DNA from: Candidatus Poribacteria bacterium
Lineage (GTDB): Bacteria; Poribacteria; WGA-4E; GCA-2687025
DNA: 64,000 nt
Reading direction: 5' to 3'
Assembly: GCA_028818695.1 (NCBI GenBank)
Contig: JAPPNK010000010.1
Span: forward strand, 1-64,000
Translations under genes and position numbers: made by a program
In this document: piece by piece, positions 1 through 64,000 of the stretch
How positions within the stretch are numbered: position 1 is the stretch's first letter
Layout of the letters: the number at the start of each line of letters is the position of its first letter
Notes under the pieces: generated by a model
The model's database searches: none
What the model saw: only the letters and a program-made list of their open reading frames with translations
Told to the model about the DNA's origin: nothing

Positions 1-30
1 ACGAAATGATTGACTTTGAACACAGATACT

Positions 31-118
31 CCCGCGAAAGCGGGAATCCAGAGTTCTCCCAGGCAGCCTCCGCATTCTAAAACGGCTCTTTAAAGCCAAA
101 ATCATCGCCTATAGAGAC
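31..118 (-). repeat. Dispersed hairpin repeat, long variant (copy 1)
   Basis: The segment holds a 17-nt core in which CCCGC and GCGGG form a short hairpin (31-47). It is followed by about 70 nt that reappear, in the opposite orientation, at 53633-53720: the shared text includes the stretches for AATGCGGAGGCTG, CGTTTTAGA and ATAGGCGATGATTTT. The copy here has a few extra bases (GGCT) in the middle. No gene is seen in 1-137. Confidence 0.75.
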
Positions 119-137
119 TGCCGCCCGTCGATTTTAC

Positions 138-166
138 TTGACGCCTGCGTCTCGGCGGGTTATCTT
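138..166 (+). promoter_or_regulatory. Promoter for the tRNA-Phe/tRNA-Thr pair
   Basis: A -35 box TTGACG (138-143) and a -10 box TATCTT (161-166) are separated by exactly 17 nt. They lie about 35 nt upstream of the first tRNA, the right distance for a sigma70-type promoter with a short leader. A T-run directly after the second tRNA (361-366) could end the transcript. Confidence 0.65.
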
Positions 167-201
167 AAAAAGGCGGTTGCGTTCCCAAGACCGACCAGCG
201 C

Positions 202-277
202 GGCGGGGTAGCTCAGGTGGTAGAGCGAGGGACTGAAAATCCCTGCGTCGGCAGTTCAACTCTGCCTCCCGCCACCA
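202..277 (+). tRNA. tRNA-Phe (GAA)
   Basis: A full cloverleaf is visible. The acceptor stem GGCGGGG pairs with TCCCGCC, the D-arm is GCTC/GAGC, and the anticodon stem AGGGA/TCCCT encloses the loop CTGAAAA, giving anticodon GAA. The T-arm is GGCAG-TTCAACT-CTGCC. The 3' CCA is encoded. It is 8 nt upstream of tRNA-Thr. Confidence 0.95.
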
Positions 278-285
278 ACCAAGAC

Positions 286-360
286 GCCAGCGTAGCTCAG
301 GGGCAGAGCAGCTGATTCGTAATCAGCAGGTCGGTGGTTCAAATCCACTCGCTGGCCCCA
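286..360 (+). tRNA. tRNA-Thr (CGT)
   Basis: The acceptor stem GCCAGCG pairs with CGCTGGC. The anticodon stem GCTGA/TCAGC encloses the loop TTCGTAA, giving anticodon CGT (reads ACG, Thr). The T-arm is GGTGG-TTCAAAT-CCACT. The CCA end is encoded and the discriminator base is C. It follows tRNA-Phe after 8 nt and probably shares its promoter. Confidence 0.93.
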
Positions 361-412
361 TTTTTGCGCCTTTCGTCTCGCCTTTTCTCAACCCGTTTCG
401 ATAGGACTTCCC

Positions 413-1210
413 ATGAACGCCTTCGACCTAACCGGAAAAAACGCGCTCATCACGGGCGGCAGCCGAGGCTTAGGCAAAGCGATGGCGATTGGACTCGCCC
501 GCGCCGGCGCGGCGACGATCATCGCGGCGCGCGACCCTGAACGAATCGCCCAAACCGCCGACGAAATACAGCAAACATACGGACGACCAACCGCCGGCTT
601 CTCATACGACGCCGCCGACGTCGACTCCATACGCCGCCTGTTTCGCCAAACGGCAGAAGCTGCGGACGGACGGCTCGATATACTGGTGAACGCCGCCGGC
701 GTCAACAGGCGCATGCCGACGATCGACTATGCCGAAGCGGACTGGGACTACATCATTGATGTGAACCTGAAAGGCGCTTTTTTCTGCAGCCAGGAGGCGG
801 GAAAACTGATGCTTCCGCGCCGATCGGGCGTCCTCATCCATATCGGGTCGCTCACAACCTACATCGGAACGCCGACGATCGGTCCCTACGGCGCGACAAA
901 AATGGGCGTCCATGCGCTCGTCAAGTCGCTCGCGATTGAATGGGGACCGAGCGGCATTCGCGTCAACGGGATCGCCCCCGGCTGGTTTGAAACCGACCTG
1001 AACCGCGCGGTGTTTCAGCGTCCGGGCTGGCTTGAGACGCTGCTTGACAAGACGCCGCTGGGACGCTCCGGTTTGGGCGAAGACCTTGCCGATGTAGCCG
1101 TCTTTCTCGCCTCAGACGCCGCGCGTTATATTACGGGGCAGATGCTGCCGGTCGACGGCGGATTTTTGGCGGGATGGCACGCAGGGATGATGAATCAACC
1201 GCCTACATAA
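413..1210 (+). CDS. Short-chain dehydrogenase/reductase (SDR family)
   Basis: A 265-residue cytosolic NAD(P)-dependent oxidoreductase of the classical SDR fold. The Rossmann glycine motif TGGSRGLG is at residues 14-21, the structural NAAG motif near residue 100, and the catalytic Ser (HIGSLTTY) and YxxxK (YGATK) in the second half. The C-terminal part ends in the usual ITGQ-x4-DGG stretch. Length and motifs fit gluconate 5-dehydrogenase or 3-oxoacyl-ACP-reductase-like members; the substrate cannot be told from sequence. It stands alone, 53 nt after tRNA-Thr, and faces the convergent PD40 gene. Confidence 0.9.
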   Translation: MNAFDLTGKNALITGGSRGLGKAMAIGLARAGAATIIAARDPERIAQTADEIQQTYGRPTAGFSYDAADVDSIRRLFRQTAEAADGRLDILVNAAGVNRRMPTIDYAEADWDYIIDVNLKGAFFCSQEAGKLMLPRRSGVLIHIGSLTTYIGTPTIGPYGATKMGVHALVKSLAIEWGPSGIRVNGIAPGWFETDLNRAVFQRPGWLETLLDKTPLGRSGLGEDLADVAVFLASDAARYITGQMLPVDGGFLAGWHAGMMNQPPT

Positions 1211-1240
1211 ACGCGGCGCCTCTTGGACTGACGCCATGCC

Positions 1241-2341
1241 TTATTCGGCGGCGTTTTCCTTTTGCGGAGCCTCCGCCTCTTTCACCTCGCCCCACTGGGT
1301 ATGCTTCTTGCCCGCAGGATCGACGGAGAGGAAGCGGCTCTTGCCCGCCAAGACCCACGTCGCGGAGCCGCCGGCGGCGATGCGCACGATCTCTCGCGTC
1401 TCTATATGAATGCGGTAAAGTTCGCTCGGCGAGTTGTCGTCAAGTTCCATATTGAACAGAATCCACTTGCTGTCCGCCGACCAATCGCTAACCCTTGCCC
1501 GCAGCCCGTCTTTGCGGAATGTGAGACGCTCAACATTGGAACCGTCTGGATCCATCACAAAGATGTCGCTGCCGGCGGCCTCTCCTGCCTGCTCTGGACG
1601 GCCAGACGCCATGAACGCGATTTTCTTGCCGTCCGGCGACCACTCGGGATAACTCTCGCTTGCGGCGCTCATCGTCAGATTCACAACGCCGGTTCCGTTT
1701 GCGTTCATCGTATAGAGATGGCTAGGCAAAGGGCCCACGAGTTCAAGCAACACAATATCTTCTTCTCTGGGAGGATCGGATGCGAAGGCAATCTTGCCGT
1801 CTGCAGAGACGGAAGCCCAATACTCATCCTCAATCGGCGTCTCGGTGAGCTGCTCTAGCGTCGTCGCGTCGCGGAAATCCAACGCATAGATGTCTGAAAA
1901 CCGTGAGAGCGGGCTGTTTCTATCGTTCCCCCTGCATGCAAGGCGCCTGCTGTTCGGAAACCACCATGCGCCAGAGATATCGATATGCTCGAATCCCTTG
2001 TTGTTAAGGCGCTCTGTCATGTTGATCAGAAGCCCCGTTTCCAGTTCTAATATGTAGTGCGTGTACAAACCGAACTCGGGCGTATTGGCAATGAAGGAGG
2101 CGTATCGACCGTCCAGGCTCCATTCAGCAGGACCGTTGAAATCCCCCGTCATCCAGAGCCGCCTGTTTTGTCCGTCCCAGTCGATGAGGTACAGTCCGGC
2201 GCTGCGCTCTAAACAGATGGTGGGATTTTCCAGTTTCGTCGCATCTTCCAGCGGCGCATAATCTTCCGCCGGCGCGGACGCGCACAACAGAAGCGAGAGA
2301 GCAACCGCGCAAACAAAGAACAAACCCGAATCTTGGCGCAT
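1241..2341 (-). CDS. Secreted PD40/TolB-like beta-propeller protein
   Basis: An exported protein of about 366 residues made of PD40/TolB-type propeller blades, recognisable by repeated SPDGKKIAF and MDPDGSN units. The N-terminus is a signal peptide (LFFVCAVALSLLLCASAPAEDY). I chose ATG 2341 because AGAGG lies 6 nt upstream; ATG 2344 and TTG 2347 are possible too. It is a paralogue of the gene at 16591-17697: 5' and 3' ends are nearly identical in DNA. Near the C-terminus is SVDPAGKKHTQWGEVK, a form of the tail shared with other secreted proteins in this window. Substrate or partner is unknown. Confidence 0.8.
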   Translation of the reverse strand: MRQDSGLFFVCAVALSLLLCASAPAEDYAPLEDATKLENPTICLERSAGLYLIDWDGQNRRLWMTGDFNGPAEWSLDGRYASFIANTPEFGLYTHYILELETGLLINMTERLNNKGFEHIDISGAWWFPNSRRLACRGNDRNSPLSRFSDIYALDFRDATTLEQLTETPIEDEYWASVSADGKIAFASDPPREEDIVLLELVGPLPSHLYTMNANGTGVVNLTMSAASESYPEWSPDGKKIAFMASGRPEQAGEAAGSDIFVMDPDGSNVERLTFRKDGLRARVSDWSADSKWILFNMELDDNSPSELYRIHIETREIVRIAAGGSATWVLAGKSRFLSVDPAGKKHTQWGEVKEAEAPQKENAAE

Positions 2342-2786
2342 CATCAACCTCTTTATGAAAACCGACCGCGCAACAACGTTTCAGCGCAAACGAACCTCCG
2401 CCGCATGGCTATCATAATCTAAGCGGGCTTTTCGAGGCAACGTCTGTTCTCCGACCGCGTCCCTAGAGTTAGGAGATGTCGGCGTGCGAACGCGGACATC
2501 GGCAGCTCTTTCGCGGCGGTCTCCCAACTTTAGGCATGAGGCGCGATGTCCCTGACCTTATGTCTTAGTTGGGACATGTTGGCGGGCGGATGCGGACGGT
2601 TTCTGCGACGCCTCTAGATTCCCGCTTGCGCGGCAATGACGGTTTGGTTGGCGGCGGCTTTTCCATAAATAGAGAGATCATTCGTTCAACTGTCCCAACT
2701 TTAGGCATGAGGCGCGATGTCCGCCTTGCAATTCTCGGCGCGGGCGGCTACCATCATGAACCCAAAGGAATTGAGGACAACCGCCG
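2342..2786. repeat. Intergenic region built of repeats
   Basis: No gene is seen in this 445-nt gap. It contains a stretch (about 2369-2505) related to 19309-19437, a 30-nt perfect direct repeat (2522-2551 and 2693-2722, containing CCCAACTTTAGGCATGAGGC), and a dispersed hairpin core at 2617-2640 whose left flank (from about 2569) matches the flanks at 19409 and 48195. This is a nest of short interspersed elements, probably inert. Confidence 0.7.
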
Positions 2787-3230
2787 ATGGCTTATGTGAT
2801 TGCCGAGCCGTGCGTTGATGTGAAAGACCTTGCCTGCGTCGCGGTCTGCCCTGTGGACTGCATCTATGAGTTTGAGGGCGAAAACCAGCTGTTCATTCAC
2901 CCCGAAGAGTGCATCGACTGCGACGCTTGTCGACCTGAATGCCCCGTGGAGGCGATCTTTCCGCTGGAGGATGTCCCGTCTCAGTGGCAGCAGTATATCG
3001 AATTGAACAGCGTCATTTTTGAAACGCGCAGCGTTGACGAACGGGTCGGCGGCGGAGCGTTAGAGCCTGTCGAGGACGCGCAGCCTGCTGCCGTTGGCGT
3101 TTCCGCCGGCGAGATGGACGAATTGATTGCGCTGCTTGCCGCGGTCGCGTCCAAAGAGAGCTCCGCCGAGGCTGCGCTTGAGGATGTTCTCGCGGCGTTG
3201 GAAAAGCTCGGCGTTGAGATCGAATCCTAA
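2787..3230 (+). CDS. Seven-iron-type ferredoxin with C-terminal extension
   Basis: A cytosolic electron carrier. Residues 1-55 hold two cluster motifs: CVDVKDLACVAVCPVDC (C-x7-C-x3-C-P, the 3Fe-4S/4Fe-4S pattern of FdxA-type proteins) and CIDCDACRPECPVEA (C-x2-C-x2-C-x3-C-P). Unlike ordinary FdxA (about 105 residues) it has 147 residues; the last 70 or so are acidic, Ala/Glu-rich and unassigned. GAGG lies 10 nt before the ATG. The MDR oxidoreductase follows after 27 nt on the same strand, so the two may be co-transcribed. Confidence 0.85.
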   Translation: MAYVIAEPCVDVKDLACVAVCPVDCIYEFEGENQLFIHPEECIDCDACRPECPVEAIFPLEDVPSQWQQYIELNSVIFETRSVDERVGGGALEPVEDAQPAAVGVSAGEMDELIALLAAVASKESSAEAALEDVLAALEKLGVEIES

Positions 3231-3257
3231 ACCGAAGCCGCCCTGGGAAGAGATCCG

Positions 3258-4283
3258 ATGAGAGCGGCGATCTTTGCTGAACATGGCGGACCGGAGGTTC
3301 TGCGCGTCGAAGAGACGCCTGTGCCTGTTCTCAAACCGGGGGAAGCGCTGATAAAGGTGGAGGCGGGGGCGTTGAACCGTCTCGACCTTGCAGCGCGCAT
3401 TGGACGCCCTGAAGTGGAGCCGATGCCGCATATCGGCGGGCTGGACGTTGTCGGGACGGTCGCCGAGACGGGCGCGGATGTCCAAAACGTCTCGCCCGGC
3501 GACCGCGTCGCAATCTACCCGATTCTTTCCTGTCGAAATTGCAGCTTATGCGCGGCGGGCGATTCGGCGTTATGCCGGCGGCAGCGCGTGTACGGCTTTC
3601 AGACGCAGGGCGGATTTGCCGAGTATTGCGCCGCGCCTGCCGTCAATCTTGAGCGGGTCTCGCCGCTTGCGGACGCCGCCGAAACGTCTGCGCTTTCGAC
3701 AGCGTATCTGACCGCTTGGCGCATGCTTGTCCGCAACGCGCGCCTGAAACGCGGCGAATGGGTTCTCATCCATTCCATCGGCGGCGGAGTCGGCATGGCG
3801 GCGCTGGACATCGCGCGGTATCTTGGCGCGCGCGTTGTCGGCACCGCCAGCGCCGACGCGAAGCTCGAGACGGCGCTTAACGCCGGCGCGGAAGCGGTCG
3901 TCAACTACCGAAAAGAGAACGCCGCCGAGCGCGTCATGCAGATCACGAACGGGGCGGGCGCCGACGCGGTCGTCGATGTGATCGGAGAGGCGACCTGGGA
4001 AATAAGCCTCCAGTGCGCCGCTGTGAACGGGCGGATCGTAACGGCAGGGGTGACAAGCGGTCCTGTCGCGCCGACGAATATCCGCCATTTTTATCAGCGT
4101 CAATTGACGGCGATGGGGTCGGTCGTCGGGGGTCAGGCGGAGTTTCGAACGCTGCTGGCGTTGGCGTCATGCGGATTTTTGCGCCCTGTCGTCGCCCGCC
4201 GTTTTGCGTTAGACGAGATCCGCGCAGCCCATGAAGCGCTGGAATCCCGCGCCTGCGCCGGCAAGGTCGTCATAGAGCCTTGA
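3258..4283 (+). CDS. Zinc-type MDR oxidoreductase (alcohol dehydrogenase/quinone reductase-like)
   Basis: A 341-residue medium-chain dehydrogenase/reductase. It has a GroES-like N-terminal half, the structural-zinc cysteines CRNCSLCAAGDSALC near residues 92-106, and a Rossmann motif (IHSIGGGVGMAAL) near residue 172. The usual catalytic-zinc Cys is replaced (LNRLDLAAR), which points to the quinone-oxidoreductase-like branch that keeps only the structural zinc. Substrate is unknown. GGAAGAG precedes the ATG. It is downstream of the ferredoxin gene. Confidence 0.85.
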   Translation: MRAAIFAEHGGPEVLRVEETPVPVLKPGEALIKVEAGALNRLDLAARIGRPEVEPMPHIGGLDVVGTVAETGADVQNVSPGDRVAIYPILSCRNCSLCAAGDSALCRRQRVYGFQTQGGFAEYCAAPAVNLERVSPLADAAETSALSTAYLTAWRMLVRNARLKRGEWVLIHSIGGGVGMAALDIARYLGARVVGTASADAKLETALNAGAEAVVNYRKENAAERVMQITNGAGADAVVDVIGEATWEISLQCAAVNGRIVTAGVTSGPVAPTNIRHFYQRQLTAMGSVVGGQAEFRTLLALASCGFLRPVVARRFALDEIRAAHEALESRACAGKVVIEP

Positions 4284-4302
4284 GCTGTTCCGTCGGCATT
4301 TT

Positions 4303-4333
4303 GTCATTCCGCGCAAACGGAATCCAGAAGCCG
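4303..4333. repeat. Degenerate hairpin repeat
   Basis: GTCATTCCGCGCAAACGGAA resembles the dispersed core (GTCATTCCCGCgnaaGCGGGAATC) with a weakened stem. The rest of 4284-4465 shows no gene. Confidence 0.45.
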
Positions 4334-4465
4334 CGGTAACCTCCAGCCTCCTCATTCAGTTACATCACTAAAGAGAGGTCAAAGAATTGCGGTTGACGAC
4401 CGCGCATCTTCGGGCTACTCTTTATTTAGTTTATCTTTTAGCGCGGACCATAGCGAGGGCGAGCG

Positions 4466-5308
4466 TTGCCAATCAAGATCATGTTCCTGAAAGCGTATCG
4501 CAAGATGCAGAGCGATATTGAGGAAGCGCGCTCCAAGGTCAAGACGCTTTCATCGGAAAATAAAAGCATACTCAGTGAACTTGAAACCTTTGACGACCGC
4601 GTCGAAGAGCGGGTGGATGAGCGCATCGCCGGGATGAACATATCCCGCCAGCGGTTCGAAGACACGGCGGCGGACCGCGGCGATCTGATTGATTTATACA
4701 CGGAGCGCATCTTCGCCCAGGCATGCTGTTTTGCGCAAAAAAATATCCGGGAGCAGATGCGCCGCGGTCTGTTTATCCTGTTGATTGATCAGCGGAATAT
4801 GGACCCGCAAAACTTTTCCGACTTCCACGAATCGCAGAAAGAGTATCTGGAAAACGAGCGGTTTCAGAGCATTAAGGGCGTCCCGCATATCTTCTCGCCA
4901 AGCGCGGCAGAGGCGCTGGAATGGATGGGAGAGAAGGAGATTCGGCTGGATGAAAACGGCGAGATCATCGCCTATGAGGAGCGGGACGGCGCCATTTTAG
5001 TGGATCTGCGCGGCGTCATGATCAGAACGCGCCAGATGATTGAGGGCGTCCGGACGCACAAGACCGACGCATCCATTGACCAGCTGCTGCGCGGCGGAGC
5101 GAGGCACAACGCCGCCGTGTACGCCTCCTCGCTCAAAGAGGTTCTCACCTCCGTTGTCGTGAGCGAGGAAACGAATTGCGCGACGCAGTTCAACAACGGG
5201 CGCATCGTCCAGTTGTATAACCCCTACAAAGACCGTTTCTACACGCGCGACGAGTATTACAACCGCGCCCTGTGCGAGCAGACCTCCGAGGCTCAGGAGC
5301 TGGCGTAA
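4466..5308 (+). CDS. Coiled-coil protein with diadenylate cyclase (DAC/DisA_N)-like domain
   Basis: Residues 1-60 form a charged, heptad-like coiled coil. The second half carries the signatures of the DAC domain that joins two ATP into c-di-AMP: DGA (174-176), GARHNAA (211-217) and VVSEET (231-236), in the order and rough spacing seen in CdaA and DisA. The canonical RHR is RHN here, so activity is uncertain. There is no membrane segment (unlike CdaA) and no DisA DNA-binding domain. I chose TTG 4466 because GAGGG lies 7 nt upstream; ATG 4481 is an alternative lacking a good site. Its 3' end overlaps the convergent acyl-CoA synthetase gene by 16 nt. The family assignment is mine from motifs. 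Confidence 0.65.
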   Translation: MPIKIMFLKAYRKMQSDIEEARSKVKTLSSENKSILSELETFDDRVEERVDERIAGMNISRQRFEDTAADRGDLIDLYTERIFAQACCFAQKNIREQMRRGLFILLIDQRNMDPQNFSDFHESQKEYLENERFQSIKGVPHIFSPSAAEALEWMGEKEIRLDENGEIIAYEERDGAILVDLRGVMIRTRQMIEGVRTHKTDASIDQLLRGGARHNAAVYASSLKEVLTSVVVSEETNCATQFNNGRIVQLYNPYKDRFYTRDEYYNRALCEQTSEAQELA

Positions 5309-7071
5309 AGCGCGTCGATCTTCTCCTGAAGCGGAGCCAGCGCCTCTTTCCGCTTCACCTTCAACGTCGGCGTCAACTCGTCCGCTTCGATGTCGAATTC
5401 CCGCTCCATGAGCAGAAACACCCTTATGCGTTCAAAGTCTGCCAGCTCGCCTGTATGCTTGTCGATCTCCTCCCGGTAGAGGCTGCGCGTCTTCGAGTGG
5501 TTCACCAGCTCCTCGATCGGCTCGGTCGGCAGCTCTTCGCGCTGGGCGAACTCTTCAAGCGCCGGGAAAGACGGAACGATGACGGCGCCGGCGACCTTCT
5601 GCGCGTCCCCGATGACGACCGCTTCGGCGATATACTGGCTCGCCTTCAGCATGTTCTCGATCGGCTCCGGCGCGACATACTTGCCGTTCGACAGCTTCAG
5701 CAGGTTTTTCTTGCGCCCCGTGATAGTCAGAAATCCGTCCGCGTCGAATTCGCCGAGGTCGCCCGTGTGGAACCATCCGTCGCCGTCGATGACGCTGGCG
5801 GTTTCTTCAGGCAGCTTGAAGTAACCCTGCATGACATGCTCTCCGCGCGTCAGTATTTCGCCGTCCTCGGCGATGCGCGTTTCGATGTCGGGAATGACAG
5901 GTCCGACGGTTCCAAACCTGTAGCCTTCCTCATGGTTGACGGAGATGACGGGGGAGGTTTCGGTGAGGCCGTACCCTTCCAAAATGAGTATGCCGGCGGC
6001 GTGGAAAAATTCAGCGGTGGAAAGCGCGAGCGGCGCGCCTCCGCTGATGAAAAAGCGCAGCCGCCCGCCGACCCGTTCATGCAGCTTTTGAAAAACCAGC
6101 TTGTGCGCAAGCCCGCTCGCAACTTTCAGCCCAAAACCGATCGGCTTCCCGCCGCGGATGCGCGCGCTCTTTTTTCGCCCCTGCTCGATAGACCAGCCGA
6201 AGATCGCTTTTTTGAGTCCAGAGGACGATTCAACGCTCTTGAGAATGCGCTCTTGCAGGCTTTCGTAAAAGCGCGGGACGCACGCCATGACGGTCGGGGC
6301 GACGGTCCCCAGCTCCCCGGCAAGATAACGCAGCCCGCGCGAATAGGCGACGGCGCAGCCCGTCGTGAGCGGCAGAAAATGTCCCGCCATCCGCTCAAAG
6401 ACATGCGACAGCGGCAGGAACGAAAGAAACAGGTCGCTGTCCTCCACCTTCAGAACCTGCAGGCAGCTGCGCATGTTGGCGAGAAAGTTGCCGTGCGTCA
6501 GGATAACGCCTTTCGGATTGCCCGTGGTGCCGGAGGTGTAGATGAGCGTCGCGGTGTCGTCTTGAGAGAGTTCGTTTCGTCGGCGTTCCGTTTCTTCGAC
6601 GGCGCTCGGCTCAGGGTCCTCCGCTTCTAGGCTTTCAAACGGGACGGAGCCTTCCGTCTCGCCGTCTGCCGCGATGACGAAATCCAGATCGGGGCATTCG
6701 TCTTGGACGGCGGCGATTTTCTCCAGCTGCTCCTTGCCGCGGACAAACGCGGCGCGCGCTTCGGCGTCCCGCAGAATATACGCCGCCTGCGAAGCGGGAA
6801 GCGTCGGATAGATCGGAACCGTGACGCACCCGGCGCTGATCGCGGCAAAGTCGATCATCGCCCATTCGAGGCAGTTCTCGCTCAAAATAGCGACGCGGTC
6901 GCCCTGCGCAAGCCCAAGACGAACCAGCCCGGCGGCGAGCCGGTCGATGCGCTCCGACAGCTCGCCGTAGGTTACGGAGACGGTTGTCTTGCCGTCGCTG
7001 TATTGGGCGGCTTCCTTGTCGGGAATTCGGGCGGCGGTCTCTCTGAACCGCGCAATCAAGGTGTCGGACAT
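5293..7071 (-). CDS. Long-chain acyl-CoA synthetase (AMP-binding, FadD-like)
   Basis: A 592-residue ATP-dependent enzyme that activates fatty acids to acyl-CoA through an acyl-adenylate. The AMP-binding P-loop TLIYTSGTTGNPKG is near residue 175, the EGYGLTETSP motif near 345, and the GWFHTGDLGEFD and GRKKNLLKLSNGKYV motifs towards the C-terminus. Length suits the bacterial FadD15-type family. ATG 7071 has AAAGGAG at 6 nt. It is 16 nt downstream of the beta-helix lipoprotein gene and likely in its operon. It converges on and overlaps the DAC-like gene by 16 nt. Confidence 0.92.
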   Translation of the reverse strand: MSDTLIARFRETAARIPDKEAAQYSDGKTTVSVTYGELSERIDRLAAGLVRLGLAQGDRVAILSENCLEWAMIDFAAISAGCVTVPIYPTLPASQAAYILRDAEARAAFVRGKEQLEKIAAVQDECPDLDFVIAADGETEGSVPFESLEAEDPEPSAVEETERRRNELSQDDTATLIYTSGTTGNPKGVILTHGNFLANMRSCLQVLKVEDSDLFLSFLPLSHVFERMAGHFLPLTTGCAVAYSRGLRYLAGELGTVAPTVMACVPRFYESLQERILKSVESSSGLKKAIFGWSIEQGRKKSARIRGGKPIGFGLKVASGLAHKLVFQKLHERVGGRLRFFISGGAPLALSTAEFFHAAGILILEGYGLTETSPVISVNHEEGYRFGTVGPVIPDIETRIAEDGEILTRGEHVMQGYFKLPEETASVIDGDGWFHTGDLGEFDADGFLTITGRKKNLLKLSNGKYVAPEPIENMLKASQYIAEAVVIGDAQKVAGAVIVPSFPALEEFAQREELPTEPIEELVNHSKTRSLYREEIDKHTGELADFERIRVFLLMEREFDIEADELTPTLKVKRKEALAPLQEKIDALYASS

Positions 7072-7087
7072 ATCGGCTCCTTTCAAA

Positions 7088-8038
7088 TTAGCGAAACAAT
7101 CGATCCCCCGCCTCCAGATGCTGCGCGGAGCGGGCGTTGACGATCTCCTCCACCCCGTTCACCTGCTGCCCCTGCGTGTTGAGCGACTTTTCGACGGCGG
7201 CGGGATGGGCGCCGTTGTTGCCTTGTATGAAGTTGTCGTCAAGGCGTCCGCCGTCCTTCACCGCATATCCGCCGTTGCGGGCGATGTTGTTGCTGCGTAT
7301 CTGCGGGGAGGAGGCGCCGCGGCACAACACGCCCGTTTCGCGGTTGTTGCCGATGAAGTTGCGCTCGATGATCGCGTCGGAGCCGTTGTCGCAGAGGACG
7401 CCCCAGACGTTCCCGGCGATGGTGTTGTTGAGTATTTCAGGGGACGCTTGACGGTCGCACTGAATGGCGGCGTCGTTGCCGAGAAAACGGCAATCCTCAA
7501 TGAGCGGCGCAGACGCCTCAACGGCGAGCGCGGCATGGACGCTTGCATTCTCAAACTGGCAGAACTGCGCCTGAACGGAGGAGGAGCGGATATGCGCCTT
7601 TGCGGCAGTGAAACGCGCATGGAGAAAACGGCCGGAGCTGCCCGGCTCCATGAGCGCGCCGTGCCATTTTCGGGAGCGCGGCGCGGCGATGAAAGAAACG
7701 GGCGCGTCGGCGTCTCCTTGCACATACAGCTCGCCGCGCACAATCAGTTTGGAGGCGGGGGAGCTTTCCGCGTCGAAGTGGATGCGCGTTCCGCGCTCTA
7801 TCGTCAGCGCCGCCCCTTCGGGCAGCTCCGCTTCGCCGCGTATGACGATGTGTCCGCTCCATGTCTCGTTTGCGTTCAGCGTTCCTGTTTTGACGCTCAG
7901 TTCGCCGTCGGCGTCCGCGACCGCCGCGCCGTTGACGGGGAAAGCGTCCTGTATGCTGCCGCCGCATGCCGCCGCCCAAGCGAGCGCCGCGGCGAGAAGA
8001 AGAAAGCGAATCGATATGCGCATTGAGGCAGTTTTCAT
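7088..8038 (-). CDS. Exported right-handed beta-helix protein, probable lipoprotein
   Basis: About 316 residues. The N-terminal signal ends in AAAC-GG, a plausible but weak lipobox, so it may be anchored in a membrane. The rest shows parallel beta-helix (PbH1/NosD-like) repeats: runs such as APLIEDCRFLGNDAAIQC, PEILNNTIAGNVWGVLC and AIIERNFIGNNRETGVLC spaced about 23 residues apart. Such helices often bind or cut polysaccharides; no catalytic residues are identified. ATG 8038 lies directly after a -10 box, so the mRNA may be nearly leaderless; ATG 8023 is the alternative. It is likely the first gene of an operon with the acyl-CoA synthetase. Confidence 0.75.
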   Translation of the reverse strand: MKTASMRISIRFLLLAAALAWAAACGGSIQDAFPVNGAAVADADGELSVKTGTLNANETWSGHIVIRGEAELPEGAALTIERGTRIHFDAESSPASKLIVRGELYVQGDADAPVSFIAAPRSRKWHGALMEPGSSGRFLHARFTAAKAHIRSSSVQAQFCQFENASVHAALAVEASAPLIEDCRFLGNDAAIQCDRQASPEILNNTIAGNVWGVLCDNGSDAIIERNFIGNNRETGVLCRGASSPQIRSNNIARNGGYAVKDGGRLDDNFIQGNNGAHPAAVEKSLNTQGQQVNGVEEIVNARSAQHLEAGDRLFR

Positions 8039-8044
8039 ACGTTT

Positions 8045-8073
8045 ATTGTACCACAGGCTGCCGTTTGCGTCAT
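8045..8073 (-). promoter_or_regulatory. Promoter of the beta-helix gene
   Basis: On the minus strand, ATGACG (8068-8073) and TACAAT (8045-8050) are separated by 17 nt. The predicted start lies only a few bases before ATG 8038, implying a leaderless or very short leader. It is back to back with the restriction gene promoter. Confidence 0.45.
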
Positions 8074-8088
8074 GCCCGCGTCCGCCTC

Positions 8089-8117
8089 TTGACAAAACGG
8101 CGCAAAAGGCGCATACT
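8089..8117 (+). promoter_or_regulatory. Promoter of the restriction-methylase gene
   Basis: A perfect -35 TTGACA (8089-8094) is followed after 17 nt by CATACT (8112-8117). The site is about 30 nt before the TTG start at 8145. Confidence 0.5.
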
Positions 8118-8144
8118 CTACCGCAAACAACGCGGAGAAACGCA

Positions 8145-11060
8145 TTGCGAACCAAGCCGAACCAAGCCGAACCAAGCCTGAACTACGTTCTCGCCGAAAT
8201 CCTACATGAGATGGCGCCCAAGAGATACAGGATAGCCGAAAGCACCAACGTACTCCGTGAAGCCAAAAAGCGGCCCGACATACTCATCGCCGCGAGCGGA
8301 CGCTCTCCGGTCATCATCGAGGCGAAAATAGAAGCCCCCGGGGACGTCGAAGACAAGGCAAAATCACGGCTCGGAGCCAAACCGAAAGAACAAGCGCGCC
8401 CGGTGGAAACGGCCGTCGCGCTGATCTATCCTAAAGAGCTGAAAACGACGGACAACATAGAAGGGGAGATGAATCAAGCCATTCTCAAATACTGCTTCTT
8501 CCAAGAAAACGCGCGCGGGTCGATGGCGGAGCCGATACGCTTTCCCGAATCGGGATGGCTGGAAGGGACAGTGGAGGATCTGTCCGACCTGATACGTATG
8601 ATCTCCATCCCGCAAAGAGAGGTCAATGCCGTAACCGAGAAACTAGAAAATTGCATAGAAGACGCCGCCGCCCATTTGGATGAGGACGCTGAAATTCGGA
8701 CAGGCCTTTCAAACAAGATTGCTAAGCTGCTCGGAATGACGAACGTTCCTTTAACCCGCCAAGTGGCATGCGCTATCCTTGTGAATGCGCTTGCCTTTCA
8801 CGAACGCATCTCCGGGATGCAAGAGGATGAGGACATCGAATCGCTGGCGCTGGTCTTTGGCCGCGACCGCCTGAATCCACAAGGCAGCGTATTGAGAGAA
8901 TGGAAAAAGATCCTTAACATCAACTACTATCCGATCTTTGCCATCGCCAACGATATTCTGACCATGCTGCCGTCCGACTTGGCAAGAAATGTTCTGTCAA
9001 AGCTGCGCCCCGCCGCACAGGGCGCGCATCTTGTCAACGCCCATGAAATCATCGGCCGCGTCTTTCAGCGCCTTATCTCTGACCGCAAGTATCTTGCGAC
9101 CTTCTACACCCTTCCCGTTCCCGCCGCCCTTTTAGCAAGAATCGCTGTCGCCAAAATAAAAGACATCGAATGGAACGATCGGGAGTCCATCGAACAGCTG
9201 CGCATCGCCGACTTCGCATGCGGCACGGGCGCGCTCCTTGCCGCTATCTACAACCTGATAGCAGCGCGGCATGAGCGGGCCGGCGGGGATATGAACGCGC
9301 TTCACTCCGCCATGATGGAAAAGGTTCTGTACGGCTGCGATGTCATGCCGTCCGCAGTGCATATCACAGCCTCTAGTCTTTCTGGCGCGATGCCCGAAGA
9401 AAAATATGAAAATTCGCTCATTTACACCCTTCCGTATAATAGACAGGAAAGCGGCGATGTGCGCATCGGATCGCTGGAACTGCTAAGGGACGATTTCAAC
9501 ATTAGACCGCTGCATCAAACAAGCGACCCCCGCCGTACTGGTCAGCATGGAGAAGAAAGGCGCGAGGCGCCGAACGTTGATATGCCTCATGATTCATATG
9601 ATCTTGTCATCATGAATCCTCCATTTACCAGGCCCACGAACCATGAGGGGAGTCATGCTAAAGTGATCAATCCCGCTTTCGCCGCCTTCAATGCGACTAA
9701 AGAGGACATGCGCGACATGGGGAAGCGGTTGACAAGACTGGGCAGGAACACTTGCAGCCATGGCAACGCGGGCATAGCCTCTGCGTTCGCCGCTCTAGCG
9801 GATAAAAAGTTAAAACCTGGCGGCGTTCTGGCGCTCGTGCTTCCTTTGACGGCTGTATCTGGCCCCTCTTGGCAAAAAGTGCGGAATATGCTGGCAGAGC
9901 GGTACTGCGAAATCGATGTATTAAGCATTGCCGCTAACGGTCATGATATGTCCTTTTCGTCCGATACCGGCATGGCAGAATGCTTGATCATCGCCCGAAA
10001 GAAATCTCGCGATTTGTCCTCCGGGTCAGAGGGGCGTTTCACTTCCTTGCGGAGACGGCCCAAGAGTTTCGTCGAAGCTGCCGTCTTAGCAGAGACCGTT
10101 CTCAATGCAAACGGCATCCGTCAAATTGACAAAGGTCCTTATGGCGGCGATTTCATCTGCATTGGCGATCAGATTGCCGGAGAGATGGTTGGCATGGATG
10201 TGCAGTTGAGCATACGCAACTGGGCGGCAGCGCGCATCGCAGACTACTCTGTGGCGCAAACTGCCTATGCGCTTACTCGATCTCAATTGTGGCCGCCCGG
10301 CGTTTTTGATCCGATTGGTCTAAAGATTGTCAACATGAACGAGATAGGCAAGCGCGGGATTTTGAGCCGAGACATTAATGGGCCGGCTCCACGCGGGCCG
10401 TTTGATAAACTTCCGCCAAGCCCAACAGCCACTTACCCTGCGTTGTGGAACCATAACAATGAGAAAGAAACGCGAATCGTTTGCGCACCTGATTGGCAAT
10501 TGCAGATTCGTCAAGGGCTCGAACAAAAAGCGGAGGATGTTTGGAAATCTGCAAGCCGATGCCATCTCAATGCGGAATTTACCTTTAGCGCGCAACCTTT
10601 AGCTGTCGCGTTCACAGAGAAAGAAAGCATGGGGGGGCGCGTTTGGCCGAACATTATCTTTGAAGATAAACGGTTCGATTACGCTTTTACTATGTGGGGC
10701 AACAGCACACTTGGTCTGCTCATGTATTGGTGGCATGCCAGCCGTCAGCAGTCAAGCAAAGCAAGTATCGCTATCAGTACGATTATTTCGCTCCCGACGC
10801 TAGACCTCCGCTCCCTATCGGACGATCAGCTGTCCCTCGCCGAGGAGATCTTCAACCGTTTCCGCGATCGGAAGTTCAAGCCTGCGTATATCGCGGATCT
10901 TGACAAGGCTCGCGCCAATCTGGACCGCGCTGTCTTGTGCGAGCTGCTTGGTTTGGACGAGTCGGTCTATATCGCAGTGCGGGAGCTGTCGGCAAAGTGG
11001 GCTGCGGAGCCGTCCGTCCACGGCGGCAAGCCCCGCCCCGACATTCCCTTCGCCATCTAA
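8145..11060 (+). CDS. Single-chain restriction endonuclease/N6-adenine DNA methyltransferase
   Basis: A large (971-residue) type IIG-like restriction-modification enzyme. Near residues 43-60 there is a PD-(D/E)xK-type nuclease pattern, RPDILI followed by IIEAK. The methyltransferase core has the AdoMet motif I (DFACGTGALLAAIY, about residue 357) and motif IV (NPPF, about residue 490), typical of N6-adenine enzymes. The rest of the C-terminal third probably recognises the target. TTG 8145 has GGAG 7 nt upstream; the reading frame stays open further upstream, but that part overlaps the divergent gene. Three 10-nt tandem repeats lie inside codons 3-12. The tail contains EPSVHGGKPR, echoed as a remnant at 12236. 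Confidence 0.85.
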   Translation: MRTKPNQAEPSLNYVLAEILHEMAPKRYRIAESTNVLREAKKRPDILIAASGRSPVIIEAKIEAPGDVEDKAKSRLGAKPKEQARPVETAVALIYPKELKTTDNIEGEMNQAILKYCFFQENARGSMAEPIRFPESGWLEGTVEDLSDLIRMISIPQREVNAVTEKLENCIEDAAAHLDEDAEIRTGLSNKIAKLLGMTNVPLTRQVACAILVNALAFHERISGMQEDEDIESLALVFGRDRLNPQGSVLREWKKILNINYYPIFAIANDILTMLPSDLARNVLSKLRPAAQGAHLVNAHEIIGRVFQRLISDRKYLATFYTLPVPAALLARIAVAKIKDIEWNDRESIEQLRIADFACGTGALLAAIYNLIAARHERAGGDMNALHSAMMEKVLYGCDVMPSAVHITASSLSGAMPEEKYENSLIYTLPYNRQESGDVRIGSLELLRDDFNIRPLHQTSDPRRTGQHGEERREAPNVDMPHDSYDLVIMNPPFTRPTNHEGSHAKVINPAFAAFNATKEDMRDMGKRLTRLGRNTCSHGNAGIASAFAALADKKLKPGGVLALVLPLTAVSGPSWQKVRNMLAERYCEIDVLSIAANGHDMSFSSDTGMAECLIIARKKSRDLSSGSEGRFTSLRRRPKSFVEAAVLAETVLNANGIRQIDKGPYGGDFICIGDQIAGEMVGMDVQLSIRNWAAARIADYSVAQTAYALTRSQLWPPGVFDPIGLKIVNMNEIGKRGILSRDINGPAPRGPFDKLPPSPTATYPALWNHNNEKETRIVCAPDWQLQIRQGLEQKAEDVWKSASRCHLNAEFTFSAQPLAVAFTEKESMGGRVWPNIIFEDKRFDYAFTMWGNSTLGLLMYWWHASRQQSSKASIAISTIISLPTLDLRSLSDDQLSLAEEIFNRFRDRKFKPAYIADLDKARANLDRAVLCELLGLDESVYIAVRELSAKWAAEPSVHGGKPRPDIPFAI
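8151..8180 (+). repeat. 10-nt tandem repeat at the start of the restriction gene
   Basis: Three units of ACCAAGCCGA (the last ends in CTG) sit immediately after the TTG start. The unit length is not a multiple of three, so gain or loss of one copy would shift the reading frame of the restriction-methylase. Confidence 0.85.
11007..11036 (+). repeat. Direct repeat, left copy (flanks TIR-like module)
   Basis: Thirty bases in the last codons of the restriction gene (encoding EPSVHGGKP) are repeated at 12236-12265 with 2 mismatches. The two copies bracket the membrane/TIR-like gene pair. Confidence 0.85.
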
Positions 11061-11068
11061 TGATCTCG

Positions 11069-11091
11069 TCATTCCTGCGCAAGCGGGAATC
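11069..11091 (+). repeat. Dispersed hairpin repeat
   Basis: A copy of the GTCATTCC(C/T)GC...GCGGGAATCC element just after the restriction gene stop. The remaining bases up to 11185 show no gene. Confidence 0.8.
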
Positions 11092-11185
11092 CAAAAACCA
11101 CGCAAATTGTTGCAACGGCCTCTATTACGAATTCGTATATGGTTGTGTGCAGTGATTCCTACAAAGTTGCCATGACGGGGAGCGT

Positions 11186-11581
11186 ATGCCTGAACCTGAA
11201 AAATTAGAAATTTACAAACAACGGTACGAGACTTTTCGGCATATGGACCGCCTCCGTTGGCAGATGTTCCAGATTGCTGTCGGGTCTAGTTCGTTGATCA
11301 TCGCGTTCGCGCGAGAAGGGTCCCATATTGAGCCGTGGGCTTTAAGAATTGTGGGAGCTCTGCTTTTAATTTTGGGGGGCGTAAAAATACGGATTGGAGA
11401 TGGAATACGTCGCAATTCCAAGGTTCTACACGAAGCCGCTGCTTCGATCGGAGACAGCGAAATTCCCATGAGTTCGATGTTTAAAAGCGTATCCTTTTGG
11501 ATTTCTTGTTCGCTCGTGGCCATTGGGATTCTCATTTTAGTTTGCTCTGAGTTCATTACTGGTTTGATCGGAGGAAAATAA
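11186..11581 (+). CDS. Small membrane protein paired with TIR-like gene (putative effector)
   Basis: A 131-residue protein of unknown family. The N-terminal 26 residues are charged and aromatic (YETFRHMDRLRWQ). Three hydrophobic segments follow at about 27-42, 52-68 and 103-127, with a polar helix between the second and third. Its size and layout recall the SLATT-like or other small membrane effectors of anti-phage systems, but I cannot name the family. Its stop is 2 nt before the TIR-like gene, whose ribosome site lies inside its last codons, so the two are co-translated. The DNA is visibly more A+T-rich than its surroundings, a sign of transfer. Confidence 0.7.
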   Translation: MPEPEKLEIYKQRYETFRHMDRLRWQMFQIAVGSSSLIIAFAREGSHIEPWALRIVGALLLILGGVKIRIGDGIRRNSKVLHEAAASIGDSEIPMSSMFKSVSFWISCSLVAIGILILVCSEFITGLIGGK

Positions 11582-11583
11582 CC

Positions 11584-12195
11584 ATGTACGCTGGAAGCAA
11601 AACGACCAGACATAAAGTGTTCACCTGCTATCATCACAAACGGGATCAAGAGTATAAAGATCTGTTTGTCGCATTGGGCAAGGCTTATGATATTTTCATA
11701 GATAAGTCTGTGGCGTTAGGAGATATTTCTCCCAAACTAAAGGATGATACGATACGTAGAAAGATTCGTGATGAATATCTGCGTAATTCATCTGTCTCAA
11801 TTGTGCTTGTCGGTCTCGAAACGAAAAAACGAAAGCACGTGGATTGGGAGATTCACTCCAGCATGATTGATGGGAGTGTAAACAAAAAATCTGGAATCCT
11901 CGTTGTGTACTTGCCAACAACGGGCTTGAAACCTGTTGTCGCTCCACACAAAGATGAAAAGGAGAAAGTTTATCCCGAAATCGAAAGTTGGGTTTCTGTC
12001 GGCACTGAAGAAGAATGTAAGCGCAATTATCTTTTTATGCCGGAAATAATCCAAGTTAATCTCCCAGAAAAGATCAACACCAAAATATCGGTAACCTACT
12101 GGGACAAAGTCTGCGACGGATCAAGCGTTGAAAATCTAAAAAAAAGCATGGAGAACTTAAGGTTTTTGACCGAGAACGCTGCGAATACAAACTAA
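11584..12195 (+). CDS. TIR-like (MTH538/DUF1863, ThsB-like) protein
   Basis: A 203-residue cytosolic protein. The first 115 residues fit the MTH538-type TIR-like fold: strand KVFTCYHHKRDQ (11-22), FIDKSVALGDI (38-48), helix with IRRKIRDEYLRNSS, strand VSIVLVGLET (71-80), then HVDWEI with Glu89, the probable catalytic glutamate for NAD cleavage. Members such as ThsB of Thoeris make a cyclic ADP-ribose signal upon phage infection; that role is inferred here. The last 80 residues are unassigned. GGAGG (11570-11574) is 9 nt upstream. The partner gene upstream encodes a small membrane protein. The gene is A+T-rich compared with its neighbours. Confidence 0.75.
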   Translation: MYAGSKTTRHKVFTCYHHKRDQEYKDLFVALGKAYDIFIDKSVALGDISPKLKDDTIRRKIRDEYLRNSSVSIVLVGLETKKRKHVDWEIHSSMIDGSVNKKSGILVVYLPTTGLKPVVAPHKDEKEKVYPEIESWVSVGTEEECKRNYLFMPEIIQVNLPEKINTKISVTYWDKVCDGSSVENLKKSMENLRFLTENAANTN

Positions 12196-12235
12196 TTCCC
12201 ATGAAAAAGCGCAATTCACCATAGTTGCCGTGCGC

Positions 12236-12265
12236 GAGCCGTCTGTCCACGGCGGCAAGCCTCGC
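12236..12265 (+). repeat. Direct repeat, right copy (remnant of restriction gene 3' end)
   Basis: This matches 11007-11036 at 28 of 30 positions and would encode EPSVHGGKPR. It lies outside any gene, 40 nt after the TIR-like stop, so it is either a leftover of a duplicated restriction gene end or one side of an insertion. Confidence 0.8.
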
Positions 12266-12278
12266 AATCGAGAACGCT

Positions 12279-13064
12279 CTAAAACGGCTTCCGCGCCGTG
12301 ATATTGATGCGGTCTGAGCGCCAGTCGTATTTCTGCGTCGTCCATGCGTTGAAGGCGCTCAAAAACTGAAACCCCGCCTCCTTGAGCGCCTGTTTCACCT
12401 CTTTCACTTCGAAGATTTTCTGCGTGTGCGTCTCCACATACCGCTCAAACCCGTTCTCTGCGCGGTAAAAAAAGGTCAGTTCGGTGCGGCACATTTTGTC
12501 GAATTTGGAGTATCGGTTTTTCCATATGAACGTGTAGTCGGGGCGGTTTTCGGAGAACGTTTTGCGGTCAAAATGCGCGACAATGTTTTTTTCGCTGATG
12601 ATGTCGAAGATGAACAGCCCGCCCGGCAGCAGCGCCTCGCGCGTCTGCAGAAAGGTTTGGAGCAGCTCCTCTCGGTTCAACATGTAGTTGATGCTGTCGT
12701 AGAGGCAGAGCGCCGCGCCGCATGGCTCGTCAATCTGAAAGGCGCGCATGTCGGCTTGTATCCACTCGATGGACAGCTGCGCTCTGTTTGCTTTTCGGCG
12801 CGCCTCCGCCAGCATTCCCGGCGCCCTGTCGATCCCGACGACTTCGTATCCGCGCGCCGCAAGCGGCAGCGCAATCTCTCCCGTTCCGCAGCCGATGTCC
12901 AGCGCTCGGCGCGGTTTTGCCCCGTACAGCTCAAACAGCCGCAGGACGTACTCCACCCATCCCTCGTAATCGACATGGTTCATGATCTCGTCGTAGGCGC
13001 GCGCGAAGCGGTTGTAAGGTATCGGCTCCGAGTCAAGCGCGGGCTGCGAACGCAGGTCTATCAT
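12279..13064 (-). CDS. SAM-dependent methyltransferase (class I, Methyltransf_25-type)
   Basis: A 261-residue cytosolic enzyme. Motif I is RALDIGCGTGEIALPLA (about residues 55-71), motif II GIDRAPGM follows, and GAALCLYDSINYML lies at the motif IV position. The substrate cannot be inferred. It starts inside the end of the CPBP gene (4-nt ATGA overlap at 13061-13064), so the two are translationally coupled. The frame around residues 15-40 resembles the YxxwA/YDxxm start of many such small-molecule methyltransferases. Confidence 0.88.
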   Translation of the reverse strand: MIDLRSQPALDSEPIPYNRFARAYDEIMNHVDYEGWVEYVLRLFELYGAKPRRALDIGCGTGEIALPLAARGYEVVGIDRAPGMLAEARRKANRAQLSIEWIQADMRAFQIDEPCGAALCLYDSINYMLNREELLQTFLQTREALLPGGLFIFDIISEKNIVAHFDRKTFSENRPDYTFIWKNRYSKFDKMCRTELTFFYRAENGFERYVETHTQKIFEVKEVKQALKEAGFQFLSAFNAWTTQKYDWRSDRINITARKPF

Positions 13065-13957
13065 ACGAGTTGGTACCCCGCAACGGTCGATTGAACGATA
13101 GCGCAGACGCCGAACATGGCGCTTGCCGCCGTCCCTGGCGTCAGCGACTTGTACCTCTCAAACAGCGCTGTGTTCAGTATTCCGATCGCGGCGACCGTGT
13201 ACGGCGCCGGGAGTCCCATCATGTGGAACAGATAGAGCGTTACGCTGATGATCATCGCCCTGCTGGCGGAGCGGCGCCGTCGGAGCATTCGATGCAGCAT
13301 CCCTCGAAAGAACAGCTCCCCCGTCAACGGTCCCAGCGCGGCGAGGCTCGGAATAATCAACGCCCAGAGCGGGTCGGACGGGCTGTACGGAAAAATGTCC
13401 CGCCTCTCAACGCCGAGAGCCGTCGCCGCCAGAAACGAAAGCAAGAAGACGACCGCGCCCGCCGCCGCCCCGATGCAGGTCGACCGAACCTGCCCTCGAA
13501 TGCATAAGCCGAGGTCGCGTATTGACCATCGAAACCGCGACCCTGCGACCGTCACAGCGAACAAGAGCAGGCTCGCGTTTGAGAACGCATAGGTTGTCCA
13601 GACCGGTTCCGGCTGCATAAAAAATTGGAGGACTTCATCGGGCGTCGCGTCTTCGGGCGGGAGTTTGTTAAGCCCTTTCAGCATCAGCAAAACGCCCACT
13701 GTTGAAGCAGTGAGCGAAACGCAGTAGATCGCCAGCAGGTCGCGCGCTCGCCAGCGCGCGCGAAGATGCTCCAGCTGGTCGCTTTCCAGCATGCGCCGCT
13801 CGCACCTATCGCATTGAAGGCGCCCGATCAGGTTGCGGTCATACCCGCATGAAGGGCAGACCCAGCGGTACATCGGCGGTCGGCGCCATATGAGGATCGG
13901 CAGGACCGCCGAAAGGACGAGACCGACCAGACCAATCAAACTCGCGGCGGTCTGCAT
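13061..13957 (-). CDS. CPBP-family intramembrane protease with N-terminal zinc ribbon
   Basis: A 298-residue polytopic membrane protein. A hydrophobic start is followed by a zinc ribbon CPSCGYDRNLIGRLQCDRC (C-x2-C-x12-C-x2-C, about residues 34-52), several membrane segments, and CPBP/Rce1 motifs in the last third: GELFFRG (E-x3-R) and LYLFHMMG (His). The first Glu of the usual EE pair is Gly. Role: probable glutamic-type membrane protease or bacteriocin-immunity-like protein; the substrate is unknown. It is coupled to the downstream methyltransferase by a 4-nt overlap. Confidence 0.75.
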   Translation of the reverse strand: MQTAASLIGLVGLVLSAVLPILIWRRPPMYRWVCPSCGYDRNLIGRLQCDRCERRMLESDQLEHLRARWRARDLLAIYCVSLTASTVGVLLMLKGLNKLPPEDATPDEVLQFFMQPEPVWTTYAFSNASLLLFAVTVAGSRFRWSIRDLGLCIRGQVRSTCIGAAAGAVVFLLSFLAATALGVERRDIFPYSPSDPLWALIIPSLAALGPLTGELFFRGMLHRMLRRRRSASRAMIISVTLYLFHMMGLPAPYTVAAIGILNTALFERYKSLTPGTAASAMFGVCAIVQSTVAGYQLV

Positions 13958-14029
13958 GAAGCGTCCATGGCGTCCGGGTGTGAAAGAGACGGCATACAGC
14001 GTCGCGGCATTGGTTTGTTCCTTTGAATG

Positions 14030-14054
14030 CCCGGCCCGCGCGCGGCGGGCCGGG
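14030..14054 (-). terminator. Hairpin after the secreted-protein gene
   Basis: A perfect 10-bp stem (CCCGGCCCGC/GCGGGCCGGG) with a 5-nt loop sits 8 nt after the stop at 14063. There is no T-run after it, so it is terminator-like or an mRNA 3'-end stabiliser. Confidence 0.55.
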
Positions 14055-14062
14055 GTATGCGT

Positions 14063-14842
14063 TTAGTCGGCGGGCTGTTTCAGGCTTGCCCACGCGAGCG
14101 GAAGATTCCCTTCGGGCGAGACATCGAACGGGTTCAGGTTGTCTATTAGATAGTCGTACTGGGCGACCATCTCGCCTGCCGGGGCGTCAACGCCGGCGTA
14201 GATGCCGAAGCGCAGCGGATCGTTCAACGCCTGAGTCGCCGTGCTGATTTCGATCCAGTTGGCTTCGTCCGTCTGCTTATACCACGCGGTGAAAGCGTCG
14301 CCGACGCGCCTGAAGCGCATGAACAGCTCCGCGTCCCTGTTGGGGAGTTCTCTGAAGCCAGGGACTTCGCCGACAAAGCCGTCTGCGCCGTTATGGTCTT
14401 GGCGCCGTTGGTACTGGATGATGGCGTTGTTTGCTGCGCCGCCGCGCCCCCAGTATTTGATGGTGACCCATTCGCCGGCGCGCCCTTGGCCGTCGTTGGT
14501 CGTCGGCGAATAGGCGACCAGCCCTGTCACAACCGACTCGGGCTGATAGTTCAAGATGACGCGCGTTTCAACGTCAAAATCGCCCTCATGCGTCTGGTAG
14601 AGGTGCGAGGTGGTGTAGCCGTCCCACAGGTTTCGGTTTCCGTCGCCCTTGATGTGGAGCCAGCCGGGCTTCGTTTTTCCGAGGTCCCACACGGTCGGTT
14701 CATTTTCCCATTGCCAGTTCGAGTTTTCAAAAGCGTTGAGCGTATCGCCGGTCGCGTTGAACGGGTCGCCAAGGCTCGCCGCGGACGCGCCGACCGCAAA
14801 GCACAACAACAGCGCCGCCGCGCACATTTTAAAGGCGTTCAT
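14063..14842 (-). CDS. Secreted jelly-roll-like protein with C-terminal WGxLK-type tail
   Basis: A 259-residue protein with a clear signal peptide (AAALLLCFAVGASAASLG). The mature part looks like a concanavalin/DUF1349-type beta sandwich: GDFDVETRVI, GLVAYSPTTNDGQGR, GEWVTIKYWGRGG and AFTAWYKQTDEANWIEI. It is clearly homologous to the protein at 15632-16378. The C-terminus is DVSPEGNLPLAWASLKQ, a divergent copy of the tail motif shared with neighbours. It likely binds carbohydrate; no catalytic residues are seen. It is in a run of secreted-protein genes and 18 nt after the LamG gene. Confidence 0.7.
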   Translation of the reverse strand: MNAFKMCAAALLLCFAVGASAASLGDPFNATGDTLNAFENSNWQWENEPTVWDLGKTKPGWLHIKGDGNRNLWDGYTTSHLYQTHEGDFDVETRVILNYQPESVVTGLVAYSPTTNDGQGRAGEWVTIKYWGRGGAANNAIIQYQRRQDHNGADGFVGEVPGFRELPNRDAELFMRFRRVGDAFTAWYKQTDEANWIEISTATQALNDPLRFGIYAGVDAPAGEMVAQYDYLIDNLNPFDVSPEGNLPLAWASLKQPAD

Positions 14843-14860
14843 GATCGTCTCCTGTCGTTT

Positions 14861-15619
14861 TCAGTTCGCATGCGTCCGCGCCTTGAGCCGACCCCAGACG
14901 GCGGCCGCTTTGCCGGACGGGTCCACCGAAAGCGTCTGCGCCTTCTGAATGTCGCTCTCATTCAGCGCGGAGTCGTACAATTTCACTTCATCCACAAGAC
15001 CGGCGTACCAGCGCCCGTCCAGCACATTTCCCCCGATTGCGATGGTCGACAGCGCGGAGAGCGTGTTCTCATTCGGGTAATCTTTCTCCCCGACCTGCTT
15101 GCCGTTGATATAGATGCTCAGTTTCTTGTTGTCCTTGTCTCGAACGCCGGCGACATGCGTCCATTCGCCGGTCGTCACATCTTCGGCTGAATTAACGGAG
15201 GTGTCCGGGTTCCCGCCGAAAAAGGAGAGCTTCGTTCCCAGAACGGCGAGGATGAAGTCGTCCCGAACGCCGCCCACATCCGACCAAATGAGACCGCTGC
15301 CTTGGTACGCGTTCGCGCCGAGATTCACCTGCGGAGCGTCCGTCTTGATCCAAGCCATGACGGTGAAGTTGTCGCCGATGACGCGCTCCAGTTGAACATA
15401 CGCGCCGGCTCCATCGAACTGAAACGACCTGCCGGCGACGGCGTCGTCCGAGAGCTCAAGGTTGCCGTTGGGCGTTCCGTCATGCCCGTTGCCGGACATG
15501 TCCTCGATGGCATCGCCCAGCTCGTTGAAGTCATAATAGACGAGCGGCTCAACCGCCGGCGCAGCCGCCGCCCAGGCAGCTAGACTGCACAGGGCGGCGG
15601 TTTGAAAGATGCGTTTCAT
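14861..15619 (-). CDS. Secreted LamG-domain (concanavalin-like) protein
   Basis: A 252-residue exported protein. The signal peptide (IFQTAALCSLAAWAAAAPAVE) is followed by a LamG/laminin-G-3 jelly roll: YYDFNELGDAIEDMSGNGHDGT, GRSFQFDGAGAYVQL, FTVMAWIKT, GEWTHVAGVRD, LSIYINGKQVG and GLVDEVKLYDSALNESDIQ are the standard landmarks. The protein ends with SVDPSGKAAAVWGRLK plus six residues. Such domains bind glycans or ligands. It is 12 nt downstream of the 15632-16378 gene and so in one operon with it. Confidence 0.87.
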   Translation of the reverse strand: MKRIFQTAALCSLAAWAAAAPAVEPLVYYDFNELGDAIEDMSGNGHDGTPNGNLELSDDAVAGRSFQFDGAGAYVQLERVIGDNFTVMAWIKTDAPQVNLGANAYQGSGLIWSDVGGVRDDFILAVLGTKLSFFGGNPDTSVNSAEDVTTGEWTHVAGVRDKDNKKLSIYINGKQVGEKDYPNENTLSALSTIAIGGNVLDGRWYAGLVDEVKLYDSALNESDIQKAQTLSVDPSGKAAAVWGRLKARTHAN

Positions 15620-15631
15620 CGTTTGGCGCCT

Positions 15632-16378
15632 TTACTGTTTGAGCTCTCCCCACACTGCCGCCGCTTTTCCGTTCGGATCGACCGACGCGATCGGGTTGGA
15701 GGCTTCGATAAAGTCGTCGTACCAGACGGTCAGGTTGCCGCCGGCAGCAGCGTCAATGCCGGCATAGACGCCGATGCGCACCGGGTTCGCCAGGGCGCTG
15801 TCGACCGTTCCGCCGACAGCGATCCAGTCGCCTTCGCCCTCGTTTTTATACCAAGCGCGGTATTCGTTGCCGGTTCGAGTCATGCGCATGGCGATCGGTA
15901 TTTCGCCCGCGGGCGGTTTGTAGCCGGGCGCTTCGCCGAGGTATCCGAGAGCGGCGTTATGGTTTTCGCGCCGTTGGTACTGGATGACCGCGTCGTTGGC
16001 GCGCCCCCAGAGTTTCAGAGTGACCCACTGCCCGTCGCGGTTGGCATGGTCTTTGGTGGTCGGCGAATAGGCGATGATGCCGGAGACGACGCCCACCTCC
16101 CCGTAGTCCATCAGGAAGTTGGCGGAGACGTCAAAGTCGCCGTTCGTTTCCTGATACACAAACGCCGCGTCCAGATTGCCCCAGACGTTTGAATTATGTT
16201 TCGGTTCAAACTTCAATTTTCCGTCCGCAACGGTGAGCGTCGCCTTGTCAGAATTCATCACCTGCCACATGGAGTCCAGGTCGGTTCCTGAGAAGTCATC
16301 GCTGTTGACCGCTTGCGCCTGCGCGGCAAACCCCAGAACCAGAGCTCCCGCCAGCACGCCTAAAATAACCCGTTTCAT
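15632..16378 (-). CDS. Secreted jelly-roll-like protein, paralogue of 14063-14842
   Basis: A 248-residue exported protein. I chose ATG 16378 (MKRVILGVLAGALVLGFAAQ): AAGGAGG lies just upstream, whereas the open frame beyond it is unrelated. The mature protein repeats the same landmarks as its paralogue (GDFDVSANFLMDYGEVGVV, GIIAYSPTTKDHANR, GQWVTLKLWGRA, YRAWYKNEGEGDWIAV). It ends exactly at SVDPNGKAAAVWGELKQ, the clearest copy of the shared C-terminal tail. Function is unknown, probably carbohydrate binding at the cell surface. Confidence 0.75.
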   Translation of the reverse strand: MKRVILGVLAGALVLGFAAQAQAVNSDDFSGTDLDSMWQVMNSDKATLTVADGKLKFEPKHNSNVWGNLDAAFVYQETNGDFDVSANFLMDYGEVGVVSGIIAYSPTTKDHANRDGQWVTLKLWGRANDAVIQYQRRENHNAALGYLGEAPGYKPPAGEIPIAMRMTRTGNEYRAWYKNEGEGDWIAVGGTVDSALANPVRIGVYAGIDAAAGGNLTVWYDDFIEASNPIASVDPNGKAAAVWGELKQ

Positions 16379-16590
16379 CAATCGCGCCTCCTTCATTGGA
16401 TGCCTGCAAGTTGCTTTCATACAGATAGCATGCCGAAGCGCGCCGTTTTTGTCAAGCGGGGCGGATATCCAGAAGCGCCGATTGGGGAAGGCTGGAGATT
16501 TAGCCATGACTGAAATTTTAAGGTTACAGAAACAGCCCGCTAGGGAGGGCATGCCTCCGCCTGCGCGAGGGCATGAACCTTTCCCGCTTG

Positions 16591-17697
16591 TCATTCGCCG
16601 CTGTCTTGCGAAGTTGGATTATTCGCGCTGCCGCCCGCTGCTTTTATTTTCCCCCATTGCGCTTTTTTTTTATCCGCTGGATCGACGGAGAGGAAGCGGC
16701 TCTTGCCCGCATGAACCCACCTTGCAGTGGCGCTTGGCGTTCTGATGCGCACTATCTCCCGCGTCTCTATATGAATGCGGTAAAGGCTCCTGGGCGAACC
16801 TGACGCTTCTTCTTCGGCCATCGTATAAAGAACCCACTTGCTGTCCCCCGACCAGTCCATAAGCCTTGCCCACACGCCGTCTTTGGGAAAAGTGAGCCGC
16901 TCAAGGTTGGAGCCGTCCGGGTTGATCATAAAGATGTGAGGGCCGTTTGGCTCGCCTTCTTCTTTTACCGGACGGCCGGAGCCTTCGAACGCGATCTTCT
17001 TGCCGTCCGGCGACCACGCAGGGTACCTATAGGACGCGCCGCTGTTCGTTAGATTGACGACGTTGCGCCCGTTCGGGCTCATGGTATAGAGATGGGTGGG
17101 GAAGTGATCAATGCCCAACGCCGCTCTCTCCGCTTCGCTGGGCGGCGTACTGTTGAAAGCGATCTTCTTGCCGTCTGCAGAGACGGTCGCCCAGTACTCG
17201 TCCCTGAACGGCGTTTGGGTGAGATTGGTCAGTCTCTTTTTATCGAGATCCAACACATAAATATCATCCCCCACGACCGGCGCTCTTTTGACCTGTCCAC
17301 GGCATGCGAGCCGCCTTCCGTCTGGGAACCACCAGGCGCCTGAGATGTAGAGATGCTCGTAGCCGTTGTTTTCCCGCCATTCCCCCATATTGATGAGACG
17401 CCCCGTTTCCAGTTCCAGAATGTAATGCTTGTAGCCGCCGGTGGCGATGAAGGAAGCATATTTGCCGTCTCGGCTAAATTCGGCGGACAAGTTGAAGCGC
17501 CCAGCCATCCAGAGCCGTTCGTTCTGGCCGTCCCAGTCAATGAGGCGAAGATTTCCATCTCGGTTGATGCAGAGAGTCGGTCGCTCCAATTTGGTCACAT
17601 CTTCCAGCGGCACATAATCTTCCGCCGGCGCGGACGCGCACAACAGAAGCGAGAAACTGAACGCCGCGAGAACCGTCGCGCGTTTTGAGAAAATCAT
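16591..17697 (-). CDS. Secreted PD40/TolB-like beta-propeller protein, paralogue
   Basis: A 368-residue exported propeller protein. The signal peptide is TVLAAFSFSLLLCASAPAED. Blades are marked by YPAWSPDGKKIAFEGSG and MINPDGSNLERLTF. It aligns end to end with 1241-2341, with long near-identical DNA in the signal peptide and the last blade, so one arose by duplication. ATG 17697 has AAAGGAG at 6 nt. Near the C-terminus is SVDPADKKKAQWGKIK, the shared tail motif, followed by 16 residues. The 212 nt before the next gene downstream hold no other gene that I can support. Confidence 0.8.
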   Translation of the reverse strand: MIFSKRATVLAAFSFSLLLCASAPAEDYVPLEDVTKLERPTLCINRDGNLRLIDWDGQNERLWMAGRFNLSAEFSRDGKYASFIATGGYKHYILELETGRLINMGEWRENNGYEHLYISGAWWFPDGRRLACRGQVKRAPVVGDDIYVLDLDKKRLTNLTQTPFRDEYWATVSADGKKIAFNSTPPSEAERAALGIDHFPTHLYTMSPNGRNVVNLTNSGASYRYPAWSPDGKKIAFEGSGRPVKEEGEPNGPHIFMINPDGSNLERLTFPKDGVWARLMDWSGDSKWVLYTMAEEEASGSPRSLYRIHIETREIVRIRTPSATARWVHAGKSRFLSVDPADKKKAQWGKIKAAGGSANNPTSQDSGE

Positions 17698-17726
17698 GAC
17701 AAGCTCCTTTCATGCTGAAGGGGAGC

Positions 17727-17759
17727 GTCCGCGCCGAGCGCGCATGTCTCGGCGCGGAC
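17727..17759 (-). terminator. 12-bp perfect hairpin between secreted-protein genes
   Basis: GTCCGCGCCGAG (17727-17738) and CTCGGCGCGGAC (17748-17759) form a 12-bp perfect stem with a 9-nt loop, 10 nt after the stop at 17770. No T-run follows, so it may slow transcription or protect the upstream mRNA. Confidence 0.6.
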
Positions 17760-17769
17760 TTGAAGCTGT

Positions 17770-19224
17770 TCATTCCTCCTCTTCCGATTCAGATGTAGTG
17801 GAGTTGTAGCCCACCACCCAGAACTGATCAGGCGCCCCATCTAGTTTAAATTCCCGCGTTTCCGTTGTGTTCTCAGCTCTCCCCGGCAGAGGGTTCCAAT
17901 GCGCCTGGTTGATCTCTGGATTACGAGGGTCCAGGGCCGCATCTTCAAGGCGCGTCTCTCCGAAAAGGTAGTATTCCCGCCCCGGGACGAGCTGTGCCGG
18001 CCGGCTCGTGTCCCGATCGTCCCTCATGGTTCGATACACCGGCGTGTAGGCGGAGTGCTTATATGTGAGGTGCAAATCCCACAAAAGCTGCGCCTCATCT
18101 CGGTTGCCGGCTTCGTCAGCCGTGAATTCTGTGGAAATTTCCAAATCATTTCCATCCCATATCTGATACAACTTCACATAAGCGTAAACATGCGCTTTGT
18201 CGCCTGGAGTGTCATTGTAGTAAGTGATGCTGTGGTCCCAAAAGACGTCGCATCCCCACTCATTTGCGTTTCCATCGCCGTCAATGTCTGCGCTGAAAAT
18301 GCTCATCCCATGAATGCCCATGTGAACCTGGGATCGTATTCTTCCGTCGTCTCCCACTATCGTATGGAGGAATTTATCTTTCCCTTCATGGACGCGGATG
18401 GGAGTTCTGTCTTCGGCCGGCGTTCCATTTGGATGGTGTTGGGGAAATACTCTTGCGACGATGTAGTACTGGCTGCCGGCATCCGAGCTTCTAGCCAGAT
18501 CGGTATCATCGCTCTCAAAGAAGTGGGGGAAGGAGGCTTTGCGACTGGGTCCTATGGTCACATAGATGGGATCGCCAAACACCCTTTCGGCTTCGGGAGC
18601 CAGGAACCATGCGGGTCTTTTGATGAACCATTCGACTCGGTCAAAGGGGACGGTCGTTTCCGCCGTCGCTTCGAACGATTCGCCGGCGACGACATTGTCG
18701 AGGCCGGGGCTCATTCCAGTGATTTCATTGCGAAAAACCTTGATGGTCATCTCTTTCGGAGCAGATATCTGTTTAGGAATCCAGCCGATTGCGACCGCTT
18801 TGATCGTCACACTGTTGCCGGCAGTCGATCCGAGACCTTCGTACTCGTAGGCGAAGTAGCTGTCGGTATTGGATGTGGGGGGCGTGTTCGTGGACGTATC
18901 CTTGAGATCGCCGTTGACATACCACTTCACTTGATAGAACGGTATGTCCGTGGAGACATACACGGTATGCCATTCTCCTTCGATGGCGTCGGAGCTGAGC
19001 GGGTAGTACTGACCCATCTTGACGATTTGAATCGCTCTGACCGGATCTTCGACCGGAGGATGATCAACCGGAGGATCGTCGGCGACCGGAACAGCGCCGG
19101 CTGGCGCGCAGACGAAGAAAGCGGCTGTCGCCGCAACAAGGAAGGTCAGCGCCGCTTTACGCAGCCGACTCTCGCGGGGGGGGGGGGTCATGAGAGATCG
19201 TACGATTTTATTCAAATGACGCAC
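17770..19224 (-). CDS. Secreted protein with two Ig-like repeats, unknown function
   Basis: About 484 residues. I chose GTG 19224, which has AAAGGAG 9 nt upstream; the open frame further upstream is the translated hairpin repeat and not a real N-terminus. After a signal (AALTFLVAATAAFFVCAPAGAV) come two related Ig-like segments (HTVYVSTDIPFYQVKWYVNG and ATAETTVPFDRVEWFIK), then an aspartate-rich DIDGDGNANEW loop that looks like a calcium site, and an acidic tail (SESEEEE). It lacks the WGxLK tail found on its neighbours. A 12-base C tract follows the internal ATG 19191, so the frame could switch by slippage. Function is unknown. Confidence 0.65.
   Translation of the reverse strand: MRHLNKIVRSLMTPPPRESRLRKAALTFLVAATAAFFVCAPAGAVPVADDPPVDHPPVEDPVRAIQIVKMGQYYPLSSDAIEGEWHTVYVSTDIPFYQVKWYVNGDLKDTSTNTPPTSNTDSYFAYEYEGLGSTAGNSVTIKAVAIGWIPKQISAPKEMTIKVFRNEITGMSPGLDNVVAGESFEATAETTVPFDRVEWFIKRPAWFLAPEAERVFGDPIYVTIGPSRKASFPHFFESDDTDLARSSDAGSQYYIVARVFPQHHPNGTPAEDRTPIRVHEGKDKFLHTIVGDDGRIRSQVHMGIHGMSIFSADIDGDGNANEWGCDVFWDHSITYYNDTPGDKAHVYAYVKLYQIWDGNDLEISTEFTADEAGNRDEAQLLWDLHLTYKHSAYTPVYRTMRDDRDTSRPAQLVPGREYYLFGETRLEDAALDPRNPEINQAHWNPLPGRAENTTETREFKLDGAPDQFWVVGYNSTTSESEEEE
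19176..19187 (-). repeat. Homopolymer tract (12 C on the coding strand)
   Basis: Twelve consecutive G on the plus strand encode Thr-Pro-Pro-Pro-Arg in the secreted protein, 12 codons after the chosen GTG. Such tracts slip often during replication. Confidence 0.95.
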
Positions 19225-19530
19225 GTTTACGTCTCCTTTCTGGCGGTTTCCCGCCGTGTAACTGAACGATTCTTGACAACATTCAAAACTATAGCATAGG
19301 CTTTGCCGCGCAGCAACTTTTTTGCGCAAACAAACCTCCGCTGCGTCATGACCATAACCTAAGCAGGATTTTGAAACAACATCTTTCTCCAACCTTAAGG
19401 CTTTAGTTGGAACATGTCGGCATGCAAATGCGGACGTCGTCTGCAGGACTCTGGATTCCCGCTTGCGCGGGAATGACGATGCGAGGGCGCCCGGAATGGC
19501 GGTATGAGGGCGCGGGAATGCCAATCTGTC
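19225..19530. repeat. Intergenic region with repeat elements
   Basis: No gene. The part 19309-19437 resembles 2369-2505 (shared stretches AACCTCCGC, CATAA(T/C)CTAAGC). It runs into the dispersed hairpin core at 19454-19477 together with its left flank (from about 19409), which matches 2569 and 48195. Confidence 0.7.
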
Positions 19531-22050
19531 TCATAAAATGCGCAGGGCGATCTCTCCGAAAGCGGGGACGCAGCAGACGACCGAGCCGTCTATGATCGGA
19601 TAAAAGCGGTCGATCTCCTCTTCCAGCGGCGTAACGCGCACCGCCTCCGACGCCCCCTCGATGCGCAGGCGCGCGACCGAGTCGCTTCCGCTCAGCTCCC
19701 GCAGGCGCGCGATTCGACCCAGCCCGTCCGAAGCGCGCTGTATCGACAGGGCGACGTTGCGCGGCTCCACGTTCAAGAAGGCGGTCTCTCCTTCAGGCAG
19801 CCCTCCGCTTGAACGCTTGCGGATTGGCGCGGCATGCGGCTTCAGCGCTGTTTCGCGGCTAAGGCGGTAGGCGGCGCCGGCGTCGAACGGGCCGGCGTAA
19901 CTGCGCAGCCGGTAGCGGAATGTCAGCGGGCCGGACAGCTGCGAGGGGAACTCGCCCGAGCCGTAGTTGTGGTAAAGCCAAGAGTAGCAATGCGCGCTTG
20001 CGGGCTTGAACTCTTGGAGCCAGCGCCCCGTGTTGATGCGCCCAAGCTGCGCCAGCGGAGCGTCGGGAGAGGCGATCGTGACGCCGAAGTCGTCGTTTGA
20101 AAAATCGATCCAGCCCTCTGTGTGCGTCCAGTCTCGGACGGTACCTTCCAAAAACCCTTCGTCAACCAGAACGAAACCGCCGGACGACTCGCAGCGCGTC
20201 TTGCAGTTCGGAACGAAGAGCGGAAAGGCGGCGTAAACCGCTTCAGGATTGGCGGAGGGCAGCTTGTCGATAGCGATGACGATGTCGATCCAGTTGTGAT
20301 GTTCATACAGGACCGCTTCCAGCGAGGCGCTGCGCATCCCCTCCGCTCCGCCCTGCGGAGAAATGTCGGCGATGAGGCTCGCCGCAAGCGGGGACTGATG
20401 CCCGCTGCGCACATGCGCGTAGGTCGGGCTTTGACGCACAAAGCGGGGACCTTTGCGGTTCGATTCGCCCGCTCTGGCGAAAGCGGCGCGCGGCTTTTTT
20501 TCGTCAATGCGCTCATGTAAAAACTGCCCAAAGGCGAAGGAGCTCCGCCCGTCGACCAGCTCGCGGTTCAGCGCCTTGTCTTTGAGGCTTTCGATCACGC
20601 CCGTTTTCGGGTTCATCTCCAGCCGATAGAAACGGTTCTCTAGGACAGTTCCGTCGGTCGTCAGTTCGGAGTCGGGAAAGGCGGCGCGGTCGCCCCATCG
20701 GTAGGTTTTGTATCCGAGCGGGGGGAGATTCGCCGCGGCAAAGGCGACGCCCTCTTCAGTGATCCACTTCGGCGCATGCTCCCCGCTGACAGAGTCGATG
20801 AGTCCGGCGGAGGTGTCGAGTCCGCGCGCTTTCATTTCGGCAAGGGCGTCAACGCGCCAGGGATGCGGGTTGAAAACGACGATGCCCGGCGGAGCCGCAT
20901 CCTCTCCGGAGGCGCGCTGCGCGGTCTGGGAACGGGCGTCTTCCAACGCAGCCTCAGCGAAACGGGCGGCGTCCAGCGCATACGAGTCTTGGACGGCGCG
21001 GCGCGAAAGAACGGCAAGATCGTAGGGGGCGTCGGAACTTCTGGGATGCCCGTAGGTGCGTTCGTCAAAGAGCAACAGGCTTCGGTCGGCGCGCTCTAAG
21101 GCGGAGGGACGGCCCTGGTCGGCGAAGGCGAGCAGGTTTTGCGCCGCGTTGAGCGTTTCGCGCGCGGAGCGGGCGGCCGCTGTGAGACGCGCGTTCGAAG
21201 CGGCTCCGAGCGTTCGCCAGTCGTTCCATTCCCCGCGCCGCACCGGCAGATTGGCGCTGTATTTTTCTTCAAGCCGATCCAACATGCCGCTGGGAGTCGC
21301 AAGCGCCATTTCGGGCGAGTCGTCCGGCTTGCCGTCGTTCCATTCTTGGACGAAATCGGGCAGTTTTGCGTTGACGCCGCCGTTCGTTTCCGCAACCTGA
21401 ACGGCGAGAAAGTCGTAGAAATAGCCGTCTGCTTCCAGCTGCGCGATCCGTTCGCCGACGCTCTTGCGCGCCTCATCCATGCCGCGTCCAATGCCGAGAC
21501 GCCGGCTTTCTTGCAGATCAAACCCGTTCCAGACAAGCAGCCGCTCCCCAGAAAGCGATGTCCACCAGAACGCTTCGGGCTGCTTGATGCCGTCCCCGGC
21601 GGGCGGCTGAAGCGGACAGGCTATGAGCCGCCCGGCGCCGATCCCGGCGAGCAGGTCGATCCATCCCGCGCCGACGCCGCCCGTTCCGAGCGCCATCGCG
21701 GAGCGGACAGGTATGCCGCGCCGCCGAAGTTCAGCCGCCGGGCGCAGATACCCAGCCATTGCCGAACGCGGCGTTGAGCCGTTCAGATGAAAAGGCAGGG
21801 CGCACGCTTCAATGCGTCCATCTGCCGCCAGTTGCGCGAACAGGTCGGCGCGGTCAGGTTCCGCCGCGTTGAGCCGCCGCGCTAACGGATCGGCGGCGTC
21901 GCATGTCCAGCGCATCCGCTCGTCTGCCGCGCATGCGTCTAGGGCGTCGTCAAGCCTCTGGAAGCTGTTCTGGTCGGCGTCGTCGGGATGCGCGGTGTAT
22001 CCGTTGCGCGTCTCGCTGTGATGTATCAGATAGATGATGGTTATCGCCAT
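19531..22050 (-). CDS. Glycoside hydrolase family 38-like (alpha-mannosidase-like) protein
   Basis: An 839-residue protein without a signal peptide. It opens with a strand and His motif (IIYLIHHSETRNGYT) that mirrors the metal-binding HSHTDIGYT of GH38 enzymes, but the metal Asp is not conserved. The later part (KTGVIESLKDKALNRELVD, and GPLTFRYRLRSYAGPFDAGAAYRLS) matches the C-terminal beta-sandwich layout of GH38. It probably cleaves or once cleaved alpha-linked sugars; the changed metal site makes activity uncertain. I chose ATG 22050, with AAAGGAG 12 nt upstream. Confidence 0.6.
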   Translation of the reverse strand: MAITIIYLIHHSETRNGYTAHPDDADQNSFQRLDDALDACAADERMRWTCDAADPLARRLNAAEPDRADLFAQLAADGRIEACALPFHLNGSTPRSAMAGYLRPAAELRRRGIPVRSAMALGTGGVGAGWIDLLAGIGAGRLIACPLQPPAGDGIKQPEAFWWTSLSGERLLVWNGFDLQESRRLGIGRGMDEARKSVGERIAQLEADGYFYDFLAVQVAETNGGVNAKLPDFVQEWNDGKPDDSPEMALATPSGMLDRLEEKYSANLPVRRGEWNDWRTLGAASNARLTAAARSARETLNAAQNLLAFADQGRPSALERADRSLLLFDERTYGHPRSSDAPYDLAVLSRRAVQDSYALDAARFAEAALEDARSQTAQRASGEDAAPPGIVVFNPHPWRVDALAEMKARGLDTSAGLIDSVSGEHAPKWITEEGVAFAAANLPPLGYKTYRWGDRAAFPDSELTTDGTVLENRFYRLEMNPKTGVIESLKDKALNRELVDGRSSFAFGQFLHERIDEKKPRAAFARAGESNRKGPRFVRQSPTYAHVRSGHQSPLAASLIADISPQGGAEGMRSASLEAVLYEHHNWIDIVIAIDKLPSANPEAVYAAFPLFVPNCKTRCESSGGFVLVDEGFLEGTVRDWTHTEGWIDFSNDDFGVTIASPDAPLAQLGRINTGRWLQEFKPASAHCYSWLYHNYGSGEFPSQLSGPLTFRYRLRSYAGPFDAGAAYRLSRETALKPHAAPIRKRSSGGLPEGETAFLNVEPRNVALSIQRASDGLGRIARLRELSGSDSVARLRIEGASEAVRVTPLEEEIDRFYPIIDGSVVCCVPAFGEIALRIL

Positions 22051-22210
22051 ATTTGCCGGTCTCTCCTTTATTCTGAGCATCAGAATAGCGCAAAAACGGC
22101 GCATAATCAAGCGGTCAATTTGGGGGGCGGCGCTGAACGGCGGCATTGCGCGCGAATGGGTATGGACGGCAATGGGCGCTCTAAGATTCCTGCGGGAGCG
22201 GTTTAAACGA

Positions 22211-22245
22211 AACGCCGACCTTAAGGTTCGCTCAAGGTCGGCGTT
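22211..22245 (-). terminator. Strong hairpin downstream of the 22265 gene
   Basis: AACGCCGACCTT (22211-22222) and AAGGTCGGCGTT (22234-22245) form a 12-bp stem with an 11-nt loop, about 20 nt after the stop at 22265. On the minus strand a T-containing stretch (TCGTTTAAAC) follows. It is probably an intrinsic terminator. No gene is seen between 22051 and 22264. Confidence 0.7.
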
Positions 22246-22264
22246 GGCGTTCGTTTCGTTTCGT

Positions 22265-23128
22265 TTACCGCGTTTTCAGGACTCCCCAGGAGGTGGAGGC
22301 TTTGCCGGTCGGGTCAACGGAGAGGGTGATATGCCCTTCGCCCGCCAGCCAGTTCTCAATGAACTCAACGACCAGTTCGCCGCGGATGTCGTCCTGGGCG
22401 GACGGATTTGGCCACGCTTTTTGCATAAGGCAGGCGATGATGCCGCCCGTTTCGGAGTGCTTGGCGACGGCAGGATCGGCGTCGTTCGGGCCGGCTTCTG
22501 CAAATGTCGTAACTTCCCAAGGCGTGCCGTTCAGCGTTTCCAGATGCCACGGACGGTCTGTTGTAAATTCTTCCAGATCTCTCAGCGAGGGCAGATACTT
22601 TCGCCCGTTGTCGTTCACCTTCATGACGTTGCTGCGGGAGTTGAAGTCGATCGGGGCGTCGAAGATGTTCTGGGCGCCGGCGCCTCCGTTCTCGGCGCTG
22701 CGGACATGGCCCTCGTAGCTCATGTAGCCGAACCAGTCGACGATGTTGATGACCACATTGCCATGGTCGATAAACTCCTCAATGACGGAGCCGTCCGGCT
22801 CGGCGTTCGGGAACGGGTACAGCCCGCTCGGCATCGTGCCGCATGAGAGAATGAGAACATCGACGACTCCGTTGTCGGTGCGTTCCATTGTCCATTTTGC
22901 GAGCGGCGAATCGCGCCCCTCTTCGTCCCCGTCGCCGTAAATGGTGAAGGATTGGAACATGGCGGCGATTCCGTCTTCGATGTCTTGAGTTTCGCGCTCC
23001 ACCGAAGCGGTTGAAATCCAGTCAGGGTTGGGCGGACCGGCGTACACAGCCGCTTCAGCCGCCCATGCCGAACCCCCGCCTGCAAAAATCGCGCCAACGA
23101 TGAGCATGGCGAATATCCTGCGTGTCAT
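22265..23128 (-). CDS. Secreted protein of unknown function with C-terminal WGxLK tail
   Basis: A 287-residue exported protein. Signal peptide: FAMLIVGAIFAGGGSAWAAE. The mature part has alternating strands and helices with VVDVLILSCGTMPSGLYP and GNVVINIVDWFGYMSYEG, which suggest a Rossmann-like, GATase/ThuA-like fold, but I do not recognise the family with certainty. The protein ends with SVDPTGKASTSWGVLKTR, the shared tail. ATG 23128 has AAGGAG at 5 nt. It is followed by a terminator hairpin, so it is a single-gene unit. Confidence 0.65.
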   Translation of the reverse strand: MTRRIFAMLIVGAIFAGGGSAWAAEAAVYAGPPNPDWISTASVERETQDIEDGIAAMFQSFTIYGDGDEEGRDSPLAKWTMERTDNGVVDVLILSCGTMPSGLYPFPNAEPDGSVIEEFIDHGNVVINIVDWFGYMSYEGHVRSAENGGAGAQNIFDAPIDFNSRSNVMKVNDNGRKYLPSLRDLEEFTTDRPWHLETLNGTPWEVTTFAEAGPNDADPAVAKHSETGGIIACLMQKAWPNPSAQDDIRGELVVEFIENWLAGEGHITLSVDPTGKASTSWGVLKTR

Positions 23129-23320
23129 TGTCGCTCCTTTCTTTTGAAAACCGATGCGTTGCATTTGCTCGGCTTATTTTAGCGCTATTTGATAACGCGC
23201 GCAATAAGTTTTTTTGACATCAAGCGCCGTATCGATTTGCTCCGCGCTGGACATTTTTCAGCGGGCGGTGTATGAATAAAGCGAGCGCGTTCGCCTAAGC
23301 AGCGTAAAGGAGAAATCGAA

Positions 23321-25216
23321 ATGCAAGCCGCCTCCGCCGTTCCGTTTCAACCCGACGCCGGCAACGGCGACCCAACCCGATGGAGCCTCCCCACCCATGA
23401 CAACATCAAGGCGCGCCTGGGACAGGGCAGAGTCAGCGCAACGGCTCTTTCGCCGGACGGACGCTGGGTTCTTGTCGCCAGCGACGCGGGTCTCTGGTGG
23501 CATGACGCCGCGGACATGTCGCTCCACGCCTTCTGGGCAAAAGACGATACGGGTTATACGTCCGACGCCGCTTTTTCGCCGGACGGGCAAAAGATCGTCA
23601 CGGGAGGGAGAAAAACGGCGCGCGTCTGGGACATTCAAACAGGGCGCATCGAAACGACTCTAGAACATACATCCGACGGCGATGTCGGCGCGGTCGCCTA
23701 CTCTCCCGACGGGCGGCTCATCGCCGGCATTGTCGACCGCAAAAGCCTTGTTGTCTGGGACGCCGAGACGGGCGAGCTGCGGCGGCAGATGGAAGAACGT
23801 GTAGGCCGTTGGGGCGGTCCGCTTCTTTTCTCGCCCAACGGCCGCCTCATCGCTTGCTTGGCGGGCATCTCATGCGGAAGGGGAGCTGAATCCATCGCAG
23901 TTTTGGATGTCAACACAGGCGAGACCGCCGCCCATTTCACCAGCATGGATGGAGCGCTCAGCCTAAGCTTCTCCCCCTGCGGGAAGCTCCTTGCGTCAGG
24001 CGAACAGGGAGCCGTACATGTCTGGGATATACACAGCGGCAACCATATAGAGCGGTTTTCGGCAGGCGGGAAGAGCTGCATGCTTGTTTCCTACACGCCG
24101 TCGGGCGAGCTGCGCGTCGCGGAAGAATCCAGCGGCGGACAACAGCGCGTCTGGGACGTCAAACGGAACGAACTGATCTTCGAAGATGAGCCGCGCGCAG
24201 GGATTTTTGGCGATGCCTTTGTCGACGGAACGACGCTGCTTTATTTTTCGGACCTGGAATGGCGAATCTGGAAAGAGGGCGAAGGCGCGCCGCGCGTCGG
24301 TCCGCATACGTTCATTGTCATCTCGTTCGATCTTCGCTTCTTGACGGATGGAAAAACGCTCGCCTGTTTGTCCGCCGCCAATTCAGGGATCGTGCTATGG
24401 GATACGGAGGCGCCTCAAGCCAAACCGCGCGTCTTCAATCCGATCGGGGAAGGCTGCCACTCGATGGACATCTCCGCGGACGGCAATCTGTTCGCCGCAA
24501 GCGCTCTCAAGAAAGAGAACGCTGTTTATCTGCGCCGGATCGACGGCGGAGGGCAGACGGTTCGATACAAAGGAGAGACGGCGGCGGAGATATGGAGCTC
24601 GAAGCTTGCCATTAAGGGCGGCGTTGCGGCGCATGTTGACGAGGAAGATACGATCTATCTTTGGGACGCCCGAAGCGGCGAGCCGATTCGTACGATAGAC
24701 GCCGCCGATTCGATCTTTAGATTCTGTCCGAACGGCAAATATCTGGCGGTAAGGATTGAAAGAGAAGAGTGGGACCTGCTGGATATCCAAACGGGGGAGA
24801 AGGTCTTGGACAGCGAAGAGAATCCGCTGGACGCATACTCGTTTTGTTTTTCGCCGGACAGTCGCCTGATCGCCTCCTACTCCAAAGATGAGAAGCGGAT
24901 CGCGTTGTGGGACATTGAACGGGGCGCTGTCCGCTTGACGATCCCATGGCCGGACGATTGGGATGAAAGCCAGGCAGGATGCGAGTCGTACACCTTCACG
25001 CCGGACGGGCGTTATCTGGCGGGCTGCTACTCCAGCGGCATGAAAAAAGATGAGAAGACGACGCATATATGGCGCGTCGAGACGGGGGAGAAGATCGCCG
25101 CGCTGCCGATTCCGCATGCGCAGTCGTTTGCGTTTTCGCCGGACGGGTCGCTGCTGGCAGCCTGCGGATATGACGGACCGATACTGCTTTGGGAGTTGCG
25201 CCCCCCGCTTCGATAG
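23321..25216 (+). CDS. WD40 repeat protein
   Basis: A 631-residue protein built almost wholly of WD40 blades; SPDG and WD/W-D landmarks recur about every 40-45 residues (for example [38 protein letters not shown]). That is enough for two propellers. There is no signal peptide or membrane segment, so it is probably a cytosolic scaffold; partners are unknown. AAAGGAG lies 8 nt before the ATG. It is divergent from the secreted gene at 22265 and convergent with the NTF2-like gene at 25368. Confidence 0.85.
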   Translation: MQAASAVPFQPDAGNGDPTRWSLPTHDNIKARLGQGRVSATALSPDGRWVLVASDAGLWWHDAADMSLHAFWAKDDTGYTSDAAFSPDGQKIVTGGRKTARVWDIQTGRIETTLEHTSDGDVGAVAYSPDGRLIAGIVDRKSLVVWDAETGELRRQMEERVGRWGGPLLFSPNGRLIACLAGISCGRGAESIAVLDVNTGETAAHFTSMDGALSLSFSPCGKLLASGEQGAVHVWDIHSGNHIERFSAGGKSCMLVSYTPSGELRVAEESSGGQQRVWDVKRNELIFEDEPRAGIFGDAFVDGTTLLYFSDLEWRIWKEGEGAPRVGPHTFIVISFDLRFLTDGKTLACLSAANSGIVLWDTEAPQAKPRVFNPIGEGCHSMDISADGNLFAASALKKENAVYLRRIDGGGQTVRYKGETAAEIWSSKLAIKGGVAAHVDEEDTIYLWDARSGEPIRTIDAADSIFRFCPNGKYLAVRIEREEWDLLDIQTGEKVLDSEENPLDAYSFCFSPDSRLIASYSKDEKRIALWDIERGAVRLTIPWPDDWDESQAGCESYTFTPDGRYLAGCYSSGMKKDEKTTHIWRVETGEKIAALPIPHAQSFAFSPDGSLLAACGYDGPILLWELRPPLR

Positions 25217-25367
25217 CGCTGTCGCTCATCGCGTCATTTCCGCCCTGCGCAACGGGCGGGAGACCCCCTGCCCCCTTACAAAGGGGGGAAGTGTAGGGAG
25301 AGTCGAAAGCCCCCCTGATAAGGGGGTTTGGGGGGTTCTGCGCCTTAAAGCAACAGCTCCTTTCAGA
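25217..25367. repeat. Poly-C/poly-G palindromic region between convergent genes
   Basis: The gap carries CCCCCTTACAAAGGGGGG (about 25270-25287) and CCCCCCTGATAAGGGGG followed by TTTGGGGGG (about 25311-25336): two short palindromes with five- to six-base C/G arms. They can fold in both directions and may act as a bidirectional terminator. This type of element is common between genes of many bacteria. Confidence 0.6.
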
Positions 25368-26510
25368 TCAATCGAGCGGGAAGCTTGGCACCTGGATATA
25401 GGTTGTCCAGTTCTCGTGATAAATGCGCCATTCGCCCTCCTCATTGACGACAAACTTCAAGGTTTTGCGCCCCTCGTCTGAGTAGGCGATCTCGTCCTGA
25501 TTGTCGGCGTCTCGGTAGGCTTTGTAGGTCTGGTTGAATTGCAGGTCCGCCTCGGCGCGGTCCCCTTGTATGCTCAAGTTGGAGATTGTGATGTCAATAT
25601 CGCTGTATTTTTGCGCAAGGCGTTGCATCCGAGCGCGCAGCTCCGCCACCGTCAACGGCTCGCGTATTTCGCTTCCCTCCACGACTGTCACGCGAACGAT
25701 CTCCGCAAAATCCGCATACCACTTGATGTAATCTTCCACATCTCTCCGCTCCCACGCCTTCTGCCACGCTTCCAGTATCTGTCTCAGCTTGAGCTGCGTG
25801 TCGATAGGCGCGCCTTCGTCCTGTATCGGCTCCGCCGTTTCGACAAGCGGGTCCGCGTCCATGGCGCCGGGCGTTTCCACAACGGGAGAAGGCTCCAGCG
25901 CTATAGCCGGCGTCTGCTCCGCGAAGCTGGAGATTCGCCACTGCCGCGCCCATCCGCCCCTCTCCATATGGAGCGTGTATTCCGGCCCGTCCGCGTCTAT
26001 CTGAAAGGTCAACTCTGCCGCGTTGTCGTCCTCAGGGTCCAGCGTCTGATCCGTCTGGACGGAAAGATGCGTCCACTCCTCATCCAGCGGCGCGTCCTTC
26101 GGCTCAAGAAGAACGCCCCCGTCCTCCCGAAGCGTTTCCAGCAGGTCTTCGCCTGTTGTCCAGGACGACCCGCTTGAAACGGTCGATTTCAGCAGCAGCT
26201 TTTCAAACTGCTCCTTTGCCGATTCGTCGGTCTGGAGCTGAACGACGCCGTTCCATCGCTCGATGAACCCGTCCAGCGTCTCCGGCTTCGGCCTTGACCA
26301 CATGAGGATTCCCCATATGATCAGAAGCAGCGCTGCGGCGCCGCCGAACCAGACGACAGCGCGCATCTGTCCGTTGTCGCGCGCCGCTTGTTCCGCCTCT
26401 TCAGCAGGCGGCGCAAGCGATTCGCCCGCCGTTTCGGACGCGCTCTCTTCAGGCGCAGGCTCTGAAGTTGAACTCGATTCTTCGTCCGCGCTCTTTTCGT
26501 CTGCCCACAT
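25368..26510 (-). CDS. Single-pass membrane protein with NTF2-like C-terminal domain
   Basis: A 380-residue protein. An acidic, Glu/Ser-rich N-terminus (1-45) precedes one membrane segment (WFGGAAALLLIIWGILMW, about 53-70), a middle domain, and a C-terminal SnoaL/NTF2-like (Cds6-type) domain beginning LEAWQKAWERRDVEDYIKWYADF. The same W-x-x-AWERRD motif occurs in the lipoprotein encoded just upstream. AAAGGAG is 7 nt before the ATG. The 22-nt gap to the upstream gene indicates an operon. Function is unknown; domains of this type accompany cell-wall proteins. Confidence 0.7.
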   Translation of the reverse strand: MWADEKSADEESSSTSEPAPEESASETAGESLAPPAEEAEQAARDNGQMRAVVWFGGAAALLLIIWGILMWSRPKPETLDGFIERWNGVVQLQTDESAKEQFEKLLLKSTVSSGSSWTTGEDLLETLREDGGVLLEPKDAPLDEEWTHLSVQTDQTLDPEDDNAAELTFQIDADGPEYTLHMERGGWARQWRISSFAEQTPAIALEPSPVVETPGAMDADPLVETAEPIQDEGAPIDTQLKLRQILEAWQKAWERRDVEDYIKWYADFAEIVRVTVVEGSEIREPLTVAELRARMQRLAQKYSDIDITISNLSIQGDRAEADLQFNQTYKAYRDADNQDEIAYSDEGRKTLKFVVNEEGEWRIYHENWTTYIQVPSFPLD

Positions 26511-26532
26511 GGCGCATCTCCTTTCTCAACGC

Positions 26533-27792
26533 TCACTTTTCTTCAAACGTCGGCGCCGCTTCATAAAACCGCCACTCCTCTTTCACGATGCGCCAAGAGG
26601 CCGCCATGGACGACCAGTAGGACTTGCGCACCCAGTAATCGGGCGCGTCGGGCGATGAGCTCTTGCGCCGATACGAAAGTTCCGACACCGCCTGTTTTCC
26701 CTCGCCTCTCAAGGCAGCCTTGCCGACCGGCGTCCACGCGCTTGGATCGGCGTCGCTCACCCGCTTCATGAATTGCGTTCTCGGCGTCTCCGCCCTGTTT
26801 TCAGAGCCTTCCTTGACATCGACTCGGTATGCTTTAAGGCTGGGCGCGTAGTACGCCGCGTGCGTTTTTGCGTCGCGGCGCTCCCATGCGCGCTTCCATT
26901 GCGAGACCGCGCGCTGCGCCGCCTGCATCTGCGCGTCGGTCAGCTCGGACGGCTTTGGGCGCGTCCGCTCCTTCGCCTTTGCGATCGCCGCCTCTCTCTG
27001 CGCTTGACGCTGCGCTCCAGCCGCCGCCTTCGAATACGCTTCGGCAAGTCGGCGCGCCTCTGTCTTTTCGCGCTCCGCCTCTTTTCGCGCCGCCTGCGCC
27101 TTCGCTTCCGCCAGCTCCGCGGCTTTGCGCGCCTGCTGCAGTTGACGGTTCATCTCCGCCTTCAGCGCGTCGCTTTCAGACGCCCGGTCGTTCGCCGCCT
27201 TGATGCGCGCCTCTTTGATCGCCAGTTCGCTCTTTGCCGTTTCCAGCAGCGCCTCCAAAGCCAGAGCGCGCTCCTGCGCGTCCAGTTCGCGTTGACGCGC
27301 CTCCTCCGCCTGCCGCTGTAAATTGCCCAGCTCAAGCCCCAAGGTTTCGATCTCGGTCTGTATGGTTCTGATGGCTCCGCGCGCCTGTTCCGCCTCTAAC
27401 CGCGCCGCTTCCAGCTCGTTCAGCGCTTCCTGCCGGCGCTTCTCCTCCTCGGCGGCGAAACGTTTCAGCGCGTCCGACTGCGCATCCAGAGCCGCGATGC
27501 GCTGCGCCTGCGCGGACGCCTTGTGCGCAAACCGCAGCGCCTCCACTCCGTTTTTTTCTGCAAGATAACGGCGCGCCTCGGCAAGGTTGGTCTGCGCCTC
27601 CGCGAGAGCCGCCTGCGCGTAAATGTCCATATCAGGCGATCGGGCGCTGTCGATATGCGCCTGCGCCTCTTGTATCGCCGCCGTCACATCGGTTTCTTCC
27701 AACGGTCCGAGTCCAGACGATCCGCATCCGATTCCTCCCGCTAAAAGAAGCGGCACTAAAATGAGCGTTTTGATGTAAAGCGTTCTTTTCAT
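26533..27792 (-). CDS. DUF4398-type coiled-coil lipoprotein with NTF2-like C-terminal domain
   Basis: A 419-residue lipoprotein. Signal sequence with lipobox (LLLAGGIGC) is followed by a DUF4398-like helical unit (DVTAAIQEAQAHIDSAR, YAQAALAEAQTNLAEA), a long alpha-helical coiled coil (about 105-285), and a C-terminal NTF2-like domain starting VSQWKRAWERRDAKTHAAYY. It is likely held in the outer membrane with the coiled coil spanning the periplasm. The downstream gene encodes a membrane protein ending in the same domain type, so the two may act together at the envelope. Confidence 0.8.
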   Translation of the reverse strand: MKRTLYIKTLILVPLLLAGGIGCGSSGLGPLEETDVTAAIQEAQAHIDSARSPDMDIYAQAALAEAQTNLAEARRYLAEKNGVEALRFAHKASAQAQRIAALDAQSDALKRFAAEEEKRRQEALNELEAARLEAEQARGAIRTIQTEIETLGLELGNLQRQAEEARQRELDAQERALALEALLETAKSELAIKEARIKAANDRASESDALKAEMNRQLQQARKAAELAEAKAQAARKEAEREKTEARRLAEAYSKAAAGAQRQAQREAAIAKAKERTRPKPSELTDAQMQAAQRAVSQWKRAWERRDAKTHAAYYAPSLKAYRVDVKEGSENRAETPRTQFMKRVSDADPSAWTPVGKAALRGEGKQAVSELSYRRKSSSPDAPDYWVRKSYWSSMAASWRIVKEEWRFYEAAPTFEEK

Positions 27793-28082
27793 GGCGCGAG
27801 TCTCCTTCGGGGTTGCGCGTCCGCAGTCTATGCGCTAGCTTGATGCTGCATTATACCGCTAGAGGCAGGGGTAGTGGTTGTTTAACTCTTATCTTTTGAT
27901 GAAAAGAAGTGGAATTTACCATCATTAATCTCCCGCGCCGGCTGAATTTTTTGAAAAACTGCATTGCTGTGCGGCTATACTTGTTGAACCTCGAGACGCA
28001 TGCGCCAATTCATGAGCATGTCATGAAGTAACGGCGCGGCGGCGGCAGGCGCCAACATACCTTTTCATAGAAAGGCGACGCG

Positions 28083-29294
28083 ATGGAGCAATGGAAACCG
28101 ATCGACGGAGGCATCAACGCGGCAATGGGATTCACATCTGCGGGCGTGGAAGCGCGCCTCCATTACCGCGGACGCCCCGACATCGGTCTCGCGCTCTGCT
28201 CAACGCGCGCGTCGGCGGCCGCCGTCTTCACCCAAAACAGATGCGCCTCTCCGACAATCGCCTGCGACAAGGAGCGGCTGGCGCAAACAGGCGGATATGC
28301 GAGAGCGGTCGTTGTGAACGCCGGCAACGCGAACGCCGCCACCGGAGAGCGGGGCTTCGCCGACGCAAAGGCGATGTGCGACCGCGCCGCCGAAAAGCTG
28401 GGCATCGATCCCGCTGAAACGCTTGTCGCCTCTACAGGCGTCATCGGTCAGTTTCTGCCGATGGATAAGACGCTGAACGGCATCAACGCGGCTGTGGACG
28501 CGGTCAAGCAAGGCGGAAACGAACTCTTCTCCAGCGCCATTTTGACGACAGACCTGGTGGAAAAAACGAGCGCTGTTGAAACGATCATCGACGGGAAAAG
28601 GACGCGCATCGGCGGCTGCGCCAAAGGCAGCGGCATGATCGCGCCGAACATGGCGACCATGCTCGCGTTCATCTCAACGGACGCGGCGGCTGCGCCCGAA
28701 TTTTTAGGGCAGGCGCTGCGCAGAGCGGCGGCTAAAACCTTCAACCGCATGAGCGTGGACGGCGACTGCAGCACCAACGACCTCGCGCTTGTCATGGCGT
28801 CCGGCATGTCGGCGCAGATCGAGTCGCACACGGACGCGGCGGACGCTTTTGAGGCAGGGCTGGAGCGGGTTTGCCGAGATCTGGCGATTCAGATCGCGCG
28901 CGACGGCGAAGGAGCGACGGCGCTCATCGAGGTGACGGTGAACGGCGCGCGGACTGAAGAAGAGGCGGAAACCGCCGCTCGAGCGGTCGCCGAGTCTTCG
29001 CTTGTCAAAACAGCCGTGTACGGCAAGGACGCCAACTGGGGGCGCATCCTGTGCGCGCTCGGATACTCCGGCGCGCAATTCGACCCCAAAAATGTCAGCC
29101 TGCGCCTTGGGGATATAGAGCTGGTGAAGGAAGGGCAGCCGCTCCACTACAGCGAAGAGAAAGCCTCCGCCTCTCTTTCAGAAGACCCGGTGCGCATCTC
29201 CGCCGACCTTGGCGCCGGCGGCGGGCATGCCGTCTTCTGGACATGCGACCTGACCCACGGCTACATCGACATCAACGCCTCCTACAGATCTTAA
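28083..29294 (+). CDS. argJ: Glutamate N-acetyltransferase (ArgJ)
   Basis: A 403-residue enzyme of arginine synthesis that moves the acetyl group from N-acetylornithine to glutamate; bifunctional members also use acetyl-CoA. The self-cleavage and nucleophile site is visible: AKGSGMIAPNMATMLAFIST, cut before the Thr of ATML. Further ArgJ landmarks are VVNAGNANAATGERG and GKDANWGRILCALGYSG. Length is normal. It is 14 nt upstream of argB, forming an argJB operon. AAAGG lies before the ATG. The 290 nt upstream (27793-28082) hold no gene. Confidence 0.96.
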   Translation: MEQWKPIDGGINAAMGFTSAGVEARLHYRGRPDIGLALCSTRASAAAVFTQNRCASPTIACDKERLAQTGGYARAVVVNAGNANAATGERGFADAKAMCDRAAEKLGIDPAETLVASTGVIGQFLPMDKTLNGINAAVDAVKQGGNELFSSAILTTDLVEKTSAVETIIDGKRTRIGGCAKGSGMIAPNMATMLAFISTDAAAAPEFLGQALRRAAAKTFNRMSVDGDCSTNDLALVMASGMSAQIESHTDAADAFEAGLERVCRDLAIQIARDGEGATALIEVTVNGARTEEEAETAARAVAESSLVKTAVYGKDANWGRILCALGYSGAQFDPKNVSLRLGDIELVKEGQPLHYSEEKASASLSEDPVRISADLGAGGGHAVFWTCDLTHGYIDINASYRS

Positions 29295-30541
29295 GAACGG
29301 AGCGAAGCATGGAATGCAGCATTGGACAGATGACGGATCGAGCGCATCTCTTGATCGAGGCGCTTCCGTATATTCGGCAGTTTTACGGCAAGACGATCGT
29401 CGTCAAATACGGCGGGCATGCGCTCGGCGATATGCAGATTCGGCGATGCATCACAAACGACATCATTCTGATGAAATATGTCGGAATGAAGCCGATCTTG
29501 GTTCACGGCGGCGGACCGCAGATTAGCGAGCTGATGTCCCGCGTCGGGAAAAAATCGGAGTTTGTGAACGGACTGCGCGTGACGGACGAGGACGCGGTGG
29601 GACTTGTGGAGATGGCACTGGTTGGACAGGTCAACAAGAGCGTCGTCTCGCTTATCAACCTGATGGGCGGCAGCGCGGTCGGCATCAGCGGCAAGGACGG
29701 CAACATGATACGCGCCCGCAAAAAATACGCGCGCGTACAACAGGAAAACGGCCGCGAAGAGCTGGTCGACATCGGCTATGTGGGCGAGATCACAGAGGTG
29801 AATCCCAGCCCCATCCGCGCCCTTGAAGAAGGCGGGTTTGTGCCGGTCATCGCCGGCGTCGGAGCGGGAGAGGATGGCGAAACATATAACATCAACGCGG
29901 ACACCGCCGCCGGACGCATCGCCGCAGCCCTCGACGCCGAAAAGTTTATCCTGTTGACCGATGTCCGCGGCGCCTTGCGCGACCCTGTGGACGAATCGAC
30001 GCTCATCTCCACCATGCGCGTCTCCGAGGCGCCGAAACTGATTGCGGACGGCACGCTCGCAGGCGGCATGATACCAAAGGTGAAGGCATGCGTCGAGGCG
30101 CTCCATCAAGGCGTCCGGAAAGCGCATATCATCGACGGGCGCATCGCGCATTCGCTCCTGCTGGAGATCTTCACGGACGAAGGCATCGGCACGCAGATCG
30201 TCCCTGACGACGAGGAGTGACGCCGCCCGCCTTGCCGACGGAGCGCAGGCCCACTCGTGGCGGGCGTGTTCCATTGCCTGCTCAAAGAGCGCGCGGACAT
30301 GCTCGTCGTCCAGCTCATAATAGACGCTGCGCCCGTTGCGCCTGTTTTTGACGAGGCGAATGGAGCGCAGATACGCCAGCTGGTGCGAGACGGCCGACGC
30401 GCTTGCGCCCGCTTCGCCGGCGATCTCGCCCACCGAGCGTTCGCCCGAAAGAAGCGCGTAGAGTATATGCAGGCGCGTCGGGTCGCTCAACGCTTTGAAC
30501 CACTCCGCCATCGTTTCAAAATGCTCGTTTGGGACTTTCAT
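29291..30541 (-). CDS. ArsR/SmtB-family zinc sensor, frame open through argB antisense
   Basis: Residues 1-100 (30242-30541) are a winged-helix ArsR/SmtB/CzrA repressor. Helix-turn-helix: SVGEIAGEAGASASAVSHQLAYL. The alpha-5 zinc site is complete and spaced as in CzrA: Asp79, His81, His92 and His95 (DEH...EHARH). CzrA-type proteins end just after this point, but here no stop occurs until 29291, so 316 more codons run antisense to argB. The real product may be a read-through protein, or a stop may have been lost by mutation or sequencing error. It overlaps the ATPase stop by 4 nt (ATGA) and is co-transcribed with it; it likely represses that operon. Confidence 0.75.
   Translation of the reverse strand: MKVPNEHFETMAEWFKALSDPTRLHILYALLSGERSVGEIAGEAGASASAVSHQLAYLRSIRLVKNRRNGRSVYYELDDEHVRALFEQAMEHARHEWACAPSARRAASLLVVRDDLRADAFVREDLQQERMRDAPVDDMRFPDALMERLDACLHLWYHAACERAVRNQFRRLGDAHGGDERRFVHRVAQGAADIGQQDKLFGVEGCGDASGGGVRVDVICFAILSRSDAGDDRHKPAFFKGADGAGIHLCDLAHIADVDQLFAAVFLLYARVFFAGAYHVAVLAADADRAAAHQVDKRDDALVDLSNQCHLHKSHRVLVRHAQSVHKLRFFPDAGHQLANLRSAAVNQDRLHSDIFHQNDVVCDASPNLHIAERMPAVFDDDRLAVKLPNIRKRLDQEMRSIRHLSNAAFHASLRS
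29309..30220 (+). CDS. argB: Acetylglutamate kinase (ArgB)
   Basis: A 303-residue amino-acid kinase that phosphorylates N-acetylglutamate. ATG 29309 has GGAG 6 nt upstream; the open frame before it belongs to the end of argJ. Landmarks are TIVVKYGGHAL (ATP site), ILVHGGGPQI (substrate site), NINADTAAGRIA and KFILLTDVRGAL. The length, with an N-terminal helix before KYGG, suits the arginine-sensitive hexameric type. Its whole length lies opposite an open frame that continues from the arsR gene on the minus strand. Confidence 0.96.
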   Translation: MECSIGQMTDRAHLLIEALPYIRQFYGKTIVVKYGGHALGDMQIRRCITNDIILMKYVGMKPILVHGGGPQISELMSRVGKKSEFVNGLRVTDEDAVGLVEMALVGQVNKSVVSLINLMGGSAVGISGKDGNMIRARKKYARVQQENGREELVDIGYVGEITEVNPSPIRALEEGGFVPVIAGVGAGEDGETYNINADTAAGRIAAALDAEKFILLTDVRGALRDPVDESTLISTMRVSEAPKLIADGTLAGGMIPKVKACVEALHQGVRKAHIIDGRIAHSLLLEIFTDEGIGTQIVPDDEE

Positions 30542-32706
30542 GCCGCTGCAACCTCTCCTTCATCTTCGCCCATTTTGAGCATGCGAAGCCCGTTGGCGAC
30601 AACCGCCATCGACACGCCCACGTCGGCGAGAACCGCCAGCACTAACATCCCTTTGAAGGCGCTGAGCGCCGGAATGAAAGGAATGAGCGCCGCGAAAAGC
30701 ACCACAATTGCTTTGGTGGAGATGGCGAACCAGACGTTCTGCTGAACGACAAACAACGCCTGCCGGCTGAGGCGCACCGCGCTGGGCAGCGGCCGGAGGT
30801 TGCCGCTGGCAAGCGTGATGTCCGCCGCCTCCATCGCAATGTCGACGCCTGCGCCGCCCATCGCGATGCCGATTTTGGACGAGGCAAGCGCCGGGGCGTC
30901 GTTGATGCCGTCCCCGACCATCGCGGCGTTCATTCCCGCCGTATGATGCGCCTTGTCTTCAGGCAGCAGCTCGTAATGCACCTCGTCAACTTCTGCTTGC
31001 TTGCCGATGGCTTCCGCAGCGTTGCGCCTGTCGCCTGTCAACATCACAATGGGGGAGATGCCGAGTTCGCGCAGCTCCTGGACAACTCCCGGCGTTTCAT
31101 CGCGTATCGTGTCTAGAAGCCCGATCTGTCCGGCGAGCTTGCCGTCCTGCGCCGCAAAGACGCCCCCCTTGATGTCGGGCAGGCCTTTCGTTTCAATGCC
31201 GAGCTGGTTCATCATGCGCGCGTTTCCGAGAACCATGCTGCTTCCGTCCGCGACGATTTCGCCGCCCTTGCCAGGGTATGAAGTGTACACGCCCGATTCG
31301 GCATGCTCAATGCCGCGGTCTTCCGCCTCGTACAACACCGCCTTTCCGACGGCGTGTTCGGAAAGCGCGCCTGCGGAGGCTCCGATGCGCAGCACATCCT
31401 CTTCGGTGTATCCGGGTTCTGGGTGAACGCTTGCGACGCGCAATTCGCCGAGCGTCAGAGTGCCTGTTTTATCGAAGGCGAAGGAGCGTATTCCCGCCAG
31501 CGCTTCCATTGCGGCGCCGCCTTTAAACAGCACGCCCATGCGAGAGGCGCGCGCCAGCGAGGAGGAGATGGCGACCGGCGCCGCCAAAGCGAGCGCGCAC
31601 GGACAGCCCGCCACCAAGATCACGAGGCTTATATATAACCAACCCCGCTTCAGTTCTCCATTGACCGTGGTGTCGAAGAACGGTTCAAGAAACACAAGCG
31701 GCGGAACCACAGCAATGATGATGGCGACCGCGACCACAACAGGCGTGTAGTAAGCGGCAAACTTGTCAAGATAACGCTCGGCGGGGGAACGGCGCGCCTG
31801 CGCTTCTTCGACCTGCTGAAGGGCGCGCGCCAGCGCCGTTTCGTCAGAAAGCTTGGTCGTTTCAAATTCAATGGTGCCGCTGTCGTTGATGGAGCCGGCA
31901 AACACTTCGGAGCCGACCGTCTTTTCGATGAGCGCCGATTCGCCGGTGATGGGCGATTCGTTCATCTCCGTCTCACCTGACAAGACGACGCCGTCCAGCG
32001 GGACGCGCTCGCCCGGTTTCACCAAAATGCGCTCGCCAATCCCGACATCTTCAACGGCAAGCATCTCCACAGCCCCGTTTCGGAGAACGGCGGCTTGCGA
32101 CGGACTGAGCGACAGCAGCGAAGCGATCTCGCGCCGGGCGCGCGTCGCGCTGTAACCTTCCAGCGCGTTTGCAAGCGCAAAGAGCGCGACTACGGCAGTC
32201 GCTTCGCTCCATTCGTCGATATAGATTGCGCCGGCGACCGCGATTATCATGAGAACATTGATGTCAATGCGCCGGTTCCAGAGCGAGATGCCGGCGCTTC
32301 GGACGGTGAAGATTCCTCCGACCGCGATGGAGGCTACGAAGAAGATATGCCCTGTCCGCGCGTCGCCGACCAGATGCTTGCTGGCGAGGCCTGCCGCCAA
32401 TCCGCACAGGGCGAAGACAGCGCAGACGGACCGCACAGAAAATCCGCTCTCGCGGGCGGTTCCGCTGTCGGGCGTTTCAAAACCCAGGTTGCGTATTTTG
32501 GATTCGATGTCCGCAATCGTGACGGCGGCCTGGTTATAGGCGACCTGCATGCGCCCCTGAGCGAAGACGACGTTGACCGAGTCGACGCCAGGCATCGCGC
32601 CGACGACGCTTGTGATCTTGCTGGCGCAGGCTGGGCAGTCCATGCCTTCGATGCGCATCGATTCTCTTCTTGTCGCATGCCGTTTACCGACGGCTTTATT
32701 GTTCAT
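30538..32706 (-). CDS. Zn/Cd/Pb-type P1B ATPase (ZntA/CadA-like)
   Basis: A 722-residue heavy-metal export pump. The N-terminal HMA domain has GMDCPACASKI (Cys24, Cys27). Membrane helices include the CPC motif (CPCALALAAPVA). The phosphorylation site is DKTGTLTLGE and the hinge GDGINDAPAL. The last helices hold Lys (STKAIVVLF) and Asp (VLADVGVSM), the pair that marks zinc/cadmium/lead pumps. Together with the CzrA-like sensor encoded next, this points to zinc efflux. A promoter overlapping a SmtB-type operator lies upstream (32744-32799). Confidence 0.93.
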   Translation of the reverse strand: MNNKAVGKRHATRRESMRIEGMDCPACASKITSVVGAMPGVDSVNVVFAQGRMQVAYNQAAVTIADIESKIRNLGFETPDSGTARESGFSVRSVCAVFALCGLAAGLASKHLVGDARTGHIFFVASIAVGGIFTVRSAGISLWNRRIDINVLMIIAVAGAIYIDEWSEATAVVALFALANALEGYSATRARREIASLLSLSPSQAAVLRNGAVEMLAVEDVGIGERILVKPGERVPLDGVVLSGETEMNESPITGESALIEKTVGSEVFAGSINDSGTIEFETTKLSDETALARALQQVEEAQARRSPAERYLDKFAAYYTPVVVAVAIIIAVVPPLVFLEPFFDTTVNGELKRGWLYISLVILVAGCPCALALAAPVAISSSLARASRMGVLFKGGAAMEALAGIRSFAFDKTGTLTLGELRVASVHPEPGYTEEDVLRIGASAGALSEHAVGKAVLYEAEDRGIEHAESGVYTSYPGKGGEIVADGSSMVLGNARMMNQLGIETKGLPDIKGGVFAAQDGKLAGQIGLLDTIRDETPGVVQELRELGISPIVMLTGDRRNAAEAIGKQAEVDEVHYELLPEDKAHHTAGMNAAMVGDGINDAPALASSKIGIAMGGAGVDIAMEAADITLASGNLRPLPSAVRLSRQALFVVQQNVWFAISTKAIVVLFAALIPFIPALSAFKGMLVLAVLADVGVSMAVVANGLRMLKMGEDEGEVAAA

Positions 32707-32743
32707 GTATTTCCACTCCTCTTCTGCGCGTGAGCGGCTGTTT

Positions 32744-32799
32744 ATATGTTCATTTGATCATTCGTTCACATATTACCATGCAGATTTCTGCCGTGTCAA
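32744..32799 (-). promoter_or_regulatory. Promoter with ArsR/SmtB-type operator
   Basis: On the minus strand: -35 TTGACA (32794-32799), 18-nt spacer, -10 TAATAT (32770-32775). Overlapping the -10 and start site is a partly palindromic stretch (32744-32773) reading TGAACGAATGATCAAATGAA in its centre, which matches the TGAAxA-N2-TATTCA-N2-TGAA pattern of SmtB/CzrA operators. Binding here would block transcription; zinc would release it. Confidence 0.7.
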
Positions 32800-32890
32800 C
32801 CGTTTTCAGGGCGTAACGGCGGTTTTTTGCGCAATAGAGCGATTTTTTAGATAGAAAGCGTAGAAAGGCGAAATAGAGCCGCCGATAGCG

Positions 32891-35020
32891 TCAATCAGCG
32901 CGCCAGAAGCGAATGATTCGGTCATGTCCAGCGACGGCAATCTGTCCGTCCGGCGAAAACGCGACGGCGCATGCAACGATGTTACGCCCCCTCAATGTGT
33001 CGATCTGCTCCCCGGTCTCGGCGTCCCAGATCCGCATATTCTGATCGCCTCCGACGACGGCAACGAGCCGCCCGCATGGAGACAGAGTTCCGACAGGAGC
33101 GTTGGTGACGCCGTTGGTATGAATCGGCATCTTCCGCAGCAGCTCTCCCGTTTGAACGTCCCAGACATGCGCCGCGCGGTCTCCGTCGATGCTGACGAGC
33201 CGGCGTCCGCCTTCCATAAAGAAAACGGAGCGCGTCATCGGCGCATGCCCCTCCAACGAGCCAACCTCCCCGCCCGTCTCGGCGTTCCAAAGCCGAATCG
33301 TTTGATCCCAGCCGCCGCTGGCGATCGTTGTTCCGTCCGGCGAGTAAGCCGCTGTGCAAACCCTCTCCGTATGCCCCTCCAGCGTTCGGAGAGGCTCGCC
33401 CGTCTCGGCGTCCCAAACGCGCGCGGTCGCATCCGAACTGCCGGTGACGATAAAGCGGCCGTCCGGCGAGTAAGCGGCGGAACGAACCGAGTATTTATGA
33501 CCCGTCATCGTGTGAACGCAGCTGCCCGTTCGGATGTCCCAAACGCGCGCTGTTTTATCGTGGCTTGCCGTAACGATGCGCCGTCCGTCCGGCGAGAAAG
33601 CGGCGGAATACGCGAATCCATAATGCGACGCCCTCGTCAACAAGGAGTTTCCAGTAGCTGTAAAGTTTACGATGCGGTCTCCTGTTTCAACGTCCCACAG
33701 GCGGACGTTCTTGTCATGGCTTGCAGTGACGATCGTTCTGCCGTCCGGCGAAAAGGCTACGGATGCTATGAAGGCGGTATGGTCCGTTTGAATCTGCCTG
33801 GCAAATTCAAACGAGGAAGGCGGCGGCGGTGTCGGTGTCGGGGCAGGCGGAGGAGGAGAAGGCGGAGGCGGGGTCGGGGCGTAAGCGCGGATATCATGCC
33901 AGCGAATGCGCGCGCCTTTGCCGGCGGCGATGAGCGTCGTTCCGTCCGGCGAGAAGGCGGCGGTTCGAATCGGCTGCGCATTCCCGTTCAGCGTATGGAT
34001 CGGCTCCCCCGTTTCGCCGTTCCAGATGCGAACGCTTGCGTCCACGCCCGCGCTGGCGATGAGCCTGCCGCATGGCGAAAAGAGCGCCGTGTAGATCCAC
34101 TGCGTATGCCCTCTCAAAATTTGGATCGAGACGCCTGTTTCGGCGTCCCAGAGGCGGACGGTTTGATCGCCGCCGGCGCTGATAAGAATGCGCCCGTCTG
34201 AAGAGAAACCGACCGACTCCACGCTTTGCCGATGCCCGTTCAGCGTCCGGACAAGCGCGCCCGTTTCAGCGTTCCAGATGCGTATTCGATTGTCCTTGCC
34301 GCCGCTGGCGATCCGCTTGCTGTCCGGCGAGAACGCGACAGCGTGAACAGCTCCCAAACTTCCGCTCAGCGTCCGAATGCGTCCGCCCGTTTCAGCGTCC
34401 CATATCCATACGGTATTGTCCGAGCTGCCGCTGACGATGCGCCGTCCGTCGGGCGAATAAGCCGCGGAACGAACCGAAGCGCCATGTCCAGAAAGGTGAT
34501 GCAGCCTTACGCCTGTGTCGACATTCCAGATGTAGAGATCCGCGTCTTCGCTGCCGCTGACGATGAATTTGCCGTCCGGCGAATACGCGACAGCGCGGAC
34601 AGACTTCAGATGTTTGTTGAGCGTATGAATTCGCTCGCGCGTTTGAGCGTTGAAGATGCGCGTCGTCTTGTCCGATCCGCCGACAGCGAACGTTTTGCCG
34701 TCGGGTGAATAGGCGGCGGAGTAGATCCAAACTTCAGGCGGCGGCTGCGGCTTCTGCTCCTTTTTAGGAGGAGACTTCTGGTTCTGCTTCTTTTGTTGAG
34801 CGCCTGTGTTCCCGATCTTTTTGTCGTATGCCGCCTTTTTATCTGGTTTGCTGAGCGTATCATTCGCTTCATTGATCTCTTTGAGCTTCGCTTCGGCAAT
34901 TGGGTCTGGCTTTGCTCCAAGCCCATCTCTGTATTTTTTAGCGAGTTGCCTGTACGCTTTTTTGATCTTTTCTGGAGTCGCGTTTCGCGGAACTCCGAGA
35001 ATCTTATAGTAATCTTTCAC
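32891..35020 (-). CDS. J-like domain fused to two seven-bladed WD40 propellers
   Basis: A 709-residue cytosolic protein. Residues 1-70 follow the J-domain pattern ([42 protein letters not shown]), but the HPD tripeptide that stimulates DnaK is missing: the site reads [12 protein letters not shown] basic Gln/Lys/Pro linker leads to seven WD40 blades, a Pro-rich linker (about 385-405), and seven more blades. Probably a scaffold rather than an active co-chaperone. It starts in the last codon of the TPR gene (4-nt overlap, ATGA), so the two are made together. Confidence 0.82.
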
Positions 35021-36222
35021 CTACTCATCTCAATCGTCTCCGCCGCCGCGCGTATCGCCGCCATGCGTTTCGAATACTCTTCATTTTGAGGGTCTAGATG
35101 AAGCGCGTTCTGCATCGCATTTTCCGCCTCTTTCAGCCTTCCGCCCACATAAAGCGCGTAGGCGAGATCGCTCCACAGCTCGGCGCTCTGCCGCGTTTGG
35201 AGCTGGGCGCGCGCCTGTTGAACGGCGCGCTGGAGCGTCTGCTTTCCGCTCTCCGCCTTGCCGAGCTCCAGCTGGATCGCCGCCAGCGCCGTCAAGGTTT
35301 TGCAGTCGTCTGGGCGAAGGCGCGCCGCCCGCAGCTGCGCCCGCTCCGCGCTCGGCAGCTCGCGCCGCAGAATGTAAACGTCCGCAAGGCGCGCCCACCC
35401 TTCCGCGTTGCGCGGGTTCAGATGAAGCGCGCGCTCATACGCTGCCGCCGCGCCGAGGTAACCTCCTCCGCGTTCATACAGCTCGGCGAGGCGAAGATAG
35501 GCGCCGCTGTCGTTGGGGCGGCTCCCGGCGCGTTGAAGCGCGGCTCTCAGATCGTCATGGTATTGACGCAGCTGTTTCATGCGCGCATGGGCGCGCCGCG
35601 CCGCCTCTTTGTCGCCCAGACGCGCATGGCTTCGCGCAAGGTTTGCATACGCGGCTATGTTGCCGGGGTCCATCTCCACAACTCTGGCGAAGGCGTTCGC
35701 CGCAAGCCGATGCTTCCCCTCCTGCGTCCATGCCAAACCGAGCTCATAGTAGGCGGGCGCGAACTGAATGTCCAGCTGAAGCGTATACGCCAGGAGCGGC
35801 TTCGCTTCTGGAATGCGCCCCAGCTTGACGAGCGCAGCCGCTTTTCCGCAGTAGGCGCCGGGCAGTTCGGGGTTGAGACGAAGCGCGGCGTCGTAGGCGT
35901 TCAGCGCGTTTTCAAGCTTCCCCGCCCGCTGATAGGCGTCCGCCAGCCCGACCGCCGCTTCGGCGTCCTTAGGGTCGATGCGGAGCGCGCGTTCATACGC
36001 CTCTGCCGCCTCGTCGAAGCGCAGAGCGGACGCTAAAGCGGACCCCAGCGCGCGTTGAATGCCAGCGCTTTTCGGGTCAGCTTGGGCTGCGGCTTCGTAC
36101 GCCTCGACCGCCTGCTCATGAAAGCCGAGAGCGGCGTACGTTTCTCCCTGCCGCATGAGCGCGTCCAGAGGCGGCGCGGTCGCGGTCGTCAAGGCAAGCA
36201 GCAGCGCGGCAAAGGTTGTCAT
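35017..36222 (-). CDS. Exported TPR-repeat protein
   Basis: A 401-residue protein with a short hydrophobic N-terminus ([13 protein letters not shown]), probably a signal peptide, and about ten tetratricopeptide repeats (for example [60 protein letters not shown]). TPRs mediate protein-protein contact. Its downstream partner, coupled by a 4-nt overlap, is the J-like WD40 protein. Specific function is unknown. Confidence 0.85.
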
Positions 36223-36401
36223 GCGTCGGAGCTCGCGTCGCAGGAAAGAAGCGGGTTCAACTGGACATTACGTTTGCCGAAAACGGCGGCTCTGTCAAGA
36301 GAGAAAACCTGATACAGCCCCTTAATTTAAGGCATGAGCGCGGATGAAATCTCTTAAATGCGTACAAATCGCCGCCTTCACGATGCGTCCGCCGGCGGTT
36401 T

Positions 36402-37061
36402 TTAATCCGCGTTTGCCTTCTTCTTTCTATGTTTTCGCCAGATGAGCATTGTTGCTGGAAATAAGTTGTTGAGAAAATGTGAGACCGCCGTCACCCAAAA
36501 GGCGGTCCAAAAGCTGTCCTGCAGCCAGAAGGCGAACGCGAACCCTAAATACAGCCCGCCGGGGATCCCGGCGACAACCCCTACAGCAATAGACTCTCCA
36601 AAATGAATCAATGCAAACAGGAACGCAGAGGCAACAACCTGCGTTCCCAAGCCCAGCCCCATCCATTTTAGAGCTCCAATGATCAGCGCTTGAAACAGCA
36701 GCGTTTCAACGATGGGCGCAAATAGCAAACAGATAAACGCGAGTTCGGCTGAGCTTTTATCCTCAAAGCGCCCCTTCTTTTTAGGCACCTTGACCGCCTT
36801 TCGAATGAGAACTCGCGCGAAAAACAAGGGGATTTTCACAGCGAAGCCCTCTAATGTGATGAGAAGACAGAACGGCCATGGCGAAAACCGTTCATACCGC
36901 CTCAGCCAACCGACCGCCCACTCATGCTGATTGGTATACCGACCCAGCCATACAATCAGCGCTGGCGCGGCAAGCGCCGCACAGATCAACAGCGCCTGCC
37001 GGGCGCCGCTTTTCCCGCCGTTTTCATCGACGGACGGTTCTGCGTTCTCATTCTCGCTCAA
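36402..37061 (-). CDS. CPBP-like membrane protein
   Basis: A 219-residue polytopic membrane protein. Several segments are clear, and CPBP/Rce1-like signatures are present in weakened form: VETLLFQ at the E-x3-R position (Arg is missing), ALIHFG (His) and SHFLNN (H-x3-N). It resembles the last third of the upstream gene (shared FWTAFWVTA(V)S/AH and GIPGG(L)YLGFAFA). It overlaps that gene by 14 nt. Protease activity is doubtful without the Arg; it may be a structural or immunity-type relative. Confidence 0.65.
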   Translation of the reverse strand: MSENENAEPSVDENGGKSGARQALLICAALAAPALIVWLGRYTNQHEWAVGWLRRYERFSPWPFCLLITLEGFAVKIPLFFARVLIRKAVKVPKKKGRFEDKSSAELAFICLLFAPIVETLLFQALIIGALKWMGLGLGTQVVASAFLFALIHFGESIAVGVVAGIPGGLYLGFAFAFWLQDSFWTAFWVTAVSHFLNNLFPATMLIWRKHRKKKANAD

Positions 37062-38490
37062 CGGGCGGCTTCTCCTGTTCGCTTTTGCGTTTCTGTTCGA
37101 TTCGCTCCATCAGTTTATACGCGCCAATCAGCGCCGCCGTCGGCAAATTATGCAGCGAATGGGCAACCGCCGTTACCCAAAACGCCGTCCAAAATGACTC
37201 CCCCAGCCAATGCGCAAACGCGAAGCCCAAATAGATGCCGCCCGGCAAGCCCGCCGCGATGCCTGAACCCGCCGATTTGGTGAAATGAGCAAACGCAAAC
37301 AGAGCCGCCGCTGCCGCCGCCTGCGTTCCCAGATCCGCTCCAACAAGCTTCAACAGAACGACGGGAGCCGCCTGCATCGCAAACGTTTCATAAATGGGAG
37401 CCTCCGCCAGCGCCTGCGCAGCCCGCATGTTTTTGATTTGAAGGATCGGATCGCGTTTCTCTTTTTTCGATTGAGGTTTGCGTTTCTCTTTTTTCGGTGG
37501 AGTCGGCTTCTCTTCGCTCTCATGTTCTTCGCTGGTTTCAACAGGTTTAGGCGGCTTCAGCCGAGCGCGCAGTTTGGACAACCATCGCCGCAGGGCGCGC
37601 GAGCGGTCCACAAACGCCCCGATGGGAGCCAGCAGCAGGCTCACAACGACCGTCTCAAGCGCGATCCATAAGCAAAACGCCCACTGCCCATGCTTGCTGT
37701 ATCGAGCCGTCAGCCACTCAAACGCCCATGCATACGAGCTGCCGCTTAACAGAAACGCAAGCAAGCCAGCGCAAACAACCGCCAGCAGCGATCTCCAATG
37801 CCGAGCGCCTATTTTTGCGCCTTCCACCGCCGCCATGCCGAGCCTTAGATAAAGCGCGTTCAGCCCATGCGCGGACGCATGCAGCGCAAAAGCAAGCCCG
37901 AACGCGCCCGCCCATGAAACGCCGACTCCATAGATGAACGCGGTTGCCGCATAGAGATTCTGCGTTCCCCAGAACAGCCATGACCAACTCCCGCGGCGAT
38001 GAAAAAACAGCGCGGACAGGTAAACTGAAACGGCGAGCTGCGTCCCGGCGCCGGCGTCAAAGCGGCTTAAAACAAACATCGGAACGGCTTGAAGCGCCGC
38101 CGCGTATAAAGCGGGCGCGGCGATGAGGTCTATCAAAGCGTTTTTGACGGAGCGGCGGTTCGATGCGTGAAGCGAGGCTTTTTTGCCAAGTCCAAAAAAG
38201 CGCAGGACAGGAAGCAGATCGCGCAGATTCGGAAGCATCGACCCGCGCCCGAAGAGGCGCAGAAAGATCAAAAGCGCCGCGCCGACCGCAAACTTCTCAA
38301 CGGCGGCGCGCCAGCCGAAACCCCATGCCGACAGCCCCTCGTATCTGTTCATCCAGACATCCGCCAGCCCGATCAGGTCGATGAGCGGATTCAGCCGTAT
38401 GAGCAGCCCCAATCCGATCAAGGCGGCTGCAATGCGCAGCAGACGTTTGATCCTGTCCCTTGGCGGCGCCGTTTCGCCTTTATCGTACAT
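37048..38490 (-). CDS. Tandem CPBP-like membrane protein
   Basis: A 480-residue polytopic membrane protein with two related halves. Both carry GTQ(A/L)A...F and a helix with His; the second half has EAPIYETFAMQ, FAFAHFTKSAGSG, AGLPGGIYLGFAFA and AHSLHNL. The halves are joined by a charged linker rich in Lys, Glu and Pro (about 310-345). CPBP catalytic residues are only partly kept. It looks like a fusion or tandem duplication of the single-domain protein encoded downstream, with which it overlaps by 14 nt. Function is unknown. Confidence 0.6.
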   Translation of the reverse strand: MYDKGETAPPRDRIKRLLRIAAALIGLGLLIRLNPLIDLIGLADVWMNRYEGLSAWGFGWRAAVEKFAVGAALLIFLRLFGRGSMLPNLRDLLPVLRFFGLGKKASLHASNRRSVKNALIDLIAAPALYAAALQAVPMFVLSRFDAGAGTQLAVSVYLSALFFHRRGSWSWLFWGTQNLYAATAFIYGVGVSWAGAFGLAFALHASAHGLNALYLRLGMAAVEGAKIGARHWRSLLAVVCAGLLAFLLSGSSYAWAFEWLTARYSKHGQWAFCLWIALETVVVSLLLAPIGAFVDRSRALRRWLSKLRARLKPPKPVETSEEHESEEKPTPPKKEKRKPQSKKEKRDPILQIKNMRAAQALAEAPIYETFAMQAAPVVLLKLVGADLGTQAAAAAALFAFAHFTKSAGSGIAAGLPGGIYLGFAFAHWLGESFWTAFWVTAVAHSLHNLPTAALIGAYKLMERIEQKRKSEQEKPPVERE

Positions 38491-38576
38491 TTTTCGTACC
38501 TTCTCTCGCTCAGGGCGCTTCTTGGATTTTATTAAGTGTAAACGAATTCATCGGGCGCATGGATTCCGCCCGCTCA

Positions 38577-38604
38577 TGTCGTTCCGCGCGCCGGAATCCA
38601 CAGA
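38577..38604. repeat. Degenerate hairpin repeat
   Basis: GTCGTTCCGCGCGCCGGAAT-type sequence between the dcd and CPBP-like genes is a worn copy of the dispersed hairpin element. Confidence 0.4.
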
Positions 38605-38667
38605 GCGCGCTAAATTGTTGTCAAGGAGCTTACTGCCGCCGCGTCCGCGGGGCGGAAATTCAGAGAG

Positions 38668-39237
38668 TTAGCCGTTGTTCTCGACGCGCGGCAGAACGAT
38701 TCCGACCTGTCCCTGGTATTTGCCGCGCTTGTCTCGGTAGGATGTCTCGCAGGGTTCGTCCGACTGCAGGAAAATCGCCTGCCCGATGCCCTCGTTGGCG
38801 TAAATTTTGGCGGGCAGCGGCGTCGTGTTGGATATCTCGATGGTCGCATATCCTTCCCACTCCGGCTCAAACGGCGTCACGTTCAGAATGATGCCGCAGC
38901 GGGCGTAGGTGGACTTGCCGAGGCAGATGACGAGAGCGTCGCGCGGGATGCGCCAATACTCCACCGTGCGCGCGAGCGCAAACGAATTGGGCGGAATGAC
39001 GCAGTGATCTGCCTTCATCTCCACAAACGCCTCCTGCTTGAAATCCTTCGGGTCGACGACGCTGGAGAAGACGTTTGTGAACACCTTCCATTCGTCGGCG
39101 ACGCGGAAGTCGTAACCAAAGGAGGAGACGCCGTAGCTGATGCATCCGCCGTCGCGTACCTGCTTGCTTTCAAACGGCTCAATCATGCCATGCTTCTGCG
39201 CCATGGTTCGGATCCACCTGTCCGATTTGATTGTCAT
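38668..39237 (-). CDS. dcd: dCTP deaminase (Dcd)
   Basis: A 189-residue enzyme that deaminates dCTP to dUTP for thymidylate synthesis. Typical motifs are [22 protein letters not shown], and the catalytic-Glu region [17 protein letters not shown] followed by GIGQAIF. ATG 39237 has AGGAG 5 nt upstream, and homologues are about this long. It lies directly downstream of two uracil-DNA glycosylase-related genes, so enzymes that make and detect uracil nucleotides are side by side. It probably serves housekeeping, though Dcd relatives also act in phage defence by depleting dCTP. Confidence 0.93.
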
Positions 39238-39372
39238 GAGGTCTCCTGCGGGTCTCCTGCCGGGCGTTTCACATGAAATTATAACGAAGGGTCTTTGCGG
39301 GGGTTCCAGCTGTTTAGGGGGAGTCGGCGCTCTTTGCGGCACAGGCGCGCTGTCAGTTCGATGCGCTGTCGG

Positions 39373-41469
39373 TTACATATCCAGCGTATCAATCGCCTGC
39401 TTCAAATGCTTAATCGCCTTTTTTGTTTTATCTTGCGATGTTGGAAAATGCGTCGGCAAGACCTTGATTCCGTCAAGGTGCTCATAGTCATGCAACTCGC
39501 CGATGAACTCATTGAACGCGTCTGGCGTTTCAATGAGCGCGCGCGACGCATATTCGCCCAGCGCGACAACAATCTGCGGTTGTATCAGCTCCAGTTGACG
39601 CAGGAAATACGGACGGCATGTTTCCACTTCTCTATCGCCCGCCTTCGATTTTCCCTTGCATTTCAGCGCGTAGGTGAGATACACAGCCTCGCGCCGCAAA
39701 CCGTTCTCTTCAATGATGCGGGTCACGTTCCGCCCAATTTTGTTCTCGCTGTCTTCAACGAACGGCGTTCCAGCCTGATCCGCTCCGCTATGCGGAATAT
39801 ATCCTAGAAACAGAATATCTGCGTCCTCGTTCCCCTCGCCAAAGACGACATTTGTTCTGCCGTTGTGAAGAACGCACCTTTGGCATCTGCTCGCCTCGTC
39901 TGCCAAGGCCGGCAGCTCCATCCCGCTGAACGGATTCACTTCTGCTTGCTCCTCCTGGTGCAGCGGATATTGCTCTTCTCGAAGAGCAATCACTTCGTCG
40001 CGCGCATCGGACGCATCCATCATATCCAACGCGCGAGCGATCAAATTCAAATTGAAGCGCGCATCCTCTGCCGACATGACTCCGTCTTGATCGACAAAGT
40101 TGCCGAAGATCGAACGAATCATGTAGAGCTGATGCTCAAGATCAGGGTTTTGAGAACCAGGTCCGCTTTGCTGAATCATTGGAAACGCGCGTATCTCCGC
40201 CGCGAGAGGATTGGCAGGTACGAATCCTTCCTCCTGCAGAAGCCGCTGCATCAGCTGCTCAAATTCATCGGCGCCGGCGATAGATTCTTTTGCATTTGAA
40301 CAGTAGATGCGTAGAGCTTTCCAGAAGACGCTCCCATTCTCATCATCTGGAACCCACTCTTCTGGGACATCGGTCCAGCGGTCATCGTAATGTTCGTCCG
40401 GCTCGTCAACCGGCGCAGTCGAAGTCGGATCGGATGAAACGGGGTTGAGGAGCGGATACGCCGTATCCCGCATCTCTTCTATTGTGGCCCGCGCTTCTCT
40501 CGCATTATGTCCAATCAGTTCCAGCGCTCGCGCCGCCTGCGTTAAGTGTCCGCGCACAATTTCAGCGTCCAAGAAGCAGCGTGTCTTCGGCGTCGAATAG
40601 ACCGCCGAGCGAAGCCGATACGCAAGGAATAAAAACTCTCGATCGCCTTCAAAGCGATCCGCAAACGAACGCTGCCAATTTTGATCAATGATTACAGGAA
40701 AAAACCAGATGTCGATGCCGACATTTGAGCCGTTGACGTTCTGATTCAAAACCCATTCTAAAGACGCTTGAATGGCAGCTGGTGTTTCGTCGCGCAGAAC
40801 CGTTTCAAACGGTACCCCGCCGCGCAACGAACCCAAAGACGGGCGCATTCGGATAAACTCGCGCATCTGCTTGCGGTAAATACTCAGCCCATCGAATAGT
40901 ACCCGCTCGCAACTGCCATCCTCCGCACCGCTATGGTCGCCGTCCCAAGCGGCGGCAAACTTCAATTCGCTCTCCGCTAATTCAGCCGCGCCTTCCAGCT
41001 CCTTCCGAAGATAACCTACTTCCATTTGCGCGCGCGGCGAACCGATCGCCTGTAGAGCGCGCTCTAAACGCTTCATATTATCGATCGTTTCCTCGGTGTC
41101 CAGATCCCCCTCGCCTGGGTGCGCCCATTCGACTCTCGCGTTCTGATTTATTTCCGAAATATCCGTTGTAAGCGACCAGTCATTCTGAAGATCCCGCTTA
41201 AACACGTTATTCCAGTGAGTTCGAGCAATATGATGAAAATCGCCGATATCCATGGCTGCAGACGCATCCCCGCCATTTTCTTCAAAACGGCGCATAAACT
41301 CCGAGTCATCCTTCTTTTCCGCTTTATTCAATGCATCGCATATGAGCGAATCAAGCGTGTTATCGCCCTTGACCTCCCTTTTCAACTTTTTCACTATAAA
41401 GCTGCGCATCTCCTTGCGGTAGATGTTCAGCGCCCTCGTCATCATGATATGGTTCGGCATCCCGCTCAT
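39373..41469 (-). CDS. Triple HEPN(Swt1)-like repeats fused to divergent family-4 UDG domain
   Basis: A 698-residue fusion I do not recognise as described. Three repeats (about 15-155, 195-340, 383-500) each open with a helix (L-x-IYRKxMR in the first two) and end with RALxxIG-like text; the first keeps the HEPN RNase motif R-x4-H (RVEWAH, 112-117) in a Swt1-HEPN context (FHHIARTHWNNVF), the other two have lost it. Residues 520-698 match family-4 uracil-DNA glycosylase with four cluster cysteines (529, 532, 604, 618), but the catalytic GEAPG is GYIPH and HPA is HFP. I chose ATG 41469 (GGAG at 6 nt). It lies between a normal UDG and dcd. Probably a defence or stress protein (inference). Confidence 0.6.
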   Translation of the reverse strand: MSGMPNHIMMTRALNIYRKEMRSFIVKKLKREVKGDNTLDSLICDALNKAEKKDDSEFMRRFEENGGDASAAMDIGDFHHIARTHWNNVFKRDLQNDWSLTTDISEINQNARVEWAHPGEGDLDTEETIDNMKRLERALQAIGSPRAQMEVGYLRKELEGAAELAESELKFAAAWDGDHSGAEDGSCERVLFDGLSIYRKQMREFIRMRPSLGSLRGGVPFETVLRDETPAAIQASLEWVLNQNVNGSNVGIDIWFFPVIIDQNWQRSFADRFEGDREFLFLAYRLRSAVYSTPKTRCFLDAEIVRGHLTQAARALELIGHNAREARATIEEMRDTAYPLLNPVSSDPTSTAPVDEPDEHYDDRWTDVPEEWVPDDENGSVFWKALRIYCSNAKESIAGADEFEQLMQRLLQEEGFVPANPLAAEIRAFPMIQQSGPGSQNPDLEHQLYMIRSIFGNFVDQDGVMSAEDARFNLNLIARALDMMDASDARDEVIALREEQYPLHQEEQAEVNPFSGMELPALADEASRCQRCVLHNGRTNVVFGEGNEDADILFLGYIPHSGADQAGTPFVEDSENKIGRNVTRIIEENGLRREAVYLTYALKCKGKSKAGDREVETCRPYFLRQLELIQPQIVVALGEYASRALIETPDAFNEFIGELHDYEHLDGIKVLPTHFPTSQDKTKKAIKHLKQAIDTLDM

Positions 41470-41583
41470 CGCATACTCCACCGGCATTGGTCGTTGAACA
41501 TAGACTATCTGAAAAGGAGAGGCGGCGCAAGTCGATATTCTTAACAAGCGATGAGATTCATACCGCTTTGTTCAAGGACTCTG

Positions 41584-41606
41584 GATTCCCGCTTTCGCGG
41601 GAATGG
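41584..41606 (+). repeat. Dispersed hairpin repeat
   Basis: A copy of the GATTCCCGC...GCGGGAAT element with GGACTCTG on its left, in the gap between the two UDG genes. The flank GACTCTG is shared with the copy at 19454. Confidence 0.85.
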
Positions 41607-41636
41607 CGCGGGGATGACGGGAAGGGCGCGAGATTT

Positions 41637-42395
41637 CTACCCTTGCCCCTTGCCTTTCTGCTCCAGCCCAAGCAGCTCCATCACCTTCTGCATATCCTCC
41701 CAAACATACCGCTTGCCGCCTGGGTTGCGCAGCAGATACGCCGGGTGGTAGGTCGGCATGACCTGAATGCCGCCGAGGGGATGGAACCGCCCCCGCAGGT
41801 TGGAGATGCGCTCCTTGCTGTTGAGCAGCGCCGCCGCCGCATAGCTGCCGAGCGCCACAACCGCCCTCGGCTGTATCAATCCAATCTGGCGCTCCAGATA
41901 CGGACGGCACCGCTCCGCCTCCAACGGCAGCGGGTTGCGGTTCTCCGGCGGGCGGCACTTCAACAAATTCGCAATATACACATCCTCGCGGCGCAAGCCC
42001 ATCGCCTCAATGATCTTTGTTAACAGCTGACCGGCGCGCCCCACAAACGGCAACCCCTTCAGATCCTCGTCCCGACCGGGCGCCTCCCCGACAAACATGA
42101 GGTCCGCGTTCGGATTGCCCGCCCCGAAGACCACATTCGTGCGCGTCGCATACAGCGGACACAGCTCGCACACGCTCGCCTCCGCAGCCAAAGCTGTCAA
42201 TGCGTCGACGGACGGCGCCGCCTGCGGTTTCTCTTCGCTTTTGGGAGGCGGCGGAGCTTCGTCTTGGACGCTGTCTGCCGACTTCGCTGCAAACGCGGCG
42301 TCCTTCTCAAGCGGTCTCGCCAGCTCCGCCCTCTCTTCAAGATGCCGCCGCACCGTTGAGAGTATCTGAAGATAATCGCCTCGGTCGTCCATCAT
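41637..42395 (-). CDS. Family-4 uracil-DNA glycosylase
   Basis: A 252-residue DNA repair enzyme that removes uracil from DNA. After a Pro/Ala-rich N-terminal 65 residues, the domain shows the four iron-sulphur Cys (CELC, LLKCRPP and the later ERCRPY), motif [24 protein letters not shown] and the His motif YHPAYLL. All catalytic residues are present. ATG 42395 has AAGGAG 6 nt upstream. It is part of a minus-strand run with ispG upstream and the HEPN-UDG fusion downstream; the fusion's last domain is its paralogue. Confidence 0.93.
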
Positions 42396-42427
42396 CCGCC
42401 GCTCCTTCTTTTTTATAGAAAACGCCG

Positions 42428-43609
42428 CTAATCCGCGTCCGGTTCCCGCCAAACGCCGTCCTGCTTCAACAGCGACACCAGCTCCTGAACGCCGTTCTCC
42501 TGCGGGATGCCCTGTTTTACCGCGTCGCGCCCGCGGTAAAGCGCGATCGTTCCGCCCTTGCCGACATACCCGTAATCCGCGTCCGCCATCTCCCCAGGCC
42601 CGTTCACAATGCATCCCATGACGGCGATGTCCAGACCGACCAGATGCGACGTCGCGTCCCGAACCTCGTTCAGCACCGTCGGAAGATCGAACTGCGTCCG
42701 CCCGCAGGACGGGCAGGCGATATACTCGACCGTCGTCTTGCGCAAGCCGAGCGACTGCAGTATTTCGTAGCAAACGGGGATCTCTTCCAGAGGATCCTCT
42801 GCCAGCGAAACCCGTATCGTGTCGCCGACGCCCTCCGCCAGCAGCGTTCCGATGCCGACGGCGGATTTGACCCGCGCGTATTGGCCGTCCCCCGCTTCCG
42901 TCACGCCGAGATGGACCGGGACGCGGATGCCCTCCTTGTCGGCTGTCTGCGCGAAGAGGCGGTTCGCCGCCATCATGATCGGCACGCGCGACGCCTTCAA
43001 CGAGACGATGATGTCCCGAAAACCATGCCGTTCGCAGATGCGCAGATACTCCATCGCCGACTCGACCATGCCCTCCGGCGTGTCGCCGTACATCACCAGC
43101 AGCCGCTCCGAGAGGGAGCCGTGGTTGACGCCGACGCGCATGGAGATGCCGCGGTCTTTGCAGACGCGGATGACGGGGAGCAGCTGCCGCTCAATCGCCT
43201 CCAGCTCCTCCTCCACTTCGGCGGGCGAATAATCGATGCTGCGCCCGATCGGTTTGCGGTACACAAACAGCCCAGGGTTGATGCGCACCTTGTCGACCGT
43301 CTTCGCCGCTTCAACGGCGATGTTGGAGCCTTGATGATGGACATCCGCGACGATCGGTATGTTTATTTTCATTTTCTTGAGCCGCCGTTTGATTTCGGCG
43401 ACCGCGCGCGTCGAAGCCATCGTCGGCGCGGTGACGCGCACGATTTCGCAGTTCGCCTCCGCCAGACCGACAATCTCCCGAACGCATGCGTCCACATTTC
43501 GCGTGTCTTCAGTAATCATGGACTGAACGCGCACCGGCTCGGAGCTTCCGACCCCGACATCGCCCACATACACAACGCGGGTCATTCGGCGCGGCGCAAA
43601 CAACTCCAT
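42428..43609 (-). CDS. ispG: 4-hydroxy-3-methylbut-2-enyl diphosphate synthase (IspG/GcpE)
   Basis: A 393-residue iron-sulphur enzyme of the MEP isoprenoid pathway that converts MEcPP to HMBPP. Start ATG 43609 has GGGAG at 7 nt. Landmarks: [38 protein letters not shown], and the cluster cysteines CPSCGRT and [11 protein letters not shown]. The length suits the bacterial single-domain form. It supplies precursors for the menaquinone side chain and hopanoid-type lipids whose genes lie at 54-59 kb. The rseP-like gene lies upstream, which is a common pairing. Confidence 0.95.
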
Positions 43610-43696
43610 TCGTCTCTCCCTTTCAGCATGAAACGCTACCCTACATGATGACCTCAAACGGCTCACAGTTCCACTTTTAGACGCTGCAGCGCTGTC

Positions 43697-43728
43697 ATTT
43701 CCGTCCTCGCCTGCGCGGGAATCCAGAA
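43697..43728. repeat. Degenerate hairpin repeat
   Basis: GTCATTTCCGTCCTCGCCTG followed by CGCGGGAATCC is a partial copy of the dispersed element, with an insertion in the left arm. No gene lies in 43610-43760. Confidence 0.45.
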
Positions 43729-43760
43729 ACCGGCGGCATCCAAGCTGCGCCCGTTCGATG

Positions 43761-45623
43761 TCAAGAAGCGGCGGCTCCCGCTTTCCGCCGGCGCGCCGCC
43801 ATCTTTTTCAAAAATCGCCTCAAAAATACAAACCCGACGCCGATAGCAACCCCTGTCAAGACGGCGGCAAAAGACCTTCTTAGCATGATGTACGCATACA
43901 AAGCGCCCAACAGGAACATGCCAAAAAGGAGTATATGCTTCCGCAGCTTCCTGCTAAGCGGACGCCCCCGCGCCAGCTCAATCGTATCCAAAAAGATGCG
44001 CCCGCCGTCCAATACCGGTATCGGAATCAGGTTTAACACCGCCAGTTCGATGCTGATCCATGCCGTCAGATACAGCGCGAAAAAGAGCGCCGTCCAGCTC
44101 AATCCGCCCGCCAAAACAGATTCGGCGACATTGCCGACGGTGAGCTTCCTTCCGTTTAAACGAACAAGCGTTATCTGATCCCCGCTGAAGAGAGGCTTCA
44201 ACACCGACAGGACGTCTCCCGCCGAATCGACCGTCATGGAGGCGCCTTTTCGAAACGCGCCGAAAAATCCGTACCGTTCATTCGGTCCCGCCCGCTCCGT
44301 CAACACGACGGCATCAATGCGCAAATCAGAAGACGATTCCGACAAGTTGGAGAGCAGCGTCAGACCCCTAATCTGTACGCTTCCGTCCACGATTGAGGGA
44401 AGAAGCGCGGAATTGACGCAGCAGCCGCATGCGCTGTCGGACTCTTTTCCAAGCGCCTTGCGAGCGAGATGACCGGTCCAAGCCCGCCCCCGCGTGAAAA
44501 GAGAGGCGGAGCGGGTAAAGGTCATCCGCAGCCGTTCAGACGCGGTCTGCTCCTGAACAGCGGCTCGAACGCCGCTGTAAGACGACGCCGAGACGCCGTT
44601 CATCGACTTCAAACGGTCGCCCACGCGAACATTTGCTAGCGACGGGTTCCGCTCCGCGTCCACAGCCGCAACCTTCACCGTCAGATGTTGAGAGGGGTCC
44701 GTCTCCACGGTTTGCGTTGTTCCGTCTGTTTCAAAAACCATGCGGACGCTCCTTGAACCGAGCGCCTTCAACAGCGCGGCGCGCGCGTCCTCAAGAGAGC
44801 GTATCGGCGCGCCGTCGATCTTAACCAGCCTCGATCCCTCCTTGACGCCCGCCTTGGCGAAGCTCTTCGACGCCGTTACCGCTTCAACATAGCCCAAATC
44901 CGACCCCGGCAGAAAGCCCTCGCCGGTGAACGCGGCAGGCGGACCCAAGCCTATCTGCTCAACATGCATGGCTTCACGCAAGCCTGGAGGCGGCGTCAGC
45001 TCAAACTCCAGCCGCTCGCCTCGGCGCTCCGCCTCAACGAGGGTTGGACGGCTGGGTTTGAGCGTCAGCTTTTGTTGAACATCCGCCCATGTTCGAACCT
45101 TGCGTCCGTTGACGGCGAGTATCCTGTCGCCGGATCGGATGCCCGCTTGCGCCGCGGGGGAGGCGTAGGCGGGGTCGTCCCAGTAGGAGCTGCGCTGCGG
45201 CGCGTTAACATAAACGGCGCCGACGACAGGCTCCCTGTCCGGCTGAAGAACGCCGCCCGCCGCAACCGCCGTAAAAAGAACGACCGCAACCAGTATGTTG
45301 ACGGCGGGACCGGCGGCGTACACAAAGATGCGGCGTTTGGGCGGCTCGCGGTCTAGGACGGTTTCTTCAAGGTCGTCGTACTCGTTCTCAGGCTCCGCCG
45401 CTGCAAAACGCACATAGCCGCCGGCGGGTATCATGGAGAGGCGAAACTCTGTGCCGCCGCGCGTGAAATTGAGCAGCCGCTTCCCGAAACCAATCGAGAA
45501 CACCGCCACCTGAACGCCGATCGCCTTCGCCGCTAAAAAATGCCCCAGCTCATGCAAGAAGATCAGCGCGCCCAGCATCAGAAATACGATCGCGACGCTC
45601 AATAGAGTTTCAAGCGCGCCCAT
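43761..45623 (-). CDS. rseP: RseP-like site-2 intramembrane metalloprotease with extra PDZ domains
   Basis: A 620-residue M50 membrane protease. The zinc motif HELGH is at 24-28 in the first membrane helix, and the LDGG motif ([14 protein letters not shown]) is near the C-terminus. Between them are two PDZ domains (about 118-210 and 230-300) and a third PDZ-like stretch (about 305-385: [20 protein letters not shown]), making it about 170 residues longer than E. coli RseP. The role in other bacteria is cutting anti-sigma factors and cleaning signal peptides. It lies just upstream of ispG. Confidence 0.9.
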
Positions 45624-45752
45624 ACGGAGCCTCCCTTACATGTAGAGTGTATCTATCAGCGCGGCAAACGCAAGCTGGCTAACTGACCGGCAGTACGCTC
45701 AAACGGGGTAATTGGCGGCGATAGCGTTTGATCGGGAGACGTATCTTTATAA

Positions 45753-45776
45753 GATTCCCGCTTTCGCGGGAATGAC
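45753..45776 (+). repeat. Dispersed hairpin repeat
   Basis: A perfect copy of the GATTCCCGC-TTTC-GCGGGAATGAC element in the gap between the rseP-like and core-MetE genes. Confidence 0.85.
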
Positions 45777-45806
45777 GACGACGGACAGCGTCAACGTTGC
45801 GTAACG

Positions 45807-46814
45807 TCAGGAGGCTCCGAGAAACAGATCGCGCCCTTCGGTCAAAGCGCGCATTTTGCCGTCCGCGACGCTGCGCGGCAGCATCCAGAAGCCGCAGTCG
45901 GGGTGAATATACTGAACGCGCCCGGCGCCGAGCCGTTTCTCCGCCAGCTCAATGCGCTTGGCGATCAGGTTCGGGTCTTCAATGCCGTTGTCCTTGATGT
46001 CGACGACGCCAAGCCCGACGCCAATCTCGGGGCGCAAACCGCGCAGCGCGTCCAGCTCGTCGTATCCGCGCCGGGCGAATTCCAACACAAGATGGTCAAC
46101 CTCAAGGGCGTTCATAAACGGAAGCAGCGATTCATACAGCCCTTTCTGGACGGACTGCCCGCCGTAATTTCCAAAGCAGACATGAACCGCTTTCTCGCCT
46201 TGTACGCCTTCTAAGGCGCGGTTGACGGCGCGCGCCGCCCATTCTGCCTCGTCCGCGTGTCCGGAGATGTTCGCCTCGTCCAGCTGAACGGCAGCGGCGT
46301 CGATCTCTTGAAGCTGCCCGCGCAAGATGTCGGCGATCGCCATCGCGGCATCCTCCCGGCCGCTGTAATGCGAGTCGACAAGCGTCTTGGAGAGCATATG
46401 CGGACCGGTGACGGTGAACTTCAACGGCTTGTCGGTGAGACCGCTAAACGCTTCATAGTCGTCGGGCAGATTGAGCGTCCCAGGCCCGATGGGTCCGCGG
46501 ATGACGCCGGCGGGGCGGGCGCGGAAACGCATCTGCGGATCGCGCCGGAACGCGGCGATTTCATGGGCGGTGAACTCGGTCGAAACGCCGCTCATTTGAC
46601 CGATAAAATAATCGATCATGCCGTTCGTTTCAGGATGGTTCAGGTCAAAGCGGTACAGCTCCCCGTCGGCGAGAAGATCGATGCCAGCCAGCTCCTGCGT
46701 TTTGAGAACAACCATGACCGCGTCCCGCAGATGCGAACGGGCGGGGTACGCCTTGAGCCAGTCGGGGACAGGATAGCTTCCAACAACCGTTGTGCGGATG
46801 GGCTGGTCTGTCAT
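45807..46814 (-). CDS. Core MetE-type (cobalamin-independent methionine synthase-like) methyltransferase
   Basis: A 335-residue protein equal to the C-terminal catalytic barrel of MetE alone. The zinc ligands are visible in order: HVC (AVHVCFGNYG), a Glu after LVL (VLEFARR) and the last Cys (YIHPDCGF). The homocysteine/methyl-site Asp is in VQLDEANISG. The opening TTVVGSYPVPDWL is typical. Lacking the N-terminal MetE domain, it belongs with core-MetE or MesA/B-like proteins whose methyl donor differs (a corrinoid or other). I chose ATG 46814 by homology; the ribosome site is weak. Confidence 0.8.
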   Translation of the reverse strand: MTDQPIRTTVVGSYPVPDWLKAYPARSHLRDAVMVVLKTQELAGIDLLADGELYRFDLNHPETNGMIDYFIGQMSGVSTEFTAHEIAAFRRDPQMRFRARPAGVIRGPIGPGTLNLPDDYEAFSGLTDKPLKFTVTGPHMLSKTLVDSHYSGREDAAMAIADILRGQLQEIDAAAVQLDEANISGHADEAEWAARAVNRALEGVQGEKAVHVCFGNYGGQSVQKGLYESLLPFMNALEVDHLVLEFARRGYDELDALRGLRPEIGVGLGVVDIKDNGIEDPNLIAKRIELAEKRLGAGRVQYIHPDCGFWMLPRSVADGKMRALTEGRDLFLGAS

Positions 46815-46856
46815 AGTCGCTGTCAAACTCCGCATTTGAAGCAGCCGGCCCATGCC

Positions 46857-46880
46857 GTCATTCCCGCGTAAGCGGGAATC
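46857..46880 (-). repeat. Dispersed hairpin repeat
   Basis: CCGTCATTCCCGCGTAAGCG plus GGAATC: a full copy with loop GTAA, between tRNA-Pro and the core-MetE gene. Confidence 0.85.
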
Positions 46881-46937
46881 TTCGTTACGCAGAAAACCTG
46901 CCGCATGAACCAGGCAGCGTTTAAAGAAAAACGACGC

Positions 46938-47014
<77 letters not shown>

Positions 47015-47024
47015 ACTGCTGAAT

Positions 47025-47053
47025 AGTATAACCGATGCGGCGTTTGCATTCAA
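47025..47053 (-). promoter_or_regulatory. Promoter of tRNA-Pro
   Basis: On the minus strand, TTGAAT (47048-47053) and TATACT (47025-47030) are separated by 17 nt. The start point would be a few bases before the tRNA. Confidence 0.65.
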
Positions 47054-47119
47054 GGATCGATTGCCGGCAGTATCTACAGCGCTGCCGCTGCGTACTAAAA
47101 ACGTCCGCTAACCCCGGCC

Positions 47120-47200
47120 GTCATTCCCGCGAAAGCGGGAATCTTAGAGTCCAGCAGACGACGTTCGCGTTAACAATCAGCATTGTCCCAATTCTAAGGG
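47120..47200 (-). repeat. Dispersed hairpin repeat with long flank
   Basis: The core (47120-47143) plus about 55 nt of flank, in reverse orientation, matches the flanks at 2569, 19409 and 48195 (shared CGTCGTCTGC, GACTCT and GGACA words). It forms most of the gap before the Mrr gene. Confidence 0.75.
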
Positions 47201-47278
47201 AAAGAACATATCCGTGTTGATAAAGACGCCCAAATGCGCTACTGTATCGATACGCTAAATGTTGGAAGAATCTTAGAT

Positions 47279-48163
47279 ATGGCAAATGTGGCAAAGCGAA
47301 CGATTTTCAACCCTGACAGGAATAAAGAAGAACAGATCGAATTGCCGGCGTCCGATGCTGTGAAAGAAGCGTTGATCAATTTTGAGTACCCTGCCTCGGG
47401 CATTCAGAACATGGATATTGCGGATCAACTTGCAAATCAGTTCGATCTGAGCGATAAGCAGCGAAATGCCCAACATAAAAGCGGCTACTTTGTTTGGAGA
47501 GTGCATGTCAACTCCGTTGCGAATCGGTTGGTGAAGTCTGGAAAACTTCTGAAAATCAAATACGGATGGATTGCCAAGATCGATTCACCCGATCAAGAGT
47601 CTCCAGCTTCTGAAGACTCGCAGTCTGATGAAGCCCCTGAAGTTGCGATTGAGCGTAATTATCGAACGATCCGAGAACGGCTTGAGACGGAACTTCTACA
47701 GCGCATTATGGACAACTCCCCAGAATTTTTCGAAGAGCTGGTTTTGGATGTGCTGGTTGAGCTTGGGTACGGAGGCTCGCGCACAGATGCTGAATCTGTC
47801 GGGCGCAGCGGGGACGGGGGAATTGACGGGATCATCAAAGAGGACAAACTTGGACTTGACATGGTTTATGTTCAAGCAAAGCGGCAAGATGCTTCCGTTA
47901 GCCCCAGACTTGTTCGAGAATTTGCGGGGTCATTGGGCGTCAAGGGCGCGCAAAAAGGATTTTTTATTACAACAGCAATCTTCTCTGAACAATGTAAAGA
48001 AGAAGCGGAAGCGAGCGATAAAAGGATCGTCCTTATTGACGGCAAACAACTTGTACAGCTGATGATTGAGCATGGCATTGGCGTTCAGACGCAAAAGTCT
48101 TACGACATTAAGCAGATAGACCGAGATTATTTTTCTGCAAACGAAGATGACGAAGATAGATAA
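47279..48163 (+). CDS. mrr: Mrr-type restriction endonuclease
   Basis: A 294-residue nuclease of the Mrr family, whose model members cut methylated foreign DNA (type IV). An N-terminal winged-helix Mrr_N part (about 1-100) recognises DNA. The C-terminal PD-(D/E)xK domain has FFEELVLDVLVELGYGG, GRSGDGGIDG (catalytic Asp, about 183) and VYVQAKR (Gln and Lys, about 199-201), then GFFITTAIFS. ATG 47279 has GGAAG 9 nt upstream; ATG 47234 is in frame too. The gene is more A+T-rich than neighbours and bracketed by dispersed repeats. Confidence 0.88.
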   Translation: MANVAKRTIFNPDRNKEEQIELPASDAVKEALINFEYPASGIQNMDIADQLANQFDLSDKQRNAQHKSGYFVWRVHVNSVANRLVKSGKLLKIKYGWIAKIDSPDQESPASEDSQSDEAPEVAIERNYRTIRERLETELLQRIMDNSPEFFEELVLDVLVELGYGGSRTDAESVGRSGDGGIDGIIKEDKLGLDMVYVQAKRQDASVSPRLVREFAGSLGVKGAQKGFFITTAIFSEQCKEEAEASDKRIVLIDGKQLVQLMIEHGIGVQTQKSYDIKQIDRDYFSANEDDEDR

Positions 48164-48194
48164 AGTGCCCGACAAGTCTGAGATCGGAGCTTGA

Positions 48195-48270
48195 ATTGAG
48201 ACATATCTGAATGCGAATGCGGACGACGTCTGCGACGCCTCTAGATTCCCGCTTTCGCGGGAATGACGGA
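48195..48270 (+). repeat. Dispersed hairpin repeat with long flank
   Basis: The hairpin core at 48244-48267 is preceded by about 50 nt (GAATGCGGACGACGTCTGCG, CCTCTAGA) shared with 2569-2641 and 19409-19482. It sits just after the Mrr gene. Confidence 0.8.
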
Positions 48271-48287
48271 AAGGGGGCGCGAGCGGC

Positions 48288-49619
48288 TTACGCTTGAACG
48301 CGCCCGTACTCCGCCTCAAATGCGCCCATGAGCCGCGCCTTCGCCTCGGCGCATGCGTCGTCGTCAACGCGGTTTGTCTCCTCAAACGGGTCTTCTTGTA
48401 GATCGTACAGCTCCTTCGGCTCCCCCTTTCGCCGAACCAGCTTGAAGCGCCCGTCAAACGCGAGCCGCCATTCGCCCAAACCTGAAAACACAACCCCGCG
48501 GTTTCCGTCCGACGCGCCCGACAGAACCTCCCGCAGCGAGCGGCTGTCCATCCCGTCCAGCGGTTCGGCGCCGGCGCAGTCCAAGAAGGTCGCCGTCAGG
48601 TCGAGCGTCGCCGCGGGAGACGAAAGCCGACGTCCCGCCGCAACTCCCCAACCCGCCGCAACCAGCGGAACCCCCGCAGACGCCTGATACGGCTTCCCTT
48701 TGCCCCACGCCCCGCGGTCGCCCAGCATCTCCCCATGATCGCTGCTGAAAACAATGATCGTGTTCTCCAGCTCGCCCCGCTCGCGCAGCGCCTCTGTGTA
48801 AACGCCGAGCCATCGGTCGATGTTCTCGGTCATCGCGGCATAGTTTCGGCGGACCGCCTGATGCTTCTCCGCGTTCTCCCCGTCCCAGACCGCCGGGTCG
48901 GGAAACTCAACCTCCTTGTAGAGCTCCGCCATCGACTCGGTGATGTCCCACGGGTTGTGCGGTCCCGTGAAGTTGATCTGCAAGAACCATGGCTTCCCCG
49001 GCGGCGCGCCATTGATCAGGTCAAGCCCGTTTTGCGCGATCCAGTTGTCGCAATAAGCCGCTTCGGGCAGCGGCGTCGGAAAGGCGGCGAAGCGGTTGCG
49101 CCGCCGAAAATCCTGCACATGCGCCTCCCGCCATCCGATCCGCTCAAGGTAGGTCAAATACGGTCCCTGCGTCTCGCGCCCCGCGTTGTTGACGCCGTCC
49201 AGCTTTCCTTCGTTGTTGACGCCGGCGCTGAAGCCCCAGGCGTCCAGACGCCGCTGCCCGTCCTTCCCCCATGCGCCTTTTCTGCCGATGCAGCTGCCCT
49301 TGTTCAGGTCGAATTTGCCGCAGCCGGTCACATGGTATCCCGCCGACCGGAGACGCTGATACAGGTTCGGCGCGTCGGTTGGAAGGTCTTGCCCATTCGA
49401 CGGCACAAGACACCGGTCGTATTCATTTCCGACGGCGAGGCAGGCGCGGCTTGGGGCGCACACGGGCGAGGGGCAGAGCGCGTTCTCAAAGGCGGTTCCG
49501 CGCTCGCGCAGCGCGTCCAAATTCGGCGTCCGCACAGGGATGTCGGAGCGGGCGCCGTCCCAGTCAGGGCGCATCTGGTCGGGAAAAAAGAACAGCAGGT
49601 TCGGTTGCGTCGTTTTCAT
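48288..49619 (-). CDS. Sulfatase (arylsulfatase family)
   Basis: A 443-residue type-I sulfatase. The formylglycine site CAPSRACLAVG (C-x-P-S-R) places the catalytic Cys at 54. The metal site begins LLFFFPDQMRPDW, and IIVFSSDHGEMLGDRG holds the second Asp/His pair. No signal peptide is visible, so the enzyme may be cytosolic; it needs a formylglycine-generating partner, none being seen in this window. The substrate is probably a sulphated polysaccharide or mucin-like glycan (inference). The PhyH gene lies 32 nt upstream in the same direction, so the two form a unit. Confidence 0.93.
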   Translation of the reverse strand: MKTTQPNLLFFFPDQMRPDWDGARSDIPVRTPNLDALRERGTAFENALCPSPVCAPSRACLAVGNEYDRCLVPSNGQDLPTDAPNLYQRLRSAGYHVTGCGKFDLNKGSCIGRKGAWGKDGQRRLDAWGFSAGVNNEGKLDGVNNAGRETQGPYLTYLERIGWREAHVQDFRRRNRFAAFPTPLPEAAYCDNWIAQNGLDLINGAPPGKPWFLQINFTGPHNPWDITESMAELYKEVEFPDPAVWDGENAEKHQAVRRNYAAMTENIDRWLGVYTEALRERGELENTIIVFSSDHGEMLGDRGAWGKGKPYQASAGVPLVAAGWGVAAGRRLSSPAATLDLTATFLDCAGAEPLDGMDSRSLREVLSGASDGNRGVVFSGLGEWRLAFDGRFKLVRRKGEPKELYDLQEDPFEETNRVDDDACAEAKARLMGAFEAEYGRVQA

Positions 49620-49651
49620 GGGCGGCTCGCGTTCGGTCTCAAAGGAGCGTT

Positions 49652-50497
49652 TTAGGCGACCGGAAAACCGCTGCCGACAAGCGGCTCGCCGTCTTCCACC
49701 TCAATCGTCGGGACAAGCACATGCCCCGGCGACTGTTTTCGGTTGAATAGTACCCCCTTTGCCATGAAGATCATCACAAAGGCGCGCCGCTGGCGGTCGG
49801 TGACGTTCGCCGGCGTCGCGTGAAAATTCAGGCAGTGGTGGAACATGCATTCGCCCGCCTTCAGCTCCACAGGCGTTCCGTGCGAGGCGTCCAGGCGGGC
49901 GACCTCGTCGCGCGAGGAGGGCAGGTTCGTCGTTCCGTTGCCGTCCGGAACGGGCTTGCCCGCCGCCTCCGCCGCCCGCGCGTCCGGCGTGAAACGCGGG
50001 TCGACATGGCTTTTCGGGACCACATGCATGCAGCCGTTTTCGATGGTCGCGTCGTCCAGAGCGAGCCAGCAGCTGACGATGTTGGACGGCCAGAGCGGCC
50101 AGAAATAAAAGTCTTGGTGGAAGCGGAAATGTCCGTTGTCTTTGGGCGGCTTGGAGATGACCTGGTCATGCCAGAGTCGCGTTTCGGGCGTCCGCAGCAG
50201 CCCGCGCGCCGCCCCCGCGATGACGGGATGGTGGATTGCCGCTTCATAGGCAGGGTCGCGCTTCCACATATTGACATACTGATGAATTGCGCGGGCGGGT
50301 CGCGCTTCGGGCGTCTCGCCGTCGCGGTCATGCCCGTAGCCGAATTCGGGGGAGGAGGCGTCGCTTTGGCGCAGCTCCAGCTGAATGATGCGGTCAAGCC
50401 CGCTGCGCATCGCCTCAACCTCTTCCGGCTCCAGCGCCTTGCCGTACTTGAGATATCCGTTCTCTTCAAAAAAGCGTATCTGCTCTTCAGTGACCAT
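49652..50497 (-). CDS. Phytanoyl-CoA dioxygenase (PhyH) family protein
   Basis: A 281-residue Fe(II)/2-oxoglutarate oxygenase. The iron ligands are the HQD of FRFHQDFYFWPLWPSN and a later His (MFHHCLNFHATPANV); the Arg of TDRQRRAFV likely binds 2-oxoglutarate. Length is normal. The substrate cannot be told; the family also includes hydroxylases of lipids and small molecules. It is the upstream gene of a unit with the sulfatase. Confidence 0.9.
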   Translation of the reverse strand: MVTEEQIRFFEENGYLKYGKALEPEEVEAMRSGLDRIIQLELRQSDASSPEFGYGHDRDGETPEARPARAIHQYVNMWKRDPAYEAAIHHPVIAGAARGLLRTPETRLWHDQVISKPPKDNGHFRFHQDFYFWPLWPSNIVSCWLALDDATIENGCMHVVPKSHVDPRFTPDARAAEAAGKPVPDGNGTTNLPSSRDEVARLDASHGTPVELKAGECMFHHCLNFHATPANVTDRQRRAFVMIFMAKGVLFNRKQSPGHVLVPTIEVEDGEPLVGSGFPVA

Positions 50498-50669
50498 AGG
50501 CGTCTCCTTTTCAGGAGCAGTATAGCGCCTTTTGCGGGATCAGGTTAATCGCCGCCCTTAGTCTCGTATCGCCATTCCAGCGCAAGATCGGAGCCTCGTA
50601 ACTTGATACGGGCGGTTTCCACAGAATCTGTAGAGACCGCCCGCGTTCACATGCGATTGAGCCTTCGCT

Positions 50670-52331
50670 TTACGGCTCTTCGTCTTCCTCCCAGTTTTCG
50701 TCATCGCTTGGCGGCTGCCTTTTGAGAGGCTCCTGCTCGTCAAAGCGGCGGAAGACCTGCTCGATCTCCTCGCGCGAATGGCGTTTGCGGACAGCGTTGT
50801 AAGCGTTCTGGGCGCGCCGGGCGTCTCCCGCCTTGGCGAAGGCGCGCGCCATGCCCAACAGCGCGTTCATGTAGCCTTCGGGCGTCGCCTCGGAGAGGCC
50901 GTACTCCATTTTAAACGCATCCTGGTACGCCTTTGCAAAGTCGGCGTATGCCGCCGCCATGTCCATCGCTGCGCCGGGCGGAGGCTCCACGCCGCGCGAG
51001 GCGTCTGGATGGTCATGCGGATGCGGCGACTCAAAGTCCTGCGGATCGAATGTACCTTCAAAGCCGGGCGCAACAGACTCTGCAGAGGAAGCCGCCTGTT
51101 GCGCCGCTTCAGCCGCCGCGGCCGCCGCCCGCTCTTCCCAGATGGACGGAACCCGCCGGCTCTTCCCCGAATAACCTGACGGATCGGACATACTTATATT
51201 CGGCGCCATAGTCGGCGTTGACAAACGCTGAATCATTTCCTCCCGCGTCGGAAGGAAGCTGTTGTGGTAGACTGCTTTGTCGATCATGTCCAAACGCTCA
51301 TAGGCGTAACTGAGCCGATGGTGCGCCCATTCTGGAATGTCCTTCGAAGCGAACAGCGGCTCTACCGCCGCGATCGTTTCCTCCGGGAAATCGCGCCAAA
51401 GCTCCGCTGTCGCTTGCCTCACAGCCCATGCGTCGTTTGGATACAATTCAAGGAGGCGGAAAGCGACATCTCCTTTCTCTTCTCTTGGACTCATGATGAT
51501 CTTTAAGGCAAGGCCTTCGCGCGATGTCGGGTCCTTTGCGAGCGCCCGCTCCAGATACATCTTCGCATATTCAGGCTCTGCTCCCCATCTCCATCCCCGA
51601 GTGGGGGGTTGTAGAGTCATCGAGAAAAGTCCCCCGCCAGTGGGATTGTAAAGTTTCTGTGCGGCGGTCAGATCGTCCATTCCCTCTACCAAAATCTCGA
51701 TGATCTCCGGCGGCGTGATCTCGGGGTAGCGCGTGGTACCGTTCAGCTCAAACAGCTTCTGACGAATCCAGTTCCGCAGATCTGGATACTCGGGATTCCA
51801 TCGCCAGATGGCGATTCCAATGTTACCGAGAAACTCTTCCCACCCGGATGGGTCCATGCTTTCCATCGTTTTGCGAATACTGTCGAGTATCCTTTCGAGT
51901 TCAGCGCCTTGCTCTCCCTGCTCTCCCAGCTGCGTCCGCACAATTTGGAGCCATCGTTCGAGATCGGGTCCAAGCGCATCCATGAACGTCTTGGGCGGGG
52001 AATGTTTAGGCGCCTCTCGAATGTTTGGACTTGTCTGAGAGGGGAGATCAACCGTTTGATCGCTTGAAGGCGGCGCAGGGAGGGCGGCCTCTTCAGCCGG
52101 TTCCTCCCTGTCCTTGTTTTCGCCGCCGGCGTTGGCCGGCGGCGCTTCTTGCTGGGCAGTCTCATCGCGCGAATCGGAAGCGAAACGAAGCGCCGCAGTA
52201 AAAGCAAGCGCTGCGGTCAATGCCGCCAAACCTGCGAACAGCGCGAGACGCGCCCTGCGGTATGATGAGCGTTGCGTCGTTTTCATCGTCTTGCCGTCCC
52301 AAACCGCGTTTACGGCGTCTAGGAACAGCAT
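50670..52331 (-). CDS. Membrane-anchored TPR-like protein, unknown function
   Basis: A 553-residue protein. One hydrophobic segment (ARLALFAGLAALTAALAFTAALR) near the N-terminus anchors it; the rest is probably periplasmic. A Pro/Glu-rich linker, a helical part with Gly-Glu repeats (LGEQGEQGAELERIL), and TPR-like helices (KMYLERALAKDPTSREGLAL, FRLLELYPNDAWAVRQATAE) follow, then an Ala-rich and His/Pro-rich tail. GAGG lies 4 nt before ATG 52331; ATG 52286 is a weaker alternative. It may work with the similarly anchored protein encoded upstream. Confidence 0.6.
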   Translation of the reverse strand: MLFLDAVNAVWDGKTMKTTQRSSYRRARLALFAGLAALTAALAFTAALRFASDSRDETAQQEAPPANAGGENKDREEPAEEAALPAPPSSDQTVDLPSQTSPNIREAPKHSPPKTFMDALGPDLERWLQIVRTQLGEQGEQGAELERILDSIRKTMESMDPSGWEEFLGNIGIAIWRWNPEYPDLRNWIRQKLFELNGTTRYPEITPPEIIEILVEGMDDLTAAQKLYNPTGGGLFSMTLQPPTRGWRWGAEPEYAKMYLERALAKDPTSREGLALKIIMSPREEKGDVAFRLLELYPNDAWAVRQATAELWRDFPEETIAAVEPLFASKDIPEWAHHRLSYAYERLDMIDKAVYHNSFLPTREEMIQRLSTPTMAPNISMSDPSGYSGKSRRVPSIWEERAAAAAAEAAQQAASSAESVAPGFEGTFDPQDFESPHPHDHPDASRGVEPPPGAAMDMAAAYADFAKAYQDAFKMEYGLSEATPEGYMNALLGMARAFAKAGDARRAQNAYNAVRKRHSREEIEQVFRRFDEQEPLKRQPPSDDENWEEDEEP

Positions 52332-52562
52332 AACGCCTCGGCGTTAGCGCCGCAAGCCGCTCATTCATTCTCGCCGCTTACGAACCGAGACCCATGAGGG
52401 TCGGAACCGCAGGAGTCCCTGATTTCAGGTTCTATCTCCCAGAGGATGACAGAGCAAGAACAGAAAGACTATCAGAAGCGGATGGAGGCTCTTGGGCAGC
52501 GGGCTACATCCATCCGATCTCCGCCGACGCCTAGAAGCCCTACAAGAGCGGGTGAACGCCCT

Positions 52563-53546
52563 CTAGTCGATGAGACCCAAATCCAAGACCGTCAGCCTGA
52601 GCTCTGGGCTTGAAGGCTGCGGGTTGGGGTCATACTTGAATTCCTCCGGGGGCGTTGAGTCTCGGTTCAGACGCCTGGCCTCCATACGCCGCCTAACGCT
52701 GTCTTCGCTGTCTTCGTTCCCGCCACTCCGCATCGCTGTCTCATGATAGTACAGTTTGGGTGTTTTCAGGTTTTCGATAGCGGCTTGTATCTGGCGCAGC
52801 TCCCTTTCCGCCCGCGCGTCCCCCGATGGTTTAGCCAACTCTGCCTCCCATACCTTACGAAACTCCAAAAGCATTGCGATCATTTTTTTACCCCGATCCG
52901 TCTCTGCGGCGATAGAACGCGTTTGCCACCTCACAATCACTTCTTCATCCATGTCGAAGTGGTAACGTTCCCCGTTGGGAAGGGTTAGATACCCCTGCTT
53001 CAGAGCCGACTGCGGCAGACGCCCTGCGCGGACAAGAAACTGTACCGAACCATATTCACTTAACGGCATCCGTTTTGCCAGCTCCGCCGGCGGCGCGTTG
53101 ACGGCAGGCAAGTACTGTTGCAAAGCTGCTGTAAGAGCTGGGTCTTCGTTGTCCTCAAAGATGCGCCGCTGAACATCGTTATAAGCCTGAATCCTGGCAG
53201 TCTTTGAGTCTTTACCCGCCGCCAGCAGCGCATCGTATTCCAGCCCCATCAACTCGGCAAGATGGTTGGCGGCGTCCTGCCACTTCTCAAACTTGTAAGG
53301 GTCCGTGTCCGCTACGGGACCCGCTGCGGTTTGTTTCTGCGGCGGCGCCCCGTCTGGCTCTGGGGTCTCCTGGGTCAGAACGGGCGATTGGGCGTCTTCC
53401 GTCAAAGCGACCGCTTCGCCGTTTCTCCCGCCGTCCACCAGGAGCGCCGTCTCATTGGATAATCGAACCGACGCCAGCCAGGTCCAAATGAACACCCCAA
53501 GCAGCGCCGCCGCAAACGAGGCGGCTATGGCCGTTTGTCGAGACAT
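52563..53546 (-). CDS. Membrane-anchored protein, unknown function
   Basis: A 327-residue protein with one N-terminal membrane segment (AIAASFAAALLGVFIWTWLAS) and a hydrophilic, mostly helical remainder. I recognise no domain. ATG 53546 has AAAGGAG 6 nt upstream; ATG 53552 overlaps that site. Recognisable text includes KFEKWQDAANHLAELMGLEYD, EYGSVQFLVRAGRLPQSALK and LEFRKVWEAELAKPSG. The gene is followed on the same strand, after 231 nt without a visible gene, by another single-anchor protein. Confidence 0.6.
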   Translation of the reverse strand: MSRQTAIAASFAAALLGVFIWTWLASVRLSNETALLVDGGRNGEAVALTEDAQSPVLTQETPEPDGAPPQKQTAAGPVADTDPYKFEKWQDAANHLAELMGLEYDALLAAGKDSKTARIQAYNDVQRRIFEDNEDPALTAALQQYLPAVNAPPAELAKRMPLSEYGSVQFLVRAGRLPQSALKQGYLTLPNGERYHFDMDEEVIVRWQTRSIAAETDRGKKMIAMLLEFRKVWEAELAKPSGDARAERELRQIQAAIENLKTPKLYYHETAMRSGGNEDSEDSVRRRMEARRLNRDSTPPEEFKYDPNPQPSSPELRLTVLDLGLID

Positions 53547-53632
53547 GGACATCTCCTTTTGCCGCGCAACGAATTTCCTGCCAAAACATATCTTAGCGGA
53601 GAATCTAATGGGCGCCAACAACTTTATTGGAA

Positions 53633-53720
53633 GTCTCTATAGGCGATGATTTTAAAGAGCCGTTTTAGAATGCGGAGGCTGTCTAGAAGAACTCTAGATT
53701 CCCGCTTGCGCGGGAATGAC
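53633..53720 (+). repeat. Dispersed hairpin repeat, long variant (copy 2)
   Basis: Inverted counterpart of 31-118: the words AGTCTCTATAGGCGATGATT, CGTTTTAGA and AATGCGGAGGCTG are shared, and the hairpin core is at 53697-53720. The gap 53547-53843 holds no gene. Confidence 0.85.
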
Positions 53721-53843
53721 GATCTGCCCGATTTGAACAGGATTTTCGTAACATCACCGCCTGTAGAAGCTAGCGCTTTATTCGACGCTCATGAATTTCG
53801 TTCGTATCGCATACAGGGCAGCGTTTTCGTGGAAAAGACGTTC

Positions 53844-54500
53844 TCAACGGACGTGGCGGTAGATCTTCGAAAGCCGTTCAGGCGGGACGCCCGCAAAGAA
53901 AAGCGCCGTGATGAGCCAGTTGCGCAGCGTCGCGCGGACAATGCCGAGCCGCTCCCATCGGCGCGGCGAAATGCGGCACGCCGGCGCGAGCAGCGTCACC
54001 CGACCGAGACGGCGCAAAGCCCTGCAAAACTCAAACTCCTCGCAGATCGGAATCTCAGGAAAGCCGCCGACCGACTCAAACGCTTCCCGCGTCGCAAAGA
54101 TGCCCGCGTCTCCATAAAACAGCCCAAGCCGTCTCGCCCGAAACGCGCCCGCCCGTTCAATCCATCGGTATAAAAACGAATCCGCCTCAATGCGCGGCGT
54201 GAATCCGCCGCCGACATACCCTTCCGCCGCGGCGCGCTCCGCCGCTTCCAAAGCTCCATGCTCAAGCCGCGCGTCCGCATGTAAAAAAAGCAGAGCGCCG
54301 CCGGACGCCTCGCGCGCCCCCCGATTCATCTGCGTCCCCCGCCCGCGCTTCGACCGAACGACCCGACCCAGTTTTGAGGCGATGCCGAGCGTCCCGTCGA
54401 CGCTTCCCCCGTCCACAAAAATGAGCTCGCAGCCCTGCAGCGGCGGGAAGGTCTTCAACGCCTCCGCCTCGTTCAGCGTCGGGACGATAACGGAGATCAC
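53844..54500 (-). CDS. Glycosyltransferase family 2 (TIGR04283-like)
   Basis: A 218-residue GT-A glycosyltransferase. Landmarks: ISVIVPTLNEAEAL, ELIFVDGGSVDGTL (nucleotide binding), KRGRGTQMNRGA, LLFLHADARL (DxD-equivalent) and the acceptor region GIFATREAFESVGGFPEIPI. This matches the small GT2 group often found beside lipid and pigment genes. It overlaps the end of the squalene-hopene-cyclase-like gene by 4 nt, so it is translated with it and may glycosylate its product (inference). Confidence 0.85.
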   Translation of the reverse strand: MISVIVPTLNEAEALKTFPPLQGCELIFVDGGSVDGTLGIASKLGRVVRSKRGRGTQMNRGAREASGGALLFLHADARLEHGALEAAERAAAEGYVGGGFTPRIEADSFLYRWIERAGAFRARRLGLFYGDAGIFATREAFESVGGFPEIPICEEFEFCRALRRLGRVTLLAPACRISPRRWERLGIVRATLRNWLITALFFAGVPPERLSKIYRHVR

Positions 54501-56194
54501 GTTCCGCCCGTTTCAAGTCGGCTTTCCGAAACAGGCTCGGTGAGCGCCAGCAGCGGAAACACCCATGCGTTCATCGGGTTCGCGTATCCGCCAATCACCT
54601 CCCAATAGATGCCGACGGGGGACGGGTCCCATCCGCCGTCCTCCCGTTGTTGTGTGAGCAGCCGCTGAATTGCCGCCTCCGCCTCTCTGTCATGCGCGCG
54701 GAGAGCCTGCGCCGCGGCGGCGGTCTGTTCGGCGGAGCTGTCGGCCGGCTCGCCCTGCTGCGTTTCCCCCCAGCCTCCGTCCGCATTTTGCGCCGATTGG
54801 AGCCACTCAATCCCTCGGCGGATTCGCGCCGCGTCTCCAAGCTTTGTTCGCGCCATCGCCGTCAACGCGGCTCCCGTTCCGTAGCTTTTTTTGGCGATCC
54901 AGAGATCGTCCCATGACCCGTCCGCGTTTTGCGCGTCATGGAGCCACTCGACCGCTTTTTTCACGGCTTGGTTTTCGCCCGCTTTATGCATCGTTTCAAG
55001 CGCATGCGCCGTGACGCTGACGCATCCGACATCGCCGGCGCCGGGGGAGTAGGTCGCCCATGACCCGTCCGCCGCCTGCCGTTCGCGCAGCCAATCGACC
55101 GCCCGCTGAATCGGCAGACCGGCAGACTGGTCTGCCTTGGGGGAAGACGCCTCGTTCCGCGTCATGAGAGCGGCGGCGGCAAGCGCCGTGTCGTCCGCGT
55201 CGGACGGCAGCCCTCGCCCGCGCAGCCCGTGAAACGCCCAGCCGCCGTCTATATTTTGAACCCGCTCCAGCCACTGCCGCGCCTTCTGTATCGGCTCCGA
55301 CCGCGCGCGAACGCCCGACTGAACGAGCGCCAGAACCGCCAGCGATGTGTCCCATACGTTGAGCGACGCCGCCTCGCGCCTTCCGCCGTCCGGGTTCCGC
55401 ATCTTGTCAAGCCAGTCCAACGCGCGTTTCAGCGGCAGTTCGATCCGCTCGTCCACATTGGCGCGCTGCGCCGCTTGGAGAGCCAGCGCCGCAATCGCCG
55501 TAATGAACGCGACGCAGAACCAGCTCCCGTCCGACGCCTGCCTCGACAAGACCCACGAGGTCAGGTCTTTCATCTCCTGCGGACGCCGCCGCGTGTGCGC
55601 CTCAATGAGCAGCAGCATCGGCGCCAGCGTGTACTGCTCCGCCGCAAAGAGCCGCTTGAACGCCCCCTGCCGATGAAGCGACACCGGCGGCGCGAGATGC
55701 TGCGGCGGCTTGATCCGCCGAAAAAGCGCTTTCGGAAAAACAAGCGACAACCCGCCCAAAACGCGCCCCGCCAGCAACATATGCCAAGGCGGGATGAGCC
55801 GACGCCACTCATACTGCCCCGCCAGCGCGCCAAACGTCTTCACAATCCATAAATCCCACCCAAGCGGCGGAATCTTTTCCAACGCTCGGCGCAGCCCCTC
55901 GTCCTCTTCAATATCCAGAGCCGCTTGAAGAACGACGCGCGCAAAACGAGCCGCCTCCTCCGAAGCGCGCCCCTCAGGATCAAGCGGGTACAGCCCGTCC
56001 GGCGCCTGCCGTTCGATGAGCCAGCGCCGGCTTTCAGCGTCCAACGGCTTCCCCTCCCGCATGTCGATGAGCATGCAGGCGAGCGTCGGATAAGCGTTGG
56101 AGGTGAGCCTTCCCTCAAACCGTCCGTTCTTTTTTTGGAGCTTGAGAAGCCCTGCCTGCGCTTTTTGAGCTGAATGCTGCGCGGCGGATTCCAT
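54497..56194 (-). CDS. Squalene-hopene-cyclase-like terpene cyclase
   Basis: A 565-residue alpha/alpha-barrel protein. The class II cyclase motif DADDT (DxDD, 332-336) and several QW-type repeats (QNIDGGWAFHG, QAADGSWATYS, QNADGSWDDLW, QNADGGWGETQ) match squalene-hopene cyclase or sporulenol synthase. It is slightly shorter than SHC (about 630 residues). It is predicted to cyclise squalene or another polyprene at the membrane. It lies 3 nt downstream of the amidohydrolase gene and overlaps the GT2 gene, so menaquinone and terpenoid genes share a transcript. Confidence 0.85.
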   Translation of the reverse strand: MESAAQHSAQKAQAGLLKLQKKNGRFEGRLTSNAYPTLACMLIDMREGKPLDAESRRWLIERQAPDGLYPLDPEGRASEEAARFARVVLQAALDIEEDEGLRRALEKIPPLGWDLWIVKTFGALAGQYEWRRLIPPWHMLLAGRVLGGLSLVFPKALFRRIKPPQHLAPPVSLHRQGAFKRLFAAEQYTLAPMLLLIEAHTRRRPQEMKDLTSWVLSRQASDGSWFCVAFITAIAALALQAAQRANVDERIELPLKRALDWLDKMRNPDGGRREAASLNVWDTSLAVLALVQSGVRARSEPIQKARQWLERVQNIDGGWAFHGLRGRGLPSDADDTALAAAALMTRNEASSPKADQSAGLPIQRAVDWLRERQAADGSWATYSPGAGDVGCVSVTAHALETMHKAGENQAVKKAVEWLHDAQNADGSWDDLWIAKKSYGTGAALTAMARTKLGDAARIRRGIEWLQSAQNADGGWGETQQGEPADSSAEQTAAAAQALRAHDREAEAAIQRLLTQQREDGGWDPSPVGIYWEVIGGYANPMNAWVFPLLALTEPVSESRLETGGT

Positions 56195-56197
56195 CGG

Positions 56198-57424
56198 TCA
56201 ACCGATCAGCTGATGGCAGACGGAGCCGTTGATCATTGTGAAGACGACGCGCGCTTCGTCGTCCAGAAGCCGGTCGCAGATGCGCGCCTTGCCGTTCGGC
56301 GCTGTCAATCCGACAATGTCCGCCTTCCACCCGGCGCGCAGCCCGCCGATCTTGGCGGCGACGCGCGTCGTTTTCGCGCCGTTCAAGGTGGCAAAGGTCA
56401 GGATGCGTTCAGGGGCGATGTGCGGATATTTGCGCGCCGTGAAGCGCATCTCGTCCAGCATGCTCAGGCTCGGAGCGCTGGCGAGGCTGTCGGTTCCAAG
56501 CGCGATGTTGACGCCCAGCGAAAAAAGGCGTTCAAACGGATGATCGCCATGCCCAAAATAATCGTGGCTGCGCGGGCAGTACACAACGGTGATGTTCAAA
56601 TCGCGCAGAATCGGAATGTCGCTGTTGCGGATGTAGTTGCCGTGCGCGATGAGAGGGGACGCCTCAAAAAAACCGAGCTCATGCAGATACCGCGCGGGCG
56701 TCTTGCCCGGCGGCTTCCAACCGGAAATGTCGACGCCAAAGTCGGTCAGCAGATCGGCGAAGGGACCGCCCCCGTCGTGTAAAAAACGCTCCTCCTCCTC
56801 CGTCTCAGCCACGTGGGAAGAGATCGGCAGCCTGCGCCGCATCGACATCTCAACGCACCGCTTGTAAAGCGCAGCTGAAACCGAATACGGCGCATGTGGC
56901 GACACGCCGACCGTCGTCAGAGGGTCCGACTCCGCGTTTAGAACGCGCTTGCGCAGGATTTCAGCCGCTTCGCCGCACCGCTTCTCGTCAAATTGTACCG
57001 TTTCAAATTCGGCTCTGGCGCGGATGGGCAACTCCTTCAAGGCGCCGTACGCATGCCCCGTGTAGGAGATGTCGACCAGCGTCGTCGTTCCCGCTTCGAT
57101 GGAGGCTCTGGCTCCGTCTTTGACGGTCTGATGGACGGCTTCGGGGTTTGTGTCGCGTTGCGCGGAGAGCTGCCTGATCCATTTGGTAAAGGAGCTTGGC
57201 GGCGGCATTTGTCCCGCGAGTCCGCCTAGATCAAGGTGGGTATGGGCGTTGATGAAGCCCGGCAGGAGGGCGGTTTCGCCGAGGTCAAGCGCATTCGCGG
57301 CGCCGTCCCGCGCCAGCCGTTCAAACGGCCCGACATCCACAATGACATCCCCCGCCACGCGGACGGCTCCATTTTCATAGAGCTCATGGCTGCTCGGCAT
57401 CACATATTTGGCGCGCAAGAGCAT
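56198..57424 (-). CDS. Amidohydrolase, probable aminodeoxyfutalosine deaminase
   Basis: A 408-residue metal-dependent deaminase of the SAH/MTA deaminase branch. Metal ligands: GFINAHTHLDLGG (His61, His63), the HVAETEEE His, and IALGTDSLASAPSL (Asp). Family members deaminate adenosine-like rings. Since the neighbouring genes encode MqnA and a UbiA-type enzyme, the most likely reaction is 6-amino-6-deoxyfutalosine deamination in the menaquinone (futalosine) pathway. This assignment is by context. Confidence 0.75.
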   Translation of the reverse strand: MLLRAKYVMPSSHELYENGAVRVAGDVIVDVGPFERLARDGAANALDLGETALLPGFINAHTHLDLGGLAGQMPPPSSFTKWIRQLSAQRDTNPEAVHQTVKDGARASIEAGTTTLVDISYTGHAYGALKELPIRARAEFETVQFDEKRCGEAAEILRKRVLNAESDPLTTVGVSPHAPYSVSAALYKRCVEMSMRRRLPISSHVAETEEEERFLHDGGGPFADLLTDFGVDISGWKPPGKTPARYLHELGFFEASPLIAHGNYIRNSDIPILRDLNITVVYCPRSHDYFGHGDHPFERLFSLGVNIALGTDSLASAPSLSMLDEMRFTARKYPHIAPERILTFATLNGAKTTRVAAKIGGLRAGWKADIVGLTAPNGKARICDRLLDDEARVVFTMINGSVCHQLIG

Positions 57425-57440
57425 TCCGCTTCAGCCTCTG

Positions 57441-58211
57441 TTAAAAAACCAACATTCGGTCGATGTCGGGAGCCTTCTCAAGCAGCCCAATCTCGGCGGC
57501 AAGATAGGCGAACCATTTCAAGCCCGCGACATGATCATGGTTTAAATCATATTCGATGCTTCGGGTCAAGTAGAATCGCGCGGTCGATTCGGGAAGGCTG
57601 CGCCGTTTCGCTTCGCGCTGGACGATCTCTTCGATCCGTTCAGCGCCGGCGCGTTTCGCTTCCTGGAGAAGGCGCGCCAGCTCTAAAGTCGCCGCGGACG
57701 GATGCGCCGCCCACACCGCAAACACAAACGGCAGCCCCGTCGCCTGCATCCAATCCTGCCCCAGATCGATCTTATGAACAGAATCGCCGGCGTATTCGAG
57801 CGCAGGATCCCCAATCAGCAGCTGCGCGTCCGCGTCAGGATCGATCCCGACCTTGTAATCAGGACTAAGACCCCGCCCCGTCTCCAGAAGAATGCGCGTC
57901 AAGGCGGCGGAGGTGCGCGAGCTTGGGTCTAAAGCGACCGCGCGGACATCCCGTATCCGCCTTCTGCAAAACAGCTTGACGCTTTGGACGTTCCCTCGGC
58001 AGCTGATCGAGACGCCTGGGACGATCCGATAGCGCGGATTTTTGAGAGCCTCGAAAACAGGTATGAGCGCCGCGTCCAGGTCGCCCGCCGCGAGTTGATC
58101 CGCCAGAGCGCTCGGAACGGCGAGGCTCAACGCCGCATTCGGCAGCCTGTCCAGACCCGCGTTCACCGGCGCCGAATTCAGATAACTCACGGAGCCTATC
58201 CTCAGCGGCAT
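57441..58211 (-). CDS. mqnA: Chorismate dehydratase (MqnA), futalosine pathway
   Basis: A 256-residue periplasmic-binding-protein-fold enzyme that removes water from chorismate, the first step of the futalosine route to menaquinone. Landmarks: IGSVSYLNSAPV at the start, LDAALIPVFEAL, VPGVSISCRGNVQSVKLFC, and ALDPSSRTSAALTRILL. The length is right for MqnA. It lies 6 nt downstream of the UbiA gene and 16 nt upstream of the amidohydrolase gene. MqnE, MqnB and MqnC are not in this window. Confidence 0.9.
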   Translation of the reverse strand: MPLRIGSVSYLNSAPVNAGLDRLPNAALSLAVPSALADQLAAGDLDAALIPVFEALKNPRYRIVPGVSISCRGNVQSVKLFCRRRIRDVRAVALDPSSRTSAALTRILLETGRGLSPDYKVGIDPDADAQLLIGDPALEYAGDSVHKIDLGQDWMQATGLPFVFAVWAAHPSAATLELARLLQEAKRAGAERIEEIVQREAKRRSLPESTARFYLTRSIEYDLNHDHVAGLKWFAYLAAEIGLLEKAPDIDRMLVF

Positions 58212-58217
58212 CGCGCC

Positions 58218-59081
58218 CTACCAAACCACATCGAGAGAGCAAACCGACATGAGCGCGAGGCTCACAAGCCCGTTCATCGTGAAAAAAGCGGCGTTCACCC
58301 GCGACAGATCGTCCGGCTTCACCAGCGAATGCTCGTACACAAGCAGCCCGCCGACCGCCGCGCAGCCGCCCCAATACGCCCAGCCCAGATCAACCCCATG
58401 ACCCGACGCCAGGCGCGGAACCGACAGCAGAACGATCATCATGAGCGCATGCAAAATCCGCGACAGGAGCAGCGCGCGCCGAATGCCGGCGCGGCTCGGA
58501 ACGGAGTACAGCCCATGCGTTTTGTCGAAGTGGACGTCTTGGCAAGAGTAGATGATGTCAAAGCCGGCGACCCAGAGAGCGACCGCCAGCGCCAGCGCCA
58601 GAGGCAGCAGGTCAAAACGGCCGAGAACGGCGATCCATGCCCCGACGGGCGCAATCGAAAGCGAGACGCCGAGCCAAGCATGCGAAAGCGAGGTGAACCG
58701 CTTCGAATAGGAGTAGAACATGACGACAGCGAGCGCCAGCGGCGACAGGGCGAACGCCAGCGGATTGAGCCTCCACGCGCAGAATATGAACCAGGCCGCG
58801 GAGGCTGCGGTGAAAAGCTGAACCGACCGGACGCCGATCAAGCCTGCCGGCAGGGCGCGTTTCTGCGTGCGCGGGTTCGCGGCGTCGATCTTGGCGTCGG
58901 CGAGGCGGTTGAACGCCATCGCGCAGCTGCGCGCGCCGACCATCGCGCCGACGATCCAGCCGAGGGTCCCCCATTCAGGAAGACCCCCGGCTGCAAGAAA
59001 CGCGCTCATGACAGCAAACGGAAGCGCAAAAACCGTATGCTCAAACCGTATCATTGCCAGTATGATGCCAATGCGCTTCAT
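58218..59081 (-). CDS. UbiA-family prenyltransferase (MqnP-like)
   Basis: A 287-residue membrane protein with about eight or nine helices. The first Asp-rich motif NRLADAKID (58-66, NxxxDxxxD) and the second DVHFDKTHGLYS (Dxx(x)D type) are visible. It transfers a polyprenyl chain to an aromatic acid; in this context the acceptor is a naphthoate of the futalosine pathway. It is the first gene of the tight five-gene run ending at 53844. The DUF1549 gene lies upstream with a 44-nt gap. Confidence 0.88.
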   Translation of the reverse strand: MKRIGIILAMIRFEHTVFALPFAVMSAFLAAGGLPEWGTLGWIVGAMVGARSCAMAFNRLADAKIDAANPRTQKRALPAGLIGVRSVQLFTAASAAWFIFCAWRLNPLAFALSPLALAVVMFYSYSKRFTSLSHAWLGVSLSIAPVGAWIAVLGRFDLLPLALALAVALWVAGFDIIYSCQDVHFDKTHGLYSVPSRAGIRRALLLSRILHALMMIVLLSVPRLASGHGVDLGWAYWGGCAAVGGLLVYEHSLVKPDDLSRVNAAFFTMNGLVSLALMSVCSLDVVW

Positions 59082-59125
59082 CGGCGGTCAATCCGCGTCA
59101 ATGCTGTTCCCCGCGGAGCCGCCCC

Positions 59126-61333
59126 TTAATGGTTGCTTGCAAATTCAGCAGAATTCAGCAGGCTCCAGTAAAGGTCCTCGTACGCGCGCTTCGGATCGCG
59201 CTTATACCCGTTCATGTAGCTGCGGAAGTAGCTCCGCTCCGCCCCGGTCGGCATGCGCGACAGAGTCGCCAGATAAATCTGTTCAAGCCGCCGCTGCGTC
59301 TCGGTGTGGCGCGACAGGATGTACGCCAGCCGCGTGCCTTCCTTGGCGACAATCCCGTCGTTCACAAGCGATCCGTTCAGCATCATCAGCGCCTGCGCAA
59401 TCGTCGGATTGTTCATCTCGTCCTCCTCCATCTCGTCGTTTCCGAAGGTGAAGGTGAACTGGCGCAGATAACGCTGCTTCATGTCCCGCACATTTTCACC
59501 GCGGCGCGTCTGGCGCGACGCAATGTTCGTCGCTTCAAGAAGCGAGTAGAACAGCTGCTCCGCCGTCAACGGACGGATGCGCGCGTGCGTCAGAAGGTAG
59601 TCGTCGCTCTTGTTCAAGTCGGTTGTCTTCGCGGAGCGCTGATACATCTCCGAGTTCATGATCGCCCGCGTCAGATAGCGCAGATTGTATCCGTGGCGGA
59701 CAAAATCTTCCGCAAGCCAGTCGAGCAGCTCAGGATGCGAAGGTATCGTGCTGACGCCGAACCAGTCGATCGGGTCGACGATGCCCGCGCCTGTGAAGTA
59801 GTCCCAGATGCGGTTGACGGTCGCTTTAGCGAAGTACGGGTTGCCGCCGTCCGTTATCCAGTTGGCGTACGCCAGGCGCCCAGAGATGCCCTCGACGCCT
59901 TTCCATTCCTGCCCGTCCAGGAAGGTCGCCGGCATATCCATCTCTTTTTCAGGGACGCGCGCTGTTTTCAACTTGCGGTCATGCAGATAGGAGCCAACGT
60001 ACTGTTCGTTCCCGTCTGCATCCTCTACCTCGATTCGCTCGCGGCGCACCGAGTCGAAGAACGCTTTGACGCCGTAAAACTGCTCCTGGAGCCACGGTTC
60101 CGACTTATGGTCATGGCATTGAGCGCACTGCAGCGGCAAACCCAAGAAGGTGCGCGATGTGCGCGAGGTCATTTCGTTCGAATCGAGATTGAACCGAACG
60201 TAGTACTCGGCGGCTCCGATCTCATGCGTCGGCCCGTTGGTGGCGATCAGCTCCCGCACCATGACGTCGTACGGCATGTTGTCTTTGAGAGCGTCCCGCA
60301 CCCAGGCGCGCAGCCGCGTCGCTTCTCGGCTGTTGGGATTGCTTCGCCCGATGAGCCAGCCCGTCCAGAGGGAAGCCCAGTGGTCAAGATACTCTTCCGA
60401 TTCGAGCAGGTCGTCAATGACTCGGGCGCGGTTTCCGCCGGCTCCTGTTTTGACGATCTTTTCGGCTTCTTCAGCGGTCGGGATGACGCCGGCGAGGTCG
60501 AGCCAGATGCGCCGCAGAAACGCGCCGTCCGAAGCCTGCCCAGAAGCTTTCAGCCCCGCTTCTTCGATCTTGGCGTACACAAAGTCGTCGATGCGCTTTG
60601 AGGACGTCTTGATCATCTTGTCAGAGACCCATTCTTCCACCTTGCGGGGACGTTTTTTGCCGGGCCCTTCGGCGGACAGCTTCGTCCCAGGCGGGAAGAG
60701 GGAGACGGCGGCTGGACGCGCGGTCGATTTGTCCGTCTTGGGGGAAGTTTTAGCGACCGCGTTCGGATTAGCGGCGCGCCTTTTGATGGAGGCGACGGCG
60801 CCCTGCGCAGCCAGCTTCACCAGCTTGGAGCTGTCGCTTTGAGCAAGGGCGGCCAAGAGAGCCTCGTCTGAAGGCTCGCCGATTCGGCCGAGAGAATTCG
60901 CGGCTCCTTCGCGCACTCCCCAGTTGCTGTCCGCCAGCATGGCGCGAACGGCTGTCAACGCCGTCTTGGAGCCTTTCGTCTTGCCGAGAGCCGACACCGC
61001 CGCCCAACGGATGCGGGCGTCGTTGTGCGCCAACAGGTACACAAGCCCTTTGACGCTCGGATCGGCGCCGGCGGACAGACGGCTCAGGTAGTCCATGCGG
61101 AGAGCCGCCTTTGCCGCAACCGCCTTTTCGACGAGTTTCAGCACGCTGGGGGCGAGGTCCCCTTTTTTGACCGTCGGCAGCTTCGGCAGGTTTTCAAGCG
61201 CGGAGCTTGAATCGTTCACAGCCGAAGCGGCTGGGGCGGCGCTCCCCTTTTCAGCCGACATCATCGGCGGCGCCGCAATCAAGGCGGCAGCCAGCGCTGC
61301 AGCCAAGATGTAAATCCATTTGTGAGAAGTCAT
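59126..61333 (-). CDS. Secreted DUF1549/DUF1553 protein with HEAT-like repeats
   Basis: A 735-residue exported protein. The N-terminus has a signal (YILAAALAAALIAAPPMMS). Residues about 70-175 form HEAT-like repeats (ARIRWAAVSALGKTKGSKTA, NWGVREGAANSLGRIG). Then come DUF1549 (RRIWLDLAGVIPTAEEAEKI, FLGLPLQCAQCHDHKSEPW, the CxxCH-like site) and DUF1553 (AYANWITDGGNPYFAKATVN, LLDWLAEDFVRHGYNL, LTAEQLFYSLLEATN). Such proteins are abundant in Planctomycetes and may carry haem at CAQCH; the biochemical role is not established. Confidence 0.88.
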   Translation of the reverse strand: MTSHKWIYILAAALAAALIAAPPMMSAEKGSAAPAASAVNDSSSALENLPKLPTVKKGDLAPSVLKLVEKAVAAKAALRMDYLSRLSAGADPSVKGLVYLLAHNDARIRWAAVSALGKTKGSKTALTAVRAMLADSNWGVREGAANSLGRIGEPSDEALLAALAQSDSSKLVKLAAQGAVASIKRRAANPNAVAKTSPKTDKSTARPAAVSLFPPGTKLSAEGPGKKRPRKVEEWVSDKMIKTSSKRIDDFVYAKIEEAGLKASGQASDGAFLRRIWLDLAGVIPTAEEAEKIVKTGAGGNRARVIDDLLESEEYLDHWASLWTGWLIGRSNPNSREATRLRAWVRDALKDNMPYDVMVRELIATNGPTHEIGAAEYYVRFNLDSNEMTSRTSRTFLGLPLQCAQCHDHKSEPWLQEQFYGVKAFFDSVRRERIEVEDADGNEQYVGSYLHDRKLKTARVPEKEMDMPATFLDGQEWKGVEGISGRLAYANWITDGGNPYFAKATVNRIWDYFTGAGIVDPIDWFGVSTIPSHPELLDWLAEDFVRHGYNLRYLTRAIMNSEMYQRSAKTTDLNKSDDYLLTHARIRPLTAEQLFYSLLEATNIASRQTRRGENVRDMKQRYLRQFTFTFGNDEMEEDEMNNPTIAQALMMLNGSLVNDGIVAKEGTRLAYILSRHTETQRRLEQIYLATLSRMPTGAERSYFRSYMNGYKRDPKRAYEDLYWSLLNSAEFASNH

Positions 61334-61433
61334 CTTTTGTAGTCCCTTCGTTCATCCAAACGATGCGCTGATTAACGATAACATGTCAACGGAGCGTATG
61401 TCAACAGCGCGCCGCTTCCTACATAATAATACT

Positions 61434-62606
61434 TCAAGGAGCCATGAAACGCAACTCCTCCCATTCAGGCGCTTCGTTTGGGACAGCGCCGGGTGTGAAC
61501 GCAGGCGGTTTCGGCGCCCCGTTTACGCGGAAATGACGGTCCGGCAGCGGCGCCTTTTCCGCATATAGACTGGACTTGTCCGCGTTACTCGCCTTTTTTC
61601 GGATCGAAGAAAAGCGGCGGTACGCGCGGCGCGCCCAAGGTTCCGCCGTACGCCAAAGCCGAAAACGAACCGGCGACAGCGCCTTCTCCCACACCCCGAA
61701 CTCAAACGCGGACGCCCCAAACGACGCCTTGAACGCCGCCACCCCAGGCTGATCAGGCGGCGACGCCCCAAAATCGACCCTCTTACAGCCGCGCTTGACC
61801 GCCCAGCGCAGCGCGTCGTCATAGAGCAGCCGATTCGCTGCAAACGGGCGCGATTCCAGCGTACCCGCCGCCATCCAAACCGACGCCTCCTGCGCGTAGC
61901 AAAGCAGCAACAGCCCAGCGGCGACGCGCCCCTCCCGCTCTGCAAGCGTCAACCGCCCTATTGGCGACAGCGCGAGCCGCCGTACCAGCCTGAACGGCTT
62001 TGCCGGGCTTCCGAAACGGCGCATCGTCTCTGCGTAGATCGCATAAAACGCAGCCGCGTCCGCCTCTGACGACGCCTCCCGCGTTGTCACGCCGCTTTTG
62101 CGCGCCTTGCGAATGTCGGTGCGCGCGTTGCCTTTATAGTTGTTCCAGAGCGTCTCAGCGTCTGCAGGCAGACGCAGCCTGTGGGTCGTTTTTCGCTCTT
62201 TTAAAGAAAAACCCGCCCGTTTTAAAACCGACTCCTCCAGCGAGCATGCGAGCGTCAACCCGCACCGTCCGCGGCTTCTGGCTGCCTTCTCCCATGCGTT
62301 CAACGCTTTCTCAACATCCGCATCGGAGAGCGGTTGAAGCGGAAGCAGCCCACCGGGCAAACTCCACGGCAGCGCCTCTGAAAATGACAAAAACGGCGCC
62401 GGCGCAAACGAGAAACTCGCCCACAGACCCGCCCGCTCCCCGTCTCGCATCGCCGACCAGCGCTCCATCCGGTACTGCGGAAACGCCTCTTCCAGCGCGC
62501 GCGCCCATTCGGTTGAATGGAACGCGTTCGCGCCCCCGCAGGCGCTTATGAGCGCGTCCCACTCCTCCGCGTCGACCGGTTCCATCCGCAGCTCTGTATG
62601 CTTCAT
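61434..62606 (-). CDS. FemAB/GNAT-like acyltransferase
   Basis: A 390-residue cytosolic protein of the Acetyltransf_6/BioF2-like (FemAB-related) group. Recognisable text: AFHSTEWARALEEAFPQYR at the N-terminus, HRLRLPADAETLWNNYKGNARTDIRKA, and MAAGTLESRPFAANRLLYDD with CKRVDFGASPPDQPGVAAFK in the C-terminal GNAT half. The family adds amino acids or acyl groups to cell-wall or exopolysaccharide precursors. Nearby is an LPG-synthase-type gene 35 nt upstream. Confidence 0.75.
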   Translation of the reverse strand: MKHTELRMEPVDAEEWDALISACGGANAFHSTEWARALEEAFPQYRMERWSAMRDGERAGLWASFSFAPAPFLSFSEALPWSLPGGLLPLQPLSDADVEKALNAWEKAARSRGRCGLTLACSLEESVLKRAGFSLKERKTTHRLRLPADAETLWNNYKGNARTDIRKARKSGVTTREASSEADAAAFYAIYAETMRRFGSPAKPFRLVRRLALSPIGRLTLAEREGRVAAGLLLLCYAQEASVWMAAGTLESRPFAANRLLYDDALRWAVKRGCKRVDFGASPPDQPGVAAFKASFGASAFEFGVWEKALSPVRFRLWRTAEPWARRAYRRFSSIRKKASNADKSSLYAEKAPLPDRHFRVNGAPKPPAFTPGAVPNEAPEWEELRFMAP

Positions 62607-62641
62607 TTATTTATATGTTAATATACTTTCATGCCGCGCGC

Positions 62642-63598
62642 TCATGCGGCGCCGTCTTTTAATGTAGCGGCTCGTCCCGTCCACAGCGACAGGACGCCCG
62701 CCCCCGCGGCGTATAACAGCGCAGTCGCATGCAGCGTCAACGCCGACGAAACGGCTGTATTCCCGTCCGATCCGACGAGCGACAAAGCCCATGCCCATGG
62801 CAGTTCCGCCGCCCCGATCCCCGCAAACCCCTGTATCGGCAGCAGATTCGCCAGCCCCGTAAACGTCATCGCAAAAAGCCCCTGCGCCGCGGACAGGTCG
62901 GGAAACATCGCCCAGAGCAGATAAAGCTGAAAGCCGAAGCGCGCCGCCAGACACAGCGCCGAGTAGAGCGCGCCCTTCGCCAAAAGCGGCGCGGGCGTCT
63001 GCCGTTGAAGCTCCTTCTGCAGCTGGGCGAGCTGTTTTCCTAAAAAAGGGAGGCGGTCGACGCGCCAATTCAGCCGAGCAAGCGGAACGGCGGCCGCCGC
63101 CGCCGCGCACCCGGCGACCGAAAACCATGTGAAAATGCGCAGCGCAGGCGACTCTACCCGCGCCAAAAAATACGCCCCTAAGCTCGCCGACAATGCCAGC
63201 CGCATCCATGCGTCCGCCAGCCCAGCCAGCAAAAACGACGCCGCCCCGCGGTCGACAGGCTCCCCCATCCGATCTTTGAGAAGCGGTATATAGGACAGGT
63301 CGCCGAGGCGCATCGGGAGTATGTTTGACCAGAACGTCTGCGCGCAGACGACGCCGTAGAGTGCCCTGCTGAACGGCAGCTTCAAAAAAGCGGCGAAGCG
63401 CAGCGCCTTCAGCGCGACAAACAGCAGATACGCCGCGAATCCGACCGCCAGCCCCGCCGCGCCGAGCCTCCGCGCGGGCGTCCACAGGTCGCTCCACTCA
63501 ATGCCGCGCGCGATCCAGACGAGACCCGCCGCGCCTGCCGCCGACAGCAGAACGAAACGCAGCGCGCGCCAAACGCCGCTCCGTCTGTCACGCCTCAA
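62642..63598 (-). CDS. LPG synthase/UPF0104-type membrane protein
   Basis: About 318 residues with eight or so membrane segments. It matches the lysylphosphatidylglycerol-synthase transmembrane/UPF0104 family: LRFAAFLKLPFSRALYGVVCAQTFWSNILPMRLGDLSYI, read as several short motifs, and LANLLPIQGFAGIGAAELPWAW. It lacks the C-terminal aminoacyl-transferase half of MprF, so it is a flippase-like or AglD-like member. I chose TTG 63598, which overlaps the aminotransferase stop; no ATG is suitable and the choice is uncertain. A competing frame (62607-63497) has no recognisable features. Confidence 0.72.
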   Translation of the reverse strand: MRRDRRSGVWRALRFVLLSAAGAAGLVWIARGIEWSDLWTPARRLGAAGLAVGFAAYLLFVALKALRFAAFLKLPFSRALYGVVCAQTFWSNILPMRLGDLSYIPLLKDRMGEPVDRGAASFLLAGLADAWMRLALSASLGAYFLARVESPALRIFTWFSVAGCAAAAAAVPLARLNWRVDRLPFLGKQLAQLQKELQRQTPAPLLAKGALYSALCLAARFGFQLYLLWAMFPDLSAAQGLFAMTFTGLANLLPIQGFAGIGAAELPWAWALSLVGSDGNTAVSSALTLHATALLYAAGAGVLSLWTGRAATLKDGAA

Positions 63599-64000
63599 AG
63601 GCGAATTCGACCGTCCGCAGACGGCGCGCCGCCTCTTCAACGACGGACGCCTCGGTCGGCAAGCCGCACTCTGGGAGCGGTCGGATCGTCGCCGCCCAGC
63701 GCAGCCAGATACGCTCGTCCACGGTGTAATGCATGAGCGAGATGCGCAGTTCTTGGCGGAACCACTGGACGCAATCGATGGCGCTCTCAAATTGGCGTCC
63801 GTTTGCCGCGGTCGGACCTGGCGTGAACTGGCACAGCCCCGCGTCCGGCATGGCGCTCTTGAAGCCCGCTCCGACCAGCGCTTCATACAGCCGCTCATGC
63901 AGCTCCGCGTAGGCGCCGCGCGTCTCGTCCGCCCAGTCGGGTCGGCTCAAACACTCCAGCCCCGCCGCGATGGACGGACCGAACATCCCCGAATCCTTCA
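63588..64000 (-). CDS. Aminotransferase class I/II-like protein, C-terminal fragment (cut by window edge)
   Basis: The frame is open to the last base, so the N-terminus lies beyond the window. The visible 137 residues (KDSGMFGPSIAAGLECL, ALVGAGFKSAMPDAGLCQFT, RISLMHYTVDERIWLRWAA) resemble the C-terminal domain of fold-type-I aminotransferases, including the R-x-S-L and the LRWA-type end. The PLP lysine and the first two-thirds are not seen. Substrate is unknown. Confidence 0.55.
   Translation of the reverse strand, partial: KDSGMFGPSIAAGLECLSRPDWADETRGAYAELHERLYEALVGAGFKSAMPDAGLCQFTPGPTAANGRQFESAIDCVQWFRQELRISLMHYTVDERIWLRWAATIRPLPECGLPTEASVVEEAARRLRTVEFAFEA

Follow-up and report, generated by a model that had tools for sequence, protein, structure and literature searches.

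A single open frame on the minus strand, preceded six bases 5' of its ATG (41469) by a ribosome-binding site (GGTGGAG, 41482-41476) and closed by a stop codon at 39373-39375, encodes a fusion protein of 698 aa in the window, by which we mean the whole stretch of 64,000 nucleotides analysed here. By Pfam, profile and pairwise comparison, the protein consists of three Swt1-type HEPN repeats followed by a C-terminal domain derived from a family-4 uracil-DNA glycosylase (UDG) (Table 1). A search of the same genome uncovered a second fusion gene, here named copy 2 (P0002; L007:7069-8232, corresponding to about 124068-125231 on contig C3 of G000), whose 387-aa product joins a single HEPN domain, with an intact RNAAAH motif, to an apparently dead UDG of the window type. 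The HEPN-UDG architecture of both genes is secure.

Table 1. Coordinates of the fusion gene, its parts and the neighbouring genes in the window.
Feature	Position	Strand	Evidence
Fusion gene, three Swt1-type HEPN repeats and a probable pseudo-UDG domain of family 4	39373..41469	-	Open frame, Pfam, neutral simulation
HEPN repeat 1, residues 1-172; sole repeat with R-x4-H	40954..41469	-	PF18731 above cut-off, alignment, AF2 model
RVEWAH, residues 112-117; HEPN dyad retained (R and H), with Val in place of the Asn	41119..41136	-	Alignment with 29 homologues
HEPN repeat 2, residues 183-350; dyad lost	40420..40923	-	hhalign; z against the HEPN of copy 2
HEPN repeat 3, residues 373-505; the most degenerate of the three, without the dyad, adjoins the UDG part directly	39955..40353	-	z and colinearity with the HEPN of copy 2; hhalign
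Domain derived from family-4 UDG, residues 517-698	39376..39921	-	PF03167; PDB 1ui0; alignment; Foldseek 1l9g; mutagenesis (PMC5387724)
dCTP deaminase gene (dcd), downstream of the fusion gene	38668..39237	-	PF22769, E 1.3e-32
Canonical family-4 UDG gene (UDG4), all motifs intact, just upstream of the fusion gene	41637..42395	-	TIGR00758, 221.7 bits against a cut-off of 125.3; alignment
ispG, part of the ancestral rseP-ispG-UDG4-priA cluster	42428..43666	-	Synteny in relatives
rseP-like M50 peptidase gene with PDZ domains, same cluster	43761..45623	-	Pfam; synteny

The first-pass annotation, made from the letters of this DNA, had read the three internal repeats as HEPN domains, and the comparisons bear this out. 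Repeat 1 matches HEPN_Swt1 (PF18731) over residues 12-143 with 35.5 bits, above the cut-off of 27.5, and the HEPN of copy 2 reaches 26.8 bits, just under it; for repeats 2 and 3, which have no Pfam match, homology was detected only by profile and pairwise comparison. Against the HEPN alignment, repeat 2 obtained an hhalign probability of 98 (E 3.9e-14), and the signal of repeat 3 alone was weaker (E 2.7e-4). Smith-Waterman comparison with the HEPN of copy 2 gave z = 43.6, 27.8 and 11.7 over shuffles for repeats 1, 2 and 3, respectively, while the window repeats compared with each other reached just 2.9 to 7.0. Moreover, repeat 3 and the UDG part are colinear with the HEPN and UDG of copy 2, with 40% identity in the joint alignment.

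The RVEWAH motif of repeat 1 aligns with the RNxxxH motif of the family. Among 30 sequences, R112 falls in a nearly invariant column and H117 in an invariant one, so that the dyad is conserved across homologues, a point on which the first-pass reading had been made to depend; the Asn column is occupied by V113. The R-x4-6-H dyad is thus present in repeat 1 and in copy 2 and absent from repeats 2 and 3, in agreement with the earlier suggestion that these two repeats are non-catalytic. In the AF2 model, repeat 1 (confidence mostly above 90) and the UDG core are confidently predicted, and much of repeats 2 and 3 is poor. No sequence-related HEPN structure was found in the PDB, and a Foldseek search with the whole models returned UDG and related structures among the 50 matches listed, leaving the HEPN fold without structural confirmation. 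The HEPN of the fusions may be an RNase acting as a dimer.

The C-terminal domain was recognized by Pfam as PF03167 at residues 543-696 (E 3e-20), matched family-4 UDG structures at E about 1e-22 (PDB 1ui0, E 1.5e-22) and, in the AF2 model, superposed on 1l9g with a TM of 0.78 by target length (Foldseek). It keeps the four Cys of the Fe-S cluster (C529, C532, C604 and C618), and the UDG-4 origin that had been proposed for it is supported. Mutagenesis of Thermus UDGa has established that E41, G42, E47, F54, N80 and H155 build the uracil pocket and that N89 positions a water (PMC5387724). In this numbering, the window domain carries E41Y, G42I, E47A, N80Y and H155F (Y557, I558, A563, Y600 and F675 of the protein), F54 alone is kept in the pocket, and N89 is missing from a loop that is shorter by two residues. 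The change of GEAPG to GYIPH was correctly described and lies at residues 556-560; that of HPA to HFP was rightly seen as an altered motif, but its His is not in the catalytic column, where F675 stands, H674 sitting one residue earlier.

Copy 2 likewise keeps the cluster Cys (C196, C199, C268 and C284) and carries E41L, G42A, F54Y, N80Y, N89D and H155P, with L224, Y264 and P334 at pocket or catalytic positions and E47 retained. Common to both UDG parts are therefore N80Y and the loss of E41 and H155, and neither copy contains the family-4 motif set GE(A/G)PG..E, N80 and H155. In Thermus UDGa, k2/Km falls from 2.4e5 to 94 for H155S (about 2,500-fold), to 270 for E41Q (about 900-fold) and to 2,000 for E47A (PMC5387724). 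Because the residues changed here are those that hold or cleave uracil according to these mutants, the C-terminal domain of the window protein is probably a pseudo-glycosylase, dead on uracil. The window fusion scores 101.7 against TIGR00758, less than the cut-off of 125.3. The same genome encodes another distant UDG-superfamily protein of 200 aa (L009:3847-4449), with the sequence GQAPSRADE, adjoining a 2-isopropylmalate-synthase-like gene.

The canonical UDG4 upstream of the fusion gene has all its motifs, and therefore the cell retains a live enzyme. Genomes of the same family and of the same class share, wholly or in part, the gene order rseP-ispG-(two genes)-UDG4-priA-(HAD hydrolase). In the present genome the break in this cluster falls precisely between UDG4 and priA, with one fusion gene at each broken end: on the window side, rseP-ispG-UDG4 is followed directly by the three-HEPN fusion, and on the other side, on another contig, copy 2 comes directly before priA and the HAD hydrolase gene, its stop codon abutting the priA ATG with zero gap. 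A misassembly at the split is unlikely because both fusion genes lie deep within long contigs. Between UDG4 and the fusion gene, at 41580-41636, there is a palindromic repeat-like sequence (GTCATCCCCGCGCCATTCCCGCGAAAGCGGGAATCCAG) that may mark a mobile or recombination site. Upstream of copy 2, two tandem, near-identical genes (L007:1416-2723 and 2754-4037), each encoding a membrane anchor and helical repeats, represent a recent duplication. We also considered dcd as a conserved partner and rejected it; it adjoins the fusion gene solely in this genome and lies on a contig other than that of UDG4 in G001, G002 and G005.

In a tree of 62 HEPNs, one branch has the four HEPN domains of both fusions together on the same side (support 94/92), and both fusion UDG parts stand together in a tree of 24 UDGs (85/83), both supports being under the strict threshold and the placement of the UDGs being made unsure by their long branches; an earlier set of UDGs gave 93/86. 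Since the HEPNs group together and so do the UDG parts, a single fusion origin for both genes is likely. Copy 2 has a short HEPN branch (0.16) and a long UDG branch (3.25), pointing to constraint on the HEPN and to a much-changed UDG. The branches of the window repeats measure 1.2 to 3.0, the window copy having changed throughout its length, and its GC content is 0.526 versus about 0.60 around the gene; the lower GC and the long branches suggest relaxed constraint. As both fusions flank the split UDG4-priA junction, the simplest account places the birth of the fusion in a housekeeping repair/restart operon and not in a defence island. An extra copy of UDG4 at this junction would have captured an N-terminal HEPN, the fusion gene would then have been duplicated, and a rearrangement between the two copies may have split the cluster, after which the window copy would have gone from one HEPN repeat to three, two of which would have decayed.

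No HEPN-UDG fusion was found elsewhere in the genome contigs searched with P0001, and a search of genome contigs with the HEPN alignment returned 27 loci, none with a UDG. The same held for IMG/VR, for 85 Poribacteria genomes, which contained no further fusion, and for the phyla represented by a Latescibacterota locus (64 genomes) and a Chloroflexota locus (400 genomes); inspection covered the 30 best HEPN loci of each search, and a distant fusion could escape. Phages and plasmids gave UDG or UdgX-type matches only, with no record covering 80% of copy 2. Five genomes of the same family had no Swt1-HEPN match at E <= 1e-8, and no orthologue of the fusion that would show conservation was found in another species. 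Longer, fusion-like matches upstream of UDG4 at L094 and L095 were rejected as chance extensions that cross stop codons. Within the limits of the genomes, phages, plasmids and IMG/VR searched, the HEPN-UDG architecture is new and confined to a single species.

In Poribacteria, the sponge-associated phylum to which the window belongs according to the names of related loci, the Swt1-HEPN is a mobile N-terminal module that we found fused to DUF4268, Mrr_N, DprA_WH, helicase and coiled-coil parts. The same genome also encodes a Swt1-HEPN-DUF499 ATPase (L008:5743-9108, 1121 aa) beside a putative DNA methylase (L008:2823-5471), of the Type-1 BREX-related kind, a system in which the HEPN has been read as a suicide effector (PMC12839542). 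A survey of HEPN proteins from 2013 lists DUF499, helicase, PIN and other partners and no glycosylase (PMC3710099), and the 2026 survey of BREX-related systems does not mention a glycosylase partner either (PMC12839542). The two fusions resemble the Swt1/Abi2-type HEPN-DUF499 ATPases (Ava_2192 type; Type-1 BREX-related) in their PF18731 HEPN, in its N-terminal position and in R-x4-H; however, the partner there is an AAA+ ATPase in a restriction-modification-like operon, whereas here it is a putatively dead UDG in a repair/restart cluster.

With the family-4 enzymes (UDGa; 1ui0, 1l9g and 4zby), the fusions have in common the fold and the four Fe-S Cys, their identity to poribacterial UDG4 being about 36-50%, but all six of the family residues E41, G42, E47, N80, N89 and H155 are replaced or lost in the window copy. 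UdgX is a relative of UDG that binds uracil DNA instead of turning it over. The fusion UDG part shares its superfamily fold but scores far under the TIGR03914 (UdgX) cut-off (88.4 against 189.95) and is devoid of the catalytic and uracil-binding residues. Compared by description only, Brig1, an anti-phage glycosylase that excises a modified base of the phage and is structurally close to family-4 UDG (PMC11078745), is catalytic, whereas the fusion UDG lacks the catalytic residues and has a HEPN attached. Also by description only, the defence protein DS-11 (CBS-HEPN) has a similar plan, with a ligand-binding domain regulating a HEPN RNase within one protein (PMC13092281), but its sensor domain differs from the fusion UDG.

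The reading that we favour, with a probability of roughly 40%, is that a HEPN RNase effector is anchored to a dead glycosylase serving as receptor for DNA or for a repair complex, the RNase activity and the trigger being presumed. The HEPN would be the effector, an RNase acting as a dimer, and the dead glycosylase a non-cutting receptor that docks on a DNA state (a lesion, a stalled fork or foreign DNA) or, alternatively, on the repair/restart partners encoded alongside (UDG4 and PriA). Docking would bring the HEPN domains together and lead to RNA cleavage, resulting in a shutdown linked to damage or infection. The 387-aa protein, with its intact RNAAAH, would be the active form, and copy 2 is likely the functional copy; the three-repeat protein of the window would act more weakly or have a scaffolding or regulatory role. 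Fusions of the same HEPN family to defence proteins in Poribacteria make an RNase-effector role plausible. In favour of this reading, the dyad of copy 2 is intact, R and H of repeat 1 are kept at columns that are invariant or nearly so family-wide, the frames are open despite divergence, and the fusions flank the broken junction of a class-wide cluster; against it, the window copy lacks the HEPN Asn and the dyad is lost from two of its three HEPNs.

The housekeeping context of PriA and UDG4 fits repair regulation as well as shutdown. It is possible, although we consider it unlikely, that the fusions are repair/restart accessories in which the pseudo-UDG modulates UDG4 or PriA at sites of uracil or stalled forks, the HEPN serving only as an RNA-binding or dimerising module, with no RNase action. 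Such a role would suit the placement between UDG4 and priA, in particular the zero gap between copy 2 and priA, as well as the missing dyads of repeats 2 and 3, and inactive HEPNs of eukaryotic Swt1 have been proposed as RNA binders (PMC3710099). The intact RNAAAH and the slowly evolving HEPN of copy 2, however, argue for catalysis, and the same HEPN module is read as an effector elsewhere.

A duplicated UDG4 that captured a HEPN could, alternatively, now be drifting with no selected function, at least in the window copy. The restriction to a single species, the long branches, the dyad loss in two repeats and the lower GC are all what such decay would leave behind. Yet when neutral drift was simulated to the divergence between the two copies, stops appeared in 100/100 runs, and therefore both genes, whose frames are fully open, have been kept as proteins; the four Cys retained in both copies and the slow HEPN of copy 2 also speak against decay, which we regard as quite improbable.

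No more convincing is the model of the first-pass annotation, according to which recognition of uracil, a modified base or an abasic site by the UDG part frees the HEPN RNase in abortive infection. The UDG fold and the Fe-S Cys are kept, as this model needs, and Brig1 offers the example of a protein near family-4 UDG in structure that excises a modified phage base (PMC11078745). The proposed sensing of uracil is nevertheless unlikely, judging from the pocket: the window copy keeps F54 alone, having other residues at E41, G42, E47, N80 and H155, and N80 is Tyr in both copies. Recognition of a modified base or an abasic site is conceivable at most. Nor did the expected setting in defence islands appear at either fusion locus: copy 2 abuts priA, the two copies sit where a housekeeping repair cluster has been broken, and their neighbours (UDG4, ispG, rseP and dcd for the window copy, priA and the HAD hydrolase gene for copy 2) are not defence genes. 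In PADLOC-DB, the window fusion has no match to any defence-system model. Finally, a decoy or guard, in which the dead UDG mimics host UDG4 and its binding by a phage UDG inhibitor would unleash the HEPN RNase, accords with a dead copy encoded directly beside live UDG4 but is very improbable, as the known UDG inhibitors Ugi and p56, to our knowledge, target family 1.

Returning to the receptor-effector reading, we would put forward tentatively, as a more doubtful extension, that the fusions define an RNA-cutting effector of a new class, with a dead Fe-S glycosylase, copied from host UDG4 in the UDG4-priA operon, as the receptor switching on a HEPN RNase and thus as a trigger for dormancy or abortive infection. 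If true, a catalytically dead repair glycosylase would here be the receptor to which an RNA-cutting domain is wired, and this genome would capture the copying of a housekeeping repair gene and its joining to a conflict-type effector. The architecture would also extend the known partners of the Swt1-type HEPN to DNA repair, and the copy with an intact dyad and the three-repeat copy together provide a two-gene test case for recognition by a pseudo-glycosylase. The presence of a second, better-preserved copy at priA moves the focus from the window copy to copy 2.

Elsewhere in the window, two genes encode large WD40 beta-propeller proteins of 709 aa (32891-35020) and 631 aa (23321-25216), the first with ten highly regular repeats. 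An Rce1-like CAAX protease gene at 36402-37061 overlaps a gene for a 480-aa protein (37048-38490) that resembles two more copies of the CAAX-protease domain; BLAST links both genes, and Pfam matches the first only.
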